A stretch of 64,000 nucleotides of DNA from Glutamicibacter creatinolyticus (GTDB lineage: Bacteria > Actinomycetota > Actinomycetes > Actinomycetales > Micrococcaceae): the NCBI RefSeq assembly GCF_006094275.1, contig NZ_CP034412.1, positions 868,001-932,000 on the forward strand. Reading direction: 5' to 3'. Shown one piece after another: positions 1-64,000 of the stretch; position 1 is the stretch's first letter, and each line of letters starts with the position of its first letter. A model generated the notes under the pieces. The model was not told the DNA's origin, did not search any database, and saw nothing but the letters and a program-made list of their open reading frames with translations. The translations under genes and the position numbers were made by a program.

Positions 1-656
1 GAGATGGGCAGTTCCACGCCGTTGACCAGGACCGAGGCCTTGCCGGTGGCGAGCTTGACGGTCTGCACGTGTTCCATGTTCACCAGGTAGGAGCGGTGGA
101 TGCGCACGTAGCCGGCCGGGCCCCACTGGGTTTCCAGGTCGTTGAGCGGCACCCGGATCAGGTAGCTGGCGTTGGGCGTGTGCAGCCGCGCGTAGTCCCC
201 GGCCGCCTGCACGTAGGCAATGGAGTCGCGTTCGATCAGCTTGGTGACCCCGCCCTGGTCCACGGTGACCATTTCCGGTTTGGTTTGGGTGTCCTCGACC
301 AGCTCACAGATGCGCCGCACCGACTCGGCCAGCCGCTGCGGGCGGATGGGCTTGAGCACGTAGTCCACCGCGGCCAGTTCGAAGGCCTCCAGCGCCTGGT
401 CCTCGTCGGCGGTGACGAAGACGATGTGCGGGGGATTGGTGAAGCGGGAAATGACCCGGGCGATGTCCAGCCCGGATAACGCGGGCATGTGGATGTCCAG
501 GAACAGGGCATCGACGTCTTCTTCCTCCAGCGCCTTCAGCGCCGCCGCCCCGGAGGTGGCCCGGAAGATCTGCCCGACCCGGGAGTCCTGGCTGAGCAGG
601 TAGGCCAGTTCCTCGACTGCCGGCAGCTCATCGTCGGCTACTACGACATTGATCAT
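1..656 (-). CDS. LytTR-family response regulator (C-terminus cut by window edge)
   Basis: The frame starts with ATG at 654-656 and runs off the left edge, leaving 218 residues. The first ~120 residues are a receiver domain with the acidic pair D8/D9, phosphoacceptor D54 in FLDIHMP and the conserved K in VLKPI. From about residue 135 a LytTR DNA-binding domain follows (ERDSIAYVQAAGDYARLHT, then RIHRSYLVN). It should be phosphorylated by the histidine kinase encoded just upstream (77 bp gap, same strand) and act as a transcription factor in the cytosol. LytTR regulators of this type often control carboxylate uptake or cell-wall genes. The adjacent symporter operon, with LytTR-type boxes in front of it, is the obvious target candidate; that link is inferred. 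Confidence 0.93.
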   Translation of the reverse strand, partial: MINVVVADDELPAVEELAYLLSQDSRVGQIFRATSGAAALKALEEEDVDALFLDIHMPALSGLDIARVISRFTNPPHIVFVTADEDQALEAFELAAVDYVLKPIRPQRLAESVRRICELVEDTQTKPEMVTVDQGGVTKLIERDSIAYVQAAGDYARLHTPNASYLIRVPLNDLETQWGPAGYVRIHRSYLVNMEHVQTVKLATGKASVLVNGVELPI

Positions 657-733
657 TGTTCCAGTCTACCCAGTCGCCGCCGCGCACCCCGTTGGGTCAG
701 GGGCCGGTTGGGGGCCGGGCCCTGCCGCGGTGG

Positions 734-1915
734 CTAGGCGCCGATCTCCGCGTCGGGCAGCGGCACGAACTTGGGGATGCGCAAGGTGATCAGGGTGCCG
801 GCCCCGGGGGCGGTGTCGATCACCAGTCCGTGGCCCGACCCGTAGATCTGGCGCAGACGCACGTCCACGTTGCGCAGCCCCACGTGCAGGTTGGTGGTGG
901 TCCCGGCCAGCACGCTGGAGAGCTTCTGCGGGTCCATCCCGGCCCCGTCGTCCTCGACCTGGATCATCGCGTACTGTCCCTCGTCGGTGGCGGTGATGGA
1001 GATCAGCCCGCCGTCGGGTTTGGCCTCCAGGCCGTGGCGCACCGCGTTTTCCACCAGCGGCTGCAGCGAGAGGAACGGGATCTGGGTGGGCAGCACCTCG
1101 GGGGCGATCTGCAGGGAGACCCGGATGCGCTCCCCGAACCGGGCCTTTTCCAGCAGCAGGTAGCGGTCGATCGCCTCCAACTCCTCGGCCAGGGTGGTGA
1201 AGTCCCCGCGGCGGCGGAAGGAGTAGCGGGTGAAGTCCGCGAACTCGATCACCAGTTCCCGGGCGCGGGCCGGATCGGTGTTGATGAACGAGGCGATCGC
1301 GTTCAGCGAGTTGTAGATGAAATGCGGGGAGATCTGGGCGCGCAGCGCCCGGACCTGGGCCTCGAGCAGCATCGCCTTGGACGCGTCCAGCTCGGCCAGG
1401 GACAGCTGGGCCGAAACGAAGGTAGCGACCTCGGAGACGGCGCGCACAAACCCGGCACCGGCGTGCGCGTGCACGGCGCTGACCGCACCGACTGGGGTGC
1501 CCGAACGCAGCAGCGGGGCACTGACCAGGGTGGTGCCCGGCAGCTTGTTCACCTGGGTCTTGGAGGTGGCGATCGCGTCCTTGACGGTGCCGCGCAATTC
1601 GGCGAGCACCGGCTCGGGCAGGGCCTGGCTGGTTTCAACGCCCAGCTCGGTGGCGGTATCGGAGATCACCAGGCCCTGGCAGCCCAGCAGCTTGCGCAGC
1701 GCCCGGGCCGCCTTGGCGGCACTGACCTCGTTCAGCCCCTCGGCCAGGTGCGGGACGGCGACTGACATGTGGTGCAGCGCCTGGAAGGTCGCCTGCTCGG
1801 CGTCGGTGCCCATCTCCCGGGTGGAGCGCGAAATCCGGAAGCCGAGGAACCCCACGATGGCGATCCCGATGGACGCCACGGTGACGATCAGGGTGATCTC
1901 CAAGGCTGTTGACAT
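734..1915 (-). CDS. LytS-type sensor histidine kinase
   Basis: 393 residues with ATG at 1913-1915. A single N-terminal membrane segment (about residues 5-28) is followed by a GAF-like sensory region (about 60-175) and a His_kinase/HATPase module. The phosphoacceptor is H198 in the SPHFIYNSLNAI motif typical of the LytS/YehU class. The ATP-binding lid follows as PLVENAVRHG and DDGAGM. It lies in an operon with the downstream LytTR regulator and is divergent to the DUF485-symporter operon. Unlike BtsS or LytS it lacks the multi-pass 5TM-5TMR domain, so the signal is probably read by the GAF-like region in the cytosol (inference). The ligand is unknown. Confidence 0.92.
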   Translation of the reverse strand: MSTALEITLIVTVASIGIAIVGFLGFRISRSTREMGTDAEQATFQALHHMSVAVPHLAEGLNEVSAAKAARALRKLLGCQGLVISDTATELGVETSQALPEPVLAELRGTVKDAIATSKTQVNKLPGTTLVSAPLLRSGTPVGAVSAVHAHAGAGFVRAVSEVATFVSAQLSLAELDASKAMLLEAQVRALRAQISPHFIYNSLNAIASFINTDPARARELVIEFADFTRYSFRRRGDFTTLAEELEAIDRYLLLEKARFGERIRVSLQIAPEVLPTQIPFLSLQPLVENAVRHGLEAKPDGGLISITATDEGQYAMIQVEDDGAGMDPQKLSSVLAGTTTNLHVGLRNVDVRLRQIYGSGHGLVIDTAPGAGTLITLRIPKFVPLPDAEIGA

Positions 1916-1947
1916 GCCTCAATCCTAATCACTGCGCCGCCCGGCCG

Positions 1948-1978
1948 ACCGTTCGTCGCGCCCGGGTGTGCCGTTGGG
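1948..1978. promoter_or_regulatory. Two LytTR-type boxes, 22 bp apart
   Basis: ACCGTTCGT at 1948-1956 fits all defined positions of the published LytTR consensus [TA][AC][CA]GTTN[AG][TG]; with the next base C it equals the AlgR core ACCGTTCGTC. GCCGTTGGG at 1970-1978 fits all but the first position. The start-to-start distance of 22 bp, a 13-bp spacer, is the spacing known for LytTR dimers. A weaker third copy (ACCGCTGGC) begins at 1991. The boxes lie between the divergent kinase and DUF485-symporter genes. Confidence 0.65.
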
Positions 1979-2046
1979 CGCATGATCTTGACCGCTGGCC
2001 ATGCATGGGGCGCCGGCTACTACCGGGCGCGCGGGGGATCACGCAT

Positions 2047-2062
2047 AGTGAAGTCAGTCACA
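2047..2062. promoter_or_regulatory. CRP/GlxR-like palindrome
   Basis: AGTGA-N6-TCACA, one mismatch from the TGTGA-N6-TCACA site bound by CRP and by GlxR of Corynebacterium. It lies 51 bp upstream of the DUF485 start codon. Cyclic-AMP control of a monocarboxylate symporter would be biologically reasonable; binding is inferred. Confidence 0.5.
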
Positions 2063-2113
2063 TCGTGCGTGTGGCAGTGATCACACCGCGTGCAGAATCC
2101 AAGGAGGAGAGCA

Positions 2114-2458
2114 ATGAGCTCCAACCCGCAACACGACGTCGCCACCGAGGTCGACTTCGTCGCGGAACAGAACTCTGAAGAGTTCGGCGAGCTGCGCAAG
2201 ACACATCGCAGCTTCGTGTTCCCCATGGCCATCTTTTTCCTCGTGTGGTACTTCGCCTATGTCATCCTGGCGGACTACTTCCACGACTTCATGTCCATCA
2301 AGGTGCTGGGCAACATCAACATGGGCATCGTGCTCGGGTTGCTGCAGTTCGTTTCCACCTTCGCCATCACCGCCGCCTACGTGCGGTTCTCCAACAGCAA
2401 GCTGGACCCCAAGGCGACCAAGATCCGCGAACGCCTGGAAAAGAAGGGTGTTAAGTAG
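2114..2458 (+). CDS. DUF485 membrane protein, symporter partner
   Basis: 114 residues. I chose ATG 2114 because AAGGAGGAG at 2101-2109 sits correctly in front of it; an in-frame ATG 24 bp upstream overlaps that site. The protein has a charged N-terminus, two hydrophobic segments (about residues 34-53 and 67-92) and a basic C-terminal tail, the DUF485 layout (E. coli YjcH, C. glutamicum Cg0952). The stop codon directly abuts the ATG of the symporter gene, so the two are translationally coupled. In relatives such proteins accompany acetate/pyruvate symporters and may help their assembly or activity; the molecular role is not settled. Confidence 0.9.
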   Translation: MSSNPQHDVATEVDFVAEQNSEEFGELRKTHRSFVFPMAIFFLVWYFAYVILADYFHDFMSIKVLGNINMGIVLGLLQFVSTFAITAAYVRFSNSKLDPKATKIRERLEKKGVK

Positions 2459-4081
2459 ATGTCCGCATCGATGATCCTGGCCCAGGCGGCCAGCGAGACC
2501 ACGGTGGGCAACCCGTGGGTGAATATTGCGATCTTCGCCGGCTTCGTTGGGGTAACCCTGGTGATCGTGCTCAAGGCGAGCAAGAACAACAAGACCGCAG
2601 CCGACTACTACGCCGGCGGCCGGTCCTTCACCGGAACACAGAACGGCACCGCTATCGCCGGTGACTACCTCTCCGCCGCCTCGTTCCTGGGCATTGTCGG
2701 GGCAATCGCGATCAACGGCTACGACGGGTTCCTGTACTCCATCGGGTTCCTGGTCGCCTGGCTGGTGGCCCTGCTGCTGGTCGCCGAACTGCTGCGCAAC
2801 ACCGGCAAGTTCACCATGGCCGACGTGCTCTCCTTCCGCCTGAAGCAGCGCCCGGTGCGCATCGCCGCGGCGGTCTCCACCCTGGCGGTGTGCGTGTTCT
2901 ACCTGCTGGCGCAGATGGCCGGCGCCGGTGCGCTGGTCTCCCTGCTGCTGGGCATCGATGAGAAGCTGGGCCAGTCCCTGGTGATCGTGGTCGTCGGCGC
3001 GCTGATGATCCTCTACGTACTGGTCGGCGGCATGAAGGGCACCACCTGGGTGCAGATCATCAAGGCCTGCCTGCTGATTGCCGGTACCTTCGTGATGACC
3101 ATCTGGACCCTGGCGCTGTTCGGCTTCAACTTCTCCGAGCTGCTGGGCACCGCCGCCGAGGTGGCGAACAACCCCGAGATCCTGAACCCGGGCCTGAAGT
3201 ACGGGGTCAGCGAGACCAGCAAGCTGGACTTCATCTCCCTGGGCCTGGCCCTGGTGCTGGGCACCGCCGGCCTGCCGCACGTGCTGATGCGCTTCTACAC
3301 GGTTCCCACCGCGAAGGAAGCCCGCAAGTCGGTGGTCTGGGCGATCTGGCTGATCGGTGCCTTCTACCTGTTCACCCTGGTGCTGGGCTACGGCGCCGGT
3401 GCGCTGATCGGACCGGACAAGATCCTGGCGGCCCCGGGCGGCGTGAACTCCGCGGCCCCGCTGCTGGCCTACGAACTGGGCGGCACCCTGCTGCTGGGTC
3501 TGATCTCCGCGGTCGCGTTCGCAACCATCCTGGCCGTGGTGGCCGGGCTGACCATCACCGCGGCGGCATCCTTCGCCCACGACATCTACTCCTCGGTGCT
3601 GGCCAAGGGCAAGAGCACCCCGCAGAAGGAGATGAAGGTGGCCCGCCGCACCGTGTTGGTGATCGGCGTGCTGTCCATCGCCGGTGGCATCGGTGCCCAG
3701 GGGCAGAACGTGGCCTTCCTGGTGGCCCTGGCCTTCGCGGTCGCGGCCAGCGCCAACCTGCCGACCATCCTGTACTCGCTGTTCTGGAAGGGCTTCAAGA
3801 CCCGCGGGGCCCTGTGGTCCATGTACGGTGGCCTGTTCTCGGCCCTGGGCCTGATCATCATCTCCCCGGTGTTCTCCGGTTCGGAGACCTCGATGATCCC
3901 GAGCATCGACATGGCGATCTTCCCGCTGTCCAACCCGGGCATCATCTCCATCCCGCTGGCGTTCCTGCTGGGCTGGATCGGCTCGATTACCGATAAGGGC
4001 ACCGAGGACGCGGTCAAGGCCGCCGAAATGGAAGTCCGTTCACTCACCGGGGTTGGCGCCGAAAAGGCCGTGGACCACTAG
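2459..4081 (+). CDS. actP: Monocarboxylate (acetate/pyruvate) sodium:solute symporter
   Basis: 540 residues with about 13 hydrophobic segments, a sodium:solute symporter family member of ActP/MctC type. The motif after the first segments (KTAADYYAGGRSFTGTQNG) and AIAGDYLSAASFLGI are hallmarks of this branch. The start ATG follows the DUF485 stop without a gap. It should take up short monocarboxylates such as acetate, pyruvate or propionate with a cation across the cytoplasmic membrane. Co-location with DUF485 supports this assignment, and the LytS/LytTR pair next door resembles known pyruvate-sensing systems in other bacteria. The exact substrate cannot be read from sequence. A strong terminator follows. 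Confidence 0.9.
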   Translation: MSASMILAQAASETTVGNPWVNIAIFAGFVGVTLVIVLKASKNNKTAADYYAGGRSFTGTQNGTAIAGDYLSAASFLGIVGAIAINGYDGFLYSIGFLVAWLVALLLVAELLRNTGKFTMADVLSFRLKQRPVRIAAAVSTLAVCVFYLLAQMAGAGALVSLLLGIDEKLGQSLVIVVVGALMILYVLVGGMKGTTWVQIIKACLLIAGTFVMTIWTLALFGFNFSELLGTAAEVANNPEILNPGLKYGVSETSKLDFISLGLALVLGTAGLPHVLMRFYTVPTAKEARKSVVWAIWLIGAFYLFTLVLGYGAGALIGPDKILAAPGGVNSAAPLLAYELGGTLLLGLISAVAFATILAVVAGLTITAAASFAHDIYSSVLAKGKSTPQKEMKVARRTVLVIGVLSIAGGIGAQGQNVAFLVALAFAVAASANLPTILYSLFWKGFKTRGALWSMYGGLFSALGLIIISPVFSGSETSMIPSIDMAIFPLSNPGIISIPLAFLLGWIGSITDKGTEDAVKAAEMEVRSLTGVGAEKAVDH

Positions 4082-4126
4082 CGAACACCGGCTGCGTCCC
4101 GTGGGGCGCGGTCCAAAAAACACCAG

Positions 4127-4175
4127 AAATCCTCCGGAAGAACCAGTTAGCGGTTCCTTCCGGAGGATTTTTGCG
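4127..4175 (+). terminator. Rho-independent terminator after the symporter gene
   Basis: AAATCCTCCGGAAG (4127-4140) pairs with CTTCCGGAGGATTT (4157-4170), extended by AACC/GGTT with one bulged C, and is followed by more T residues. It ends the DUF485-symporter operon. Confidence 0.88.
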
Positions 4176-4693
4176 TTGCTCTAAGGCCTGGAAATGTTTG
4201 GGGCCAAGAAAGGCGAATCCGGTTTTTCAAAGGAAAGCGCCAGCGGGAACCCAACAGTTTTTGCGGCGCGGAAAGAGGCCAGAATCACACCCAATGCTCA
4301 CCCGCGCCCGCGGCACCAGGCGGGTGCGGGCAGGAGGTGGCCGACGATTGAACGCGGTAGGAATAACCGGAGAACACGCGGTACTTCGGCTTTTTCCGGG
4401 CATCATTGTCGGTGAAGCATGGCAAGATCAGTGGTGAAGAGATTATCGGTACGCGGCAGTCAGGGATTTCGTGAATGACCTGGGGGTTGTGTATAAATAG
4501 CTCAGTGGTCGCTCTCTTGCGGCCACATCCACACGTATTGGGGAATTTCGATACGTTCGGCTGATGCACCAAGGACTTGAGAGGGGTCTCAATGTCCTGC
4601 CCCGGTGCGGCTGCGCGATTTTCACTACCGCTTATTCGCGCGCAAAAAACTGTTGAACGGCATTGAATTTACATTTATTTGGGGGACTCGCAC
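4176..4693 (+). promoter_or_regulatory. Long leader/promoter region of the glycan operon
   Basis: About 520 bp without a convincing gene, less G+C-rich than the surroundings. A possible extended -10 element (TGTGTATAAA, TATAAA at 4490-4495) would give a leader of roughly 190 nt. A strong stem-loop lies at 4566-4608. TTGAAC at 4653-4658 is a weaker alternative promoter element. Small frames here have poor codon use and no ribosome-binding sites. Confidence 0.45.
4566..4608 (+). promoter_or_regulatory. Leader stem-loop
   Basis: AGGACTTGAGA (4572-4582) pairs with TCTCAATGTCCT (4587-4598) around a GGGG loop with one bulged T. An outer GCACC/GGTGC stem extends it. No T-tract follows directly, so it looks like an mRNA leader structure rather than a plain terminator. 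Confidence 0.5.
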
Positions 4694-5611
4694 ATGCCCT
4701 GGTTGTCATATTTTGCTGCCCTTTTAGGGATAGGGGCGGCGATTGGGTTGTCGCTGGAAAGCCAGCGCACCCGGCTTAGCCGTCGCTTCAGACGCGGCAA
4801 ACAGCTCTATTCATTTCTTTACCTCGGTTCCTTGATCCTCACGTTCGCGAACCTGGCCAGCGCCTTCGGTTGGCTGGCCAGCCGACACCAGGCGGACCTG
4901 ATCGTCCTGGTGACCCTGCTCTTTTTCTTCGTGGTCGCCGGACTGGCAATGAACTACGCCATCATCCCGGCCGTCCCCTCCGAGCAGCGTCGGGTCATCC
5001 TCGCGGTCGGTGCCCATCCCGATGACCTGGAGATCGCCTGCGGTGGGACGTTGGCCAAGCTGGCCGATGCGGGGCACGAAGTCCACGTGCTGGTGATGAG
5101 CAACGGTGCGGTAGGCGGGGACCAGGACATCCGCGGCCATGAGGCGATGCGCGGAGCGCGGTTCATGGGCGCGCTGAGCGTCAAAGCCGGCCGCCTGCCC
5201 GATACCCGGCTTTCGGAATCGTCCAACGAGATGGTCGCGCTGATCGAACAGCGCATCGGAGAACTGGATCCCGACGTGCTGTTCACCCATTCGGAGCACG
5301 ACCAGCACCAGGACCACCACGCCGTGCACCTGGCCACGCTGCGCGCCGCCCGCCGGCACTCTTCGATCCTCTGCTTTGAAAGCCCCTCGGCGACCCGCAA
5401 GTTCAACCCGGCGGTGTTCATTGACATCGAGGACTACCTGGACGTGAAGGTCAACGCGGTCGCCCAGCACCAAAACCAGATGGGCAAGCCCTACATGAGC
5501 GCGGACAATGTGCGCGGCATCGCCGCCTTCCGGGGCAACCAGGCCAAAACCCAATTCGCCGAGGGATTCGAAGCCGTCCGGCTCCTTGGCTCGTCAGTAG
5601 GAGTGTTCTAG
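4694..5611 (+). CDS. Membrane-anchored PIG-L/LmbE-family deacetylase
   Basis: 305 residues from ATG 4694, chosen because GGGGGA at 4681-4686 precedes it. A TTG start 15 bp upstream would lie inside that site. Three hydrophobic segments (about 1-18, 40-60 and 65-88) precede a PIG-L/LmbE domain from residue ~100. The zinc-binding AHPDD motif begins at A107, and the second metal site region DQHQDHHAVH is at 203-212. The loop between segments 1 and 2 is very basic (RTRLSRRFRRGK), which by the positive-inside rule puts the catalytic domain in the cytosol. The family removes N-acetyl groups from GlcNAc-type sugars. It is first in a tight operon (TAG abuts the next ATG) with an ATP-grasp ligase and a glycosyltransferase. 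The substrate is unknown. Confidence 0.88.
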   Translation: MPWLSYFAALLGIGAAIGLSLESQRTRLSRRFRRGKQLYSFLYLGSLILTFANLASAFGWLASRHQADLIVLVTLLFFFVVAGLAMNYAIIPAVPSEQRRVILAVGAHPDDLEIACGGTLAKLADAGHEVHVLVMSNGAVGGDQDIRGHEAMRGARFMGALSVKAGRLPDTRLSESSNEMVALIEQRIGELDPDVLFTHSEHDQHQDHHAVHLATLRAARRHSSILCFESPSATRKFNPAVFIDIEDYLDVKVNAVAQHQNQMGKPYMSADNVRGIAAFRGNQAKTQFAEGFEAVRLLGSSVGVF

Positions 5612-6514
5612 ATGCGAATCCTTATCACCGGGGCCAACGGGCCCGCCGGAATGGCGTTGGGGGAACAGCTGCGCGGATCGGGGCATGAGGTGATCGGGGC
5701 GGACATGGACAACGCGCCGAACGAGTTCTACGACCTCGTCGAGAAGGTGCCGCCCTCCAATGATCCGGGCATGATTCCACGGCTGGCCGACCTGATCCAC
5801 CAGCACGGGGTACAGGTGCTGCTGCCCACGGTCAGCGATGAGCTGCCGGCCGTTGCCGCCGCCCACGAGGCCGGGCAGCTGGGCTGCGTGGTCATGATTG
5901 GTGCCGCCGCGGCGGTGGACACCGCCCACGACAAGTGGCTGACGGTCACCCGGCTGATCAGCAGCGGCGTCCCGGTGCCGCGTTCGGCCCTGCCCAGCCA
6001 CTTCGCCAGCACCCAGCAGGCGGTGGACGCGCTCGGCTCGCCGTTCATCCTCAAGCCGCGGGTGGCCCGGGGCGGGCGTGGGGTCAGCCTCATCGATGCG
6101 GCCGACGAACTGGATCTGGCCGAACTGGATGACAGCTGGCTGCTGCAGGAATTTGCCAGCGGCGAGGAGTACGCGCCCATGGTCTTCCACGCCGGCCCGG
6201 ATTCGGGAACCGATTTTTGTGCCGTGGTCCGCAAGACCGAACTGAAGCAGGGGAAGGTCGGCAACGCCGTGGACACCGTGCGCATCGACGGGCCGGAAGC
6301 CGAGGAGATTGCCGCGCTGGCGCTGGACACGGTTCGGGCCCTGGGCCTTGAGTTCCAGGCGGATCTGGATGTGCGCCGGCTGGCCGATGGCCGGGCCGTG
6401 GTGCTGGAGGTCAACGCCCGCTTCGGCGCCAATTCGCGCCGCGCCCCGCAGCTGCTGGAACTGGTGCTGCAGCAGGCCCAGGCCTTGAGCGTTCAACCCG
6501 TGGGACGAGGCTAG
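5612..6514 (+). CDS. ATP-grasp carboxylate-amine ligase-like protein
   Basis: 300 residues; ATG 5612 directly follows the deacetylase stop, with AGTAGGAG upstream. The N-terminus (ILITGANGPAG) is the Rossmann-like pre-ATP-grasp domain of PylC/CarB-like enzymes. The ATP-grasp core shows FILKPRVARGGRG at about 145-157, LLQEFASGEEY at about 178-188, and the metal/ATP motif LEVNARFG near 267. Family members activate a carboxylate as acyl-phosphate and join it to an amine or thiol. Next to a deacetylase that frees an amine, an attractive role is acylating an amino sugar with an amino acid or other acid; this is inference. It is short and lacks an extra C-terminal domain, so a non-peptide product is possible. 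Confidence 0.85.
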   Translation: MRILITGANGPAGMALGEQLRGSGHEVIGADMDNAPNEFYDLVEKVPPSNDPGMIPRLADLIHQHGVQVLLPTVSDELPAVAAAHEAGQLGCVVMIGAAAAVDTAHDKWLTVTRLISSGVPVPRSALPSHFASTQQAVDALGSPFILKPRVARGGRGVSLIDAADELDLAELDDSWLLQEFASGEEYAPMVFHAGPDSGTDFCAVVRKTELKQGKVGNAVDTVRIDGPEAEEIAALALDTVRALGLEFQADLDVRRLADGRAVVLEVNARFGANSRRAPQLLELVLQQAQALSVQPVGRG

Positions 6515-6517
6515 GCG

Positions 6518-7792
6518 ATGCAGTTCTTCATTGACCTCTTCGGCGACGGCGTCGATTCGATCTGGATGATCCTCTTCGGGCTGTTCCTGGTCAGCGGCGG
6601 GCTGATCCTGGGGATGGGGCTGATCAAGCTGGCCTTCGTGCCGTTGTCGCTGGCCTTCGTGTTCCGGGAACGGCGGCGCAGGGCCGCTGCCGGATCGCCG
6701 CTGCTGGAAAGCCGGCCCCGGGTGAGCATCGTGGTGCCGGCCTACAACGAGGCCGTGGTACTCGATCACTGCGTCGAATCCATCCTGGGCAGCAATTACC
6801 CGGATTTTGAGGTGATTCTGGTCGACGATGGGTCGGCGGACGGCACCGCCCAGCTGATGCAGCGGTGGGCCGAACGCGATCCGCGGGTGCGCAGCTTCTC
6901 CCAACCGAACTCCGGCAAGGGCGCAGCCCTGAATTACGGGTTCGCGCAGAGCACTGGGGAAGTGCTGCTGTTCGTGGATGCCGACGGCGTCTTTGGCGCC
7001 GAGACCATCAACGAGATGCTGCGCGGCTTCAGCCACCCGCGCATCGGGGCGGTGTGCGGGGATGACCGTCCGGTGAACCTGAACACCGTGCAGACCCGGC
7101 TGCTGACCGTCATCTCCCACCTGGGCACCGGGGTGGTGCGCCGGGCGCTGGCGTTCATCGGGTGCCTGCCGATCGTCTCGGGGAACTCCGGGGCGTTCTT
7201 GCGCAGCGCGCTGGAGGAGGCCGGGCCGTTGGACGAGCGGATCATCGGCGAGGACCTGGAGCTGACCTGGCGAGTGCACAAGGCCGGCTACCAGGTGAAT
7301 TTTGCCCCGCGGGCGCTGGTGTACGCCGAATCCCCGTCCACGCTCAGGGGCTTGTGGCGTCAACGGGTGCGCTGGGCGCGCGGGCTGCTGCAGACAATCC
7401 GCATCCACCGTTCCATGCACGCGAACCCGCGGTACGGGGCGTTTGGCTTCTTCCTGCTGTTCAACACCTTCAACATGGTGGTGATGCCGGTCGTGCAGCT
7501 GCTGGTGCTGCTGGCACTGCCGTTCGTGATCATCTTCGGGACCAACCCGATCGGCGGCACCTGGCTCGAGTTCCTGGCCTGGCTCGGGATCTTCGTCTCC
7601 CTGTTCCTGGCCCTCTATGCGATGACGCTGAACCGGGCGCTGGGGGACACCCGGCACCTGTGGACGATTCCGCTGTGGCCGGTGTACTCGGTGCTGATGG
7701 GTCTGAGCATGCTCAGCGCCCTGTTCAAGGAGCTCACCAACAAGCCGGCGAAGTGGGACAAGCTGGAGCGCACCGGGGTCGTGTCCCTCTAG
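6518..7792 (+). CDS. Processive family-2 glycosyltransferase, membrane-bound
   Basis: 424 residues; ATG 6518 lies 3 bp after the ATP-grasp stop. An N-terminal membrane segment (about 17-50) precedes a GT2 domain with VVPAYNE, VDDGSADG at about 102, VDADG near 153, GEDLELTWRV near 244 and QRVRWARG near 282. This is the D, DxD, ED, QxxRW set of processive synthases such as PgaC/IcaA, NodC and hyaluronan synthase. Several C-terminal membrane segments (about 310-395) should form the export channel. It probably polymerises or transfers a UDP-amino sugar at the membrane. With the two upstream genes it forms one transcription unit. No separate polysaccharide exporter is visible nearby. Confidence 0.9.
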   Translation: MQFFIDLFGDGVDSIWMILFGLFLVSGGLILGMGLIKLAFVPLSLAFVFRERRRRAAAGSPLLESRPRVSIVVPAYNEAVVLDHCVESILGSNYPDFEVILVDDGSADGTAQLMQRWAERDPRVRSFSQPNSGKGAALNYGFAQSTGEVLLFVDADGVFGAETINEMLRGFSHPRIGAVCGDDRPVNLNTVQTRLLTVISHLGTGVVRRALAFIGCLPIVSGNSGAFLRSALEEAGPLDERIIGEDLELTWRVHKAGYQVNFAPRALVYAESPSTLRGLWRQRVRWARGLLQTIRIHRSMHANPRYGAFGFFLLFNTFNMVVMPVVQLLVLLALPFVIIFGTNPIGGTWLEFLAWLGIFVSLFLALYAMTLNRALGDTRHLWTIPLWPVYSVLMGLSMLSALFKELTNKPAKWDKLERTGVVSL

Positions 7793-7856
7793 GCGCGCCA
7801 CCGCCGCCGGAAGATTCCAGGGCCGCTGTGGGGAACGGGACGCACCGTGATGGTGC

Positions 7857-8381
7857 TCAGGCCGGTTCCCCGCAGCGGCCCTGCCCGTTCCCGGCCGTTT
7901 CGGCGCCGCTGCGGTGTTCTCCCAGGGACATCTCGATCAGCTTCGTGGTGCGGTAGGGCACCAGCTCGGCCATCGACAGGGCCGAGTCCGCGCGCTGCAC
8001 CCCTTCAATGTTCAGCAGCCGGCCGTGCACCCGGAACAGCTCCTCGGCATTTGCCGCGGCCACCCGCACCAGGATGTCCGCCGACCCGGTCAGCCCGTGG
8101 GCCTCGATGACCTCCGGGATTTGGCGCAGCTGTTCGGTGATGGTGCCCAGGTGGCGCTGCTGCACGTGCAGTTCCACGAAGGAGAGCAGGCCGAAGCCCA
8201 GTGCCGCCGGCGGGATGCGCCGGTCCATCGGATCCAACACCTCGCCCTCCAGCCGGCTGAGCCGGCTCTGCACCGTATTGCGTCCCATCCCCAGGGCGGC
8301 GGCGATCGCCGAGGCGCTGCGCCGGGCAACGGAGGACAGGGCCAGCAGAATCCGGCGGTCGGTTGAATCAAGGGCTTGCAT
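7857..8381 (-). CDS. AsnC/Lrp-family regulator, probable BkdR
   Basis: 174 residues from ATG 8379-8381 (MQALDSTDRRIL); an in-frame start 42 bp further upstream would add a non-conserved tail. An N-terminal winged helix (LDSTDRRILLAL, ASAIAAALGMGRNTVQSRLSRL) is followed by the RAM ligand-binding domain (about 75-150). Lrp/AsnC proteins bind amino acids and form octameric assemblies on DNA. It is divergent to the 2-oxoacid dehydrogenase operon, as bkdR is in many bacteria, and an operator-like palindrome lies between them. Branched-chain amino acids or their oxoacids are the likely effectors (inference). It converges with the glycosyltransferase gene (64 bp gap). Confidence 0.9.
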   Translation of the reverse strand: MQALDSTDRRILLALSSVARRSASAIAAALGMGRNTVQSRLSRLEGEVLDPMDRRIPPAALGFGLLSFVELHVQQRHLGTITEQLRQIPEVIEAHGLTGSADILVRVAAANAEELFRVHGRLLNIEGVQRADSALSMAELVPYRTTKLIEMSLGEHRSGAETAGNGQGRCGEPA

Positions 8382-8415
8382 AAGGTGCAGGTTAGCACCG
8401 TTCGGATCCCAAAAA

Positions 8416-8432
8416 TAGTGCATTGTGCGCTA
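8416..8432. promoter_or_regulatory. Probable AsnC/Lrp operator
   Basis: TAGTGCA-TTG-TGCGCTA is a palindrome with 6 of 7 positions matched in each arm. A second related element (ATTGTGCATCCTGCA) lies about 35 bp downstream. Both sit between the divergent regulator and E1alpha genes. Confidence 0.5.
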
Positions 8433-8541
8433 ACTGCCGGTGACCCATTGTGCATCCTGCATCTTGTGAGTAGCATCACAGTAAGCGGGAAGATGCCCCC
8501 TGCACTTCCCAAGTGACCACGCGAGATTAAGGATGCCGATC

Positions 8542-9654
8542 GTGTCCACACAACGCATGGATCTTGTGGCTGGGAGCCTACCCACGCACCAGCTGCTCAA
8601 GGTCAACGGTGAACGAGAACCCGATGCCGACCTGGATCAGTACCTGGCGGATGTCGACGAGAAGAAGCTGGGCGAACTGCTGCGCGACATGATGGTGCTG
8701 CGCCGCATGGACGTAGAGGCCACCGCCCTGCAGCGCCAGGGAGAACTGGGGCTGTGGGCCCCGCTGCTGGGCCAGGAGGCCGCGCAGATCGGTTCGGTGC
8801 GCGCCACCAACGACGACGACTTCATTTTTCCCTCCTACCGCGAGCACGGGGTCGCCTGGGCGCGCGGGGTGAAGGCCGAGGACCTGCTCAGCGTCTGGCG
8901 CGGGGTGACCCCCAGCGGCTGGGACCCGAACGAGGTGAACATCGCCTGCCAGCAGATCGTGATCGGCGCGCAGGCGCTGCACGCCGCCGGCTACGCGATG
9001 GGCATCAAGTTCGACGGCGGCAACCAGGTGGCCCTGGGCTACTTCGGGGACGGGGCCACCAGCCAGGGCGATGTGAACGAGACGCTGGTCTTCTCCGCCA
9101 GCTACCAGGCCCCGGCGCTGTTCTTCTGCCAGAACAACCACTGGGCCATCTCCGAACCAGTGGGCCTGCAGACCCGCACCCAGTTGGCCGACCGCGCCGC
9201 CGGGTTCGGCCTGGCCGCCTGGCGGGTGGACGGCAACGACGTGCTGGCGGTGCTGGCGGTGACCCGCGCGGCGCTGGAGCACGTGCGCTCCGGACGCGGC
9301 CCGGCCTTCATCGAGGCGGTCACCTACCGGATGGGACCGCACACCACCGCCGATGACCCCACCCGCTACCGCACCGAGCAGGACCTGGCCGAATGGCGCC
9401 AGAAGGATCCGATCGACCGGCTGACGCGGCACCTGGAGGTGCTCGGCGCCGACGTGGCCGGGTACGTGGCCCGCGGGGAGCAGGCCGCGGACGAGCTGGC
9501 CGCGCAGCTGCGCGCGGCGATCACCTCGATGCCCGACCCGCACCCGGCCGCGCTGTTCGCGCACGTGTACGCGGAAGAGCACGCCCCGCTGGCCAAGGCG
9601 GAGCATGACTACCTGCAATACCTTGAAGGCTTCGAGACGGGGGAGGGCCGATGA
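8542..9654 (+). CDS. bkdA: 2-oxoacid dehydrogenase E1 alpha subunit (branched-chain type)
   Basis: 370 residues if GTG 8542 is used. AAGG at 8529-8532 gives good spacing to it but would abut the alternative ATG 8533. This is the thiamine-diphosphate E1 alpha chain: the ThDP/Mg motif appears as GDGATSQGDVNETL with QNNHWAIS downstream, and the phosphorylation-loop region as RMGPHTTADDPTRYR. With E1 beta it decarboxylates a 2-oxoacid and transfers the acyl group to the lipoyl E2. The gene overlaps E1 beta by ATGA. The separate alpha/beta organisation and the divergent AsnC/Lrp gene point to branched-chain 2-oxoacids (Val, Leu, Ile catabolism, fatty-acid primers). Pyruvate is a less likely alternative. 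Confidence 0.88.
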   Translation: MSTQRMDLVAGSLPTHQLLKVNGEREPDADLDQYLADVDEKKLGELLRDMMVLRRMDVEATALQRQGELGLWAPLLGQEAAQIGSVRATNDDDFIFPSYREHGVAWARGVKAEDLLSVWRGVTPSGWDPNEVNIACQQIVIGAQALHAAGYAMGIKFDGGNQVALGYFGDGATSQGDVNETLVFSASYQAPALFFCQNNHWAISEPVGLQTRTQLADRAAGFGLAAWRVDGNDVLAVLAVTRAALEHVRSGRGPAFIEAVTYRMGPHTTADDPTRYRTEQDLAEWRQKDPIDRLTRHLEVLGADVAGYVARGEQAADELAAQLRAAITSMPDPHPAALFAHVYAEEHAPLAKAEHDYLQYLEGFETGEGR

Positions 9655-10655
9655 GCCGCAGCTCAATGATCCAGGCGCTGAACAGCTCACTGCGCGATGC
9701 GATGAGCCAGGACGACAAGGTGGTGCTGCTGGGCGAGGACATCGGCACCCTGGGCGGGGTGTTCCGGGTGACCGCCGGGCTGAAGGACGAGTTCGGGGCC
9801 GAGCGGGTGATCGACACCCCGTTGGCCGAATCCGGGATTGTGGGTGCCGCGATCGGGCTGGCCTACCGCGGGTACCGCCCAGTGGTGGAGATCCAGTTCG
9901 ACGGGTTCACCTACCCGGCTTTTGACCAGCTGGTTTCCCAGTTGGCCAAGATGCACTACCGTTCCCGGGGCCGGGTGAAGATGCCGGTGACCGTGCGCAT
10001 CCCGTACGGCGGGGGCATTGGTTCACCGGAGCACCACTCCGAATCCCCGGAAGCCTACTTCGCGCACACCGCCGGGCTGCGGGTCTATGCCCCCTCCAGC
10101 GTGCAGGACGCGTACTCGATGCTGCGCCACGCGATCGCCAGCGATGACCCGGTGATCTTCTTTGAACCCAAGCGCCGCTACCACGAAAGCGCCCAGATCG
10201 AGCGGGAAGCGGCCGAGCCCGGTCCGCTGAAGGCCAAGATCGTTCGCCCCGGACAGGACGCGACGGTGATCGGCTACGGGCCAACGGTGTACACCATCAC
10301 CGAGGCGGCGCAGGCCGCCGAGGATGAGGGAATCAGCCTGGAGGTCATTGACCTGCGCAGCGTGGACCCGCTGGACATGGACACCGTGGTTCAGTCGGTG
10401 AAGCACACCGGCAAGGTCGTGATCGTGCACGAGGCCGGCCCGACCGCCGGAATGGGGGCGGAAATCGCCACCCAGATCACCGAACGCTGCTTTGACTACC
10501 TGGAGCACGCCCCGGTGCGGGTCACCGGCTTCGACATCCCCTACCCGCCCTCACGATTGGAGAAACACCACCTGCCGGATCTGGATCGCATCCTGACCGG
10601 CGTGGACACCGTCATGCGCCGCAACGAATCCGCCCACCAGGTGAGTGCCCTATGA
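9651..10655 (+). CDS. bkdB: 2-oxoacid dehydrogenase E1 beta subunit
   Basis: 334 residues, ATG overlapping the E1 alpha stop. It carries the transketolase-like pyrimidine domain (LLGEDIGTLGGVFRVT, DTPLAESGIVGAAIG) and the C-terminal transketolase domain (DLRSVDPLDMDTVVQSV, VIVHEAGPTAGMGAEIA). It pairs with E1 alpha as an alpha2beta2 heterotetramer in the cytosolic complex. The stop overlaps the ATG of E2, so the three subunits are translationally coupled. No E3 (dihydrolipoamide dehydrogenase) gene follows; the complex presumably uses a shared E3 encoded elsewhere. Confidence 0.92.
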   Translation: MSRSSMIQALNSSLRDAMSQDDKVVLLGEDIGTLGGVFRVTAGLKDEFGAERVIDTPLAESGIVGAAIGLAYRGYRPVVEIQFDGFTYPAFDQLVSQLAKMHYRSRGRVKMPVTVRIPYGGGIGSPEHHSESPEAYFAHTAGLRVYAPSSVQDAYSMLRHAIASDDPVIFFEPKRRYHESAQIEREAAEPGPLKAKIVRPGQDATVIGYGPTVYTITEAAQAAEDEGISLEVIDLRSVDPLDMDTVVQSVKHTGKVVIVHEAGPTAGMGAEIATQITERCFDYLEHAPVRVTGFDIPYPPSRLEKHHLPDLDRILTGVDTVMRRNESAHQVSAL

Positions 10656-12049
10656 ACGCCACACAGATTTTCAAGCTGCCCGACCTGGGTGAAGGACTGA
10701 CCGAATCCGAGGTGCTGAACTGGAAGATCCAGGTCGGCGAGCAGGTGGAGCTGAACCAGGTGATCGCCGAGGTGGAAACCGCCAAGGCCGTGGTTGAGCT
10801 GCCCTCCCCGTACTCGGGAGTGGTGGAGCAGATCCACGCCGAGGCCGGGGAAGTGGTCCCGGTGGGCAGCCCGCTGGTGACCTTCGGCGACGGGGCCGGG
10901 GGCGCTGGCCAGGCTCCTTCCGGCGCGGACGGGTCCGGGACCGCGAAGCGCACCCCGACCCTGGTCGGCTACGGTGCCGAACCCTCCACCGGCAAGCGTC
11001 CGGCCCGCAAGGCCCGGCGCGGGCCGGCAACCACCCAGGCGCCGGGGCGTTGCGCACCCGAACCGGAGACGCCGGCCGCCGCGGCCCCGAATACGCCGGC
11101 AGAGAGCCCGGGTGAAGTCCTGGACCTGGACGCGCGGTCCACGGTGCCGCGCAGCACCCCGCCGGTGCGCAAGTTCGCTCGGGACCACGGCATTGACCTG
11201 AATGAGGTGACCGGCAGCGGCCGGGACGGGCTGATCGTGCGGGCCGACGTGGAGGCGGCGCTGGCCGCCCGCGGCACGCAGGCCACCGCCGGGCAGCAGC
11301 CTGCCGTCGCGCAGGGACAGCCGCCCGCGCCCTCGCCCGCGGCACAGGACGAGGACCGGGTGGTGAAGATCAGTGCGGTGCGCCGCGCGACGGCCAAGGC
11401 GATGGTCGACTCCGCCTTCAGCGCCCCGCACGTCACCGAGTTCTTGACCGTGGATGTCACCGCGAGCCTGGAACTGATCGAGCAGCTCAAGCAGCACCCG
11501 AGCCTGCGGGGGAAGCACGTGAACTTCACGACCCTGCTGGCCCTGGTCAGCACCCGGCTGCTGGCCACCCACCGCGCCATCAACGCCAGTTGGGATGGGG
11601 AGAACGGGCAGATCATCGAACGCGGCTCGGTGAACCTGGGGATGGCGGTGTCCACCGACCGGGGACTGCTGGTTCCGGTGGTGCCGGCCGCGCAGCGCCT
11701 GTCACTGGGCGAGCTGGCCGAGGCGCTGTCGGGCATCATCGAACAGGGCCGGGCCGGGACGCTATCCCCGGCGCAGCTCAGCGGCGGTACGTTCTCACTC
11801 ACGAACGTGGGAGTCTTCGGCGTGGATGCCGGAACACCCATCTTGCCGCCGGGTCAAGCGGCAATCCTCGCCGCGGGGCAGATCAAGCGCCGTCCGTGGG
11901 AGTACCGGGACGAGCTGGCGCTGCGCCACACGACCACGCTAGCGCTGTCCTTCGACCACCGGCTGATCGACGGCAAGGAGGGCAGCCAGTTCCTCGCGGA
12001 CCTCGGAGGGGTGCTGGAAAATCCGGGGCTGATCAACCTTTTCAGATAA
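10652..12049 (+). CDS. bkdC: Dihydrolipoamide acyltransferase E2
   Basis: 465 residues, ATGA overlap with E1 beta. Domains in order: one lipoyl domain (residues ~4-78, lipoylated lysine K45 in VETAKAVVEL); an Ala/Pro-rich linker; a peripheral-subunit-binding domain (~163-200, PPVRKFARDHGIDLNEVTGS); a second flexible linker; and the acyltransferase domain (~235-465). The catalytic HRLIDG motif is near the C-terminus (SFDHRLIDGKEGSQF). It forms the core of the complex and passes acyl groups to CoA. No clear terminator follows before the peptide-transport receptor gene. Confidence 0.93.
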   Translation: MNATQIFKLPDLGEGLTESEVLNWKIQVGEQVELNQVIAEVETAKAVVELPSPYSGVVEQIHAEAGEVVPVGSPLVTFGDGAGGAGQAPSGADGSGTAKRTPTLVGYGAEPSTGKRPARKARRGPATTQAPGRCAPEPETPAAAAPNTPAESPGEVLDLDARSTVPRSTPPVRKFARDHGIDLNEVTGSGRDGLIVRADVEAALAARGTQATAGQQPAVAQGQPPAPSPAAQDEDRVVKISAVRRATAKAMVDSAFSAPHVTEFLTVDVTASLELIEQLKQHPSLRGKHVNFTTLLALVSTRLLATHRAINASWDGENGQIIERGSVNLGMAVSTDRGLLVPVVPAAQRLSLGELAEALSGIIEQGRAGTLSPAQLSGGTFSLTNVGVFGVDAGTPILPPGQAAILAAGQIKRRPWEYRDELALRHTTTLALSFDHRLIDGKEGSQFLADLGGVLENPGLINLFR

Positions 12050-12163
12050 TCGTGGGACCGTGACGCTGCCACCATTTTCCCATGTGTGCATATCAGGCGG
12101 ATAACAATCCGCAAAATATGTGAATGTTCATTAGTTGTTTCGGAATGTTTGCTGTAACGTCTT

Positions 12164-12189
12164 TCACTAGTGCTGCGGCTCACTAGTGC
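12164..12189. promoter_or_regulatory. Twin TCACTAGTGC elements before peptide receptor gene
   Basis: TCACTAGTGC occurs at 12164-12173 and again at 12180-12189, a 16-bp period. Each copy contains the perfect palindrome CACTAGTG. Downstream, GTTCG/CGAAC and CTCAA/TTGAG can form small hairpins, the latter partly covering the ribosome-binding site GAGGAG. It may be a repressor-binding pair in the promoter or 5' leader of the first peptide operon. Confidence 0.4.
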
Positions 12190-12247
12190 CGTGGGACACA
12201 GACTGTTCGTTGTAGCGAACTGCAACTCAAAGTTGAGGAGAAATAGG

Positions 12248-13891
12248 ATGCGATACTCGCAGGCATCCAAGGCGCTGGCGCTGTCCGCGGCCTTGGCGCT
12301 AACCCTAACCGCTTGCGGTGGTGGCTCGTCCGACGAAGGTGGCAACGGATCCGCTGAGGGCGGCGGCGACACCTCGAAGGTCATTAGCGCTAATACCACC
12401 GAACCGCAGAACGGCCTGCTGCCGGCCAACACCAACGAAGTTGGTGGCGGCCGCATCATGGACATGATCTTCACCGGCCTGGTCAGCTACGACGCTGACG
12501 GCAAGGTCGTCAACGAGATCGCCGAGTCGATCGAGACCGAGGACTCGCAGAACTACACCATCAAGATCAAGGAAGGCCAGACCTTCTCCGATGGTTCCCC
12601 GGTGACCGCGGCATCCTTCGTCGACGCCTGGAACTTTGGCGCCGCAGCGAAGAACGCGCAGCTGAACTCCTACTTCTTCGAGTCCATCAAGGGCTACGAC
12701 GAGGTCATCAAGAAGGACGCGAAGACCGACGAGATGGAAGGGCTGAAGGTTGTGGACGACCACACCTTCACCGTGGAACTGAGCCAGCCGGAGTCCGACT
12801 TCCCGCTGCGCCTGGGCTACACCGCCTTCTACCCGCTGCCGGAGGCCGCGTATGACGACCCCAAGGCCTTCGGTGAGAAGCCGGTGGGCAACGGCCCGTA
12901 CAAGCTGACCGAGTGGAACCACGACGTCAACCTGAAGCTGGAGCCGAACGAGAGCTACGACGGTCCGCGCAAGGCGCAGAACGCCGGCATCGACTTCAAG
13001 GTCTACCAGTCCACCGAGTCGGCCTACCAGGACCTGCTGTCGAACAACCTCGACGTGCTGGACCAGGTGCCGCCAAGCGCATTGGCGCAGTTCCAGGATG
13101 ACCTCGGGGACCGTTCGGTCAACTCGCCGTACGCCGGCAACGCGACCATCACCATCCCGAACTACATCGACCACTTTGGCCAGGACGAGGAAGGCAACCT
13201 GCGTCGCCAGGCGATTTCCCGCGCGATCGACCGCCAGCAGATCATCGACAAGATCTACTTCGGCAACAAGGTCATCGCCAAGGAATTCACCGCCCCGGTC
13301 CTGGAAGGCTACTCGGACTCGATTCCGGGCAGCGAGGTGCTGGAGTTCAACGTGGACGAAGCCAAGAAGCTGTGGGAGGAAGCGAACAAGATCAATGAAT
13401 GGTCTGGCGCTTCGCTGTCCATCGGCTACAACGTCGACGGTGCCGGCAACAAGGAATACGTTGAGGCCGTGGTGAACCAGATCAAGAACAACCTGGGCAT
13501 CGACGCCACTCCGGAGCCGTTCACCTCCTTCAAGGCCCTGCGTGACAAGGTCACCGCCAAGGACATGAAGGGCGGCTTCCGCACCGGCTGGCAGGCCGAC
13601 TACCCGTCGCTGTACAACTTCCTCGGAGCCCTGTACGGCACCGGCGCCGGCTCGAACGACGGCGACTACTCCTCGAAGGAATTCGACCAGAAGCTCTCGG
13701 AGGGCTTGGCTGCCAAGACCCCCGAGGACGGCGCGAAGATCTTCAACGAAGCCCAGGAGATCCTGTTCAAGGACCTGCCGGCCATCCCGCTGTGGTACCA
13801 GGCAGTCCAGGGCGGCTGGAGCGACAACGTCTCCAACGTCGAATTCGGGTGGAACGGCGTGCCGCTCTACTACGAGATCACCGGCAAGTAA
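12248..13891 (+). CDS. Peptide ABC transporter substrate-binding lipoprotein (operon 1)
   Basis: 547 residues from ATG 12248, preceded by GAGGAG at 12235-12240. A lipoprotein signal peptide ends in the lipobox LTAC with lipidated C23. A Gly/Ser-rich spacer and a family-5 solute-binding domain follow. Typical segments are PQNGLLPANTNEVGG near the start, QTFSDGSPVTAASFVDAWNF, and GNGPYKLTEWNHD. It is tethered outside the membrane and delivers oligopeptides (OppA/DppA type) to the permeases encoded downstream. A hairpin between this gene and the permease gene probably reduces downstream expression, which suits the higher need for receptor. Peptide is the usual ligand of the family, but nickel or opines cannot be excluded. 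Confidence 0.9.
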   Translation: MRYSQASKALALSAALALTLTACGGGSSDEGGNGSAEGGGDTSKVISANTTEPQNGLLPANTNEVGGGRIMDMIFTGLVSYDADGKVVNEIAESIETEDSQNYTIKIKEGQTFSDGSPVTAASFVDAWNFGAAAKNAQLNSYFFESIKGYDEVIKKDAKTDEMEGLKVVDDHTFTVELSQPESDFPLRLGYTAFYPLPEAAYDDPKAFGEKPVGNGPYKLTEWNHDVNLKLEPNESYDGPRKAQNAGIDFKVYQSTESAYQDLLSNNLDVLDQVPPSALAQFQDDLGDRSVNSPYAGNATITIPNYIDHFGQDEEGNLRRQAISRAIDRQQIIDKIYFGNKVIAKEFTAPVLEGYSDSIPGSEVLEFNVDEAKKLWEEANKINEWSGASLSIGYNVDGAGNKEYVEAVVNQIKNNLGIDATPEPFTSFKALRDKVTAKDMKGGFRTGWQADYPSLYNFLGALYGTGAGSNDGDYSSKEFDQKLSEGLAAKTPEDGAKIFNEAQEILFKDLPAIPLWYQAVQGGWSDNVSNVEFGWNGVPLYYEITGK

Positions 13892-13941
13892 TTTGCGAGT
13901 GGCCTGAGCCGTGGAAGCGGTTCGGGTGCTTGTGCACGGCG

Positions 13942-13974
13942 AAGGGAGACCCTCCTGCGTGTGGGTCTCCCTTT
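13942..13974 (+). terminator. Intra-operon hairpin (partial terminator)
   Basis: AAGGGAGACCC (13942-13952) pairs perfectly with GGGTCTCCCTT (13963-13973), followed by only one more T. It lies between receptor and permease genes of one operon. It probably acts as an attenuator or as a 3' mRNA-stabilising structure. Confidence 0.7.
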
Positions 13975-14075
13975 GACGTGTCACTTCACCAAGCTTGCGC
14001 GTCCGGCAATATCCGACGGAAATGAGGAAAGACAATGGCCCAGTGCCCTACCGCATCATGGAGTGAGACCCAGCC

Positions 14076-15002
14076 ATGATTACATTTACGCTACGAAGGT
14101 TCCTGCAGCTGATACCGGTGTTCCTCGGTGCCACCCTGCTGGTCTACTTCCTGGTCTTCGCGACCCCTGGTGACCCCATCCAGGCGCTGTCCGGCGGTAA
14201 GCCGATGTCCCCGGCGGTAGAGTCCGCCCTGCGCGCCCAGTACAACCTGGACAAGCCGTTCTGGGTGCAGTATGCCCTGTACCTCAAGAGCCTGGTGACC
14301 TTCGACTTGGGCACCACCTTCTCCGGCCAGGAAGTGCGCGACGTGCTGGCCCGGGCCTTCCCGGTCACCGCGCGCCTGGCCGTGATGGCCCTGGCCATCG
14401 AATCGGTCTTCGGCATCATCTTCGGCGTCATCGCCGGGATGCGCAAGGGCAAGATCTTCGACTCCACCGTGCTGATCGCCTCGCTGATCGTGATCGCCGT
14501 GCCGACCTTCGTGCTGGGCTTCGTGCTGCAGTACGTGGTGGGCGTGCAACTGCAGTGGGCCAAGCCAACCGTTTCCGGGGGCGCGCGCTGGGATGAGCTG
14601 ATCCTGCCGGCCGTGGTGCTGGGCCTGGTGTCCTTCGCCTACGTGCTGCGCCTGACCCGTACCTCGATCATTGAGAACAAGCAGGCCGACTACGTGCGCA
14701 CCGCCACCGCCAAGGGGCTGAGCCGCAACCGCGTGATCACCGTGCACATCCTGCGCAACTCGCTGATCCCAGTGGTCACCTACCTGGGCGCCGACCTCGG
14801 TGCCCTGATGGGCGGCGCGATCGTCACCGAGGGCATCTTCAACGTGCCCGGGGTGGGCCACCTGCTCTACCAGGCGATCCAGAAGGGCGAAACGCCCACC
14901 GTGGTGGCCGTGGTCGGGGTGCTGGTGATCGTGTTCGTGCTCGCCAACCTGATCGTTGACCTGCTCTACGCCCTGCTTGACCCGAGGATCCGTTATGCCT
15001 GA
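14076..15002 (+). CDS. Peptide ABC transporter permease, DppB type (operon 1)
   Basis: 308 residues, about six membrane segments. The N-terminus (ITFTLRRFLQLIPVFLGATLLVYFLV) is characteristic of DppB/OppB permeases. The cytoplasmic EAA-like loop that contacts the ATPase reads ADYVRTATAKGLSRNRV, and the C-terminus ends LLYALLDPRIRY. It forms half of the membrane channel with the next gene product, whose start codon overlaps this gene's end by 8 bp. Confidence 0.93.
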   Translation: MITFTLRRFLQLIPVFLGATLLVYFLVFATPGDPIQALSGGKPMSPAVESALRAQYNLDKPFWVQYALYLKSLVTFDLGTTFSGQEVRDVLARAFPVTARLAVMALAIESVFGIIFGVIAGMRKGKIFDSTVLIASLIVIAVPTFVLGFVLQYVVGVQLQWAKPTVSGGARWDELILPAVVLGLVSFAYVLRLTRTSIIENKQADYVRTATAKGLSRNRVITVHILRNSLIPVVTYLGADLGALMGGAIVTEGIFNVPGVGHLLYQAIQKGETPTVVAVVGVLVIVFVLANLIVDLLYALLDPRIRYA

Positions 15003-16008
15003 GAACATCACACCAACTAATGCCTCCGGCGGCATGGAACCCAACCGCCGGGCCGGGAAGGTCTCCAAGTACCACATCCCGCACTACGTCGCCCCGCTGG
15101 ACGAAACGCCGCTGAAGGCCGTGGACGCGGTGGAGGAAACCAGCAAGCCGCTGTCCATGTGGGCCGAGGCCTGGCGTTCGCTGCGCAAGCAGCCGCTGTT
15201 CATCATCTCGGTCATCATGATTTTGGCGGTGCTGTTCGTCGCCGCGCTGCCCGGGGTGCTCACCGGCAACGACCCGCTGCAGTGCGATCTGATGAACTCC
15301 AACTCCCCGGCCACCGAAGGTCACCCCATGGGCTTCAACTTCCAGGGCTGCGACATCTACTCCCGCGTCATCTACGGCACCCGGGCCTCCCTGCTGGTGG
15401 GCGTGATGACCACGATCTTCGTGGTGATCATCGGTGGTTCCATTGGCGCGCTGGCCGGCTACTACGGCGGCTGGCTGGATGCGGTCTTGGCCCGCATCGG
15501 TGACATCTTCTTCGCCCTGCCGCTGATCCTGGGCGCCATCATCGTGATGCAGCTGCCGGCGTTCCGCGAGAACAAGAGCGTGTGGACGGTGATCGTGACC
15601 TTGACGATCTTCGGCTGGCCGCAGGTGGCCCGCATCGCCCGCGGTGCGGTTATCGAATCGCGCGCGGCCGACTACGTGAAGGCCTCCCGGGCCCTGGGCC
15701 TGTCCAAGTTCAGCGCCCTGGTCAAGCACGTGATCCCGAACTCGCTGGCCCCGATCATCGTGATCGCGACCGTGAACCTGGGCATCTACATCGTGGCCGA
15801 GGCGACGCTGTCCTTCCTGGGCATTGGCCTGCCGCCGGACGTGATGAGCTGGGGTAACGATATCGCCGCAGCCCAGACCCAGCTGCGCAACAACCCGTGG
15901 GTGCTGTTCTGGCCCGCACTGTTCCTCTCCGCCACCGTGCTCAGCTTCATCATGCTCGGCGATGCCGTGCGTGATGCGCTGGATCCCAAGTCCCGGAAGG
16001 GGGCCTAG
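14995..16008 (+). CDS. Peptide ABC transporter permease, DppC type (operon 1)
   Basis: 337 residues from ATG 14995, which overlaps the end of the DppB gene. It has a long hydrophilic N-terminus of ~65 residues and then six membrane segments. The ATPase-contact loop reads AADYVKASRALGLSKFSALVKH, and SFLGIGLPPDVMSWG is a DppC signature. It is the partner of the preceding permease. Two base pairs separate its stop from the ATPase ATG. Confidence 0.92.
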   Translation: MPENITPTNASGGMEPNRRAGKVSKYHIPHYVAPLDETPLKAVDAVEETSKPLSMWAEAWRSLRKQPLFIISVIMILAVLFVAALPGVLTGNDPLQCDLMNSNSPATEGHPMGFNFQGCDIYSRVIYGTRASLLVGVMTTIFVVIIGGSIGALAGYYGGWLDAVLARIGDIFFALPLILGAIIVMQLPAFRENKSVWTVIVTLTIFGWPQVARIARGAVIESRAADYVKASRALGLSKFSALVKHVIPNSLAPIIVIATVNLGIYIVAEATLSFLGIGLPPDVMSWGNDIAAAQTQLRNNPWVLFWPALFLSATVLSFIMLGDAVRDALDPKSRKGA

Positions 16009-16010
16009 TC

Positions 16011-17642
16011 ATGGCTGAGACCCAAACTCCGCAGCCGCTGCTGGAAATCAAGGACCTGGCCATCACCTTCTCCACCCCGGACGGGCCGGTGCACGCGGTA
16101 CGCGATGCCAACCTGACCGTCATGCCGGGGGAGACCGTGGCAATCGTGGGCGAGTCCGGTTCGGGCAAGTCCACCACCGCGCTGTCGGCCATCGGCCTGC
16201 TGCCGGGCAACGGCAAGGTCTCCTCGGGGCAGATCCTCTTCGATGGGGAGGACATTGCCCAGGCCAGCGAGAAGCGCTTCGTGCAGCTGCGCGGCAACCA
16301 GATCGGCATGGTCCCGCAGGACCCGATGAGCAACCTGAACCCGGTGTGGAAGATCGGCTTCCAGGTGCGCGAGACGCTCAAGGCCAACGGCCTGGCCGGG
16401 AAGAACCCGAAGGAACGGGTCTCCCAGGTGCTGGCCGACGCCGGGCTGCCGGACCCGGAAACCCGTGCCGGGCAGTACCCGCACGAGTTCTCCGGCGGCA
16501 TGCGCCAGCGTGCGCTGATCGCCATTGGCCTGGCCTGCCGTCCACGGCTGCTGATCGCCGATGAACCGACCAGCGCGCTGGACGTGACCGTGCAGCAGCA
16601 GATCCTGGATCACCTGGACACCATGACCAGCGAACTGGGCACCGCGGTGCTGCTGATCACCCACGACCTGGGCCTGGCCGCCGAACGCGCCGAGAAGGTT
16701 GTGGTGATGTACAAGGGGCGGGTGGTTGAATCCGGCCCGGCCCTGGAGCTGCTGCGCAATCCGCAGCACCCGTACACCAAGCGCCTGATCGCCAAGGCCC
16801 CATCCCTGGCCAGCCAGCGGGTGGACCCCTCCGAGGGGGCGGGAGCCAAGGCGAAGGATGAGCTGCTGAAGATCACGGACCTGACCAAGGTCTTCGATAT
16901 CCGCCGCGGTTTTGGGCGCAAGGACAAGTTCACCGCGGTGGACAAGGTCTCCTTCTCGATCCCACGCGGCACCACCACCGCAGTGGTGGGCGAATCCGGG
17001 TCGGGCAAGTCCACCATCGCCCAGATGGTGCTGAACCTGCTGGAGCCGACCAGCGGGGAGATCGAATTCGACGGTGAGAAGATGGGCAAGCTCAGCGAGA
17101 AGGAACTGTTTAAGTTCCGTCGCCGGGTCCAGCCCATCTTCCAGGACCCCTACGGGTCCCTGGACCCGATGTTCTCGATCTACCGCACCATCGAGGAACC
17201 GTTGCGCATCCACGGGATCGGCAACTCGGCCAGCCGGCAGAAGCGGGTGAAGGAACTGCTGGACCAGGTCTCGATGCCGGCCTCGACCATGCACCGCTTC
17301 CCGAATGAGCTCTCCGGTGGCCAGCGCCAGCGCATCGCCATCGCCCGTGCCCTGGCCCTGCAGCCGGAGATGATCGTGTGCGACGAGGCCGTCTCGGCCC
17401 TGGACGTGCTGGTCCAAGCCCAGGTGCTGGAGCTGCTCGATGAGCTGCAACGCGAGCTGGGGCTGACCTACCTGTTCATTACCCACGACCTGGCGGTGGT
17501 GCGCCAGATCGCCGACCACGTCTGCGTCATGGAGCGCGGGCAGATCGTTGAACAGGGCACGGCCGATGACATCTTCAACGATGCCAAGACCGAGTACACC
17601 CGCAACCTGCTCGGCGCGATCCCGGGGGCGACCCTGATCTAG
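16011..17642 (+). CDS. Fused DppD-DppF peptide ABC transporter ATPase (operon 1)
   Basis: 543 residues containing two complete ABC domains. The first (~8-255) has Walker A GESGSGKST, signature FSGGMRQRA and Walker B LLIADEPTS. The second (~285-540) has GESGSGKST, LSGGQRQRI and MIVCDEAVS. Most family-5 importers use two separate ATPases; here, as often in Actinobacteria, they are one polypeptide. It energises peptide import from the cytoplasmic face. A perfect terminator follows. Confidence 0.94.
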   Translation: MAETQTPQPLLEIKDLAITFSTPDGPVHAVRDANLTVMPGETVAIVGESGSGKSTTALSAIGLLPGNGKVSSGQILFDGEDIAQASEKRFVQLRGNQIGMVPQDPMSNLNPVWKIGFQVRETLKANGLAGKNPKERVSQVLADAGLPDPETRAGQYPHEFSGGMRQRALIAIGLACRPRLLIADEPTSALDVTVQQQILDHLDTMTSELGTAVLLITHDLGLAAERAEKVVVMYKGRVVESGPALELLRNPQHPYTKRLIAKAPSLASQRVDPSEGAGAKAKDELLKITDLTKVFDIRRGFGRKDKFTAVDKVSFSIPRGTTTAVVGESGSGKSTIAQMVLNLLEPTSGEIEFDGEKMGKLSEKELFKFRRRVQPIFQDPYGSLDPMFSIYRTIEEPLRIHGIGNSASRQKRVKELLDQVSMPASTMHRFPNELSGGQRQRIAIARALALQPEMIVCDEAVSALDVLVQAQVLELLDELQRELGLTYLFITHDLAVVRQIADHVCVMERGQIVEQGTADDIFNDAKTEYTRNLLGAIPGATLI

Positions 17643-17686
17643 CCGCAGCCCTGGCCGCGGGCCCGCGGTGCGCGGGCTCCGTTACG

Positions 17687-17732
17687 AACAGGCGCCACCG
17701 ATCCCATCTGGGATCGGTGGCGCCTGTTTTCG
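17687..17732 (+). terminator. Strong terminator of peptide operon 1
   Basis: About 19 paired bases: AACAGGCGCCACCGATCCC (17687-17705) with GGGATCGGTGGCGCCTGTT (17710-17728), then TTTT. It closes the first peptide importer operon. Confidence 0.93.
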
Positions 17733-18097
17733 TCGTTCAAGACGCAAATTCAGGAAATGCTTCGGATTCTTACCTCCTGAAGCAGATGTTGCAAAAATGT
17801 TATAAAGCAATTCCTTGAGGTTGGGCGCATCCTAACGCGTTCCCATTGAATTTTCCCAATGTGAAAGAGTTCCTTGAGTTCTCGCGGATATGAGAGCCGC
17901 ATCACGATACGGGCGGGTAACTATGGCGCATAACACTGCGTTACGAGAGCTGGCTCACGCAGAATCTGAAGCGCTCTTTTTATATCCAAGGACTCAAAAA
18001 CCCGCTAGTCTATTGCTCAACGGAATCCATCGTGTGATGTATTCCACATGGAACCGAGGGTTCTTCACCGTTTGCTCGATCATCTCAAGGAGGCGAA
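17733..18097 (+). promoter_or_regulatory. Promoter region of peptide operon 2
   Basis: About 365 bp without a credible gene, rich in A+T for this genome. TAGTCT at 18005-18010 is a possible -10 element. TGTGA-TGTATT-CCACA at 18033-18048 is a CRP/GlxR-like palindrome (one mismatch) just downstream of it. AAGGAGGCG at 18088-18096 is the ribosome-binding site of the receptor gene. Confidence 0.45.
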
Positions 18098-19894
18098 ATG
18101 CGCTTTCAACGCGTTTCGAAGGCCGTAGCGCTGGGCGCTGCATTGGCCTTTACCATGTCGGCCTGTGCACCGGGTGGATCCGATGCACCGCAGGAAAGCG
18201 GGTCGGCGACCCAGAACGGCGGAGGCGGCGGCGACGCCAGCACCACCGGCCTGGCCGACCTGGGTGACATCACCACCAAGGACGACACCATCACCGTCAG
18301 CGTGGGTGCACCGGAGTTCATTAGCTACAACGGCTTCACTCCGCAGACCTACTCGACCTACAACTCGGCCATCACCGACCGCCTGGTCTCGGGCTTCTCC
18401 TACTTCGGCACCGATGGAAAGATCTACGCCAACGAGGATCTGGGATCCTACGAGAAGGTCAGCGACGACCCGCTGACCATCGAGTACACCATCTCCGATG
18501 ACGCCAAGTGGTCCGATGGCACCCCGATCACCACCGCGGACGCGGTGCTGGCCTGGGCCATCCAGAACCCGAACCTGAAGGACGGGGACAAGGCCCTGTT
18601 CGACTCGGTTTCCCAGGACCTGGGTGACACCGTCCCCAAGGGCCCTGAAGGTGAACCGGACAGCAAGAAGTTCACCGTGACCTTCAAGGCCCCGGATCCG
18701 GACTGGGAAATCCAGACCTGGATGGTCAGCCCTGCCCACGTGGTCGCCAAGCAGGGCGGCATGTCCACCGAGGAAATGGTGGAGGCCGTGCGCAACGGCG
18801 ACGGCAAGGCGCTGAAGAAGGCCGCTGAGTTCTGGAACACCGGATGGAACACCGACCCGGGCAAGCTGCCCGACGAGGCGCTGATCCCGTCCTCCGGCCC
18901 CTACAAGCTGGACAGCTGGCAGGCCGGTGAGTCGGTGACCCTGGTGGCCAACGAGAACTACTACGGCACCCCGGCAGCGACCAAGAACATCACCTTCCGC
19001 TTCTCCGCCGACAACACCATGGTGCAGTCGCTGGAGAACCAGGACCTGAACGTCATTGCTCCGCAGCCCACCGTGGACACCCTGACCCAGCTGGAAGCCT
19101 TGGGGGATTCGGTAAACGTGTTGACGGGTGACACCTTGACCTGGGAGCACCTGGACTTCAACTTCCGTGATGGCAACGCGATGACCGATCCGGAACTGCG
19201 CAAGGCCTTCGCCATGTGCGTTCCGCGCCAGGAAATCGTGGACAACCTGATCAAGCCGCTGAACCCGGACGCCAAGGTGATGAACCTGCGCGAGGTCTTC
19301 CCCTTCCAGGAGAACTACCAGGAAGTGGTCGACGCAGCCTATGACGGCCGCTACGACGAGGTGGACGTTGACGGGGCCAAGAAGATCCTGGAGGACAACG
19401 ACGCGGTGGGCACCAAGGTGCGCATCGGCTACTCCTCGCCGAACGAACGCCGCACCAACGAGGTGGCTGCGATCAAGTCCTCCTGTGACAAGGCGGGCTT
19501 CAAGGTCGAGGACGCCGGTGATCCGCAGTTCTTCGCCCCGGGCGGTACCCAGGAGCGTGGTGACTACGAGGTAGCACTGTTCGCCTGGGCCGGTTCCGGC
19601 CAGATCTCCTCGGGCCAGAACATCTACTCCACCGGCAAGCCGCAGAACTACGGCAAGTTCTCCAACAAGGAAGTTGACCAGGCATGGGAGACCCTGGCCG
19701 GATCGCTGGACCCGGCCGTGCACCTGGAGCAGACCAAGAAGATCGAAAAGCTGCTGTGGGATGAGCTGTACGGCATCCCGCTGTTCGCCCACCCGGGTCT
19801 GAACGCAGCCAGCTCCGACATCGACAACGTCCGCTTCACCGCCACCCAGAGCGGCATTGTTTGGAACGCCGAACAGTGGGTGCGAGCAGAGTAG
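18098..19894 (+). CDS. Peptide ABC transporter substrate-binding lipoprotein (operon 2)
   Basis: 598 residues, ATG 18098 with a strong ribosome-binding site. The signal peptide ends in lipobox MSAC with C23. The mature family-5 solute-binding domain starts after a low-complexity linker (GGGGGDAST). Typical segments are DAKWSDGTPITTADAVLAWA and SSGPYKLDSWQAGESV. It is clearly a different receptor from the one in operon 1 (longer, low similarity by eye), so the two systems probably import different peptide ranges. It is exported, lipid-anchored, and encoded ahead of its permeases with a hairpin between them. Confidence 0.9.
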   Translation: MRFQRVSKAVALGAALAFTMSACAPGGSDAPQESGSATQNGGGGGDASTTGLADLGDITTKDDTITVSVGAPEFISYNGFTPQTYSTYNSAITDRLVSGFSYFGTDGKIYANEDLGSYEKVSDDPLTIEYTISDDAKWSDGTPITTADAVLAWAIQNPNLKDGDKALFDSVSQDLGDTVPKGPEGEPDSKKFTVTFKAPDPDWEIQTWMVSPAHVVAKQGGMSTEEMVEAVRNGDGKALKKAAEFWNTGWNTDPGKLPDEALIPSSGPYKLDSWQAGESVTLVANENYYGTPAATKNITFRFSADNTMVQSLENQDLNVIAPQPTVDTLTQLEALGDSVNVLTGDTLTWEHLDFNFRDGNAMTDPELRKAFAMCVPRQEIVDNLIKPLNPDAKVMNLREVFPFQENYQEVVDAAYDGRYDEVDVDGAKKILEDNDAVGTKVRIGYSSPNERRTNEVAAIKSSCDKAGFKVEDAGDPQFFAPGGTQERGDYEVALFAWAGSGQISSGQNIYSTGKPQNYGKFSNKEVDQAWETLAGSLDPAVHLEQTKKIEKLLWDELYGIPLFAHPGLNAASSDIDNVRFTATQSGIVWNAEQWVRAE

Positions 19895-19934
19895 CAGTCC
19901 CCGGACCGCTAGCTGACTCCAACCGCTGAACGCC

Positions 19935-19966
19935 TGTGGGGCCCGACCCATCGGTCGGGCCCCACA
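19935..19966 (+). terminator. Intra-operon hairpin of peptide operon 2
   Basis: TGTGGGGCCCGACC (19935-19948) and GGTCGGGCCCCACA (19953-19966) pair perfectly with a CATC loop. No T-tract follows, so it more likely protects the receptor mRNA 3' end or attenuates downstream expression than stops transcription fully. Confidence 0.65.
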
Positions 19967-20035
19967 GCATGCCCGCGGCCAGCCCACCGGCTGCCCACAG
20001 CGTTCACGGTGCCGTAGAGAGTAGGTAAACACACC

Positions 20036-21553
20036 GTGCTGAAATACATCCTCAAGCGACTGGCCTCCGCCCTGGGCGTGCTGCTGGGCGCCTCACTGCT
20101 GCTGTACATCCTGGTCATCAATTCCGGTGACCCCCTGGGGGATCTTCGGGAGTCCAACGCCGACAACCGCGAATTTCTCATGCAGCAGCGCATCGAGTAC
20201 ATGGAGCTGGACCAACCCTGGTACGGCCGGTACCTGGGCTGGCTTGCCGGTGCCTCCCGCTGCCTGATCGGGCAATGTGACCTGGGCCGGAACATCAACG
20301 GCATCGAGGTCTCCGGACTGCTGTCCAACGCCGCCTCCTCGACCCTGCGGCTGGTGGTGCTGGCCACCATCATCGCGGCCATCGTCGGCATCGCCATCGG
20401 TGTGCTGACCGCGGTCCGCCAGTACTCGGGCCTGGACTACCTGGTCACCTTCCTGACCTTCCTCTTCTTCTCCCTGCCGGTCTTCTGGGCCGCGGTGCTG
20501 CTGAAGAACTACATGGCCATCGAATTCAACAACTGGATCGCCGCGCCCCACATCACGCTGGGCACCTCCATACTGATCGGCATCATCGCCGGTGTGATCC
20601 TGCAAATGCTGCTGGGCGGCTCGCTCAAGCGCCGGGGACTGACCCTGGTCATCACCGCCGTGTTCGTGCCGCTGATGCTGCAGTACTCCCTGTGGCTGAA
20701 CTTCTACCGCTACCCGCAGATGGGGCCGGCGGTCATCGTGGTGCTCACCGGGCTGGTGGCGCTCAGCGCCACCGCCATGAGCGTGGGCCTGAAGGAACGC
20801 CGCGTCCTGTACCCGGCACTGATCACCACCGCACTGGTGCTGGTGATCTACTACGCCAGCTTCAACCTGCTGCTGGAACCCAACGTCTGGGTCCTGCTGC
20901 TGGGCCTGATCCTGGCCCTGGCCCTGCCGGCCGTCATTGGCCGGATGATGGGCGGGCGGCTGCGCAAGGCGGCGATGAGCGTCAGCATGCTGGTGGGCTT
21001 CACCGGTGCCGCACTGACCGTGATCGACCACCTGTTCCGCGCCTGGCCGGGATTCATGAAGATCAAGTCCCGCCCCATTTCCACGATCGGCTCCTCGACC
21101 CCGAACCTGGAGGGCGGGTTCTGGGACCACTTCCTGGACAACGGCACCCAGCTGCTGCTGCCCACCATCCTGCTGGCGATCATTTCCCTGGCCAGCTACT
21201 CGCGCTACACCCGCTCCTCCATGCTTGAGGTGCAGCAGCAGGATTACATCCGCACCGCGCGCTCCAAGGGCCTGGCCGAACGCACCGTGATCTTCCGTCA
21301 CGCCTTCCGCAACGCGCTGATCCCGATCGCCACCATCGCGGCCTTCGACTTCGCCGGACTGATCGGCGGCGCGGTGATCACCGAGACGGTGTTCGGCTGG
21401 AAGGGCATGGGCGAAATGTTCACTACCGGGCTGCGCGCCGTGGACCCGAACCCGGTGATGGCCTTCTTCCTGGTCACCGGCACCGCCGCGATCCTGTTCA
21501 ACCTGCTGGCCGACATCGTCTACGCGCTGCTTGACCCGCGCATTCGCGTATAG
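20036..21553 (+). CDS. Peptide ABC transporter permease, long DppB type (operon 2)
   Basis: 505 residues with GTG start. The N-terminus (KYILKRLASALGVLLGASLLLYIL) and the C-terminal part (DYIRTARSKGLAERTVIFRHAFRNALIP, ALLDPRIRV) are DppB-like. Between them, about residues 165-345, lies an insertion with some five extra hydrophobic segments, which makes it ~200 residues longer than usual DppB (~310). Similar long forms exist in Actinobacteria. What the insert does is unknown; it could contact the receptor or form an accessory membrane domain. The ribosome-binding site is weak. Confidence 0.9.
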   Translation: MLKYILKRLASALGVLLGASLLLYILVINSGDPLGDLRESNADNREFLMQQRIEYMELDQPWYGRYLGWLAGASRCLIGQCDLGRNINGIEVSGLLSNAASSTLRLVVLATIIAAIVGIAIGVLTAVRQYSGLDYLVTFLTFLFFSLPVFWAAVLLKNYMAIEFNNWIAAPHITLGTSILIGIIAGVILQMLLGGSLKRRGLTLVITAVFVPLMLQYSLWLNFYRYPQMGPAVIVVLTGLVALSATAMSVGLKERRVLYPALITTALVLVIYYASFNLLLEPNVWVLLLGLILALALPAVIGRMMGGRLRKAAMSVSMLVGFTGAALTVIDHLFRAWPGFMKIKSRPISTIGSSTPNLEGGFWDHFLDNGTQLLLPTILLAIISLASYSRYTRSSMLEVQQQDYIRTARSKGLAERTVIFRHAFRNALIPIATIAAFDFAGLIGGAVITETVFGWKGMGEMFTTGLRAVDPNPVMAFFLVTGTAAILFNLLADIVYALLDPRIRV

Positions 21554-21608
21554 GACGGATCAGATGGCAAAGCATAGAAATTCAGGGTGGGACACCGAAG
21601 GACACACC

Positions 21609-22748
21609 ATGAGCAACACCAATGACACCGAGCGTCAAGGCTCCCTGCCGCGCGAACCGATGCCGGATGACGTGACTACCGGCGAGCAGCTGCATGGCAG
21701 CGAGCCCATTGAGGATCCGCTGGAGCAAAACCTCACCTCGATCGCCGAGGTGGAGGACGCCAAGCTCTCCCGCAACGACGAGCTGTCCAAGAGCCAGGGA
21801 CGCATTGTCCTGGAACGCTTCATGCGCCACCGTCCGGCCATGATCTCCTCGGCGGTGCTGATCCTCATCACCGTCGTGGCGTTCACCTCCATCGGCTACG
21901 GTCCGATTCCCGGCTGGTGGGGCCAGTCCTACCTGAATGCCGGAGATGTCGTCAACGGCGGCAAGCCGACGATGAGCCTGCTGCCCACCTGGCTGGGTGG
22001 CTCCGGCTTCCAGATCGGGGAGCACCCGTTCGGGCAGGATTCAATTGGCAAGGACTACTTCGCGCTGGTGATGAACGGGACCCAGAAGTCCATCATCATC
22101 GGCGTGGTGGTGGGCCTGGTCTCCACCTTCATCGGCTCGATCGTCGGCGCGATCGCCGGCTACTTCCGCGGGTGGGTCGATGAGGTGCTGATGCGCCTGA
22201 CCGACCTGTTCATCGTGATCCCGCTGCTGGTGCTGGCCGCAGTGCTCGGCCAGATGGCCGGGGCCTCCTCCGGTTCGATCATCACCCTGGCCCTGGTGCT
22301 GGGCCTGGTGACCTGGACGGGCCTGGCCCGCCTGGTGCGCGGCGAGGTGCTCTCCCTGCGGGAACGCGAGTACGTCGCCGCCGCCCAGGCCATGGGCTCC
22401 AAAACCGGCCGGGTGGTCTTCAAGCACCTGCTGCCAAACACCATCGGGGTGATCGTGGTCAACGCGACCTTCGCGATTGCCGGGGCGATCCTGCTTGAGT
22501 CCTCGTTGTCCTTCCTGGGCTTCGGGGTCAAGGCACCCGAATCCTCGCTGGGCCTGTTGATCAGCCAATACCAGAACGCGTTCACCTCCCGCCCGTGGCT
22601 GTTCTGGTGGCCGGGCATGATCATCGTGGCCATCGCACTGAGCGTGAACTTCCTCGGTGACGGGCTGCGCGACGCGTTCGACCCGCGCCAGACCTTTAGG
22701 GCACGCCGCCGCCGACTGTCGCTGAAGATCCGGAAGGAACAGGCATGA
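21609..22748 (+). CDS. Peptide ABC transporter permease, DppC type (operon 2)
   Basis: 379 residues from ATG 21609, preceded by AAGG at 21599-21602. An in-frame ATG at 21564 is possible, but the added 15 codons include rare low-G+C codons (AGA, AAT, TCA), so I prefer the shorter form. It has a ~75-residue acidic cytoplasmic N-terminus and then six membrane segments. The ATPase-contact loop reads REYVAAAQAMGSKTGRVVFKH, and the DppC signature SFLGFGVKAPESSLG is present. Its stop overlaps the ATPase start (ATGA). Confidence 0.9.
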   Translation: MSNTNDTERQGSLPREPMPDDVTTGEQLHGSEPIEDPLEQNLTSIAEVEDAKLSRNDELSKSQGRIVLERFMRHRPAMISSAVLILITVVAFTSIGYGPIPGWWGQSYLNAGDVVNGGKPTMSLLPTWLGGSGFQIGEHPFGQDSIGKDYFALVMNGTQKSIIIGVVVGLVSTFIGSIVGAIAGYFRGWVDEVLMRLTDLFIVIPLLVLAAVLGQMAGASSGSIITLALVLGLVTWTGLARLVRGEVLSLREREYVAAAQAMGSKTGRVVFKHLLPNTIGVIVVNATFAIAGAILLESSLSFLGFGVKAPESSLGLLISQYQNAFTSRPWLFWWPGMIIVAIALSVNFLGDGLRDAFDPRQTFRARRRRLSLKIRKEQA

Positions 22749-24433
22749 GCACCGAGATGAGCGAAAACTACGCACTGAGCTTCAAGGACCTGAAGGTCAC
22801 CTTCGAAACCGAGAGCCGTGACGTGCATGCGGTGAAGGGGCTGAGCCTTGAGGTGCGTCCCGGGGAAGTGGTGGCGCTGGTCGGCGAGTCCGGTTCGGGC
22901 AAGTCGGTCACCTCCACCGCGGCCATGGGGCTGCTGCCGGGCAACGCGAACGTGAGCGGAGCGGCCCGGGTGGGCAACGTCAACGTGGTGGGCCTGGACC
23001 AGGGGCGGATCCGCAAGATGCGCGCCACCGACATCGCCATGGTCTTCCAGGAGCCGATGACGGCCCTGAACCCGGTGCTCACCGTTGAGCGCCAGCTGAC
23101 CGAGGCGCTGGAGCTGCACGGAATCGCCTACGGCAAGGAGGCGACCGCCCGGGCAGTGGAACTGCTGAGCATGGTGGGGATTCCGGATCCCGAACGCCGC
23201 ATCCGCCAGTACCCGCACCAGTTCTCCGGCGGCCAGCGCCAGCGCATCGTCATCGCCATGGCGATTTCCTGCGACCCGAAGGTAATCATCGCCGACGAGC
23301 CGACCACGGCGCTGGATGTGACAGTGCAGGCCGAGATCCTGGACTTGCTGCGCGAACTGAAGGACCGGCTGAACACCGGCATCCTGCTGATCACCCACAA
23401 CATGGGCGTGGTCGCGGACATGGCCGACCGGGTCGCGGTGATGTTCCAGGGAAACCTGGTGGAAACCGGGACCGTGGACCAGGTGCTGCTCAGCCCCCGC
23501 CACGAATACACGCAACGGCTGCTGGCCGCCGTGCCCAAGCTGCGCGAATTCTCGCTGAACGGCACCGGCGCGCACGCGACGGAAACCCACGCCAGCCAGG
23601 GCGCCCAACCCGGGCGGGAACTGGTGCTGGAGGCCAAGGACCTGGTCCTGGAGTACGACATGCGCGGCACCAAGTACCGGGCGGTGGAGGGGGTTTCCTT
23701 CGACATCGCCAAGGGTGAGGTGCTGGGCATCGTGGGGGAGTCCGGTTCGGGCAAATCCACGGTGGCCAAGGCGGTGCTCGGCCTGCTGCCGGTCGCCGAG
23801 GGCAGCCTGCTGGTGCAGGGCAACAACCTGCCCAAGCTCTCCCCGCGCCAGGCCCGGGAGGTGCGCAAGTCCATTGGGGTGATCTTCCAGGACCCGGCCG
23901 CCTCCCTGAACCCGCGGTTCCCGATCGGTGAGTGCATCACCGAGCCGATGGTGGTGCACAAGGTGGGGAACAAGGCCTCGCGGATCAAGCGCGCCCAGGA
24001 GCTGCTGGACGCGGTGAAGCTGCCGCGCAACGTGATCAACCGCTACCCGCACGAGCTCTCCGGCGGACAGCGCCAGCGCATCTGCATCGCCCGGGCGCTG
24101 ACGCTCAGCCCGCAGCTGCTGATCGCGGACGAGCCGACCAGTGCGCTGGACGTCTCGGTACAGGCCGTGGTGCTGGAGATGCTGCAGGATCTGCAGCGCG
24201 ACTTCAACTTCGCCTGCCTGTTCGTCAGCCACGACCTGGCGGTGGTGGACATGCTGGCCGATTCGGTGGTGGTCATGCAGAACGGCAAGGCGGTGGAGCA
24301 GGGCCGGGTCACCGATGTGCTGCACGCCCCGCAGCATGACTACACCCGCCGCCTGTTGGCCGCGGCCCCGGTGCCCGACCCGCACCAGCAGGCCGAACGC
24401 CGTGCAGCGTGGCGGATCCTGAACAAGTCATAG
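22745..24433 (+). CDS. Fused DppD-DppF peptide ABC transporter ATPase (operon 2)
   Basis: 562 residues, again with two ABC domains. The first has Walker A GESGSGKSV, signature FSGGQRQRI and Walker B VIIADEPTT. The second (from ~300) has GESGSGKST, LSGGQRQRI and LLIADEPTS. Walker A position 9 is V in the first domain instead of T/S, a common variant in DppD proteins. It energises the second importer. The start overlaps the permease stop by ATGA and a terminator follows. Confidence 0.94.
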   Translation: MSTEMSENYALSFKDLKVTFETESRDVHAVKGLSLEVRPGEVVALVGESGSGKSVTSTAAMGLLPGNANVSGAARVGNVNVVGLDQGRIRKMRATDIAMVFQEPMTALNPVLTVERQLTEALELHGIAYGKEATARAVELLSMVGIPDPERRIRQYPHQFSGGQRQRIVIAMAISCDPKVIIADEPTTALDVTVQAEILDLLRELKDRLNTGILLITHNMGVVADMADRVAVMFQGNLVETGTVDQVLLSPRHEYTQRLLAAVPKLREFSLNGTGAHATETHASQGAQPGRELVLEAKDLVLEYDMRGTKYRAVEGVSFDIAKGEVLGIVGESGSGKSTVAKAVLGLLPVAEGSLLVQGNNLPKLSPRQAREVRKSIGVIFQDPAASLNPRFPIGECITEPMVVHKVGNKASRIKRAQELLDAVKLPRNVINRYPHELSGGQRQRICIARALTLSPQLLIADEPTSALDVSVQAVVLEMLQDLQRDFNFACLFVSHDLAVVDMLADSVVVMQNGKAVEQGRVTDVLHAPQHDYTRRLLAAAPVPDPHQQAERRAAWRILNKS

Positions 24434-24455
24434 CCGCGCAGCCGTGAACCGAACT

Positions 24456-24504
24456 GCCTGCGGTGCCCGGTCCTGGGGGGACGGGTGCCGCAGGCTCTTT
24501 TTAT
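24456..24504 (+). terminator. Terminator of peptide operon 2
   Basis: GCCTGCGGTGCCCG (24456-24469) pairs with CGGGTGCCGCAGGC (24482-24495), including two G-T pairs, and is followed by TCTTTTT. Confidence 0.88.
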
Positions 24505-24669
24505 GCCAACGACGGTAAAGGCCCCCGCGACGGCGAGGGCCGGTGCCCTCAGGCGTGCAATGGCCGTTCTGGGGTTAAACAGCACCGGGTGAAACAGGAG
24601 CCGCGATGGCGGCACGTCCTGTTTCACCCGGTGGTGGCCGGCGCGGCGTCGTTGGCGCGCGGCGGGCAG

Positions 24670-25134
24670 CTAGTCCAGCTGCATGACGTTTTCGGTGACC
24701 ACTTCGGCGCGGGAGTTGGAAAAGACATCCTCGGTGCCCACCAGCTTGAAGCCCCGGCGTTCCAGGACCTTGATCGATCCCAGGTTGTCCTGCACCACGT
24801 GGGCGAGCAGCGGACGCTTGGTGTATTCGGCCAGGAAGGCATCCACGGCGCTGGTGGTGATGCCCTTGCCCCAGAACTTGCTGGAGGTCCAGAAGTTGAT
24901 CTCCGGTGTCTTCTCATGTTCGAAGACCAGGATGGACCCGGCCACCTCGCCCTCGTGCTCGATGGTGCGCACAATGACCTTGGGGTCATTGAGGATGGAG
25001 GACCAGTGGTGGTTGAACACCGAGCGGTCCGAGGGGTTGCGCGCCTGATAGGCAGCCATCAGGTTGGCCTCCGGCTCCTGCTGGTGGGCGAAGAAGTCGT
25101 CGAGGTCGGAAGGGCGCACTTCACGTAGATGCAC
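24670..25134 (-). CDS. GNAT-family N-acetyltransferase
   Basis: 154 residues from GTG at 25132-25134. AAAGG eight bases upstream decides this start; the open frame extends further upstream, but with no start signal. The fold markers are HLREVRPSDLDDFFAHQ at the N-terminus, VAGSILVF (beta4), WGKGITTSAVDAFL (acetyl-CoA loop region) and NLGSIKVLERRGFKLVG near the end. This is the RimJ/RimL-like branch with a degenerate Q/RxxGxG/A loop. The acetyl acceptor (protein N-terminus, small molecule or drug) cannot be told from sequence. It stands alone between the peptide operon and the TetR gene. Confidence 0.85.
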   Translation of the reverse strand: MHLREVRPSDLDDFFAHQQEPEANLMAAYQARNPSDRSVFNHHWSSILNDPKVIVRTIEHEGEVAGSILVFEHEKTPEINFWTSSKFWGKGITTSAVDAFLAEYTKRPLLAHVVQDNLGSIKVLERRGFKLVGTEDVFSNSRAEVVTENVMQLD

Positions 25135-25202
25135 GAGAACAGCCTTTCGTCTTGAAACGGGGACCGCATCGGTCGATACGGCATCAAAATGGGTGGTCGG
25201 CA

Positions 25203-25820
25203 CTAGCCTACCGGGGAAGTGAGGGCGGCGAGAGCCATCTGGGACAGCAGCGCCTTCAAACCGGACTTCTTGGTGCGCGGGTTGTGAACCGAATGTGACG
25301 TCGAGTTCAGCAGCCCGAAGACCGCATGGGCCCGGAAGCGATTGATTTGCGAGGTCGCGTTCGGGTGCAGCTTGCCCAGCTGGTCCGTCCACAACCCGAT
25401 GTAGGAGTTCTGCAGCTTGCGAACCAGCTGCAGCTCATTCTTGGGCAGCGACTTCAGGTCGCGGTCCTGCACCTGGATGATGTCCGGGCGCGAGAGCGAG
25501 AAGTCGGTGTGGAAATCCACCAGTCGGCCCAGCACCTCCAGCGGCTCACCGCCGGAACCCACCGCCTTCTGCCCGCCGTCGAGGATGTCCTTGGACATGT
25601 CCACCATCAGCGCGATCAACACGGCCTGCTTGCCGGAGAAATGCCGGTACACCGCCGGACCGGAAATCCCGCAGGCCGCCCCCAGATCCTCCAGTGACAC
25701 CCCGGCGTAGCCGTGCAGGGCAAAGAGCCGGGTGGCTTCGCGCAACAGGGACTCGCGCCGCTCGGCCTTGGCCCGCTCACGCTCGGTCGGCTCGCTCAGA
25801 TGCGGGTAGCTCTTGGCCAT
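25203..25820 (-). CDS. TetR-family regulator of acyl-CoA catabolism (probable)
   Basis: 205 residues from ATG 25818-25820, with AAGGGGG in front; an upstream in-frame start lacks such a site. The N-terminal TetR helix-turn-helix is plain (LREATRLFALHGYAGVSLEDLGAACGISGPAVYRHFSGKQAVL). The all-helical C-terminal half should bind a ligand, plausibly an acyl-CoA. It is divergent to the acyl-CoA dehydrogenase and MaoC genes, a pairing seen in actinobacterial short/branched-chain acyl-CoA operons. A perfect inverted repeat lies between them. Confidence 0.88.
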   Translation of the reverse strand: MAKSYPHLSEPTERERAKAERRESLLREATRLFALHGYAGVSLEDLGAACGISGPAVYRHFSGKQAVLIALMVDMSKDILDGGQKAVGSGGEPLEVLGRLVDFHTDFSLSRPDIIQVQDRDLKSLPKNELQLVRKLQNSYIGLWTDQLGKLHPNATSQINRFRAHAVFGLLNSTSHSVHNPRTKKSGLKALLSQMALAALTSPVG

Positions 25821-25892
25821 GTGAACGCCCCCTTGCACTCGTGGTTCGGCTAACGCTAGACAAGTGTGAACTGCGCCACTAGTCTCGAATTA

Positions 25893-25908
25893 GTTAATCA
25901 TTATTAAC
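25893..25908. promoter_or_regulatory. Probable TetR operator
   Basis: GTTAAT-CATT-ATTAAC, a perfect 16-bp inverted repeat in the 208-bp gap between the divergent TetR and acyl-CoA dehydrogenase genes. Its size and place fit a TetR-type operator. Confidence 0.65.
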
Positions 25909-26028
25909 CTTACGTGCTGTGCCGGGGCGACTCAACGCATTACGCACCGGCACCGCCAAGTCCCTCGCCGTCCCCGGGACCCACCGGCACCCGGGTGCGG
26001 CGCGGCCAAGCTGTGGAGGAAGACTCGC

Positions 26029-27183
26029 ATGTTGGAACACGAACTGGATGAGAGCTACCAGGACCTGGTGCAGGTAGTCCGCGAATTTGCCCGTGAGGTT
26101 GTTGCCCCGGTCAGCGCCCACCATGATGCCACCCACACCTTCCCGTATGAGGTTGTGGCGCAAATGGGGGAGCTGGGGCTGTTCGGGCTGCCCATCAGTG
26201 AGGACTACGGCGGCATGGGCGGGGACTACTTCGCCCTGGCCCTGGCGCTGGAGGAACTGGGGCGGGTGGACCAGTCGGTGGCCATCACCCTGGAAGCCGG
26301 GGTGTCCCTGGGCGCCATGCCGATCTACCGTTTTGGCTCCGAGGAGCAGAAGCAGCGCTGGCTGCCGGAACTGGCCGCCGGCACAAAGCTGGGCGGCTTT
26401 GGGCTGACCGAGCCGGGCGCCGGATCCGACGCCTCGGCCTCCAAGACCAAGGCCGTGCTGCAGGACGGGCAGTGGAAGATCAATGGGGCCAAGGAGTTCA
26501 TCACCAACTCCGGCACCGACATCACCTCGCACGTGAGCATCACTGCGGTCACCGGCCAGGACGCGAAGACCGGCGCCAAGGAAATCTCCGCGCTGATCGT
26601 GCCCAGCGGCACCCCCGGCTTCACCGTGGAGCCGGCCTACGACAAGGTCGGCTGGCGGGCGAGCGACACCCACCCGCTGAGCTTCAACGACGCGGTGGTT
26701 CCCGAGGAGAACCTGCTCGGCGAGCGCGGACGCGGCTACGCCTATTTCCTGGAGATCCTGGATGAGGGGCGCATCGCGATCGCGGCCCTGGCCACCGGCG
26801 CCGCCCAGGGGTGTCTGGACGAGGCCGTCGAGTACGCCAAGACCCGCACCACCTTCGGCACGGCGATCGGCAAGAACCAGGCGATCTCCTTCACCATCGC
26901 GCGCATGGCCTCCCGGGTGCACTCGGCCCGCCTGGCCTATTATGCGGCGGCGGCGAAGATGCTGGCCGGACAGGACTTCAAGATCGAGGCGGCGCATGCG
27001 AAGCTGATCGCCTCCGAGGCGGCCATGGACAATGCGCGTGATGCCACCCAGGTCTTCGGCGGCTACGGCTTCATCAACGAGTCGCTGGTGGCCCGGCACT
27101 ACCGGGATTCAAAGATCCTGGAAATCGGCGAGGGCACCACCGAGGTGCAGCTGATGCTGATCGCCCGCAGCCTGGGACTGTAG
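26029..27183 (+). CDS. Acyl-CoA dehydrogenase
   Basis: 384 residues, ATG 26029 with GGAGGAAG upstream. It has the three-part acyl-CoA dehydrogenase layout. The N-terminal helical domain holds PISEDYGGMGGDYFA, the middle beta domain FGLTEPGAGSDAS, and the C-terminal helical domain RTTFGTAIGKNQAI, QVFGGYGF and the catalytic glutamate region KILEIGEGTTEVQ. This placement of glutamate is that of short/medium and isobutyryl/methylbutyryl-CoA enzymes rather than isovaleryl-CoA dehydrogenase. It oxidises an acyl-CoA to the 2-enoyl-CoA with FAD. The MaoC gene follows after 13 bp. Confidence 0.92.
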   Translation: MLEHELDESYQDLVQVVREFAREVVAPVSAHHDATHTFPYEVVAQMGELGLFGLPISEDYGGMGGDYFALALALEELGRVDQSVAITLEAGVSLGAMPIYRFGSEEQKQRWLPELAAGTKLGGFGLTEPGAGSDASASKTKAVLQDGQWKINGAKEFITNSGTDITSHVSITAVTGQDAKTGAKEISALIVPSGTPGFTVEPAYDKVGWRASDTHPLSFNDAVVPEENLLGERGRGYAYFLEILDEGRIAIAALATGAAQGCLDEAVEYAKTRTTFGTAIGKNQAISFTIARMASRVHSARLAYYAAAAKMLAGQDFKIEAAHAKLIASEAAMDNARDATQVFGGYGFINESLVARHYRDSKILEIGEGTTEVQLMLIARSLGL

Positions 27184-27196
27184 GGCAGGGGCGCAG

Positions 27197-27688
27197 ATGA
27201 AGCGGATTGAGCAGCGCGGCCTGTATTTTGATGAGCTTCAGGAGGATGCGCTCTATGTGCATTCACCGGGACGGACCATGACCGAGACCGACAACGTCCT
27301 GTTCACGACCATGACCATGAACACCCAGGCGCTGCACCTGGATGAGGTGTTCGCCAGCGCCCAGCCGCTGGGCGGGCGGGTCATGAACTCGATGTTCACC
27401 CTGGCCACCATGGTGGGCCAGTCGGTGCCGCAGCTGACCCAGGGCACCATCGTGGGGCAGCTGGGACTGTCCGAGATCAACTTCCCGCACCCGCTCTACC
27501 CGGGGGACACGCTGTACACCGAGTCGAAAGTCATCAGCCTGCGCGAGAGCAAGTCGAAACCGGGGATGGGCATTGCCACGTTCGAGCACACGGGCAAGAA
27601 CCAGGACGGCGTGGTGGTGGCCACCGCCCGGCGCACCTGCCTGATGTTCACCCGGCAAGGGCACAGCGCGGCCGGGTCGGGGCAGTAG
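27197..27688 (+). CDS. MaoC-like hydratase
   Basis: 163 residues, ATG 27197. It has a single hot-dog domain with GRTMTETDNVLFTTMTMNTQALHLDE near the start, where the hydratase motif is degenerate but keeps the H-x-D, and PLYPGDTLYTESKVISLRES further on. MaoC proteins hydrate 2-enoyl-CoA or mesaconyl-type thioesters, so it can act directly on the product of the upstream dehydrogenase. It is the last gene of a two-gene operon controlled probably by the divergent TetR protein. The accompanying acyl-CoA carboxylase and CitE-like genes of larger actinobacterial clusters are absent here. Confidence 0.87.
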   Translation: MKRIEQRGLYFDELQEDALYVHSPGRTMTETDNVLFTTMTMNTQALHLDEVFASAQPLGGRVMNSMFTLATMVGQSVPQLTQGTIVGQLGLSEINFPHPLYPGDTLYTESKVISLRESKSKPGMGIATFEHTGKNQDGVVVATARRTCLMFTRQGHSAAGSGQ

Positions 27689-27723
27689 CCCGCGGCTGCA
27701 CGCAGGGTAAACCACGACGCTGC

Positions 27724-27758
27724 GCCGGCCCCGAACCCCAGGGTGGTTCGGGGCCGGC
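27724..27758. terminator. Hairpin between convergent genes
   Basis: GCCGGCCCCGAACC (27724-27737) and GGTTCGGGGCCGGC (27745-27758) are perfect complements. The hairpin sits between the convergent MaoC and SnoaL-like genes and could serve both, although no T-tract is present. Confidence 0.7.
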
Positions 27759-27767
27759 TACCCACGG

Positions 27768-28289
27768 CTAGCTCCCGCTCTTGGGGGAGAGGTTCTTATA
27801 GGACGCGGTGCGCAGGGTCCCGCCTTCGGCCACGTGGGTTTGCATCCCCGGGGCGCGGTCGGTGTTCTGGGCGCTGACCGCCCGCCAGATCTCACCGTCG
27901 CGTTCGGCCACGAAGCTGAAGATCCCGGTGCGGGCCCCGGCCTTCTGGCCGTGCTCGGTGTTCTGCCCGGTCACCTCCCACAGGGCGTGGACCACCGCAT
28001 GGTCCTGGCCCAGGGGGCGCACGCGCACCTCGATCAGCGTCATGAAGCTGTCGGCGAAGATCCGTTCAAACCCGTAGGCGTGCCGGTCCATGATGGTTTC
28101 GCGGTCGTTCCACCACAGGCCCACGACGTTCACGAAGTCCGCGTCCTTGGCAAAGACGGCCCCCAGGGCCTGGGCGTCCTTCTTGTTCCAGCCTTCGGCG
28201 AAGAGCTCGGGAATCTGCTGCGGGGTGCTGGCGTTCTTCACCGCCACTGCCTCGTCCGCCTGGTTGCCGTTGTTCGCCTGGTTCTCCAT
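27768..28289 (-). CDS. SgcJ/SnoaL-like (DUF4440-type) protein
   Basis: 173 residues from ATG 28287-28289 with AGGAGGG upstream. After a polar N-terminus (ENQANNGNQADEA) comes a compact NTF2-like domain: IPELFAEGWNKKDAQALGAVFAKDADFVNVVG, a WWNDRETI turn and a C-terminal half rich in beta strands. The pattern matches SgcJ/EcaC family proteins of unknown enzymatic role. No catalytic residues are certain. It is divergent to dxr with 193 bp between the starts. Confidence 0.8.
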   Translation of the reverse strand: MENQANNGNQADEAVAVKNASTPQQIPELFAEGWNKKDAQALGAVFAKDADFVNVVGLWWNDRETIMDRHAYGFERIFADSFMTLIEVRVRPLGQDHAVVHALWEVTGQNTEHGQKAGARTGIFSFVAERDGEIWRAVSAQNTDRAPGMQTHVAEGGTLRTASYKNLSPKSGS

Positions 28290-28446
28290 GAGCTGCTGCC
28301 CTCCTGCTGACGTTGCTGGGATCCGTGGCCGTCCGCCAGCAGCATATCGGTGCGCGCCAGCGGGGCGGGGGACCTGAGCCCAGAGTAGTGCGGCGCCCGC
28401 GCCCCAGGCGAGCCATCCGGTTCAGAATCACACCCCGGCCAGCTCT

Positions 28447-28482
28447 TTGGGCGCTCACAGCGTTCACGTCCATAATTGTTGG
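28447..28482 (+). promoter_or_regulatory. Promoter of a leaderless dxr transcript
   Basis: The -10 hexamer CATAAT at 28471-28476 ends 6 bases before the GTG start at 28483, and a -35-like TTGGGC (28447-28452) lies 18 bp upstream. Transcription would begin at or next to the start codon. No Shine-Dalgarno sequence is present. Confidence 0.6.
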
Positions 28483-29697
28483 GTGAGCACCGAATCTGTT
28501 TTTACCCCCGCCGGGCACCCGCGCCGCGTCACGCTGCTTGGATCCACCGGCTCCATCGGCAACCAGGGCCTGGACGTCATCGCCAAGGCCCCTGAACGCT
28601 TTTGCGTCGCCGCGCTCGCCGGAGGACGCAACCTCACCCTCCTGGCCCAGCAGGCCGTGGCCTTCCGCGCCGAACTGGTCGGGTGCGCGCTGCCCGACGT
28701 GGACGCCCTGGCCTCGGCGATCGCCCAGGCCGCCGAGGCCGCCGGGGCCAGCGGCTACCACCCGCAGCTGGTCGCCGGTGAGCAGGCGGCCACCACCGTG
28801 GCCGGGTATGAGCGTGCCGATGTGGTGCTCAACGGGATTACCGGGGCCATCGGGCTGAAGCCCACCCTGGCCGCACTTCAGGCCGGTCACCTGCTGGCGC
28901 TGGCCAACAAGGAATCCCTGATCATTGGCGGGCAGGTCGTCAAGGCCGCCGCCGCCCCCGGGCAGATCGCCCCGGTGGACTCCGAACACTCCGCCCTGGC
29001 CCAGGCCCTGCGTTCGGGCACCCCCGATGAGGTGGCCAAGCTGATCGTCACCGCGTCCGGGGGACCGTTCGTCGGCTACAGCCACGAACAGCTGCGCGAA
29101 GTCAGCCCCGAGCAGGCGCTGGCGCACCCGACCTGGGACATGGGCCGGGTGGTCACCACGAACTCGGCGACCATGGTCAACAAGGCGCTGGAGGTCATCG
29201 AGGCGCACCTGCTCTTTGACGTACCGCTGGAGCGGATCGAACCGGTTGTGCACCGCCAGTCGATCGTGCATTCCATGGTCCAGTTCATTGACGGTTCGGT
29301 GATCGCCCAGGCCTCCCCGCCGGACATGCGCCTGCCGATCGCGCTGGGCATGAACTGGCCGCACCGGGTTCCCGGGGCCGCGCAGGCCTGTGATTTCTCC
29401 ACCGCCGCCAGCTGGACGTTCGAGCCGCTGGATGAGCAGGTGTTCTCCGCGGTGCGCCTGGCCAAGCAGGCCGCGCAGGCCTCGGCCACGCACATGGCCG
29501 TGTACAACGCGGTGAACGAGGAAGCGGTGGACGCCTTCCACGACGGGCGCATCCGCTTCACCGACATCGTGGACACCATCGAACGGGCCCTGGAGGCCTA
29601 CCAGGCGCCGCAGCAGGCACCCAGCGCCGAGCTGGTGCTGGACACCGACCGCTGGGCGCGGTCCTTCGCCGGGAACTTCATCAAGGAGCTGGCATGA
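28483..29697 (+). CDS. dxr: 1-deoxy-D-xylulose 5-phosphate reductoisomerase
   Basis: 404 residues with GTG 28483. It catalyses NADPH-dependent formation of 2-C-methyl-D-erythritol 4-phosphate in the MEP isoprenoid pathway. The NADPH-binding motif [16 protein letters not shown] opens the protein. [31 protein letters not shown], and [28 protein letters not shown] carry the metal and substrate residues. The start is likely leaderless. The stop overlaps the site-2 protease start by ATGA. The third MEP gene, ispG, follows ~8 kb downstream; in many Actinobacteria it is close behind the protease. Confidence 0.95.
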
Positions 29698-31034
29698 ACA
29701 CACTCATGTTCATTGGCGGGGTGCTGGTCATGGTGGTGGCGATCGCCGCCTCGATCGCCCTGCACGAGGTGGGGCACCTGCTGCCGGCCAAGAAGTTCGG
29801 GTTGCGGGTTCCGCAGTACATGATCGGCTTTGGCAAGACCCTGTTCTCCTTCGAGCGCGGGGAAACCGAGTATGGTCTCAAGGCGATCCCGCTGGGCGGC
29901 TACGTGTCCATGGTGGGCATGTACCCGCCGCGCGCCCAGGCCGTGGCGGGCAAGAAGCCAGGGCTGATGACCCGCGCGTTCGGGCAGCTGATCGATGATG
30001 CACGCTCCCAGGCCAACGAGCAGGTGGTGGACACCGACGCGGGCCGGATGTTCTACCAGCTGCCGATCCACAAGCGGATCATCATCATGCTCGGCGGTCC
30101 GCTGGTGAACCTGGTGATCGGCTTCGTGATGATCGCGATCGTGGTGATGGGCTTCGGGGTCTCCACCGCCACCACCACGGTGTCCGAGGTGTACCAGTGC
30201 ATGGCCACCGCGCAGAACGCCGACGAGGCCCAGTGCGGTGCCAACGACCGGTCCGCCCCGGCCTACGCGGCCGGGCTGCGTCCGGGGGACACCATCACCT
30301 CGGTCAACGGCCAGCCGGTGGCCCACGATGAATGGTACGAGTTGACCGGGGTGATCCGCGAGCACCCGGGCCAGAGCATCGCCCTGGAGTATGAGCGGGA
30401 CGGGACCAGCCACAGCACCACGCTGTCCCCCTACTTGACCGAGCGTCCGCAGCTGGATCCCAACGGCTACCCGGTGAGCGGGGATGACGGCAAGGTGCTC
30501 ACCGAGCAGGTGGGGTTCGTGGGGATGAGCTCCAGTGTCCAGAACCTGCCCCAGCCGCTCAGCGCGGTGCCGGCAGTGGTGGGCAACCAGCTGAAGCAGA
30601 TCGGCAACGTCATCCTGCACCTGCCCCAGCGCCTGGTGGATGTGGCGCAGGCGGCCTTTGGCACCGAGGAACGCGACCCGAACGGGCCGGTGTCCGTGGT
30701 CGGGGTGGGCCGGATCGCCGGGGAAATCAACGCCTCGGACCAGTTGGGGCTGCAGGACAAGGTCGCCTCACTGATCTCGCTGATTGGCGGGCTGAACCTG
30801 GCGTTGTTCGCCTTCAACCTGATCCCGCTGCTGCCCCTGGATGGCGGGCACGTGGCCGGGGCGCTGTTCGAAGGGCTCAAGCGCTTCTTCGCCCGGCTGC
30901 GCGGGCAGAAGGACGTGGCCCCGGTGGACACGCTGAAGCTGTTGCCGCTGACCTACGTGGTGGTGGTGGGCATGATGATCATGGGCGGGCTCTTAATATA
31001 CGCGGACATCTTCAAACCCATCCAGATCTTCTAG
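29694..31034 (+). CDS. Site-2 membrane metalloprotease (RseP/Rip1 type)
   Basis: 446 residues. The zinc-binding HEVGH at residues 24-28 lies in the first membrane helix and LLPLDGGH near residue 380 supplies the third ligand. A PDZ domain lies between (about 150-270, [18 protein letters not shown]). Site-2 proteases cut anti-sigma factors inside the membrane and release sigma factors (Rip1 in Mycobacterium, RseP in E. coli). The gene is translationally coupled to dxr, as in many Actinobacteria. The target anti-sigma factor is not in this window. Confidence 0.93.
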
Positions 31035-31046
31035 GCGCCGTGCCGC

Positions 31047-31058
31047 TACGCTGAAACC
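31047..31058 (+). promoter_or_regulatory. -10 element of a leaderless YciI-family gene
   Basis: TACGCT at 31047-31052 is followed by 6 bases (GAAACC) and the ATG at 31059. There is no ribosome-binding site, a layout typical of actinobacterial leaderless mRNAs. Confidence 0.5.
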
Positions 31059-31361
31059 ATGAAAGTTTTTGCCGTTGAATACGTGTACGCCGAAGATTCC
31101 GAAGAACTGCGCAATGAGCACCGCCCGACCCACCGCGGGTACCTGTCCGAATTCCTTGAATCCGACGGTCCGGTGCAGCTGCTGGCCTCCGGGCCGTGCC
31201 CGATCACCGATGGGGCGCTGCTGATCATGCGCGCCGAGTCGGAAGAGGCGCTGCGCAAGGTGCTGGATGAGGATCCGTTCAACAAGACCGGCGCCCTGGA
31301 CAAGACCGTGATCACCCAGTGGAATCCGGTTACCGGCCTGCTGAAGGAATACTCCTCGTAG
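31059..31361 (+). CDS. YciI-family protein
   Basis: 100 residues, ATG 31059. It is a small ferredoxin-like alpha-beta protein: KVFAVEYVYAEDSEELRNEHRPTHRGYLSEF, then PVQLLASGPCPITDGALLIMRAESEEAL and LDEDPFNKTGALDKTVITQWNPV. The conserved H of the RPxHRxY segment and the D in DEDPF are the proposed active-site residues of YciI proteins. The cellular role is unknown; some relatives are dehalogenases or stress enzymes. It stands 24 bp after the protease gene and starts the accessory block that separates dxr-rip from ispG. Confidence 0.87.
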   Translation: MKVFAVEYVYAEDSEELRNEHRPTHRGYLSEFLESDGPVQLLASGPCPITDGALLIMRAESEEALRKVLDEDPFNKTGALDKTVITQWNPVTGLLKEYSS

Positions 31362-31627
31362 GCCACAATCCTGCCTTTCCGGTGAACCGCTGGGTGCCTG
31401 GCGCACAGGTGCGGGAAATTCCCGGCCCATCAGCAATGGTGGGCCGGGAGTCCTGTTTTAACGCCCCCGCACCCCAGGGGGAACAGCCGATGCGGGTTAG
31501 GTGGGAAAACACCGTGAAATCCTCCCGGTGGTTGGCCGGGTCCGGGCTGCCCGGTAGCGTGCGGAGCACAGAAGGGCGCATCGGCACCACCGGTGCGCCC
31601 CGGACCGACCGCGGAGGACCACCGGCC

Positions 31628-32134
31628 ATGGCCACTGACATGCGCATCGATCAGGACAAACTGCATCAGTACCTCAGCGAGCACCTCTTGGGCTCCCGCT
31701 CCGGGCTGGAACACTTCAAGGCAGCCGTCGAAACATGGCAGGGCACGGCCAATGAACAGCGTCTGATCTCCCTGGAGAATCAGGTGCACGCCGACCAGGA
31801 GGACCTGAAGCGGATCATTGCCCAGCTGGGTTTCGAAGAGCACAAGGCCTTGAAACTCTTTGCCCCTCTCGCCTGGATCGTGGGGCGCTTTAACCCGTTC
31901 AACCCCTCCCGCATGCGACGGCTCTCGCTGGCTCAGGTGCAGCTGGATGTGCTGACCGGCCTGCTGAACGCCAAGCTGCGCATGTGGCGAACCCTGGAGC
32001 TAATGGTCCCCGAGGAGCCGCGGCTGGATCCGGAACTGCTGGCGGACCTGGCCCGGCGGGCCGAGGACCAGATCAGTCAACTGTGCGATATCAGCAATGA
32101 CTCCTGGAAGGACCGCTTCATCGACAAGGGCTAG
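31628..32134 (+). CDS. Conserved hypothetical cytosolic helical protein
   Basis: 168 residues from ATG 31628, chosen because GGAGG at 31613-31617 precedes it; the frame is open for 300 bp upstream, but with poor codon use. It looks all-helical: HQYLSEHLLGSRSGLEHFKAA, LENQVHADQEDLKRIIAQLGF, and a basic-hydrophobic segment PLAWIVGRFNPFNPSRMRR that may touch the membrane. The general pattern recalls DUF892/ferritin-like bundles, but I do not recognise the family. A 266-bp gap precedes it and 72 bp follow before the oxidoreductase. Confidence 0.75.
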   Translation: MATDMRIDQDKLHQYLSEHLLGSRSGLEHFKAAVETWQGTANEQRLISLENQVHADQEDLKRIIAQLGFEEHKALKLFAPLAWIVGRFNPFNPSRMRRLSLAQVQLDVLTGLLNAKLRMWRTLELMVPEEPRLDPELLADLARRAEDQISQLCDISNDSWKDRFIDKG

Positions 32135-32206
32135 GAGCACAGCCGAGCAGGAAGCCGACCGTCCCGGTCAGGGGCGGTAAAGAACAGGAGCAGGGGAGAA
32201 CGAGCA

Positions 32207-33634
32207 ATGGTGTTGCGTGCGAACGTGGTGGGTTCTGGACCCAATGGCCTGACCGCTGCGGCGGTGCTGGCCGAGCACGGGGTGCAGGTGCAGCTTTTCG
32301 AGCGCAACGCCGTGGTTGGCGGTGCCGCCGCCTCGGGCCACACCCTGGGTGATGATGTCACCGTCGACCTGGGCGCGGCGGCGCACCCCTTCGCCTACGG
32401 CAGCCCGGCATTCGCGCATCTGGGACTGACCGAGGCGGGGCTGGAGTGGGCGTTCCACGACTACCCGCTGGCCCACCCGCTGGACGGGGCCGACTCGGTG
32501 CTCCTGCACCGGGGCATGGAGGCCACGGTGCAGCAGTTCCCCCAGGATGCGCGGGCCTGGCGGGTACTGCATTCCCCGTTCGTGCGCCGCCCTGCCGAGA
32601 TCCTGCGCAACGCCACCAGCCCGCTGACCCGCATCCCGCCACACCCGGTGCTGATGGCCGGATTCGGGATGCGTGCACTGGTGCCCACCGCGCTGCTCGG
32701 CCCGGCACTGTTCCGCAGCCGCCAGGCCCGGGCCCTGTTCGCCGGGGCCAGCGCCCACTCCATGCTGCCCATGGAGCACCCCTTCACCTCCGGGTTCGGA
32801 GTCCTGTTCGGTGCGCTGGGCCAGACCTGGGGCTGGCCGGTGGCACGCGGCGGCACCGGATCCATTGCCGCGGCGCTGGAACGGGTCGTCCGCCAGCGCG
32901 GGGTGCAGATCCACACCCAAGTACCCATCCAGGACCTGGATGAGCTGCCTCCGGCCGAACTAAACCTGCTGGACATCACCCCGCGCCAGGTCCTGCAGCT
33001 GGCCGGGGACCGGCTCTCGGCCCGATACCGCACCCAGCTGGGGCGCTGGCGCTACGGCACCGCCGCCCACAAGGTCGATTACCTGCTGGACGGCCCGGTA
33101 CCGTGGCGGGATCCACGCACCGCCAATGCCGGCACCGTGCACGTGGTGGGCAATGCCGAGGAACTGGTCGCGGCCGAACGCGAGGTCGCCCGGGGTCGGC
33201 TGCCCGAGCGCCCGTTTGTCATGGTGGTCCAGCCGTCCTCCGCCGACGCCTCGCGGGCCCCGGCCGGAAAGCACGTGGTGTGGGCCTATGCCCACGTGCC
33301 GCAGGGCTACCAGGGCCCGGCCGGGGAGAAGATTGATGAGCAGATTGAACGCTTCGCCCCCGGCTTCCGGGATCGCGTCCTGCGCCGGGTGGAAACGGAC
33401 CCGACCGCACTGGAGGCCTGGAACCCGAACCTGGTGGGCGGGGACATCGGCGGCGGTGCACTGAACGGGCTGCAGCAGTTCCTGCGGCCCACCGCGTCCC
33501 TGACCCCGTACCGGCTTGGGGTGCCCGGGCTGTACCTGTGCTCCTCCTCCACCCCACCGGGCGGGGGAGTGCACGGCATGGCCGGATGGCATGCGGCGCG
33601 TCAGGCGCTGAAGGATTCCGGGATCCGGGTCTGA
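32207..33634 (+). CDS. FAD-dependent oxidoreductase, phytoene desaturase/PYROXD2-like
   Basis: 475 residues, ATG 32207. The N-terminal dinucleotide-binding motif GSGPNGLTAAAVLAEHGV with the acidic end of the second strand (LFERNAVVGGAA) and the C-terminal FAD motif (PGLYLCSSSTPPGGGVHGM) define the amine oxidase/phytoene desaturase superfamily. It resembles PYROXD2-type proteins rather than true carotenoid desaturases, and no phytoene synthase gene is present. Substrate unknown. The gene converges with ctaG (44 bp between stops). Confidence 0.87.
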   Translation: MVLRANVVGSGPNGLTAAAVLAEHGVQVQLFERNAVVGGAAASGHTLGDDVTVDLGAAAHPFAYGSPAFAHLGLTEAGLEWAFHDYPLAHPLDGADSVLLHRGMEATVQQFPQDARAWRVLHSPFVRRPAEILRNATSPLTRIPPHPVLMAGFGMRALVPTALLGPALFRSRQARALFAGASAHSMLPMEHPFTSGFGVLFGALGQTWGWPVARGGTGSIAAALERVVRQRGVQIHTQVPIQDLDELPPAELNLLDITPRQVLQLAGDRLSARYRTQLGRWRYGTAAHKVDYLLDGPVPWRDPRTANAGTVHVVGNAEELVAAEREVARGRLPERPFVMVVQPSSADASRAPAGKHVVWAYAHVPQGYQGPAGEKIDEQIERFAPGFRDRVLRRVETDPTALEAWNPNLVGGDIGGGALNGLQQFLRPTASLTPYRLGVPGLYLCSSSTPPGGGVHGMAGWHAARQALKDSGIRV

Positions 33635-33678
33635 AGCGGCAGGCCTGATCGGGACAGGAGACAGGGGCAGAGGGGCCT

Positions 33679-34500
33679 TCAGACCGTGTCCGCGGCCGGC
33701 CGGCCCCCGGGCCTGGGACGGGTCGCGGCGTACCAGCCGATAAACAGCAGCACGATCAGGCCAACGTCCACCGCATCCCCGCCGTAGTACATCAGCTGGG
33801 CCCCAGCCCGCCCATCCGCGGCCTCCACTCCGACGGGCGGATGCGCGTACAACCACTTCGCCAGAATTGCATGGGCCGCGATGAAGCTGACCAGCACCGT
33901 GGCCCGCATCCGGAACGAGGCCCGGTGCGGATCCGGATCTCCGCCAACCACGGAGGCGGTGAACACGTACCCGGCCAGGAAGATGTGCACGTGAACCACC
34001 GCATGGAGCAGCACCGAGGAATGCATGAGGTGATACAGGTCCGTGGTGTAGAGAAGCCACAGCCCGCCGGCGTTCAGGATGCCGGCAACGAACGGATGGG
34101 TGAGCACCCGAATCGGGGCCGAGCGCAGCAGCCGGGTCACTGCCCGCGCCTGCCTCACCGGCAGGGCGCGCAGGGCCAGCGTGATCGGGCGGGCCAGCAC
34201 CAGCAGCAGCGGGGCGAGCATGCCCAGCAGCAGGTGCCCGAACATGTGGGCGGTAAAACTGGTGTGGGCGGCCGTCGCCACCGGTCCAGCCAGCCCGGCC
34301 GCGGCACACAATAGCCCCGCATACCAGGCGAGCGTGCGGGGCGCCGGCCAGCGGCCGCGGTTCCGGGAGGTGATCAGCCCCGCCGCGTAACCGAACGCAG
34401 CTGCCGCCAACAGCAACACGGCCACAACCTCAAACACCTGCCAGCCCAGGGGCTGGTGGCCATGGGCTGCCAACAGGGCGGCATGGTGGGTATGTCCCAT
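33679..34500 (-). CDS. CtaG-type cytochrome c oxidase assembly membrane protein
   Basis: 273 residues from ATG 34498-34500 with AGGCGG in front. A His-rich N-terminus (MGHTHHAALLAAHGHQ) precedes about seven membrane segments with many conserved histidines (AAHTSFTAHMFGHLLLGMLAPLLL, HLMHSSVLLHAVVHVHIFLAGY). This is the caa3-type CtaG family (PF09678), linked to copper insertion in heme-copper oxidases. It lies 8 bp downstream of the DUF2243 gene and is surely co-transcribed with it, a common pairing. No oxidase genes are near. Confidence 0.88.
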   Translation of the reverse strand: MGHTHHAALLAAHGHQPLGWQVFEVVAVLLLAAAAFGYAAGLITSRNRGRWPAPRTLAWYAGLLCAAAGLAGPVATAAHTSFTAHMFGHLLLGMLAPLLLVLARPITLALRALPVRQARAVTRLLRSAPIRVLTHPFVAGILNAGGLWLLYTTDLYHLMHSSVLLHAVVHVHIFLAGYVFTASVVGGDPDPHRASFRMRATVLVSFIAAHAILAKWLYAHPPVGVEAADGRAGAQLMYYGGDAVDVGLIVLLFIGWYAATRPRPGGRPAADTV

Positions 34501-34508
34501 GAAACCGC

Positions 34509-35021
34509 CTACGTGTCCGTGCGGTGCGGCCGGGCGCGCCACAGGATCAGCAGCCCAACCAGCAGCAGCACCATGGCCGACCCAATCCAGATCGCGTCGT
34601 AGGGCAGCAGATCCACGTCGTAGCGGATCTGATGGATTCGCAGGATCTTGTGGTCCACAATCCCGTCAAAGAGCTGGAAGAAGCCCACCCCGGCGATCAA
34701 CGCACCGCTCCAGCGTTTCCAATTCACTTCGCCCCGGCGCCGCACATCGGCCAGCAGGAACAACCCCCAGATGGTGATGAACCAGCCAAAGGCATGGAAG
34801 AACCCGTCGGCGGTCAACGCGACCTCGGTGGTGGACAGGTCATAGAAGTGATGCCACTGCAGCCCGAGGTGAAAGATGAACAGGTCGATCATCGAGGCGG
34901 CGATGCCGCAACCGAAGAGGAACCCGGAAAGGATGGTGCGCCGGGCGGGGTTGATGCCACCCCGGCCCTTCCCAGAGCGTGCCGGCGCACCCCGGCGGTC
35001 ATTTGCCTCAGCACTGGACAT
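34509..35021 (-). CDS. DUF2243 membrane protein
   Basis: 170 residues, ATG 35019-35021 with GGAGG seven bases upstream. A basic N-terminal tail precedes four membrane segments. Conserved segments are GFLFGCGIAASMIDLFIFHLGLQWHHFYDLS, FFQLFDGIVDHKILRIHQIR and YDAIWIGSAM, which show the His/Asp pattern of DUF2243. It is the first gene of a two-gene operon with the CtaG-like gene. The His residues facing the membrane interior suggest metal handling, an inference only. Confidence 0.87.
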   Translation of the reverse strand: MSSAEANDRRGAPARSGKGRGGINPARRTILSGFLFGCGIAASMIDLFIFHLGLQWHHFYDLSTTEVALTADGFFHAFGWFITIWGLFLLADVRRRGEVNWKRWSGALIAGVGFFQLFDGIVDHKILRIHQIRYDVDLLPYDAIWIGSAMVLLLVGLLILWRARPHRTDT

Positions 35022-35358
35022 CAGAAAACCTCCGCTTTGGTGTCAGACCATGCCATTGTGTCCCCCACGGGAACCTGCCCACCCTCGAATCTGCGTGCCG
35101 CCTGCCTAGAGCTGTCGCGCCGACTGGCAACCGATGGCGCACCCCTTTCCATTTCCCACCGCTGCTGTTACGTCCCGGCCGCAGCCACTTTGCTCCAGGA
35201 CGGCTCCGTGCACCGCGGCATCCAAGACCCTAAGAATCCTCGCGCCGGCAACCGGAAACCGCAATGGGGCCGCACTGTTTCCTCGGGGACCTTCAGGCAA
35301 CGTTCCGTACCCTCCTCGGAGGCGGGCAGGTCCTCAGCGGACATGGCATGAATGGACC
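35022..35358. promoter_or_regulatory. Divergent promoter region, DUF2243 / DUF421
   Basis: 337 bp between divergent starts. An open frame continues upstream of the DUF421 start, but its composition and lack of a ribosome-binding site argue against coding. No clear -10 pair or palindrome could be fixed. Confidence 0.35.
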
Positions 35359-35871
35359 ATGGACTGGAATTCACTTTTGGCCCCGACCCTGCCCTTGCTG
35401 GAGGTGGTGGTGCGCGGAACCATCATCTTCCTTGCCTTGCTCATCCTGATGCGTTTGGTCGGTCAGCGGGAATCCGGGGGCCTGGGCATCACCGACGTGC
35501 TCTTGGTGGTGCTGGTGGCCCAGGCGGCAGCCCCGGGACTGAACGGCGAGGGGGAGTCGATTGGGGACGGACTGATCCTGATCGTCACGATGCTGGTGTG
35601 GAGCGTCATTGTTGATGCGCTGGCTTATCGTTTCCCCTTCGTCGCTCGACTGCTCAAGGCCAAGCCGAAGCTGCTGATCAAGAACGGCAGGCTAAACCGG
35701 AAGGTCATGCTCCGAGAATTCATGACCCGGGCGGAAGTGGAATCACAACTGCGTCTGCACGGGATTGAAGAAGTTGGGCAGGTTGAACGGGCCTATGTGG
35801 AACCCAACGGGATGATCAGCATCGTCCGCCGTGACGGAGCGGAAAGCGAACCCTCCGACCCGCCCTTCTGA
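35359..35871 (+). CDS. DUF421 (YetF-type) membrane protein
   Basis: 170 residues from ATG 35359 (MDWNSLLAPTLP). Two or three membrane segments (about 10-30, 38-58 and 64-85) precede a C-terminal YetF domain with PKLLIKNGRLNRKVMLREFMTRAEVESQLRLHGI and VERAYVEPNGMISIV. Members sit in the cytoplasmic membrane with the C-terminal domain in the cytosol; the function is unknown. It converges on the DUF1622 gene with 57 bp between stops. Confidence 0.87.
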   Translation: MDWNSLLAPTLPLLEVVVRGTIIFLALLILMRLVGQRESGGLGITDVLLVVLVAQAAAPGLNGEGESIGDGLILIVTMLVWSVIVDALAYRFPFVARLLKAKPKLLIKNGRLNRKVMLREFMTRAEVESQLRLHGIEEVGQVERAYVEPNGMISIVRRDGAESEPSDPPF

Positions 35872-35928
35872 TCAAGACTCCTGCCGTCCACTGATCCCCG
35901 TCGCGGACTGGATGCGGCGCTTCACGCC

Positions 35929-36300
35929 TCAGGCGGCGTCCGGTTCGGCTTCTGCGCCTCCTGGCCGCTTCTGCCAGGGCCAACGCCCGGTAATCTCCAA
36001 TTCCAGCGACCAGCTGAGGAAGGTTCGGATCAGCACAATCGCGGCGAGCACCGCAACGCTTTCCATGGACGGGGTGACCGCCACGGTGCGAATGATGTCG
36101 GCCGCCACCAGCAGTTCAAGGCCCAGCAGGATGGAGCGCCCCAGAAACTGGCGGAACTTTCGGTAGACCTCGCCCTCGCGGCGTAGCAACCGGGTGGCGG
36201 CGAAGAGCGCGGCCAGCAGCGTGCCGATAATAACGGCGGCAACGCCGACGGCATCCACGGCCCGCCCCGCGGAATCGATGAAGTGTTGAAAGCTGTCCAT
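35929..36300 (-). CDS. DUF1622 membrane protein
   Basis: 123 residues from ATG 36298-36300, with AGGAGG in front. Three hydrophobic segments occur (about 15-37, 48-72 and 78-100). The central REGEVYRKFRQFLGRSILLGLELLVAADIIRTV is the DUF1622 signature. Function unknown; the short length matches the family. It follows the pattern of this block: small membrane proteins of unknown role, each with its own promoter. Confidence 0.87.
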   Translation of the reverse strand: MDSFQHFIDSAGRAVDAVGVAAVIIGTLLAALFAATRLLRREGEVYRKFRQFLGRSILLGLELLVAADIIRTVAVTPSMESVAVLAAIVLIRTFLSWSLELEITGRWPWQKRPGGAEAEPDAA

Positions 36301-36601
36301 GTTTTCCTCCTGGTGTCGGATCGGTTCTTGTCCCTTACCGTAGGACTCCGGCAATGCCGGCGAAATGGGTTCAAAGGTTCTCCGAAGTTGGGAGCAGAGT
36401 GGTCCCCAGGGGCAGGAGCACGGAACGCTCAGTCCCCTGGCAATCCACCCGCAAGCCGGCGCGGGGCGGAAACCAGAACGCTGGCCGTGTCCAGCGTCAC
36501 AGCCCTCAAACGGAATGCAGTACGGAAGGGTACTGTTTAGGTAGTTGAAGCGTCATCAGTATGACGCGGTGTTCTAGCTTCACTATCTAAGGAGACGCCC
36601 T
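36301..36601. promoter_or_regulatory. Promoter region of the flavin reductase gene
   Basis: 301 bp between divergent genes. It holds a perfect palindrome at 36550-36567 (listed separately) and the ribosome-binding site AAGGAG at 36589-36594. TACTGT around 36532 is a weak -10 candidate. Confidence 0.4.
36550..36567. promoter_or_regulatory. Perfect palindrome before the flavin reductase gene
   Basis: GCGTCAT-CAGT-ATGACGC, 7-bp arms around 4 bases, centred 43 bp upstream of the start codon. Either a repressor operator (MarR/TetR/HxlR size) or a leader hairpin. Confidence 0.55.
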
Positions 36602-37156
36602 ATGGCGACCAAGGTCCTGACCCTTGTCGGTTCCCTGCGCAATGGATCCACCAACCGCCAGCTGGCCGAGGCCACTGTCGAAAACGCCCCGGAAGGCGTG
36701 GAAGTCAGCGTGTATTCCGGCCTGGAGAACCTGCCGTTCTACAACGAGGACAAGGACGTCGAGGGCCAGGTTCCCGCCGCCGCCGCGGCCCTGCGTGCCG
36801 CAGTGGCCGAGGCCGACGCCCTGCTGGTGGTTTCCCCGGAGTACAACGGAACCATGCCGGCCGTGCTGAAGAACGCCATTGACTGGCTCTCACGCCCCTT
36901 CGGCGCCTCGGCGGCCACCGGCCTGCCGACCGCAGTCATCGGCACCGCCTTCGGGCAGTACGGTGGCGTGTGGGCCCAGGATGAGGCCCGCAAGGCCCTG
37001 GGAATCGCCGGCGCCAAGGTGATCGAGGACATCAAGATCGCCATCCCGAACTCCGTCGTCCGCTTCGCCGAGACCCACCCGAAGGACGACGCCGAGGTGG
37101 CCGAGCAGGTCTCGGGCATGCTCAGCGACATCCGCCGCATCGCCGAAGCCAACTAG
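36602..37156 (+). CDS. NADPH-dependent FMN reductase
   Basis: 184 residues, ATG 36602. It has a flavodoxin-like fold with LTLVGSLRNGSTNRQLAEA at the FMN phosphate-binding start and LLVVSPEYNGTMPAVLKNAIDWLSRP, the signature of NADPH-dependent FMN/quinone reductases (ChrR/AzoR relatives). It should reduce quinones, azo compounds or chromate with NADPH in the cytosol, protecting against oxidative stress. It is monocistronic with a palindrome in its promoter region. Confidence 0.93.
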   Translation: MATKVLTLVGSLRNGSTNRQLAEATVENAPEGVEVSVYSGLENLPFYNEDKDVEGQVPAAAAALRAAVAEADALLVVSPEYNGTMPAVLKNAIDWLSRPFGASAATGLPTAVIGTAFGQYGGVWAQDEARKALGIAGAKVIEDIKIAIPNSVVRFAETHPKDDAEVAEQVSGMLSDIRRIAEAN

Positions 37157-37396
37157 TTTCCCTCCAGGCCGTTTCCCGGCCCGCGGGCCCGACCTACCCT
37201 TTCGGGCCCACCCCCTGCGTCCCCCGCCAATACGTTGAAGGCGGGGGACGCGTTCGTACCCGGGCGGCTATCCCGGGCCCCGGGCCGATGCGTGCACCGG
37301 TGCCCGGGTGGTTTAGCTCGCATCCGTACCCCTTCGGGCGCAGACAGTGACATACTTGGACTTGAGAACTACCTACAGATCCTTCGGAGGCCTCCA

Positions 37397-38563
37397 TTGA
37401 CTTCGGTCAAACTCGGCATGCCGGCTGCACCCCCGCCGGTCATCGCCCCCCGTCGCAAGACCCGTCAGTTTAAAGTCGGCAGCGTGGGCATCGGGTCGGA
37501 CTCGCCAATCAGCGTCCAGACGATGACCACCACCAAGACGCATGACATCAATGCGACCCTGCAGCAGATCGCGGAGCTCACGGCTGCCGGCTGCGACATT
37601 GTCCGGGTGGCCTGCCCCACCGACAAGGACGCCGAGGCGCTGAAGATCATCGCGATGAAGTCGCAGATCCCGGTCATCGCGGACATCCACTTCCAGCCCA
37701 AGTACGTTTTTGCCGCCATCGAGGCCGGCTGCGGTGCGGTGCGCGTGAACCCGGGCAACATCCGCAAGTTCGATGACCAGGTCAAGGAAATCGCCCAGGC
37801 CGCCAAGGACCACGGCACCTCGATCCGCATCGGCGTCAACGGCGGATCCCTGCACCCCAAGCTGCTGAAGAAGTACGGCAAGGCAACCCCGGAGGCGCTG
37901 GTTGAGTCGGCGATCTGGGAAGCCTCCCTGTTTGAGGAACACGGTTTCCACGACTTCAAGATCTCGGTCAAGCACAGCGACCCGGTGATCATGGTGCGCG
38001 CCTACCAGCTGCTGGCGGAATCCGGGGACTGGCCGCTGCACCTGGGCGTCACCGAGGCCGGCCCGGCATTCCAGGGCACCATCAAGTCCGCGACCGCCTT
38101 CGGCGCCCTGCTCTCGCAGGGGATCGGCGACACCATCCGCGTCTCGCTCTCCGCCCCGCCGGTGGAAGAGGTCAAGGTTGGCAACCAGATCCTGGAATCG
38201 CTGAACCTGCGCCCGCGCAAGCTGGACATCGTCTCCTGCCCGTCCTGCGGACGCGCCCAGGTGGATGTCTACGCGCTGGCCGACAAGGTCACCGCCGGGC
38301 TGGAAGGCATGGAGGCGCCGCTGCGCGTGGCCGTCATGGGCTGCGTCGTCAACGGGCCGGGCGAGGCCCGCGACGCCGACCTCGGGGTGGCCTCCGGCAA
38401 CGGCAAGGGCCAGATCTTCGTCAAGGGCGAGGTCATCAAGACCGTGCCCGAGGATGAGATCGTGGAGACCCTGATCGAAGAGGCGCAGCGAATTGCCAGT
38501 GAGATGGGCGTGAACGATGGCGAAAATCCTGCCGCGGGTTCTCCCGTGGTTACCGTCAGCTAA
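37397..38563 (+). CDS. ispG: 4-hydroxy-3-methylbut-2-enyl diphosphate synthase
   Basis: 388 residues with a TTG start at 37397, fixed by GGAGG at 37386-37390 six bases upstream. The N-terminus [21 protein letters not shown] is typical of actinobacterial IspG. The [4Fe-4S] ligands are in [11 protein letters not shown] and [19 protein letters not shown]. It converts the cyclodiphosphate of the MEP pathway to HMBPP, needing reduced ferredoxin or flavodoxin. The end overlaps the next gene by 47 bp if that gene starts at its first ATG. Confidence 0.95.
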
Positions 38564-39404
38564 GGACGAAGCCGACCAGGTAACGCGCGTGCTGGGCCGG
38601 AGCGATACCCCGGCCCTGCTCGCGATGCTGGATGAAGATCCGGTCACCAACATTTTCCTGCGGGCGCAGCTGGACCAACACCGTTCGGCTGCGCCTGACA
38701 GCTTCGCCCAGATCTTCGCGCCCAAAAATCCCGGGGAACTGAGCAATGCGTGCTGGGTGGGCGCCAATATCGTGCCCACCGCCATGCACTACACCTACGC
38801 CCAGGCCTATGCGCGTCGGGCCTTGGCCACCCGGCAGCGTTTCGCCTCGGTCTTCGGCCCGCGCGAGGCGGTAATGGCCATGGAGCCGGTGCTGTCCACC
38901 GGACCTCAGCGCATTTTTGACGTGCGCGCCAACCAGCCGCTGATGACTATCGAAGACCTTTCCCCGGTTCCGCCGGCCACCACGCTGCGCACCGCCACCC
39001 TGCAGGACTTCGATTTGGTGCTGCCCGCCAGTGCGGCAATGTTCGAAGAGGAATTGGGCTACTCGCCGCTGGAAAGCGGGGGAGGGTACTACCGCAGCCG
39101 GGTGCGCAACATGTTGCGCCAAGGCCACACCTTCTTCGATGTGGACCAGTACGGAGAGGTGATCTTCAAGGCGGACCTGGGCACCGTGACCGCCAAGGCC
39201 ACCCAGATCCAGGGCGTGTGGATCAACCCCCGCTACCGCGGGCAAGGGCTGGCCGCCGGATACATGTCTGCCGTGGTCAACCACGCGCTGAGCTTCGCGC
39301 CGGTCGCGAGCCTATATGTCAATGACTACAACACCGCGGCGATCCGCAGCTACGAGCGCGTGGGTTTCCGCCAAATTGGCACGTTCGCGACCATTCTGTT
39401 CTAA
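38517..39404 (+). CDS. DUF4081-type GNAT N-acetyltransferase
   Basis: 295 residues from ATG 38517, which overlaps ispG by 47 bp. GTG 38589, outside ispG, is an alternative that would keep the conserved part ([25 protein letters not shown]). The N-terminal DUF4081 region is followed by a GNAT domain with [22 protein letters not shown] as the acetyl-CoA loop and [19 protein letters not shown] at the end. This protein family regularly follows ispG in Actinobacteria. Its substrate is unknown. Confidence 0.88.
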
Positions 39405-39477
39405 CCTTTATTGAGGCGAATTGGCGCGCCCAAGGATATTTTCAGGAGCCGTGAATCATGAGGCGAAAGGCTGGGCA

Positions 39478-40179
39478 ATGAAACTGCGCAGGGGACGTCG
39501 CTTCACGGTGCTATCCCTGATGGTGGCATTAACCGCGACAATGGCCGGCTGCAGCGCGGAGCCGACCGACGCCGCCGAAGGCGGTTCCCAGGCGGCGGCC
39601 ATTGAACGTTCCGCGAGCCAGATGCACGATGCACTGAACGAATTTTCCCAGGGGGCCAATGACGCTCACCTCATCGACGACGAAGAGCTGCGCCGCACCA
39701 TTCCTGCCGCCCAGAGCTGGCTAAAGGACATCAAGGTCAACCCCGCTGAATGCGGCCCGATCATGGACATCCCCCTGGCTGAGCAGCTGGCCGGCGCCAC
39801 CATGGCACTGCTGGAAACCGATGAGGGCACCGTGGCCGCTGCTGCCTTCAAGGACACCCAGAGGCTAAAGGACCAGCTGGCCAAGGACGATGAATTGTCC
39901 AGCAAATGCACCCGATACACGGTGCTGCGCGGGGACAAGCACGTGGCCTATCACCTGGCCAAGCAGCCGGTGTCCTCCGGTGCCGAGTATTCCCGCGCCC
40001 ACCTGCTCACCAGCAGCGATGGCTCGGCGGCCATGCAGCAGATGGTGGTGCGCGCGGCCCACGGCAACCTGATGGTCACCATCAGCCAGCCACTGGATAG
40101 GAAAAACCAGGCGCAGCAGCTGGAACAGGCGACCGAAGATGCCGATCGGGTGCTGGAGCTGGTGCGCAACCAGCAGTAG
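39478..40179 (+). CDS. Lipoprotein of unknown function, paralog 1
   Basis: 233 residues from ATG 39478, AAAGG at 39466-39470. The signal peptide ends in lipobox MAGC with C25. The mature part has a helical linker and a globular domain with two conserved cysteines: one in KVNPAECGPIM and one ~65 residues later in SSKCTRYTV. They probably form a disulfide outside the cell. The same layout recurs in the two following genes. The pattern distantly recalls mycobacterial PknH-like sensor domains, but I am not sure. Confidence 0.82.
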   Translation: MKLRRGRRFTVLSLMVALTATMAGCSAEPTDAAEGGSQAAAIERSASQMHDALNEFSQGANDAHLIDDEELRRTIPAAQSWLKDIKVNPAECGPIMDIPLAEQLAGATMALLETDEGTVAAAAFKDTQRLKDQLAKDDELSSKCTRYTVLRGDKHVAYHLAKQPVSSGAEYSRAHLLTSSDGSAAMQQMVVRAAHGNLMVTISQPLDRKNQAQQLEQATEDADRVLELVRNQQ

Positions 40180-40359
40180 CCGAGAACCGCAGACCCGCAG
40201 CGGGCAGGGCGTGGTGGCGTGCCGCTTCAATTCAAATGCATGGAATGAATCGATCCGAGCGGCAGAAAAATCTCGAAAAAGTTCGCGTCACGAGTTTTAT
40301 TTCCAATCATTATTCTAATAGACTGCTCGGGAACGATCATCTAACTTGAGGGAGTAGCC
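40180..40359 (+). promoter_or_regulatory. AT-rich promoter of lipoprotein 2
   Basis: 180 bp, strongly A+T-rich around 40261-40325. TCTAAT at 40314-40319 is the best -10 candidate. GAGGGAG near 40349 is the ribosome-binding site. Confidence 0.4.
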
Positions 40360-41100
40360 ATGAAGAAGCGTTCGCTGATGATTCTGCCGCTGGCAGCCGC
40401 ATTTGCCCTGTCCGGTTGTGGAGGATCCGACAACAGCGGATCGAACGATTCCGCGCCCGCCGACCCAGGCCAGGCCCAGAGTCAGCCGGCCAACGAGGCC
40501 CCAACCCTGGACGGCGCGCAGGTCAAGACCGTGGCCGAATCGATGGTGGAGGGCGAGGAGAAGGCACAGGTGCTCGACGGGGACACCATCGCCGCGAACA
40601 TGCCCCAGGCCAAGAAGATGATCGATGAAATGAAGATCGAGCCGGCCAAGTGCGCCGAGGTGATCGCCGAGCAGAGTTCCTGGGACGTAGAAGGCATCAA
40701 CATGGCGGTCGCCACCGTTGTGGACGGCACCAACGCCAAGAGCTACTCCGTAGCCTCCTATGAAGATGACGCCAAGCTGGAGGCCGCCCGCAAGGGCGCC
40801 GAGTCCAAGGACCTGAACGGCTGCGACAGCTTCTCCATGGAGGCCCAGGGCCAGAAGCTGACGGCTTCGGCAGAAATCCTTGACGGCACCTCGGACGCAG
40901 AGCTGACCGTGGTGACCAAGACCAATGTCGCCATGGACGGAGTGGACGTGCCGATGAACAGCATCAGCGTCCAGGCCCTGGATGGGCGCACCGCCATCTC
41001 GGCCAGCGCCTCGGGCGACGTGAAGGACAGCCAGGACCTGATCGACTCCCTGATCAAGGACGTCAACAAGGGATTGGCGGAGGCCAAGAACGTCAAGTAA
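40360..41100 (+). CDS. Lipoprotein of unknown function, paralog 2
   Basis: 246 residues, ATG 40360. The lipobox is LSGC with C20; the signal peptide (MKKRSLMILPLAAAFALSGC) is nearly the same as in paralog 3. An acidic linker is followed by the two-cysteine domain: MKIEPAKCAEVIAEQSS and, about 60 residues on, LNGCDSFSM. The C-terminal strand/helix (DSLIKDVNKGLAEAKN) matches the end of paralog 3. It is anchored on the outer face of the membrane. The role is unknown; the DGTSDAELTVV strands suggest a ligand- or sensor-type domain. Confidence 0.85.
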   Translation: MKKRSLMILPLAAAFALSGCGGSDNSGSNDSAPADPGQAQSQPANEAPTLDGAQVKTVAESMVEGEEKAQVLDGDTIAANMPQAKKMIDEMKIEPAKCAEVIAEQSSWDVEGINMAVATVVDGTNAKSYSVASYEDDAKLEAARKGAESKDLNGCDSFSMEAQGQKLTASAEILDGTSDAELTVVTKTNVAMDGVDVPMNSISVQALDGRTAISASASGDVKDSQDLIDSLIKDVNKGLAEAKNVK

Positions 41101-41108
41101 CCTAGTGC

Positions 41109-41147
41109 AGCCGGATTTCGAGTCGTTCAACGACAAGGAATCCGGCT
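41109..41147 (+). promoter_or_regulatory. Intergenic hairpin between lipoproteins 2 and 3
   Basis: AGCCGGATT (41109-41117) pairs with AATCCGGCT (41139-41147), and GTCGT/ACGAC forms an inner stem. No T-tract follows, so it is likely an attenuator or mRNA-end structure rather than a full terminator. Confidence 0.5.
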
Positions 41148-41219
41148 GACCACCCGGCTTCACGCTGTTCGCGGCGTGCCCGGCCCGGGCAGGAAAATCA
41201 ACCACCCAAGGAGTTCGCA

Positions 41220-41978
41220 GTGCAGAAGCGCTCAATGATGATCCTGCCCCTGGCCACAGCGTTCGTGCTGGCAGGCTGCAGCGGTACCGTGGAATACGGC
41301 AGCGGTGTCGCGCCCACGGCCAGCACAACCCAGTCCCCGGCGCCCGTCTCATCGGAAAATTCGATTCTGAGCGATGAGCAGGCCATGAAGGTCGTTGAAC
41401 AGTTGCTCGGGGACGCCGAAGGCGCCCACATCCTGACCACCGAGGAACTTAGGGCCCAGTCCCAGGCCATGAAGCAGCAGTTCGACGGGGTGCAGATTGA
41501 GCCGGCCAAGTGCCGTCAGGTCCTGACCGGCTCCTCGCTTAGCGACCTGGGTGCCTCCACCCAAGTCGTTGGCACCTCCCAAACCGCTTCCTCCAGCCGC
41601 ACCTATCAAGTGATCTCACTGGATGACACCAAGCTGGACACCGTGCGGCAGCTGCTGCAACCCGACAGCTTCGACGGGTGTGAACAGGTCACCGAACACG
41701 TCAAGGGGCAGGACATCGAACGGCAGATCAAAACGCTGCAGACCAACCTCGCTGCCGACCAGGCATCCGCCTTCCAGCTCACCACCACCGGTCCGCAGGG
41801 CAGCAACACCACCGCCGTTGCGGTATCCGTCCAGGGGCTGCACGGCAACGAGTACGTTTCGGTCACCGATGTCGTCATGAGCACCCATGGTGGTGAGGAA
41901 GTCGACGTTCAACAGGTGCTTTCCTCACTGACCAAGAACGCCAACAAGGCTTTCGCGGCGCTTGAGTCCATGCGCTAG
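41220..41978 (+). CDS. Lipoprotein of unknown function, paralog 3
   Basis: 252 residues with GTG start 41220; AAGGAG at 41208-41213 decides it. The lipobox is LAGC with C20. The cysteine pair again occurs as VQIEPAKCRQVL and FDGCEQVTE. The C-terminal region (VQGLHGNEYVSVTDVV) aligns with VQALDGRTAISASAS of paralog 2. It is exported and lipid-anchored. A small gene of unknown function starts 8 bp downstream and is probably in the same operon. Confidence 0.85.
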   Translation: MQKRSMMILPLATAFVLAGCSGTVEYGSGVAPTASTTQSPAPVSSENSILSDEQAMKVVEQLLGDAEGAHILTTEELRAQSQAMKQQFDGVQIEPAKCRQVLTGSSLSDLGASTQVVGTSQTASSSRTYQVISLDDTKLDTVRQLLQPDSFDGCEQVTEHVKGQDIERQIKTLQTNLAADQASAFQLTTTGPQGSNTTAVAVSVQGLHGNEYVSVTDVVMSTHGGEEVDVQQVLSSLTKNANKAFAALESMR

Positions 41979-41986
41979 GACCCGCG

Positions 41987-42307
41987 GTGGCTCCGGCGCA
42001 CATCCAAGTCAAGACCCACTGGCTCAACGGGTGGTTCATCGGTCTCTTCGCCCGTCCGTTCGTGGTGGTTGACCATATGGAATACGAGACAGCCTGGGGC
42101 AGTTCGCTGCGCGTTACCATCCCGTCCGGTACGGTCTGCATCGGCGCCGGGATTCGGTACACCCGTCCGGGCCAACTGCTTGGCCGTGTGCCGCAACAAC
42201 GGACCGTAACCCCCACGCACCAGGAATCGGCACAGCTGCAGATCATCTTTCGCAACGGATCCTGGAACCATTCCCCCTTCGCCGTTGCCCGGTGGCAGCA
42301 GCGCTAG
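41987..42307 (+). CDS. Small conserved hypothetical protein
   Basis: 106 residues with GTG 41987, AGGA at 41978-41981, only 8 bp after lipoprotein 3. Codon use is normal for this genome. The sequence looks beta-rich, with many aromatic residues: THWLNGWFIGLFARPFVVVDHMEYETAWGSS, VTIPSGTVCIGAGIRYTRPGQLLG, and a final FRNGSWNHSPFAVARW. No membrane segment of sufficient length and no signal peptide are evident. I do not recognise a named family. Confidence 0.6.
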   Translation: MAPAHIQVKTHWLNGWFIGLFARPFVVVDHMEYETAWGSSLRVTIPSGTVCIGAGIRYTRPGQLLGRVPQQRTVTPTHQESAQLQIIFRNGSWNHSPFAVARWQQR

Positions 42308-42540
42308 GGAAAGAACCCCGGAAGCAATGCGCCAAGCCGTTTCGCAGCTCGGAACAGCGGCCGAAAGCGCGGTACCGGGCCCGTCATGCCCAACAAGGCA
42401 ATGTGTTTGGGGCCGGTGTGACCGGCTAAGATTGTTGGTGGCCGTCAAATCGGCCAAACCCACAAGATTTGCATTGCTAAGTTCATGGCCCACCGGTCAC
42501 TCCGGTCGAGGTGTGCAACTTACGGAAAAGGATACGACGC

Positions 42541-44328
42541 GTGGTTTTGAAGCTTTCCACCATGTTCCTGCGCACCCTGCGCGAAGATCCGGTTGACGCC
42601 GAGGTTGCCAGCCACAAGCTGCTGGTGCGTGCCGGTTACATCCGCCGTGCCGCCCCGGGAATCTACACCTGGCTGCCGCTGGGCCTGAAGGTGCTGGGCA
42701 AGGTCGAAAACATCATCCGCGAGGAAATGAACGCCATCGGTGGGCAGGAAGTGCACTTCCCGGCGCTGCTGCCGCGCGAACCCTACGAGCAGACCGGGCG
42801 CTGGACCGAATACGGGGAGGCGCTCTTCCGGCTCAAGGACCGCAAGGACGCGGACTACCTGCTGGCCCCGACCCACGAGGAAATGTTCACCCTGCTGGTC
42901 AAGGACCTGTACTCCTCGTACAAGGACCTGCCGGTGTACCTCTACCAGATCCAGCACAAGTACCGTGATGAGGCCCGCCCGCGGGCCGGCCTGCTGCGTG
43001 GGCGCGAGTTCATCATGAAGGACTCCTATTCCTTCAACATCGACGACGAGGGCCTGGACGAGGCGTACGCCGCACACCGCGCCGCCTACCTGAAGATCTT
43101 CGAGCGCCTGGGCCTGGAAGTCGTTCCGGTCTATGCCCAGGCCGGAGCCATGGGCGGGTCGAAGTCCGAGGAATTCCTGCACCCCACCGAGATCGGCGAG
43201 GACACCTTCGTGCGCTCCCCGGGTGGCTACGCCGCCAACGTGGAGGCCGTGACCACCGTGGTGCCCGAGTCCATCGACTACGCGAACGCCGAACCCTTCG
43301 AGGTGCTGGACACCCCGGACACCCCGACCATCGAAACCCTGGTTGCCGCAGCGAACCAGCTGCGTCCGCGTGCCGAACGCGAATGGGAAGCCAAGGACAC
43401 CCTGAAAAACGTGGTGCTGGCGATCGTGGACCCCGAGGGCGAACGCCACCTGGTCGTCCTGGGCGTGCCCGGGGACCGGCAGGTCGATGAAAAGCGCGTG
43501 GAAGCCACCATCGGCGCGGCGCTGGGCATCAACGGAGAGGTGCAGGTCGAACAGGCCAGCGCCGAGGACCTGAAGAAGCACCCGGAAATCGTCACCGGCT
43601 ACCTGGGCCCCGGCCTGGGCCGCGACCAGCAGCTGCTGGGCGCCGAAACCAGTGGGAAGATCACCTACCTGGTTGACCCGCGCGTGGTTCCCGGCAGCGC
43701 CTGGATCACCGGGGCCAACGAACACGGCAAGCACGTGTTCAACCTGGTTGCCGAGCGCGACTTCACCTGGGACGGCACCATCGAGGCCGTCAACGTGCTG
43801 GACGGGGACCCGGCTCCGGACGGCTCCGGGCCGCTGAGCACCGAACGCGGCATCGAAATGGGCCACATCTTCCAGCTGGGCCGCAAGTACGCCGAGTCCC
43901 TGGACTTGAAGGTGCTGGACTCCAATGGCAAGCTGCAGGTGGTCACCATGGGCTCCTATGGTGTGGGCGTCACCCGCGCGGTCGCCGCCCTGGCCGAGTC
44001 CTACCACGACGAGAACGGGCTGACCTGGCCCCGGCAGATCGCCCCGGCCGACATCCACTTGGTGGTCACCGGCAAGGGAGCCGAACTGATGCAGGCCGGC
44101 GCGAAGCTGGCCGAGGAATTTGAGGCGGCCGGGCTGGATGTTATCTTCGATGACCGTCCCAAGCTCTCGGCCGGCGTGAAGTTCTCCGACGCCGAGCTGA
44201 TCGGCGTGCCGACCATCGTGGTGGTCGGTCGCGGCCTGGCCGACGGGCTGGTGGAGGTCAAGGACCGGGCCACCGGCGAACGGCGCGACGTGAAGCTTGA
44301 TGAGGTCGTCGCCGAACTGAGCAAGTAG
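42541..44328 (+). CDS. proS: Prolyl-tRNA synthetase
   Basis: 595 residues from GTG 42541. It is a bacterial-type class II ProRS. Motif 1 is around [24 protein letters not shown], motif 2 is [23 protein letters not shown], an editing (INS) domain spans roughly 230-400, motif 3 is [15 protein letters not shown], and the anticodon-binding domain lies at the C-terminus. It charges tRNA-Pro and hydrolyses Ala-tRNA-Pro. In this lineage it often precedes the DUF4439-rimP-nusA-infB block, which here follows only after an 11-kb accessory insertion. A terminator follows. Confidence 0.96.
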
Positions 44329-44336
44329 CGTTGCCA

Positions 44337-44366
44337 CCCCGGCGGGAAGGCACCCGCCGGGGTTAA
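44337..44366 (+). terminator. Terminator after proS
   Basis: CCCCGGCGGG (44337-44346) pairs perfectly with CCCGCCGGGG (44353-44362), followed by a short TTAATT tract. Confidence 0.8.
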
Positions 44367-44397
44367 TTCGATAGCAACTTCGGTAAGGAAGCAGCGC

Positions 44398-45207
44398 GTG
44401 CAAGAGCTCCTTGATTTCCTGTCGGTCAACTCCGAACCGGTCGCCGCCTGGCCGCTGGCCCTGCTGCTCCTGGCAGGGTTCGCCGCCGGGTGGGTCGACG
44501 CGGTGGTCGGCGGCGGGGGACTGATCCAGCTGCCCGCGCTGCTGCTGTTTCCGGGCATCACCCCCGTCCAGGCGCTGGCCACCAACAAGCTCGGCTCCAT
44601 CTTCGGGACCACCACCAGCGCCATCACCTACTACCGGCGCACCAGCCCGGATCTGAAGACCGCCATCCCCATGGCCCTGTGCGCGCTGGTTGGCGCGTTC
44701 GGCGGGGCCGGGATCGCGGTGATCCTGCCCACCGAACTGATCGAACCGATCATCATCGCCGCGCTGGTGGCGGTGCTGATCTTCACCATCGCCAAGCCAC
44801 GGGCTGGGGAGCTGTCCCAGCTGAAGTACACCGGAAGCGCCCACTACCTGCGGGCGGTGCTGATCGGGGTGGTGATCGGGGCCTATGACGGGATGATCGG
44901 CCCGGGTACCGGTTCGTTTTTGATCATCGCGATGGTCACCGTGCTCGGCTACAGTTTCCTGGAGGCCTCGGCGAAGGCCAAGATCGTGAACCTGGCCACC
45001 AACCTGGGGGCGCTGCTGCTGTTCCTGCCCGGCGGGCACGTACTGGTGGGCCTGGGCCTGGCCATGGGCGTGATGAACATGCTCGGCGGCTACTTGGGCG
45101 CGCGGATGGCCATCTCCAAGGGCAGCAAGTTCATCCGGGTGATCTTCGTGATCGTGGTGGCCGCGCTGATCATCAAGCTCGGTTCGGATCTCATCCTCGG
45201 AAAATAG
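44398..45207 (+). CDS. TauE/SafE-family (TSUP) membrane permease
   Basis: 269 residues with GTG 44398, AAGGAAG upstream. Eight or so membrane segments are arranged in two repeats; each repeat starts with the family signature (GFAAGWVDAVVGGGGLIQLPALL and YDGMIGPGTGSFLII). TSUP proteins export or import sulfite, taurine breakdown products or other small organosulfur anions. The substrate here is unknown. No sulfonate metabolism gene is next to it. Confidence 0.9.
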   Translation: MQELLDFLSVNSEPVAAWPLALLLLAGFAAGWVDAVVGGGGLIQLPALLLFPGITPVQALATNKLGSIFGTTTSAITYYRRTSPDLKTAIPMALCALVGAFGGAGIAVILPTELIEPIIIAALVAVLIFTIAKPRAGELSQLKYTGSAHYLRAVLIGVVIGAYDGMIGPGTGSFLIIAMVTVLGYSFLEASAKAKIVNLATNLGALLLFLPGGHVLVGLGLAMGVMNMLGGYLGARMAISKGSKFIRVIFVIVVAALIIKLGSDLILGK

Positions 45208-45631
45208 GGCGCCGGGTCACCAGACCATGCGGCCGCGGGCAAACCCAGCATGGGGGCAGTAGCCGCTTAAAGAGGTGGACCCATTGTCCTCCCGCATGAA
45301 GCGGCGGGATGACAATGGGCCAAGGCTTCCTCCCCCAAAGAAGCCCGATCCGGTTCGTGGCGTACTGCTGCGATGCACCCGTGAAGGGCGCCCGTCTGAG
45401 CGGTGAAGACCTGCCAAGTGAACCCGATCCTCATTGGGCAACCAGGCGAAGGATCTGACCTGGCCGCCGAAATGGTGCCGGGAACGCCCCATACCGATCC
45501 CGGTGTTTGATCATTTCCCTTTCAGCTTGACTGATTCACAAGCATTTTTCGTCATACCAGGACGGTATCTTTCCCTTCCCGGGTTGCAGAGGCCACCGGG
45601 CAGGGGGACAGGCCAGGTCAACGGGCCACTG
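45208..45631. other. Gene-free gap with a large inverted repeat
   Basis: 424 bp between convergent genes. The only clear structure is the inverted repeat at 45280-45319. A 91-codon frame on the minus strand has no ribosome-binding site and reads through that repeat, so I do not call it. The right end (45520-45590) is A+T-richer. Confidence 0.5.
45280..45319. repeat. 16-bp-arm inverted repeat
   Basis: CCCATTGTC-CT-CCCGC (45280-45295) and GCGGG-AT-GACAATGGG (45304-45319) pair except for a 2-base internal mismatch, with an 8-base loop. It could be a bidirectional terminator of the converging permease and response-regulator genes, or a remnant of a transposon end. Confidence 0.6.
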
Positions 45632-46312
45632 CTAGGCAGGCACCGGGTCGTCGGGGTGCACGAACCCCGAACGGTAGGCCAGTGCCACCACCGCGGCCCG
45701 GTCCCGGGCCCCGGTCTTGAACAGGATCCGGGCCACATGGGTTTTTACGGTGGCCTCGCTGAGCACCAGGGTGTCGCGGATTTCCTGGTTGGACAGCCCG
45801 GCCGCGACCAGGCGCAGTACTTCCTGTTCCCGTGGGGTGAGCACCTCGGTGATGTCGGTGGGCTCCGCCGAGGAGGCGCGCAGCCGCTGCACCAGCCGTG
45901 TGGCCGCGGTGGCATCCAGCCAGGTGTCCCCGGCGGCCACCCGGCGGATCGCATCGGCGATCTCGGTGGGGGAGGCGTGCTTGAGCAGGTAGCCGCTGGC
46001 CCCGGCCTGCAGCGCCTGGACCACCACGTCCTCATCGTCAAAGGTGGTCATGATCAGCACCCGAATTAGCCGGTCCGGGTTCCCCTTCGATTCGCGCACC
46101 AGTTCCCGGGTGGCGGCCACCCCGTCCATGCCCGGCATCCGCACGTCCATGAGCACTACATCCGGGCACGAGCTGCGCGCCAGCTGCAGGGCCTGCTGTC
46201 CGGAACCAGCCTCCCCGATGACCCGAATGTCATCCTCGGCCATCAACAGCATGCTGATTCCGGCGCGCACCAGCGGCTGGTCATCGACAATCAACACATC
46301 GATCATGCTCAC
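45632..46312 (-). CDS. NarL/FixJ-family response regulator
   Basis: 226 residues, ATG 46310-46312 overlapping the kinase stop by ATGA. It has a receiver domain with D10/D11, phosphoacceptor D56 (VLMDVRMPGMDG) and K in LLKHASPTEI. A LuxR-type helix-turn-helix (LTPREQEVLRLVAAGLSNQEIRDTLVLSEATVKTHV) follows at ~155-200. It is the output of the adjacent histidine kinase. The target genes are unknown; the small gene heading the operon and the divergent YihY gene are candidates. Confidence 0.95.
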   Translation of the reverse strand: MSMIDVLIVDDQPLVRAGISMLLMAEDDIRVIGEAGSGQQALQLARSSCPDVVLMDVRMPGMDGVAATRELVRESKGNPDRLIRVLIMTTFDDEDVVVQALQAGASGYLLKHASPTEIADAIRRVAAGDTWLDATAATRLVQRLRASSAEPTDITEVLTPREQEVLRLVAAGLSNQEIRDTLVLSEATVKTHVARILFKTGARDRAAVVALAYRSGFVHPDDPVPA

Positions 46313-47550
46313 TCCTCCTCGCTTCCCGGCACTCCGTCCGGCTGCAGCCCCGGCGCCCGTCCCTGCCCGTTAAGCCCCGTCTGCTGCGGCGCTCCGGAGC
46401 CGGACAGCTCGCCCTGCCCGGTGACCGGCAGGGTGGCCTTGAGCAGGTAGCCGTTGCTGGTCGCTCCGTGGTCCAGGGTGCCGCCCGAGACGCTGATGCG
46501 TTCGCGCAGTCCCAGCAGCCCGTACCCGCCGGAGACCCCGGGCTTCTTAATCAGTCCTGAGATCGAACGCACCGTGAGCACCAGCTCGCTGCTGCTCCAG
46601 TCGATGCCCAACTCCACCTTCGCCCCGGTGCCGGCGTGTTTCATCGCGTTGGACAGGCCCTCCTGCACCACCCGGTAGGCGGCGTGGCTGATGCTGGGGT
46701 CCAGTGGCCGTTCCCGGCCGGTGACGTGTTCCTCCACCTCCAGTCCGGAGGCGCGGGCCGAGGCGACCAGTTCGGCCACATCCGCGATGCTGTGCGGCCG
46801 GTCGGAGGAGCCGTTGTGCTCGGCGCTGCGCAGCATGCCCAGCAACCGGTGCAGTTCGCGCATGCTTTGCTCGGCGGTGGATTGCACGTCCTCCAGCACC
46901 TTGTCCACGTCCACCCCGTCCTTCCCGCTCTTGAGCACGGTGCGCACCCCGGCGACCTGCAGCACAATGGCGGTCATCGAGTGGGCGACCGAGTCATGCA
47001 GGTCCCGGCTGATGCGCAGCCGCTCGGTGGCGGTGGCCTCATCCAGCGCCTCTTCGGCCCAGCGGCGCTCGGTGACCAGCTGGTGGTCATTGTTCAGCAG
47101 GGCCCGCCCGGCACTCCAGGCGGCCAGGCTCAGCAGCGTCCATAGTCCCACCACGATGAACGTGGTCACCAGGGACACCGGGCCGTCATAGGTCAAGGCG
47201 TTAAAGGAAATGACGCCAATCGGGTAGACCGAGCCAGCCAGCGCATACACCGACCTGCGCCCAGGCACGTTGCGGGCCACCAGGAACAGCGCCATCAGGT
47301 AGCCGCCCATGTATTCGAAGGTCTCCACGCCCAGGGCCACGCTGGCCATCAGCATCATCGCGATGTAGCCGTACCAGGGGGAGCGGCCCAGCAGGAGCCA
47401 GGCGTAGGCGATCACGCAGAGGCTGAACAGCAGCCAATACGGCACCTGGAAGCTGCCGATCATTGGCGGCACCGTGCTCCAGATCGCCAGGTCGATGCCG
47501 AAGACCAGGAGCGTGGCGACGGTGCGCATCAGGCGGGGTCGTTTCAGCAT
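46309..47550 (-). CDS. NarL-type sensor histidine kinase
   Basis: 413 residues from ATG 47548-47550, whose ATG overlaps the stop of the upstream small gene (ATGCTGA). A GTG 30 bp upstream is possible. Five or six membrane segments (about 10-145) with very short loops precede a HisKA_3 dimerisation domain with H185 (ERLRISRDLHDSVAHSM). A degenerate HATPase follows (VVQEGLSNAMKHA, GGYGLLGLRERI). The lack of a large external domain suggests that it senses a membrane or intramembrane signal. The C-terminal 30 residues are low-complexity. Confidence 0.92.
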   Translation of the reverse strand: MLKRPRLMRTVATLLVFGIDLAIWSTVPPMIGSFQVPYWLLFSLCVIAYAWLLLGRSPWYGYIAMMLMASVALGVETFEYMGGYLMALFLVARNVPGRRSVYALAGSVYPIGVISFNALTYDGPVSLVTTFIVVGLWTLLSLAAWSAGRALLNNDHQLVTERRWAEEALDEATATERLRISRDLHDSVAHSMTAIVLQVAGVRTVLKSGKDGVDVDKVLEDVQSTAEQSMRELHRLLGMLRSAEHNGSSDRPHSIADVAELVASARASGLEVEEHVTGRERPLDPSISHAAYRVVQEGLSNAMKHAGTGAKVELGIDWSSSELVLTVRSISGLIKKPGVSGGYGLLGLRERISVSGGTLDHGATSNGYLLKATLPVTGQGELSGSGAPQQTGLNGQGRAPGLQPDGVPGSEEE

Positions 47551-47945
47551 CGCGGCAACCAGGGGAAGTAGTGGCACCAACCCGGCTGGCGCACCGGGTC
47601 ACCCGGCGGGCGGGGCGGTTCCAGCCCGGGCGGGAAGGCATCCCCGCTCAGCTCCAGGGTGCCGGCGGGCAGCAGCAGGGCGCTGAGCGGCTCCCAGTTC
47701 CCCTTTCCGGTGGTGCTTTCATGGACCTTGAGCACCCCATGGTCCCGGCCGTTGACCGTGACGGTGGCCGATTCATCCAGCCCGGATGCGCGTACCAGCA
47801 CGGCGTCATCCCGGATGGCCCAGCCGGTCAGCAGCAGCCGGCCCCAGTGCACCGGGATCGTTGCCGCGCGCGGCCATCCGGGCGTGCCGTGGGCAGCGCT
47901 GCTTGGCGGCCGGTCACCTGGTTCCGGACCGGACGGATGGGACAT
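47544..47945 (-). CDS. Small hypothetical protein heading a two-component operon
   Basis: 133 residues, ATG 47943-47945 with GAGGAG six bases upstream. Its stop overlaps the kinase start codon, so it is translationally coupled to the sensor. The N-terminus is polar and Pro-rich; the centre is beta-like (RLLLTGWAIRDDAVLVRASG, ATVTVNGRDHGVLKVHE). No signal peptide, membrane segment or metal motif is evident. I do not recognise the family. The tight coupling suggests a role in signalling. Confidence 0.7.
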   Translation of the reverse strand: MSHPSGPEPGDRPPSSAAHGTPGWPRAATIPVHWGRLLLTGWAIRDDAVLVRASGLDESATVTVNGRDHGVLKVHESTTGKGNWEPLSALLLPAGTLELSGDAFPPGLEPPRPPGDPVRQPGWCHYFPWLPRC

Positions 47946-48359
47946 GGTGTTCTCCTCATGAAGGGTGCAAGTGATGCTGATCGGTGCGAGTGACAGTATC
48001 GTGACACATTTAGTGGCCCACGGGCATCATCCGTGAACGGTACATGCGTTGATCATCCCAGTTCAGCCCCGGGTGCCTGGTCGCCCCGGCACGGGTTGTG
48101 GAGCGGCTTCGGCCGGTGCGGGCAGCCGGGTGCGGCAAGGACGCCGGCCACCCCGATGTTACGGGACCGCTCAGGCCACCGCTGCTGCCGCCCGTGCAGG
48201 GCGGAAGCGGCGGGCCGGTGAGCGCGCCCGAAGTCTTGAACGTGGCGATTCGTCCGCCGTTGCGTTGAATGAACCTATTTCGCCTGATTGAATAACGGTA
48301 CGTGGACAGCTGTCCCCAACGAGGAAAGTGTCCTCATCAAGACTGTGCAGGGGTGGAAC
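47946..48359. promoter_or_regulatory. Divergent promoter region, two-component operon / YihY1
   Basis: 414 bp. Apart from the ribosome-binding sites at both ends I see no convincing palindrome. The right end (GGGGTGGAACATGGCC, 48350 on) is clearly homologous to the region before the second YihY gene. Confidence 0.35.
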
Positions 48360-49499
48360 ATGGCCAAAGACCAGGAAGTGAACCATGAAGCCGGAAGCGT
48401 GGGTGACACGGTACAGAAGGCGGCTGAGGCGCCGCCGGCGGATCACGCCTCAAAGCCCAAGCTTCCCACGGAGCTGAAGCTGCGTTCCTGGCGCTACATC
48501 TTCAAACGCTCGATCAACGAATTCACGGGCAAGAAGTGCACGGACCTGGCCGCAGCCCTGACCTACTTCACGATGCTATCGATCTTCCCGGCGCTGCTGG
48601 CGATGGTTTCGTTGCTCGGTGTGGTGGGCCAGGCGGAGAAGACCACGCAGAATCTGCTGCAGCTGCTGGGTGAGGTGGCCAGCGACCAGGTGGTGCAAAC
48701 CCTGAAGCAGCCGATCGAGCAGTTGACGAACGCGCCGTCCGCGGGATTCGCGTTGGTTGCCGGTCTGCTCGGTGCGCTGTGGAGCGCCTCGGGCTATGTG
48801 GGTGCCTTCGGTCGAGCGGTGAACAAGATTTATGACGTGCAAGAAGGCCGCCCGTTCTACAAGCTCAAGCCGATCCTGCTGCTGATTACCCTTGTGCTGC
48901 TGGTGGCAGCCTCGCTCATGGCAATCCTGCTGGTCGTCTCCGGACCCATCGCCCAGGGTATTGGCCAGGCACTGGGACTGGGGGAAAGCGGCATCCAGGT
49001 CTGGAACATCGCCAAGTGGCCGGTCATCGTGATCTTCGCGGTGATGCTTGTGGCCATCCTGTACTACGGGACCCCCAACGTGAAGCAGCCCAAGTTCCGC
49101 TGGATCAGCGTCGGCTCGGGCATCGCGCTGTTGGTGCTGGCCCTGGCCACCGTCGGCTTCTTCTTCTACGTATCGAACTTCGGCAACTACAACAAGACCT
49201 ACGGCGCCATCGGTGGCGTGATCGTGCTGCTGCTGTGGATCTGGATCGCCAACAACGCCCTGCTCTTCGGTGCGGTCTTTGACGCGGAGATGGAACGCGG
49301 GCGCGAGCTGCAGGCCGGAATTGAGGCCGAGGAATCCATCCAGCTGCCGCCACGAGACACCTCGGCGGCGCAGAAGAAGGAGGAGAAGGAAGAAAAGGTG
49401 ATCCGCCAGGGGGAGGAGCTGCGCTACTCCAGCGAGCTGGCAGCTGAGGAACAGCGTGAAGCCGCCGCACGGGAAGCAGAAAAGCCCCGCGACACCTAG
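48360..49499 (+). CDS. YihY/BrkB-family inner membrane protein, copy 1
   Basis: 379 residues from ATG 48360; an upstream in-frame start lacks a ribosome-binding site, and the chosen ATG aligns with the start of copy 2. A hydrophilic N-terminus (~50 residues) is followed by the YihY domain with six membrane segments: CTDLAAALTYFTMLSIFPALLAMV, GLLGALWSASGYVGAFGRAVNKIYDV, and YNKTYGAIGGVIVLLLWIWIANNALLFGA. The C-terminal ~75 residues are highly charged (QKKEEKEEKVIRQGEEL). The family was once called ribonuclease BN, wrongly; its function is unknown, possibly transport or envelope maintenance. Confidence 0.9.
   Translation: MAKDQEVNHEAGSVGDTVQKAAEAPPADHASKPKLPTELKLRSWRYIFKRSINEFTGKKCTDLAAALTYFTMLSIFPALLAMVSLLGVVGQAEKTTQNLLQLLGEVASDQVVQTLKQPIEQLTNAPSAGFALVAGLLGALWSASGYVGAFGRAVNKIYDVQEGRPFYKLKPILLLITLVLLVAASLMAILLVVSGPIAQGIGQALGLGESGIQVWNIAKWPVIVIFAVMLVAILYYGTPNVKQPKFRWISVGSGIALLVLALATVGFFFYVSNFGNYNKTYGAIGGVIVLLLWIWIANNALLFGAVFDAEMERGRELQAGIEAEESIQLPPRDTSAAQKKEEKEEKVIRQGEELRYSSELAAEEQREAAAREAEKPRDT
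48474..49360 (+). repeat. Tandem gene duplication, unit 1
   Basis: This segment of YihY copy 1 aligns without visible gaps to 49950-50836 (offset 1476 bp). The 62 bases 48831-48892 and 50307-50368 are identical. Confidence 0.85.
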
Positions 49500-49539
49500 A
49501 CCCACTTCTCTGGCACCATGGGTGTCTACGACCCACAAG

Positions 49540-49597
49540 GACCGCGAGCTCCGGAGAGCTGTTGAGGAACACTGTCCGGTCTCGCGGTCTCTTTTAT
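49540..49597 (+). terminator. Terminator after YihY copy 1
   Basis: GACCGCGAG (49540-49548) pairs with CTCGCGGTC (49581-49589) around a long loop, followed by TCTTTTAT. Confidence 0.75.
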
Positions 49598-49838
49598 GGT
49601 CCCACGGGCTGCGCAGCCTTTTGGCGATACGCGTTCAGTTTGTCCCACGGGGAAGCCGGACCATCAGGCAATAAATGGCCTGACTATACCCGCCTCGGCT
49701 GGGGTTGCAAGCAAGGTTGGTGCACTGATGGGAGAAATCTGAGGGTTCCATCAACGTCGTTGCCCCACCCCGGTCCCGCTGTTTGAATATCGGCAAGTGG
49801 ACCAGGGGTCCTACGCCGAACGCTTGCGGAGGTGGAAC
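49598..49838 (+). promoter_or_regulatory. Region before YihY copy 2
   Basis: About 240 bp between the terminator and the second YihY gene; with the preceding tail the gene-free gap is 339 bp. GGAGG at 49828-49832 is the ribosome-binding site. No operator-like repeat was found. Confidence 0.35.
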
Positions 49839-50981
49839 GTGGGCAGCATGCAGGAAAGCCATCGGGCAGGGAGAAGTGCGCAGACGGCCCATAAGGCCGA
49901 GCACGCCCCGGCCCCTGACGACAACAGGAAACCGGACCTGCCGACCGATCTGAAGTCGCGGTCCTGGAAGTATGTGTTCAAGCGCTCGATCGGCGAGTTC
50001 ACACGCAAGAAGTGCACCGACCAGGCAGCGGCCCTGACCTACTTCACCATGCTGTCGCTGTTCCCGGCACTGTTGGCCATGGTTTCGCTGCTGGGCCTGG
50101 TAGGCCAGGCGGAGAAGACCACGCAGAACATGCTGCAGCTGCTGGGTGAGGTGGCCAGTGACCAGGTGGTGCAAACCCTGGAACAGCCGATTCAGCAGCT
50201 GACCAACGCGCCGTCGGCGGGATTCGCGTTCGCCGCCGGTTTGCTCGGTGCGCTGTGGAGTGCCTCCGGCTACGTGGGGGCGTTCGGTCGGGCCATCAAC
50301 CACATCTATGACGTGCAAGAAGGCCGCCCGTTCTACAAGCTCAAGCCGATCCTGCTGCTGATTACCCTGGTGCTTTTGGTCGCCGCAGCAGTGATGGCGG
50401 TGCTGCTGGTGGTCTCCGGGCCACTGGTGCAGGGCATTGGACAGGCCCTGGGGCTGGGTGAAACCGGCATCATGGTCTGGAACATCGCCAAGTGGCCGGT
50501 CATCGTGATCTTCGCCGTGATCCTGGTGGCGATCCTGTACTACGGCACCCCCAACGTGAAGCAGCCCAAGTTCCACTGGATCAGCATGGGCTCGGCCATC
50601 GCGCTGATCGTGCTGGCCATCGCCACCGTCGGCTTCTTCTTCTACGTATCGAACTTCAGCAACTACAACAAGACCTACGGCGCCATCGGTGGCGTGATCG
50701 TGCTCTTGCTGTGGATCTGGATCGCCAACAACGCCCTGCTTTTCGGCGCAGTCTTTGACGCTGAGATGGAACGTGGACGGGAACTGCAGGCCGGAATTGA
50801 GGCCGAGGAATCCATCCAGCTGCCGCCGCGGGAAACCAAGGCCAGCGACAAGCTGGCGGCGAAGGCTGAAAAGGACATCCGCCAGGGTGAACAGCTGCGC
50901 AAGGACAGCGAACTGGCGGCGCAAGACCACACCGGGGATGACTCCCCGGCAGGTGAAACCAAGCGGAGGAGGGAGGACTGA
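49839..50981 (+). CDS. YihY/BrkB-family inner membrane protein, copy 2
   Basis: 380 residues with GTG 49839, fixed by GGAGG six bases upstream and by alignment with copy 1. The six-segment membrane domain is about nine-tenths identical to copy 1 by eye; only the first ~45 and last ~55 residues diverge (tail KASDKLAAKAEKDIRQGEQL). The copies have separate terminators and promoters. The 159 bp after the stop lead to an envelope-protein operon. Function unknown, as for copy 1. Confidence 0.9.
   Translation: MGSMQESHRAGRSAQTAHKAEHAPAPDDNRKPDLPTDLKSRSWKYVFKRSIGEFTRKKCTDQAAALTYFTMLSLFPALLAMVSLLGLVGQAEKTTQNMLQLLGEVASDQVVQTLEQPIQQLTNAPSAGFAFAAGLLGALWSASGYVGAFGRAINHIYDVQEGRPFYKLKPILLLITLVLLVAAAVMAVLLVVSGPLVQGIGQALGLGETGIMVWNIAKWPVIVIFAVILVAILYYGTPNVKQPKFHWISMGSAIALIVLAIATVGFFFYVSNFSNYNKTYGAIGGVIVLLLWIWIANNALLFGAVFDAEMERGRELQAGIEAEESIQLPPRETKASDKLAAKAEKDIRQGEQLRKDSELAAQDHTGDDSPAGETKRRRED
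49950..50836 (+). repeat. Tandem gene duplication, unit 2
   Basis: Counterpart of 48474-49360. Some stretches are identical at the DNA level while others differ at many third positions, a mosaic pattern. Confidence 0.85.
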
Positions 50982-51140
50982 CTTCTGCGGGCACCTGAAC
51001 CCGCTGCATCGATTCGCGCGGCCCCTGCCAGCCAAGCAGGGAGCTGACCGACACCAAGAAGGCGCTCGCCGGAGCCACCGGCAACGAAATACGTGCCCGA
51101 GAACAGAACTATCGAGCAATGGAGTAACAGGAGGGCAACA

Positions 51141-52076
51141 ATGAGCAGCAACGATTACACCACTCCGGAACCCAACCGCAACATTCCACCGACGCAGGTG
51201 CCAGATCCGCTGGCCGGCGTGAACGACCCGATCGTTCCGCCGGGTGAAGGGGCCCCGCTCAGCGAGCCGGTTCCACCCGCCGAGCCGGTGGACACCGAAC
51301 TGACCGGCTTGGGCACCGGAACCGGTGTGGGAACCGGCACCGACGACACCGACCAGTCCAAGGCGCAGGAGGCTGCCTCCGAGGCCAAGGACCTGGCGCA
51401 AGAGGGCAAGCAGTCCGCCGCCCATGTCATGGACAGTGCCAAGCAGGAGGCCTCGATGGTCGCCGAGCAGGCCCGCGACAAGGCCAGCAACCTGCTTGAT
51501 GAGCTGGGTTCGGATGTTCGTGAGCAGGCCTCGGCGCAGCAGCAGAAGATCTCCGCGAACCTGCGAGACATCAGCGAGGAATTCCGCAACATGCTGGACA
51601 ACTCGCAGGCCTCGGGCACCGCGTCCAGCCTCGTGGATCAGGCCGCCCACCACAGCGGCAAGGTCGCCGACTGGCTGGAGCAGCGTGAGCCGGGGGACCT
51701 GGTCGAGGAAATCAAGGGCTTTGCCCGCCGCCGCCCAGGCGCCTTCCTGGGGCTGGCACTGGGTGCCGGCCTACTGGCAGGCCGCCTGACCCGCAACGCC
51801 AGCGGTCCGGATAAGGACTCGGACCGGGACACGCGGCGCGACGCGCTGCCGCGGCACGCCACCCAGGGCTCCCAGGACCAGTACCGGGATGTGTCCACCG
51901 ATGACGTGCCGCCGGGCATGACCCGCGGCCAGGTGCCGCCCGAGGTGACCTCGCAGCCCACCACCCAGCCGCGGACCGTGGGAATGCCGGAAACCGGAAC
52001 CCCGGGAGTCCTTCCGGGGGAGCCGGAACCGGGAAGCACCTACCCGCCGACCCCACGGCGGACGGACTTCGAGTAG
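51141..52076 (+). CDS. Hypothetical membrane-anchored helical protein
   Basis: 311 residues from ATG 51141 with AGGAGGG in front. A Pro/Gly/Thr-rich disordered N-terminus (~1-75) precedes a long amphipathic helical part rich in Ala, Gln and Lys (AQEAASEAKDLAQEGKQSAAHVMDSAKQEA), which recalls apolipophorin/LEA-like repeats. One glycine-rich membrane segment (PGAFLGLALGAGLLAGRL, ~215-235) and a disordered C-terminus follow. It is the first gene of an operon with a holin-X-like and a DUF3618 protein. An envelope-stress or cell-surface scaffolding role is inferred from this company. Confidence 0.8.
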   Translation: MSSNDYTTPEPNRNIPPTQVPDPLAGVNDPIVPPGEGAPLSEPVPPAEPVDTELTGLGTGTGVGTGTDDTDQSKAQEAASEAKDLAQEGKQSAAHVMDSAKQEASMVAEQARDKASNLLDELGSDVREQASAQQQKISANLRDISEEFRNMLDNSQASGTASSLVDQAAHHSGKVADWLEQREPGDLVEEIKGFARRRPGAFLGLALGAGLLAGRLTRNASGPDKDSDRDTRRDALPRHATQGSQDQYRDVSTDDVPPGMTRGQVPPEVTSQPTTQPRTVGMPETGTPGVLPGEPEPGSTYPPTPRRTDFE

Positions 52077-52085
52077 GAGGCTGCG

Positions 52086-52547
52086 ATGAGCGAGCACACA
52101 AATGACTACGGAACGCCGGGGCCCGGCGCGGTCCCAGCCGGTGGCGGGTCACACGCGGCCGAGGAGGAGCAGACCACCCTGGGCGGACTGTTTAGCGACC
52201 TGACGCAGAACGTGTCGGTGCTGGTTCGCCAGGAAGTGGAACTGGCCAAGACCGAGCTGAAGGAGTCAGCAGCCTCGGCAGGCAAGGGCGCCGGCATGTA
52301 CGCCGGTGCGGGCATCGCGGCACACTTCGTGCTGATGTTCCTGTCCCTGGCCGCAGTGTTCGGCCTGGCCACCCTCATCGGCTACGGCTGGTCGGCCCTG
52401 ATTGTGGCCGGTGTCTGGGCCATCATCGCCGCCATTCTGGCCATGGTTGCCAAGAAGAAAATGGAGCAGGTCAAGGGGCTGCCCAAGACCTCCTCAACCG
52501 TGAAGAAGATTCCGTCGGCTTTCAAACCTCAGGAGGAAACGCGATGA
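52086..52547 (+). CDS. Holin-X/DUF1469-family membrane protein
   Basis: 153 residues, ATG 52086, 9 bp after the preceding gene. A disordered N-terminus leads to a conserved amphipathic helix (LFSDLTQNVSVLVRQEVELAKTELKESA) and two membrane segments (~80-100 and ~106-130), the layout of actinobacterial Holin-X (phage holin superfamily III). The name is historical; outside phages these are chromosomal membrane proteins of unknown function. Its end overlaps the DUF3618 start by ATGA. Confidence 0.88.
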   Translation: MSEHTNDYGTPGPGAVPAGGGSHAAEEEQTTLGGLFSDLTQNVSVLVRQEVELAKTELKESAASAGKGAGMYAGAGIAAHFVLMFLSLAAVFGLATLIGYGWSALIVAGVWAIIAAILAMVAKKKMEQVKGLPKTSSTVKKIPSAFKPQEETR

Positions 52548-53128
52548 GCAGGGATTCCGAAGAACTCAGGCAGGACATTGCCCAGACCCGACAGGAGCTG
52601 AGCGATGACGTGGACGCGATCGTGGACCGGGTTAGCCCGTCGCAGATCGCCCACCGGCAGAGCGAGAAGATCAAGGGAACGTTCCACCGAGCGAAGGATG
52701 CAGTGATGGGAAGCGGTGAATCAGCCAGCGACCAGGCCCACGATGCCATGGAAAGCGCCAAGGAGGGAATGAACCGGGCCCCACAGCGGGTCGTGGAGCA
52801 GACCCGCGGCAACCCGCTGGCCGCCGGGCTGATTGCGTTCGGCGCAGGCCTATTGGCCTCCTCGCTTCTGCCCGCCACCGACCGAGAAGGGGAAATGGCG
52901 CAGAAGCTCAAGGAGAAGGCCGAACCGCTGACTCATGAGCTGACCGAGAGCGCGAAGCAGGTGGCCGAGGACATGAAGGAACCGGTCAAGAATGCTGCTG
53001 AGGAGTTGAAGGACTCCGCGCAATCCTCAGTGGAAAGCGTCAAGGAAGAAGCCAGCGGTGAAGTCGATGACCTGCAATCGCAGGCCAAGGACAAGGCCCA
53101 AGGCCTTTCCGATAACGACAACCGCTAA
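52544..53128 (+). CDS. DUF3618 protein
   Basis: 194 residues, ATG overlapping the previous stop. The N-terminal DUF3618 motif is DSEELRQDIAQTRQELSDDVDAIVDRVSPSQI. One short glycine-rich hydrophobic segment (PLAAGLIAFGAGLLASSLLP) lies near residue 95. The C-terminal half is a long charged helix (ELTESAKQVAEDMKEPVKNAAEELKDS) similar in style to the helical part of the first operon protein. It commonly pairs with Holin-X genes in Actinobacteria. Function unknown. Confidence 0.88.
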   Translation: MSRDSEELRQDIAQTRQELSDDVDAIVDRVSPSQIAHRQSEKIKGTFHRAKDAVMGSGESASDQAHDAMESAKEGMNRAPQRVVEQTRGNPLAAGLIAFGAGLLASSLLPATDREGEMAQKLKEKAEPLTHELTESAKQVAEDMKEPVKNAAEELKDSAQSSVESVKEEASGEVDDLQSQAKDKAQGLSDNDNR

Positions 53129-53167
53129 CGGTTGACGCTCACGCCTCACGGCTGGAAGGGCACGACA

Positions 53168-53210
53168 GGCACGGTGGCCGAAACCTGGTACGGAATCGGC
53201 CACCGTTGCC
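53168..53210 (+). terminator. Hairpin after the DUF3618 operon
   Basis: ACGGTGGCCGA (53171-53181) pairs with TCGGCCACCGT (53196-53206), with GGC/GCC nearly closing the base. A clear T-tract is missing. Confidence 0.6.
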
Positions 53211-53452
53211 TTGCCCGGCAGCTACTGCTTCAGGCAGAGCGCAGAAGCGTTATGGTTCCGCGACGGATGTTCGTCCAGAAACCCGGACGGTGAAAACTGA
53301 ATAGTGTCGAGGGTGCTGGGAGGATTCCCGGGCATGAGGGGAACACGCCGCACACAACAGTGGCTGCGCCGTTCTTGCGAACAGCACAGCCACTGGTATT
53401 ACCGATGCCGCGGCGCGGGTTGATGCTGATTCCGCGGCATTACCGATTGTCG
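53211..53452. other. Gene-free gap with nested inverted repeats
   Basis: Together with the preceding hairpin this is a 324-bp gap between convergent genes. AGTGGCTG (53361-53368) and CAGCCACT (53389-53396) could form the terminator of the minus-strand gene. ATGCCGCGG and CCGCGGCAT (about 53405-53442) are flanked by two copies of ATTACCGAT. No gene is visible. Confidence 0.5.
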
Positions 53453-53896
53453 TTACTGCATCGGGGTTCCCAACCGACCGAATGAGCGGAAGCTCTTGTC
53501 CGGTGCGTGCATGGGCGGCAGCGCATGTGCCACTGCACTGCAGGAGAGCTGATTAATCCGGAACATCAGGAAGGAATCAGTCTCCAGTGCCTCGGAGTAC
53601 AAATCGCTGATGGTGTCGGTTGAACCCCGCGGGTCCACGACTTCCAGCGCGTCGCCGCCCAGGGCGACGTAGGTGAAGCACAAACGGGACTCGTTATCCA
53701 TGGTCGCAACCAAGACTGGTGGCTGGTGCACGGAGACCAGCGCCATGACTTCGGCGAGTTTCTCGTGCGGCTGAGCCATCACGATGGGCATTCCTTGTGC
53801 CCATCCATGCTGTTCGAGGAGTTCTCGTCCCTGACGGGAACCAATGACGTCAGCGACGAGCTCGGCGATCTTGGAGCGAACGAAGCGGCCTGGCAT
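53453..53896 (-). CDS. Hypothetical cytosolic protein with palindromic promoter
   Basis: 147 residues from ATG 53894-53896, fixed by GGAGG seven bases upstream; the open frame extends further but through A+T-rich non-coding-like DNA. The sequence is a small alpha-beta protein: PGRFVRSKIAELVADVIGSRQGRELLEQHGW, VLVATMDNESRLCFTYVALGGDALEVVDPRGS. No family is recognised. It lies isolated between converging and diverging neighbours, and its promoter region contains two strong palindromes. This suggests tight, perhaps self-imposed regulation. Confidence 0.72.
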   Translation of the reverse strand: MPGRFVRSKIAELVADVIGSRQGRELLEQHGWAQGMPIVMAQPHEKLAEVMALVSVHQPPVLVATMDNESRLCFTYVALGGDALEVVDPRGSTDTISDLYSEALETDSFLMFRINQLSCSAVAHALPPMHAPDKSFRSFGRLGTPMQ

Positions 53897-53961
53897 TTTT
53901 CTACCTCCATTTTCAAGCAACTTAGCGAGCGAGTGTTCCCCATAGTTCTGCATGGTGGTGT

Positions 53962-53991
53962 TTTCAATACCTGAATTAACCGGTATTGAAA
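53962..53991. promoter_or_regulatory. 30-bp perfect inverted repeat
   Basis: TTTCAATACC (53962-53971) and GGTATTGAAA (53982-53991) are exact complements with a 10-bp spacer. The half-site centres are 20 bp, two DNA turns, apart. It sits 66 bp upstream of the minus-strand gene's start codon. Confidence 0.7.
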
Positions 53992-54002
53992 TTGTGTTCT
54001 GT

Positions 54003-54018
54003 CTGGAACTGCAATTCC
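54003..54018. promoter_or_regulatory. Second palindrome, TGGAA...TTCCA
   Basis: TGGAACTGCAATTCCA: 14 of 16 positions are symmetric. It lies about 20 bp from the larger inverted repeat and upstream of the same gene. Confidence 0.45.
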
Positions 54019-54547
54019 ACACTAACCCGCTTCTGAAGAAACCTCGAGCACCTTATGGGTGTGTGAAACAATCCGCCATACTTGCTTCTTGCGTCAAAAA
54101 TTTGCTACTTGACTAGCTATTTTATGGAATGAACGGCTCTGGGGGAGTCCGTTCAAGCTGAGCTTGGAGTGTGATCTCTGAGATGTTTCTCAGGATCAAT
54201 AGAGTCATCCTGAAATCTACCTGAAAGTATTTATGCCGACTCCACAGTCCGTGGGTTATCTGCTAGGGATAATGGTATCTGGCGCGCAAGTTTATTTGAT
54301 TTTACTGCCGCATAAATGGGGCATAAATACGAAGTTAATGTATTTGAATGCATGTAATGGCGCGTTCCCGGTGCGAAGTGTAACTGCTCAGTGCGCGCGA
54401 GCGGGTTAACGCGGCATCCTCGTGGCGTTGCCCGCCGGTGGGGTGCGGCCGAGGATCCAGGGCAGCCGACATGCCTTGCGCACGAGCCGAAGCAAAGGGG
54501 CAAGAGCAAGACACGACCCGTTCCCGCCCGCGGGATGGATCGAAGGG

Positions 54548-55615
54548 CTATCGCTTGGCAGGTGCCAGGAGCTGAGCTGGCTTCCCAGCGTCCTGCTGCT
54601 CGGTGGTGACGTTCCAGACGAGGTCACCCAGAACCTGGCGTGTCTGGTCCTCTGCAGCGCCCACGGCTAGCAGCAGCTCGGTGGTGAATTCCTGTTGCAG
54701 CGAGCTGGCCAGGGAGGGCAATTTCTCCAGGCCGCCGTCCGGCAAATCGTAGGCCGTGAGGCGAAGGTCGGGACAGTCTGCGGGAACGGTTGCTCGCAGG
54801 TCCTGTAGGTGCTCGGCCAGTTGCTGGCGGTGCTGCTCGATGGTCGCGGCCTGCTTGGCACCACTACGGGCGGCCTGCACCTGCAGTACATAGTCCAGTG
54901 CGTAACCGCGATCCAATGCCCGGGCCGCATGCAGGGCGACCAGGTCGGTGTCCTCCGGGAGTGCGGTCTGCTGATCCAACAATTGCCGGTCGGTAAGGCA
55001 TGCCACTGCGCCGGTCTCGGGCTGCGCCGGAGCGTCACCCGCACCCTCTGTGCTGCCCAGCGGTGCCGGGACTTGCCGTGCGTCATCTTCTTGCACGGCA
55101 TGCAGCACGCTGCGCGCATCCAGGCTCACCTCGAAGGCAATGCGGGCCAGCAGCGCGCCGCCAGCCTCATCCTCGGCCTCATTCACCGGCACGCTCTGAC
55201 CTGCCTGCAGCACTTCATTGGCCAGCCTCGTAGCCGCCTCGGCGGAATAACTGGTCGCCAGCTCGGTCGGCTGCTCGTCCTCGTAGTGCAGTTCGCCAAG
55301 CAGTGCACTGGCCTGAGACAGTGAGTCATGCAGGGCCTGCAGCGTTGGCGCCGTTTCCTGCTTTGCCTCCTTGGCCAGGGCGGCCAGGGTTTCGCTCCGC
55401 TGGCCCAGCTGCTTCAGCTGTGCGCCGTACTCCCATTCGCGCAGCTGTTCATTGCTCGATCCGCGAATTTCCTCGGGCAGCCCCCGGTCTTCCAGTGCCC
55501 CGCGGAACACGGTGACGCCCAGGGCCCACATTAGGGCCAGGACCAAAACCACGGCCAGCAGGGGTGCCAGCCAGCTGGGGGCTTTGCGGGAAGATGAGGA
55601 AGCAGCGTCTTTCAT
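54548..55615 (-). CDS. Membrane-anchored DUF4439-like protein
   Basis: 355 residues from ATG 55613-55615. AAGGGG lies very close upstream, so a slightly different start is possible. One N-terminal membrane segment (~18-38) is followed by a long, mostly helical extracytoplasmic part (ETLAALAKEAKQETAPTLQALHDSLSQASALLG). A C-terminal four-helix bundle-like region (ALPEDTDLVALHAARALDRGYALDYVLQVQA) resembles DUF4439 ferritin-like proteins. Such a gene commonly stands divergent to rimP in Micrococcaceae. The family call is tentative. Confidence 0.75.
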   Translation of the reverse strand: MKDAASSSSRKAPSWLAPLLAVVLVLALMWALGVTVFRGALEDRGLPEEIRGSSNEQLREWEYGAQLKQLGQRSETLAALAKEAKQETAPTLQALHDSLSQASALLGELHYEDEQPTELATSYSAEAATRLANEVLQAGQSVPVNEAEDEAGGALLARIAFEVSLDARSVLHAVQEDDARQVPAPLGSTEGAGDAPAQPETGAVACLTDRQLLDQQTALPEDTDLVALHAARALDRGYALDYVLQVQAARSGAKQAATIEQHRQQLAEHLQDLRATVPADCPDLRLTAYDLPDGGLEKLPSLASSLQQEFTTELLLAVGAAEDQTRQVLGDLVWNVTTEQQDAGKPAQLLAPAKR

Positions 55616-55779
55616 ATCCCCTTGATCATCCCATGATCTCCTCCGGAGCCGGTTCCGGGGTGCCGGTCCGGCGGGATTCCGCGTGAGTTCCTTCACCTGC
55701 AGGGCTAAACTCGTATCCAGCCGTGCCCCCTTCGCGCTACGCTTGGATGTACAACATCGAATAACGTGGGAGGATATCC

Positions 55780-56346
55780 ATGACCGGCAAGCCGGCCGAT
55801 ACCGAACAGGAAGCAAAGCGGTTGATGACCGTGCTGCAAAAGGAAGTTGAATCCCACGGGCTGGTTCTCGAAGACATCACCCTTCGGCCAGCGGGCAAGC
55901 AGCAGCTGATGCAGATTACCGTAGACCTTCCCGAGGGCACCGACTCGGTCAACCTCGATCAGCTGGGCGAAGTCACCGACACCATCTCCAAGGCACTGGA
56001 CGCCGATTCCGTGTACGCCAATGCCGCTCCCTATGAGCTTGAGGTCAGCTCCCCGGGTCTGTCCCGTCCGTTGACCGTTCCCCGCCATTGGGCGCGCGCC
56101 GTGGGGCGAATGGTCAACATCACCCTGACTGACGGCAGCAAGCTGCACGGCCGGATCTGTGAGGTGGGCGAGGATGAGGTGCAGCTTGCCGTGCACCACG
56201 CCCCGGCCAAGAAGGGCATGAAGGAGAAGGTGGATGACCCGCGTCCCTTCGCCCTGGCTGAGATTCGCAAAGCCGTCGTTGATGTGGAATTCAACCGCAC
56301 CGACGAGCACCTGGACATCATCGACGTAGAAGACCCGGAGGCCTGA
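55780..56346 (+). CDS. rimP: Ribosome maturation factor RimP
   Basis: 188 residues, ATG 55780 with GGGAGGA upstream. RimP assists maturation of the 30S subunit. The N-terminal alpha-beta domain contains YELEVSSPGLSRPLTVPRHWARAVGR, the family signature, and a C-terminal Sm-like domain follows (GRICEVGEDEVQLAV). It is first in the rimP-nusA-ylxR-infB-rbfA block; 2 bp separate its stop from nusA. Confidence 0.94.
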   Translation: MTGKPADTEQEAKRLMTVLQKEVESHGLVLEDITLRPAGKQQLMQITVDLPEGTDSVNLDQLGEVTDTISKALDADSVYANAAPYELEVSSPGLSRPLTVPRHWARAVGRMVNITLTDGSKLHGRICEVGEDEVQLAVHHAPAKKGMKEKVDDPRPFALAEIRKAVVDVEFNRTDEHLDIIDVEDPEA

Positions 56347-56348
56347 GC

Positions 56349-57332
56349 ATGGACATCGATATGGATGCACTGCGCACCTTGGAAAAGACCCGAGACATCC
56401 CCATGGATGTCTTGATCACCACCATCGAGTCGGCCCTGCTGCTGGCCTACAACAAGACCGAGGGCGCCATGCCCAACGCCCGCGCCGTCATCGAGCGCGG
56501 CAACGGGCACGTGGCGATCATGGTTGAGGACTATGACGAGCACGGTGTGCTGCTGGGCGAGTTCGACGACACCCCACTGGGCTTCGGCCGCATCGCCGCC
56601 TCCACCGCCCGCCAGGTGATCATGCAGCGTCTGCGAGAGGCGGAGGATGACCAGGTGGTCGGCGAATACCGCTCGCGCGTGGGCGGACTGATCTCCGGCA
56701 CCATCCAGCAGGGCACCAGCGCCCACATGGTGCAGGTCAACGTCGGAGACGTCGAAGCGGTGCTGCCCCCGCCGGAGCAGGTTCCCGGTGAACGCTACAA
56801 GCACGGCGAGCGGCTGCGCGCCTTCGTGGTGTCCGTGGAGCGCGGCACCAAGGGACCGGCCATCACCCTGTCCCGCTCGCACCCGTCCCTGGTGCGCCAG
56901 CTCTTTGAAATGGAAGTCCCGGAAATCGCCGACGGCGTCGTGGTCATCGAGGCGCTGGCCCGCGAAGCCGGGCACCGCACCAAGATTGCGGTGCGCGCCA
57001 CCGAGGCCGGCGTGAACGCCAAGGGCGCCTGCATCGGTGAAATGGGCACCCGCGTGCGTGCGGTGATGAACGAGCTGAACGACGAGAAGATCGACATCGT
57101 GGACTACAACGAGGACCCGGCCAAGTTCATTGCCGCGGCCCTGTCGCCCTCGAAGGTCAACTCCGTGGAAATCCTAGACGAGGCCGAACGCCGCGCCCGC
57201 GTCATCGTGCCGGACGGGCAGCTGTCCCTGGCGATCGGCAAGGAAGGGCAGAACGCCCGCCTGGCCGCCAAGCTCACCGGCTGGCGCATTGACATCCTGG
57301 CCGCTTCCGGCGGGAAGGAACCGCGCTACTAG
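56349..57332 (+). CDS. nusA: Transcription termination/antitermination factor NusA
   Basis: 327 residues, ATG 56349. The N-terminal RNA-polymerase-binding domain, an S1 domain (~130-200, [26 protein letters not shown]) and two KH domains ([20 protein letters not shown], here [20 protein letters not shown], then [20 protein letters not shown]) are in order. It lacks the C-terminal repeats of E. coli NusA, as usual for Actinobacteria. Confidence 0.95.
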
Positions 57333-57430
57333 CTGCGACGGGAAGCCCCGGTCGGGTACGTGATAGTTACCTCACACGCGCACCGGGGCATAAACGCGCT
57401 AGACTATTAGTTGGCTCATTTAAAGAATAA

Positions 57431-57775
57431 GTGGAAGTGGGAAGTCCCAAGGGCATGAAGCTGCATCAGCAACGCACCTGTCTGGGATGCCGCACCACCA
57501 CGAACATGGATGAGCTCATCCGTTGGGTACTGCACCCTGGCACCCCGCAACCGCGGGCGCGGCTGGCCGTGCTGAGCCCGGCGCCCGGACGTGGCGCCTG
57601 GACGCACCCGACACCAAAGTGTGTGCAGCAAGCCGTACACCGCAAGGGATTTGCCCGTGCCTTTCGCGCGCAGGTGGATGCCGGGTCGGTGCTGGAGGAT
57701 TTTGCTGCATACGAAGCTCGACTGGCACCCCGCCAGCGAACTGGCAGAGATAAGGAAAGCGGGTCAGAAATCTGA
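57431..57775 (+). CDS. YlxR-family RNA-binding protein
   Basis: 114 residues if GTG 57431 is used. GTG 57437 and ATG 57455 are alternatives, and none has a strong ribosome-binding site. The motif QRTCLGCRTTTNMDELIRWV opens the fold and GRGAWTHPTPKCVQQAVHRKGFARAFR closes it, the YlxR pattern (here LGCR and GRGAW). A -10-like TAGACT at 57400-57405 suggests an internal promoter. It lies between nusA and infB as in most bacteria; YlxR binds RNA or RNase P in studied species. Confidence 0.88.
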   Translation: MEVGSPKGMKLHQQRTCLGCRTTTNMDELIRWVLHPGTPQPRARLAVLSPAPGRGAWTHPTPKCVQQAVHRKGFARAFRAQVDAGSVLEDFAAYEARLAPRQRTGRDKESGSEI

Positions 57776-57940
57776 TGGCTACCCGATGAGTCCGCAACGA
57801 TGAGCGCCAAACGATGACAAATCAGTTTCGCGTATTCCACCGTGCGGCGGAAGACCAAGACGAACTAATCCACTGATCTGCCGAAACCCATTTCCCCTGT
57901 GGTGTGGAGTGACGGCCGATCACACTGATACAGGAGAGAT

Positions 57941-60775
57941 GTGGCTAAACTCCGCGTTCACGAGCTCGCCAAAGAGCTCGGAATCACCTCTAAAGACGCA
58001 TTGAATAAATTACAGGAAATGGGCGAATTCGTTCGCTCCGCTTCCTCCACCGTCGAGCCCCCGGTCGTGCGCAAGCTGCGCGCCGCCTTTGGTGGTTCGG
58101 CCCCCGCTGCCAACAAGCCCGCCGCTGCCCGTCCGGCAGCCCCGAAGGCCCCGGCAGCACCGAAGTCCAACGCACCCAAGCCTGGCGGCAGCGCCCCCAA
58201 GCCCGGTGCCGCACCGAAGCCGGCCCAGAAGCCGGCCCCGGAGGCCAGCAGCGAACCGGCCAAGCCGGCTGCTGCTGCCCCGACCCCCGGTGGCCCGAAG
58301 CCAGGACCCAAGCCGGCCCCGAAGCCGGCCGGTCCGCGCCCGGGCAACAACCCGTTCGCTTCCCAGCAGGGCATGCGCTCGACCGACGCCCCGGCACCGC
58401 GCCCCGGTGGCGGTCGTGGCCCGCGTCCGGGTGGTCCGCGCCCGGGCAACAACCCGTTTGCCTCCCAGCAGGGCATGCGCGGTGAGGGCGGCCCGCGTCC
58501 CGGTGGCGGCCGTGGTCCGCGCCCGGGTGGCGCCCCGCGTCCCGGTCAGGGCGGCCAGGGTGGTCCGCGTCCGCAGCGTCCGGCAGGTCAGGGCGGTCCC
58601 CGTCCGGCGGCCGGCCAGGGCGGACCGCGCCCGGCAGCTGGCCAGGGCGGCCCGCGTCCCTCGGCCCCGCGCACCCCAACCGGTGCCAAGGCCACCCCGG
58701 GCATCATGCCCAACCGCACTGAGCGTCCGGCTCCGGCCGGCGGCGGCCGCCCCGGTGGCGGCGGTCCGGGCCGTGGTCGTCCCGGTGGCGGCAGCGGTGG
58801 CGGCGGTTTCCGTCCCGGTGCCCCGCGTGGCCGCGGCGGCGTAGGCGGCGCGTTCGGCCGCGGTGGCGGCGGACGCGGCAAGCAGCGCAAGTCCAAGCGC
58901 GCCAAGCGCCAGGAATTGGAGCAGATGAGCGCACCGTCGCTGGGCGGCGTGAATGTGCCGCGCGGCAACGGTTCGACCGAGATCCGGCTGCGCCGCGGTG
59001 CGACCATCACCGATTTCGCCGACAAGATCGGCGCGAACCCGGCAGCCCTGGTCACCGTGCTGTTCCACCTGGGCGAAATGGCCACCGCGACCCAGTCGCT
59101 GGATGAGGCCACCTTCGAGGTGCTCGGCGAGGAGCTGGGCTACAAGGTGCTGGTGGTCTCCCCGGAGGACGAGGACCGCGAACTGCTCGAAGGCTTCGGG
59201 CTGGACCTGGATGCCGAGCTGGAAGCCGAAACCGAGGACATGCTCGAAGAGCGTGCCCCGGTGGTGACCATCATGGGCCACGTCGACCACGGTAAGACCC
59301 GTCTGCTCGATGCCATCCGCAAGTCCAACGTGATCGAGGGCGAGCACGGCGGCATCACCCAGCACATCGGTGCGTACCAGATCGTGCACGAGCACGAGGG
59401 CCGCGAACGTCCGATGACCTTCATCGACACCCCGGGCCACGAGGCGTTCACCGCCATGCGTGCCCGCGGTGCCAAGGTCACCGACCTGGCCGTGCTGGTG
59501 GTGGCCGCGGACGACGGCGTCATGCCGCAGACCGTGGAGGCGCTGAACCACGCCCAGTCGGCCGGGGTGCCGATCATCGTGGCGGTCAACAAGGTTGACA
59601 AGCCCGAGGCGAACCCGGACAAGGTCATGGGCCAGCTCACCGAGTACGGCCTGGTGCCCGAGGAATACGGCGGCGAGACCATGTTCGTGAAGGTCTCGGC
59701 GCTGCAGAAGCTGGGCATCGACGACCTGCTGGACGCCCTGCTGCTCACCGCCGACGCCAGCCTGGAACTGCAGGCGAACCCGGACAAGTCCGCCCGCGGT
59801 GTGGCCATCGAAGCGAACCTGGACAAGGGTCGCGGCGCCGTGGCCACCGTCCTGGTGCAGTCCGGCACCCTGTGCGTGGGCGACACCATCGTGGCCGGCA
59901 CCGCGCACGGACGTGTGCGTGCCATGTTCAACGAGAACGGGGAGAACCTGGACGTGGCCCTGCCGTCGCGTCCGGTCCAGGTGTTGGGCCTGTCCAGCGT
60001 CCCGCGCGCCGGCGACAGCTTCCTGGTCACCGAGGATGAGCGCACCGCCCGCCAGATCGCGGACAAGCGTGAGGCTGCCGAGCGCAACGCCCAGCTGGCC
60101 AAGCGTCGCAAGCGCATCACCCTGGAGGACTTCGACCAGGCCGTGGCCGAGGGCAAGATCGACACCCTGAACCTGATCCTCAAGGGCGACGTCTCCGGTG
60201 CCGTGGAGGCCCTGGAAGACTCGCTGATGAAGATCGACGTGGGCGACGAGGTGCAGCTGCGCGTCATCCACCGTGGCGTGGGTGCCATCACCCAGAACGA
60301 CGTGAACCTGGCGACCGTGGACAACGCGATCATCATCGGCTTCAACGTCCGCCCGGCCGAGCGCGTCACCGAGATGGCCGACAAGGAAGGCGTGGACATG
60401 CGCTTCTACTCGGTCATCTACGCCGCGATCGACGACATCGAGTCCGCCCTGAAGGGCATGCTCAAGCCGATCTACGAAGAGGTCGCACTGGGCACCGCGG
60501 AAGTCCGCCAGGTGTTCCGCTCCTCGAAGTTCGGCAACATCGCCGGTTCGATCATCCGTTCGGGAACCATCAAGCGCAACAGCAAGGCGCGCCTGGTGCG
60601 TGATGGCAACGTCATCGCCGAGAACCTGTCGATCGATTCGCTGCGTCGCGAGAAGGACGATGTCACCGAGGTCCGCGAGGGCTTCGAGTGCGGTATCGGC
60701 CTGGGCTCGTTCAACGACATCAAGGAAGGCGACCTCATCGAGACCTTCGAGATGCGAGAGAAGCCGCGCGACTAA
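57941..60775 (+). CDS. infB: Translation initiation factor IF-2
   Basis: 944 residues, GTG 57941 with AGGAGAG in front. The N-terminal IF2_N helix domain (1-52, [22 protein letters not shown]) is followed by a ~300-residue Pro/Ala/Gly/Arg-rich region with repeats. The second IF2_N region, the GTPase domain with G1 GHVDHGKT at 446-453, DTPGHEAF and NKVDK, and the C-terminal beta-barrel and fMet-tRNA-binding domains complete it. It positions initiator tRNA on the 30S subunit. The length is normal for Actinobacteria with extended N-termini. Confidence 0.96.
58331..58480 (+). repeat. infB internal direct repeat, 102-bp period
   Basis: The 48 bases 58331-58378 recur at 58433-58480 with few third-position changes; both encode [16 protein letters not shown]. 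Confidence 0.85.
58586..58660 (+). repeat. infB 27-bp tandem repeat
   Basis: Two full 27-bp units (58586-58612, 58613-58639) and a partial third unit (to 58660) encode GQGGPRPAA-type repeats in the disordered N-terminal region. Confidence 0.8.
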
Positions 60776-60792
60776 GACCGCGTCAGGCAATC

Positions 60793-60838
60793 TGCGTGGG
60801 CGCGCACCGGAGCAGCGTTCCGGTGTGCGCCCACGCGC
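60793..60838 (+). terminator. Hairpin after infB
   Basis: CGTGGGCGC (60796-60804) and GCGCCCACG (60826-60834), with GCACCGGA/TCCGGTGT-type pairing inside, form a long stem just after infB. TT follows only partly. Confidence 0.55.
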
Positions 60839-61011
60839 CTTTCAGGCTGGGAATCCGCAGCCAACTCGGGCCGTGGCGCTTGGCAAAACCAGGCCGCCCG
60901 GTCCTAAGCTGGGGGAACCACCGCTTGGGAAACTGAAGCTTGAAGCCGCAGCAGGGCTGCCAGGGCAACCTGGGACCGCTGCTGGGGCTTGAACCGTGAA
61001 GGAGTAAGAAG

Positions 61012-61446
61012 ATGGCTGACTCAGCCCGTGCCGCCCGCCTGGCCCAGCGCGTGAAGGTGCTCATGGCGCAGTCGCTGCGCAATGTCATCAAGGACGAGCG
61101 GATCGACAACGTGACCGTCACCGACGCCCGGGTCACCAACGACCTGCAGCACGCCACCGTGTACTACACGGTGCTCGGGGAGGCCGAATTGAAGGCCGAG
61201 GTCGCGGAGCTGTTGGTGCAGAAGACCGGTGCGCTGCGCAAGGAATTGGGCCGGAACCTGACCATCCGGTTGACCCCGACCGTCGAGTTCGTGCCCGATG
61301 AGATCCCGGAAAGCGCCTCGCACCTGGAGGAGCTGCTGGCCAAGGCCCGCGAGAAGGACGCCGAACTGGCCGCGCTGCGTGAAGGCAAGACCTTCGCCGG
61401 CGGCGAGGACCCGTACAAGAAGGAGTCGGAGGAGGACGAGGAGTAG
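61012..61446 (+). CDS. rbfA: Ribosome-binding factor A
   Basis: 144 residues, ATG 61012 with GGAG upstream. It is a KH-like single-domain protein: RAARLAQRVKVLMAQSLRNVIKDERI at the start, VTVTDARVTNDLQHATVYYTVLGE in the middle, and a charged acidic tail (KKESEEDEE). It binds 16S rRNA helix 1 in late 30S maturation. The 236 bp after infB contain a GCGTGGGCGC/GCGCCCACGC hairpin. truB, normally next, follows ~2.2 kb later. Confidence 0.93.
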   Translation: MADSARAARLAQRVKVLMAQSLRNVIKDERIDNVTVTDARVTNDLQHATVYYTVLGEAELKAEVAELLVQKTGALRKELGRNLTIRLTPTVEFVPDEIPESASHLEELLAKAREKDAELAALREGKTFAGGEDPYKKESEEDEE

Positions 61447-61488
61447 TCCTCGACCATCAAACCGCTCATCCGCCGCGGCGGATGCCAC

Positions 61489-61546
61489 AAGGATCCCCAG
61501 GGTGGGGGCTCAATGCGAGCCTGCCGCCCTGGGGATCCCTTGTTGT
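61489..61546 (+). terminator. Hairpin after rbfA
   Basis: AAGGATCCCCAGGG (61489-61502) pairs with CCCTGGGGATCCCTT (61527-61541) with one bulged C; CCACA/TGTGG lengthens it. TTGTTG follows. It can serve the convergent ScyD-like gene too. Confidence 0.75.
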
Positions 61547-61584
61547 GGCCGAACCGCTGTTCACGGTTGCGGCAGGGGCAGTGG

Positions 61585-62689
61585 TTACTGCACCCGGGCG
61601 CGCAGCACCTTCCCCTCCGTGCCCAGTGCATCGGTGCTGGCGATCAGCTGGTGCCCGGAGACCTCCACGTCCGCGGACATTGCCGCCGGCAGCACGGTCA
61701 CCGCCTTGCCCCGCACCACCTTGGCCACCCCGCCGCCGAACAGTTCGGAGACGTACACCCCGCCGCGGTGATCCACGGCCACGCCGGTCGGTGCGTTCAG
61801 GCCGCTGGCCACCGTGTAGGTCTTCTTGGTGTGCAGGTTCATCTTGTAGACCTTGCCGGTGGCCAGGGACTCACCCGGGGCGCCGGGAAGCACCGTGTAG
61901 TACATCCAGTTGCCCTTCACCGTGATGTCGGTGGGTACCGGCTGGGCCCAGTAGGTCAGGCCCAGCATGCAGTCCGGGATCTGGATTCCGGACTCCGAGG
62001 CCAGCTGGCGCACGGCCTCGGTGATCTTGATGGGCTCGGCCGGCAGGGCCTTGACCAGCCGGGTCTTGCCGCGGCGGTCCACGTGCAGGATCGCGTTGGC
62101 CCCGGCGTCCCCAACGTACACGCCGCTGCGCACCGGCGCGCTGGAGTAGGGGTGGGAGTAGAGCTCGCCCTTGGAACGCAGTGCCGGTGCCTGGGCCAGG
62201 CAGGCCTTGGAGACCTTGCGTACCCCGTACACGGTCTTGCCGTCCGGGTCGTGCTTGCGCTCGAAGGCCGCCAGGTCCGCGATGGTGCGCACCTTGCCCC
62301 GGTGGTCAATGGACTTGAGCAACGCCGGGTCCTTGGGGCTTGGCGGTGCCTGGTCACTGCCGACCAGATTGTCGAAATAGTAGGCGGTGTGCCGGGCGTA
62401 GGAGACCCCGACGATTTCCCGGCCCGGAGCGTTGACCAGGGTCCGCTTCTTGCCGTGGGCGCTGATGGAGGTCAGCTGCCCGGACATGGACTCCGCAACA
62501 AGAATCGAGCCATGGTCTCCAAAAGCGATCCGCAGTGGGCCGACGAGATTGATGGCGACGGTCTTGACGTTGCTGATCCCGGTGGGCGGCCGGTGGTGGT
62601 CTTGCTGATGGGCCTGGGCGGGGGGCAAGGCTGAGCGTGACCGCCAATGCGGACGCGGCGGCCCCGGCCGCTATGTGTCGAAGCTTCAT
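61585..62689 (-). pseudogene. ScyD/ScyE-family exported beta-propeller protein, frameshifted in signal peptide
   Basis: The long frame (61585-62628) encodes a beta-propeller-like ScyD/ScyE protein with repeated strands such as GVYVGDAGANAILHVDRRG and PTGVAVDHRGGVYVSELFGGG, but no proper start. A signal peptide with a good ATG at 62687-62689 (MKLRHIAAGAAASALAVTLS) lies in another frame. The two frames meet at a run of six Gs (62620-62625, plus strand). Removing one base there joins them, giving ...LAPAQAHQQDHH with an AxA-like cleavage site. So the gene is disrupted, phase-variable or mis-sequenced by one base. If repaired it is ~368 residues, exported, and of unknown function. Confidence 0.8.
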
Positions 62690-63069
62690 GATGATTCCTC
62701 GTCAAAGGGTGCCGCGCTCCAAAAAGGACCGCAGCAGCTGCAGTTGGTCCGCATGGTTCCCGGGGCATCGCTGGAAAAGGTGGCAGGCTGATCGTGGAGG
62801 AGAGGGAGCGTTTCGTAGCAAGAACTGAAGGCAGTGAGCGATGGGGAACGTTTGCGGGTGACACCGTGGAAACGGGATGCGCGCGGTGCCCCAGCTACAC
62901 CGTGCTCAACGGTGGCGACATGTGCCGTCACGAGTAGCCACGACTTTATGAACTGCTGTGTGCGCCGGTCAATGGCAACCGTGAAAAGCACGTACTTCAT
63001 GGGCCGAAAGCGGGTAGCGGATGGACTGCTGTCCGCACCGGCAGACGGTTGGAACCTAGGTTGGACACC
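62690..63069. promoter_or_regulatory. Divergent promoter region, ScyD-like / GNAT
   Basis: 380 bp without a credible gene. On the right, TAGGTT at 63057-63062 lies 7 bases before the GNAT ATG and may be the -10 of a leaderless transcript. On the left, the minus-strand gene has a weak ribosome-binding site. Confidence 0.4.
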
Positions 63070-63600
63070 ATGAGCGAGCCATCTGCAGGGTACCGGATCC
63101 GCCGCGCGCGGCCCGAAGACGAGGCGGGGGTGGCGAGGTTGTGCCAACGCAGCGGACAGCTCGGCTGGGACCGCGAAGCACTGCGGAAGACCGCATCACG
63201 GGTCAGTCTCGTGGCCACCCAGGACGATACCGTCATTGGCGTTGCCAAGACCCATTGGCATGCTGAGCCGGACCGTGCCGCGCCGGCAGGGCATTACCTG
63301 GGCGGGATTGTCATCGACCCGCGGTGGCGCAGACACGGGGTGGGCCGGGCGCTGACAGCGGCACGCCTTGCCTGGATCGCCCCTCGCGCCGACGTCGTCT
63401 ACTACTTCACGAACGAGAACAACACGGCCTCGATTAAGCTGCATGAGAGTTTCGGTTTTCAGCTGTTGTTTGCCGCCGGAAGCCTCCATTCAGTATCGGC
63501 AGATGACGGCAGGTCCAAGCTCCTGCTTTTTGCGCTGCACCGGTTGGCCAACTCTGTGTCACCGCTCACCCTTGATGATAAGGACAGGCTAAATAGTTGA
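63070..63600 (+). CDS. GNAT-family N-acetyltransferase
   Basis: 176 residues from ATG 63070; no ribosome-binding site, and a -10-like TAGGTT in front suggests a leaderless mRNA. It is a single GNAT domain: YRIRRARPEDEAGVARLCQRS, GIVIDPRWRRHGVGRALTAARL (acetyl-CoA loop RRHGVG) and NTASIKLHESFGF. The substrate is unknown. It sits between rbfA and truB together with the ScyD-like gene, outside the usual conserved order. Confidence 0.88.
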   Translation: MSEPSAGYRIRRARPEDEAGVARLCQRSGQLGWDREALRKTASRVSLVATQDDTVIGVAKTHWHAEPDRAAPAGHYLGGIVIDPRWRRHGVGRALTAARLAWIAPRADVVYYFTNENNTASIKLHESFGFQLLFAAGSLHSVSADDGRSKLLLFALHRLANSVSPLTLDDKDRLNS

Positions 63601-63609
63601 TACCACGCC

Positions 63610-63622
63610 TATACTGGAGGGC
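63610..63622 (+). promoter_or_regulatory. -10 element directly before truB
   Basis: TATACT at 63610-63615 ends 7 bases before the GTG 63623. GGAGG lies between them but only 2 bases from GTG, too close for normal use, so a leaderless start is likely. Confidence 0.55.
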
Positions 63623-64000
63623 GTGAGTAAAGCCGGACAGCCCCAGGAAACGCAAGCATCAGGTCTGGTGCTGGTCGACAAGGACCAAGCAATGACCTCC
63701 CATGATGTCGTCGCCCGTGTGAGGCGGCTGGCCGGCACCCGAAAAGTAGGCCACGCCGGCACCCTGGATCCCATGGCCACCGGAGTCCTGGTGGTCGGCG
63801 TGAACAAGGCGACTCGTCTGCTGACCTACATCGTGGGCCATGACAAGACCTACACGGCGACAATTCGTCTGGGGCAGTCCACCGTCACCGATGACGCCGA
63901 AGGCGAGGTCCTCTCCGAGCGCATCGCCGCGGCGGTCACGGAGGAAGACATTGAACGCGAGGTGTCCAAGCTGCGTGGGGACATCGAACAGGTGCCCAGC
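63623..64000 (+). CDS. truB: tRNA pseudouridine(55) synthase TruB (3' end cut by window edge)
   Basis: 126 residues are visible from GTG 63623; the gene runs off the right edge. The catalytic aspartate D49 lies in KVGHAGTLDPMATGVLVVG, and SGLVLVDKDQAMTSHDVVARVR and KTYTATIRLGQSTVTDDAEG are TruB segments. It converts U55 to pseudouridine in the T-loop of tRNAs. It normally follows rbfA; here two unrelated genes separate them, and truB has its own promoter-like element. Confidence 0.94.
   Translation, partial: MSKAGQPQETQASGLVLVDKDQAMTSHDVVARVRRLAGTRKVGHAGTLDPMATGVLVVGVNKATRLLTYIVGHDKTYTATIRLGQSTVTDDAEGEVLSERIAAAVTEEDIEREVSKLRGDIEQVPS

Follow-up and report, generated by a model that had tools for sequence, protein, structure and literature searches.

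Do the three adjoining genes at positions 4694–7792 of a stretch of DNA from Glutamicibacter creatinolyticus (the window, 64,000 nucleotides of contig NZ_CP034412.1) encode the enzymes of a single pathway, and what might this pathway produce? The host is a soil-type actinobacterium from a culturable genus. The genes are all on the + strand and are separated, in both the list of open reading frames (ORFs) and the sequence, by gaps of 0 and 3 bp. They encode a membrane-anchored de-N-acetylase of the PIG-L family (4694..5611), a 300-aa ligase of the ATP-grasp_3 or CarB-PylC-like type (5612..6514), and a PgaC/NodC-like family 2 glycosyltransferase, or GT2 (6518..7792). The initial annotation described this trio, with its gaps, the AHPDD motif of the PIG-L protein, and the QxxRW motif of the GT2, and the ORFs, Pfam matches, and motifs all bear it out. 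The GC content at the third codon position is high throughout (0.82, 0.86, and 0.91, respectively). The first gene begins with the ATG at 4694, with an in-frame TTG at 4679 as a possible alternative start, and it is preceded by a leader (4180..4693, + strand) that contains no convincing gene; in most relatives, this is the site where a symporter gene and an AsnC-type gene directly adjoin. A scan of window positions 4000–8000 for the sigma-70 consensus returned 0 matches, against 0.4 expected, a difference of little weight, and no sigma fusion adjoins the trio in the window's own genome.

The first protein belongs to the PIG-L (PF02585) de-N-acetylases, given its Pfam match (6.5e-26, 91.8 bits, gathering score 28.2) and its intact AHPDD and HxDH (here HQDH) motifs. 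The eukaryotic PIG-L deacetylates GlcNAc-PI. The best NCBIfam match is BshB1, at 81.7 bits, below the cut-off of 182.5, and the scores for BshB2 (37.3 of 195.25), MshB (25.2 of 224.35), and Mca (21.8 of 277.15) also fall short. Given these scores, and the presence of four further PIG-L genes elsewhere in the genome, membership of a mycothiol side-branch was rejected. The N-terminus has three hydrophobic segments ahead of the deacetylase domain, an arrangement shared by 15 of 16 homologues, and in all 16 the loop linking segments one and two is positive. The segment count and this loop lead to the prediction that the catalytic domain lies in the cytosol, on the same side as the ATP-grasp enzyme, which is what the chemistry proposed below for the two enzymes requires.

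The second protein is a member of the ATP-grasp superfamily, in which the metal ligands are typically D/Q, E, and N, accompanied by conserved lysines. It matches PF02655 (ATP-grasp_3) at 1.5e-11, with 45 bits against a cut-off of 23.2, and retains D253, E266, N268, K108, and K148. The PylC-like_N domain scores below its Pfam cut-off (21.1 of 27 bits), as do the PylC equivalog TIGR03909 (27.8 of 248.3 bits) and the best NCBIfam match, PRK12767 (92.2 of 218 bits), in relation to theirs. The best match of the ATP-grasp profile in the PDB is 2pn1 (1.7e-12), a CarB-like ATP-grasp protein whose name, carbamoylphosphate synthase large subunit, comes from its depositors only. An AlphaFold2 model built from a two-row alignment reached a mean pLDDT of 46.5, too low to be of use.

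The hallmarks of processive GT2 enzymes are the D, DxD, (G/T)ED, and QxxRW motifs, and flanking membrane segments. The third protein (PF00535, 1.8e-33; PF13641, 6.3e-29) has all of these, as DDGS, DADG, GED, and QRVRW, with one N-terminal and three C-terminal hydrophobic segments, plus a weak one within the catalytic domain. Its best NCBIfam match is the PgaC_IcaA PNAG synthase (TIGR03937), as it is for the GT2 of all five relatives scanned, at 199 bits against an equivalog cut-off of 422.3; with this score, and with a PIG-L and an ATP-grasp gene as neighbors but no CE4 deacetylase, the locus was rejected as a PNAG operon. Membership of the NodABC system of Nod factor synthesis was also rejected, as the NodC score is 85.8 bits, against a cut-off of 550, and none of the three genes provides a CE4 or NodA-type match.

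The evidence that the three genes work together comes from their relatives. The large searches scored at most 5, 5, 4, and 6 first-look candidates per genome, in genomes sampled from larger groups, and neighboring genes were sought over 1.5 to about 10 kb on each side. Within the genus, the ATP-grasp and GT2 matches share the same four of 18 genomes, contiguous with PIG-L, and a search of the genome contigs with the GT2 yielded a single locus, in Glutamicibacter soli. In 395 genomes of the family, 26 ATP-grasp matches were found among the candidates scored, 15 of them adjoined by intact PIG-L and GT2 genes, and 11 without PIG-L. The initial annotation named a lack of conserved gene order in relatives among the findings that would refute it, and the order PIG-L, ATP-grasp, GT2 is in fact kept in 14 of the 26, with G499 containing all three genes, reordered. 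Close GT2s (E ≤ 1e-139) account for 16 matches in 15 of the 395 genomes, again among the candidates scored, and the ATP-grasp gene is present in all 15. The next score in this search is 4e-70, and the next-nearest GT2s are fused to a CE4-type deacetylase in the three that were checked, which indicates that this GT2 lineage accompanies deacetylated HexNAc glycans.

The trio also recurs in other actinobacterial families, and some of these loci carry REC-PIG-L fusions or a gene for a UDP-GlcNAc 2-epimerase. The linkage is retained with altered order or spacing in G427, G210, G283, G049, G811, G949, and G940, as well as in G039, G834, G840, G1074, G1082, and G1013, with the epimerase gene adjoining the ATP-grasp gene in G834, G840, G283, and G049. 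The conservation in relatives rules out a chance arrangement. In the search of the class, 18 of the 19 weaker ATP-grasp matches examined have neither PIG-L nor GT2 within 1.5 kb, a short view, given that the PIG-L lies beyond 1.5 kb in five of the 10 positive strong loci, while a strong match in G1094 has neither gene in the 14 kb taken. Given these cases, membership of this fold is not enough to link the ATP-grasp enzyme to amino sugars.

In the family, the metal ligands of the ATP-grasp enzyme are kept in all 15 copies with an adjoining PIG-L, but in only 2/11 copies without one (Fisher p = 1.8e-5, uncorrected for kinship; one degenerate extra copy, in G499, was excluded ahead of the count). 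The GT2 motifs are preserved in every one of the 15 family trios, and all three GT2s that lack a PIG-L have damaged motifs. This is not simple decay, since two of the PIG-L-less copies keep their ligands and the solitary copies without ligands have a dN/dS of about 0.2. Catalytic residues are lost together, so the three enzymes are interdependent, and the conclusion that PIG-L, ATP-grasp, and GT2 form one functional unit in one shared pathway is well supported.

The nature of this pathway can be stated less firmly. There is about an even chance that the operon encodes a single membrane-associated route of HexNAc transfer, cytosolic deacetylation, re-acylation, and export. The GT2 would add or polymerize N-acetylhexosamine from a UDP-sugar, and the membrane-anchored PIG-L, whose active site would face the cytosol, would de-N-acetylate this sugar while it is nascent or lipid-linked. 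ATP would then serve the ATP-grasp enzyme to activate a carboxylic acid, perhaps an amino acid, for attachment to the amine thus freed, and the product, once re-acylated, would exit via the GT2 pore. Given its recurrence in relatives and the joint failure of its members, the trio probably makes an uncharacterized amine-modified surface glycan. Several results count against this explanation: the scores of all three proteins, below every characterized NCBIfam cut-off; the weaker matches of the class and the G1094 locus, with neither PIG-L nor GT2 in the stretches viewed; the ligand-keeping copies without PIG-L and the dN/dS of the ligand-less ones; and, in the window's own genome, the lack of a sigma fusion beside the trio and of a GHL-like match. 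We infer the substrate, the acyl donor, the order of the steps, N-acylation by the ATP-grasp enzyme, and the choice of a polymer over a glycolipid. The amine-modified glycan pathway of the initial annotation is thus partly supported: it gains the interdependence of its enzymes, through the linked loss of residues, and a predicted cytosolic PIG-L, while glucosamine as its sugar, the freed amine as the acceptor of the ATP-grasp enzyme, the acid, and the polymer are all putative.

A polymer is suggested by an accompanying GHL-like protein, which is probably secreted and, in relatives, may trim the product outside the cell. A profile search of all ORFs located its gene behind the GT2 gene at 11 of the 15 family loci with an intact trio, versus 0/10 loci without PIG-L, and the protein is also found at three loci of another family. 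Pfam lends little weight to a hydrolase, with only sub-threshold matches to GHL10 in 2/8 and to GHL6 in 1/8 of the proteins, and the profile has no convincing relative in the PDB, where an unrelated acetyltransferase scores best (E 0.26). The window's own genome gave no GHL-like match, in a search run without a positive control. This protein, together with the QRVRW motif and the PNAG synthase match of the GT2, in the window and the five relatives, makes it rather unlikely that the GT2 transfers a single HexNAc residue, or a few, to a lipid carrier, for deacetylation in the manner of the eukaryotic PIG-L on GlcNAc-PI and the addition of an acyl or aminoacyl group, to give a modified glycolipid and no polymer. 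A membrane-bound substrate of this type would suit a PIG-L that has three membrane segments as a tether and a predicted cytosolic orientation, and the lower NCBIfam matches of the GT2 include the non-polymerizing glycosyltransferases MftF and HpnI.

It is decidedly improbable that the ATP-grasp enzyme leaves the amine alone, and either amidates a uronic or lactyl-type carboxylate of the glycan or produces a small molecule that donates an acyl group or a peptide, with the PIG-L producing a partly deacetylated, cationic polymer. A precedent is found in Campylobacter, where Cj1438, which combines an ATP-grasp domain with a GT2, converts glucuronic acid to its amide before the chain is extended (PMC11800379, in part), whereas no uronate-forming gene is present in the operon or among the neighbors scanned, and the absence of PIG-L accompanies the loss of the ATP-grasp ligands in 9/11 cases, which fits a PIG-L that supplies the substrate of the ATP-grasp enzyme. 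A small molecule, that is, a soluble mycothiol-like glycoside with GlcN conjugated to an amino acid, is very improbable, for all its three-step logic, shared with MshA-MshB-MshC and BshA-BshB-BshC, and the BshB1 match of the PIG-L, given the membrane GT2, the membrane-bound PIG-L, its scores below the BshB1, BshB2, MshB, and Mca cut-offs, and the four remaining PIG-L genes, which could act in mycothiol synthesis.

A more specific form of the preferred re-acylation pathway, somewhat less likely than not, is a polysaccharide synthase with intracellular deacetylation and ATP-dependent re-acylation, by an amino acid or other acid, during polymerization. The ATP-grasp enzyme would be an unrecognized counterpart of NodA, scattered in the Actinomycetota, with subtypes linked to two-component signaling (the REC-PIG-L fusions) and to UDP-ManNAc (the UDP-GlcNAc 2-epimerase beside the ligase). 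The preferred pathway, if right, would establish in the Actinomycetota a class of surface glycans (or glycolipids) with modified amines, for which a compact module of three enzymes suffices and in which deacetylation takes place inside the cell rather than outside. It would also provide a substrate context for an ATP-grasp family known to databases only as "carbamoyl phosphate synthase-like", and the module could be used to make defined N-acylated aminoglycans.

The components are known, and their combination is undescribed. In the open-licence literature, no paper was found that brings PIG-L together with ATP-grasp, a broader search yielded no description of the trio among the titles and openings of abstracts listed, and the available parts of PMC12419801 and PMC8407117 contain nothing that bears on it. 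The view of the initial annotation, that no characterized pathway has exactly this trio, stands for this literature, with the qualification that the logic of the steps has a precedent in mycothiol and bacillithiol. In these thiols, a glycosyltransferase and a PIG-L-type deacetylase are followed by a ligase, which attaches cysteine to the amine exposed on the glucosamine, although the activity of BshC was unproven in vitro at the time of the source (PMC4360819, in part). The trio would share this sequence of glycosyltransferase, PIG-L deacetylase, and amine ligase, but has a membrane GT2 of the PgaC/NodC type, a membrane-anchored deacetylase, and an ATP-grasp ligase, and falls below the respective cut-offs.

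The capsule of Campylobacter jejuni shares the pairing of GT2 and ATP-grasp, with Cj1438 forming an amide on the growing glycan ahead of the next glycosyl transfer, but this enzyme is a TupA-like ATP-grasp acting on a uronic carboxylate, and no PIG-L is mentioned in the portion of the source available (PMC11800379). It represents a demonstrated ATP-grasp activity on a growing glycan, and its uronic carboxylate target counts against an amine reading. The PNAG systems (PgaABCD and IcaADBC) and the actinobacterial CE4-GT2 fusions have in common with the trio a related GT2 and the deacetylation of a HexNAc glycan, and differ from its predicted cytosolic PIG-L and its ATP-grasp enzyme. The deacetylation of PNAG is extracellular and of the CE4 type (PgaB/IcaB). 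In the formation of Nod factors, NodC is the GT2, NodB frees the amine by deacetylation, and NodA N-acylates it. These three proteins make the backbone of the Nod factor (PMC5080398, in part). The trio would follow the same plan, with a NodC-like GT2, an amine-freeing deacetylase, and a putative N-acylating enzyme, but with a PIG-L protein taking the part of NodB and an ATP-grasp enzyme that of NodA.

The three abutting genes of the initial annotation are borne out by the open reading frames and the sequence (window 4694-7792, + strand, gaps of 0 and 3 bp), and encode a PIG-L deacetylase (305 aa), an ATP-grasp enzyme (300 aa), and a GT2 glycosyltransferase (424 aa), each with Pfam matches above the cut-off (PF02585, PF02655, and PF00535/PF13641, respectively). 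Every part of this trio belongs to a known family. The window covers positions 868001-932000 in a genome of 3.3 Mb, and the same locus is present in Glutamicibacter soli (NZ_POAF01000002.1). On the 5' side, Pfam identifies a DUF485 gene and an SSF symporter gene (labelled actP here), and on the 3' side a convergent Lrp/AsnC-type regulator gene, together with E1 dehydrogenase/transketolase-type genes. Directly 3' of the symporter gene (4130-4175), a long inverted repeat with a T-run behind it is visible by eye and is probably the terminator of that gene; the repeat is absent from the + strand list of the computed scan.

Within the genus, matches to the ATP-grasp and GT2 proteins fall in the identical four of 18 genomes, in all of which the PIG-L gene is contiguous with both. 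The site is common to the window's genome and G003 (G numbers denote the genomes compared), and the trios of G013 and G016 sit elsewhere, with other neighbours. The symporter and regulator genes adjoin directly (≤113 bp between aligned ends) in 13 of the 16 genus genomes without a trio at this site, approximately 1.4 kb separates them in G001, and the symporter gene was not found within the 1.5 kb taken in G009 and G005. The trio is thus patchy in the genus, and its three genes were probably acquired or lost together.

At the family level, searching 395 genomes with a profile built from the four genus ATP-grasp proteins returned 26 matches, spread over 25 of them. Conservation in relatives, the check proposed initially, is upheld by 14 of the 26 matches, which keep the order PIG-L, ATP-grasp, GT2, and by G499, where all three genes are present in changed order, partly duplicated. 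In G499, a degenerate ATP-grasp gene lies beside the intact one, followed by two tandem modules of PIG-L, GT2, and a GHL-like gene, encoding a putative secreted glycosidase-like protein (L048:8004-17490; L numbers denote stretches around compared loci, in their own coordinates). Damaged GT2 genes are left without PIG-L at three loci (G673, G626, and G607), a second ATP-grasp copy in G805, approximately 5 kb from an intact trio, has no PIG-L of its own, and the 20 kb examined around each of seven matches revealed neither PIG-L nor GT2. A short remnant of the GT2 tail persists in G789, and PIG-L remnants were found in none of the ten family loci without PIG-L. With the GT2 profile, 15 family genomes gave a total of 16 close matches (E ≤ 1e-139), and all 15 have the ATP-grasp gene; the next score is that of G607 (4e-70), and a separate group, with mostly longer open frames, begins at 2e-66, its three scanned members all being CE4 deacetylase-GT2 fusions.

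The linked loss of catalytic residues is the strongest evidence that the trio serves one pathway, and it is nearly certain that all three enzymes act together in this way. The three ATP-grasp metal ligands (D253, E266, and N268 in window numbering, presumed by analogy with known ATP-grasp enzymes) are kept in 15/15 aligned family copies adjoining PIG-L versus 2/11 without it, leaving out the degenerate extra copy of G499, itself near PIG-L (Fisher p = 1.8e-5, indicative only because the sequences share kinship). GT2 motifs are complete in every family trio (15/15), and the three GT2s without PIG-L all have damaged motifs.

Solitary ATP-grasp genes have dN/dS values of 0.09-0.22 (five pairs compared), which counts against simple decay and suggests that some other role may be retained. 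Six such genes (L055:9395-10330, L056:8881-9828, L059:9336-10415, L060:9124-10080, L061:9267-10349, and L063:9376-10323) each have an ECF sigma fusion on one side and a PEP carboxylase gene on the other, assigned by a Pfam scan of one locus and, for the rest, by membership of the same cluster. Four of the six have lost metal ligands, and dN/dS is ~0.1-0.2 in the pairs compared from this group, with the L063 copy left out; these copies are possibly retained pseudo-enzymes with a new role.

The GHL-like gene lies 3' of GT2 in 11/15 intact family loci versus 0/10 loci without PIG-L; Pfam support for its product as a glycosidase is weak, and a signal- or lipobox-like segment is visible by eye at the start of some copies. 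The ECF sigma/zf-HC2/proline-rich fusion (domains scanned in three) adjoins 7/15 intact loci and 6/10 without PIG-L. Next to the trio of the window, neither gene was detected, and a search of its genome with one GHL-like protein, run without a positive control, gave no match.

Beyond the family, a single-sequence search of 396 phylum genomes matched G427, G283, and G210 besides the window's own, and PIG-L and GT2 genes lie nearby in these three and in G049, a match of the first search. Among 345 class genomes, a wider profile returned 33 matches, which fall in 32 genomes; neighbours were examined for the 11 best and for 19 of the 22 weaker ones. Both partners occur within ~6 kb in 10 of the 11 best (E ≤ 5e-71, window counted), and neither in the 14 kb taken around the other, G1094. 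Neither was found within 1.5 kb in 18 of the 19 weaker matches, a short view, given that PIG-L lies beyond this distance in five of the ten positive strong loci; in G908, PIG-L lies within 1.5 kb, and the only GT2-like match is weak, at a distance of 2.6 kb. The ATP-grasp protein of Sinorhizobium meliloti pSymB is ~27% identical to that of the window, and PHP, ATP-grasp, and oxidoreductase genes lie there directly 3' of cysD-nodQ-cysQ (L043:9264-11934).

A GHL-like gene also follows GT2 in G1074, G1082, and G1013. Scans revealed a receiver domain fused to PIG-L in the proteins of G210, G427, G811, and G949, and none in those of G736 and G283; outside the family, scanning was limited to proteins of this set. 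These fusions adjoin ATP-grasp and GT2 genes (L068:10609-11856, L066:7719-9209, L160:10013-11740, and L161:248-1315), and are apparently sugar deacetylases under direct phosphorelay control. Histidine kinase and response regulator genes lie just upstream in L068, and scanning recognised a PHP gene at the G210 locus alone. In G834 (above the TIGR00236 cut-off), G840, G283, and G049, the ATP-grasp gene has a UDP-GlcNAc 2-epimerase gene as its immediate neighbour; N-terminal HEAT-like repeats, below the cut-off in G834 and above it in G840, mark the ATP-grasp proteins encoded beside the epimerase gene at L157:9356-10858 and L158:8642-10084.

The membrane tether initially ascribed to PIG-L agrees with the three hydrophobic segments predicted in 15 of 16 family homologues (one from a plasmid record), with two in G805. 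The catalytic domain is predicted to be cytosolic because the loop between segments 1 and 2 is positive (the positive-inside rule), the next loop having at most one positive charge where defined. ATP-grasp enzymes must work in the cytosol, and the deacetylase and a probable amine-joining ligase would therefore lie together on the cytosolic side of a HexNAc-type synthase. Cytosolic deacetylation of HexNAc is likely, and re-acylation of the freed amine by the ATP-grasp enzyme is, on balance, plausible. A polymer is a moderately probable product, rather than a glycolipid, and is favoured a little by the GHL-like count. In the most economical reading, GT2 would act first, PIG-L second, and ATP-grasp third, on a nascent or lipid-linked sugar, with export as the last step.

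The initial annotation knew of no characterised pathway with exactly this trio, and the titles and abstract openings of the open-licence papers searched likewise hold no description of it. Deacetylation in PNAG-type systems takes place outside the cell, in contrast with the predicted cytosolic PIG-L. The proposed order shares the three-step logic of NodC-NodB-NodA. These proteins are named together for the Nod factor backbone in PMC5080398, and the same logic recurs in mycothiol and bacillithiol synthesis (MshA-MshB-MshC and BshA-BshB-BshC; PMC4360819). That an ATP-grasp enzyme can form an amide while a glycan is being extended has a biochemical precedent in Cj1438 (PMC11800379), which acts on a carboxylate, whereas the window enzyme is proposed to act on an amine.
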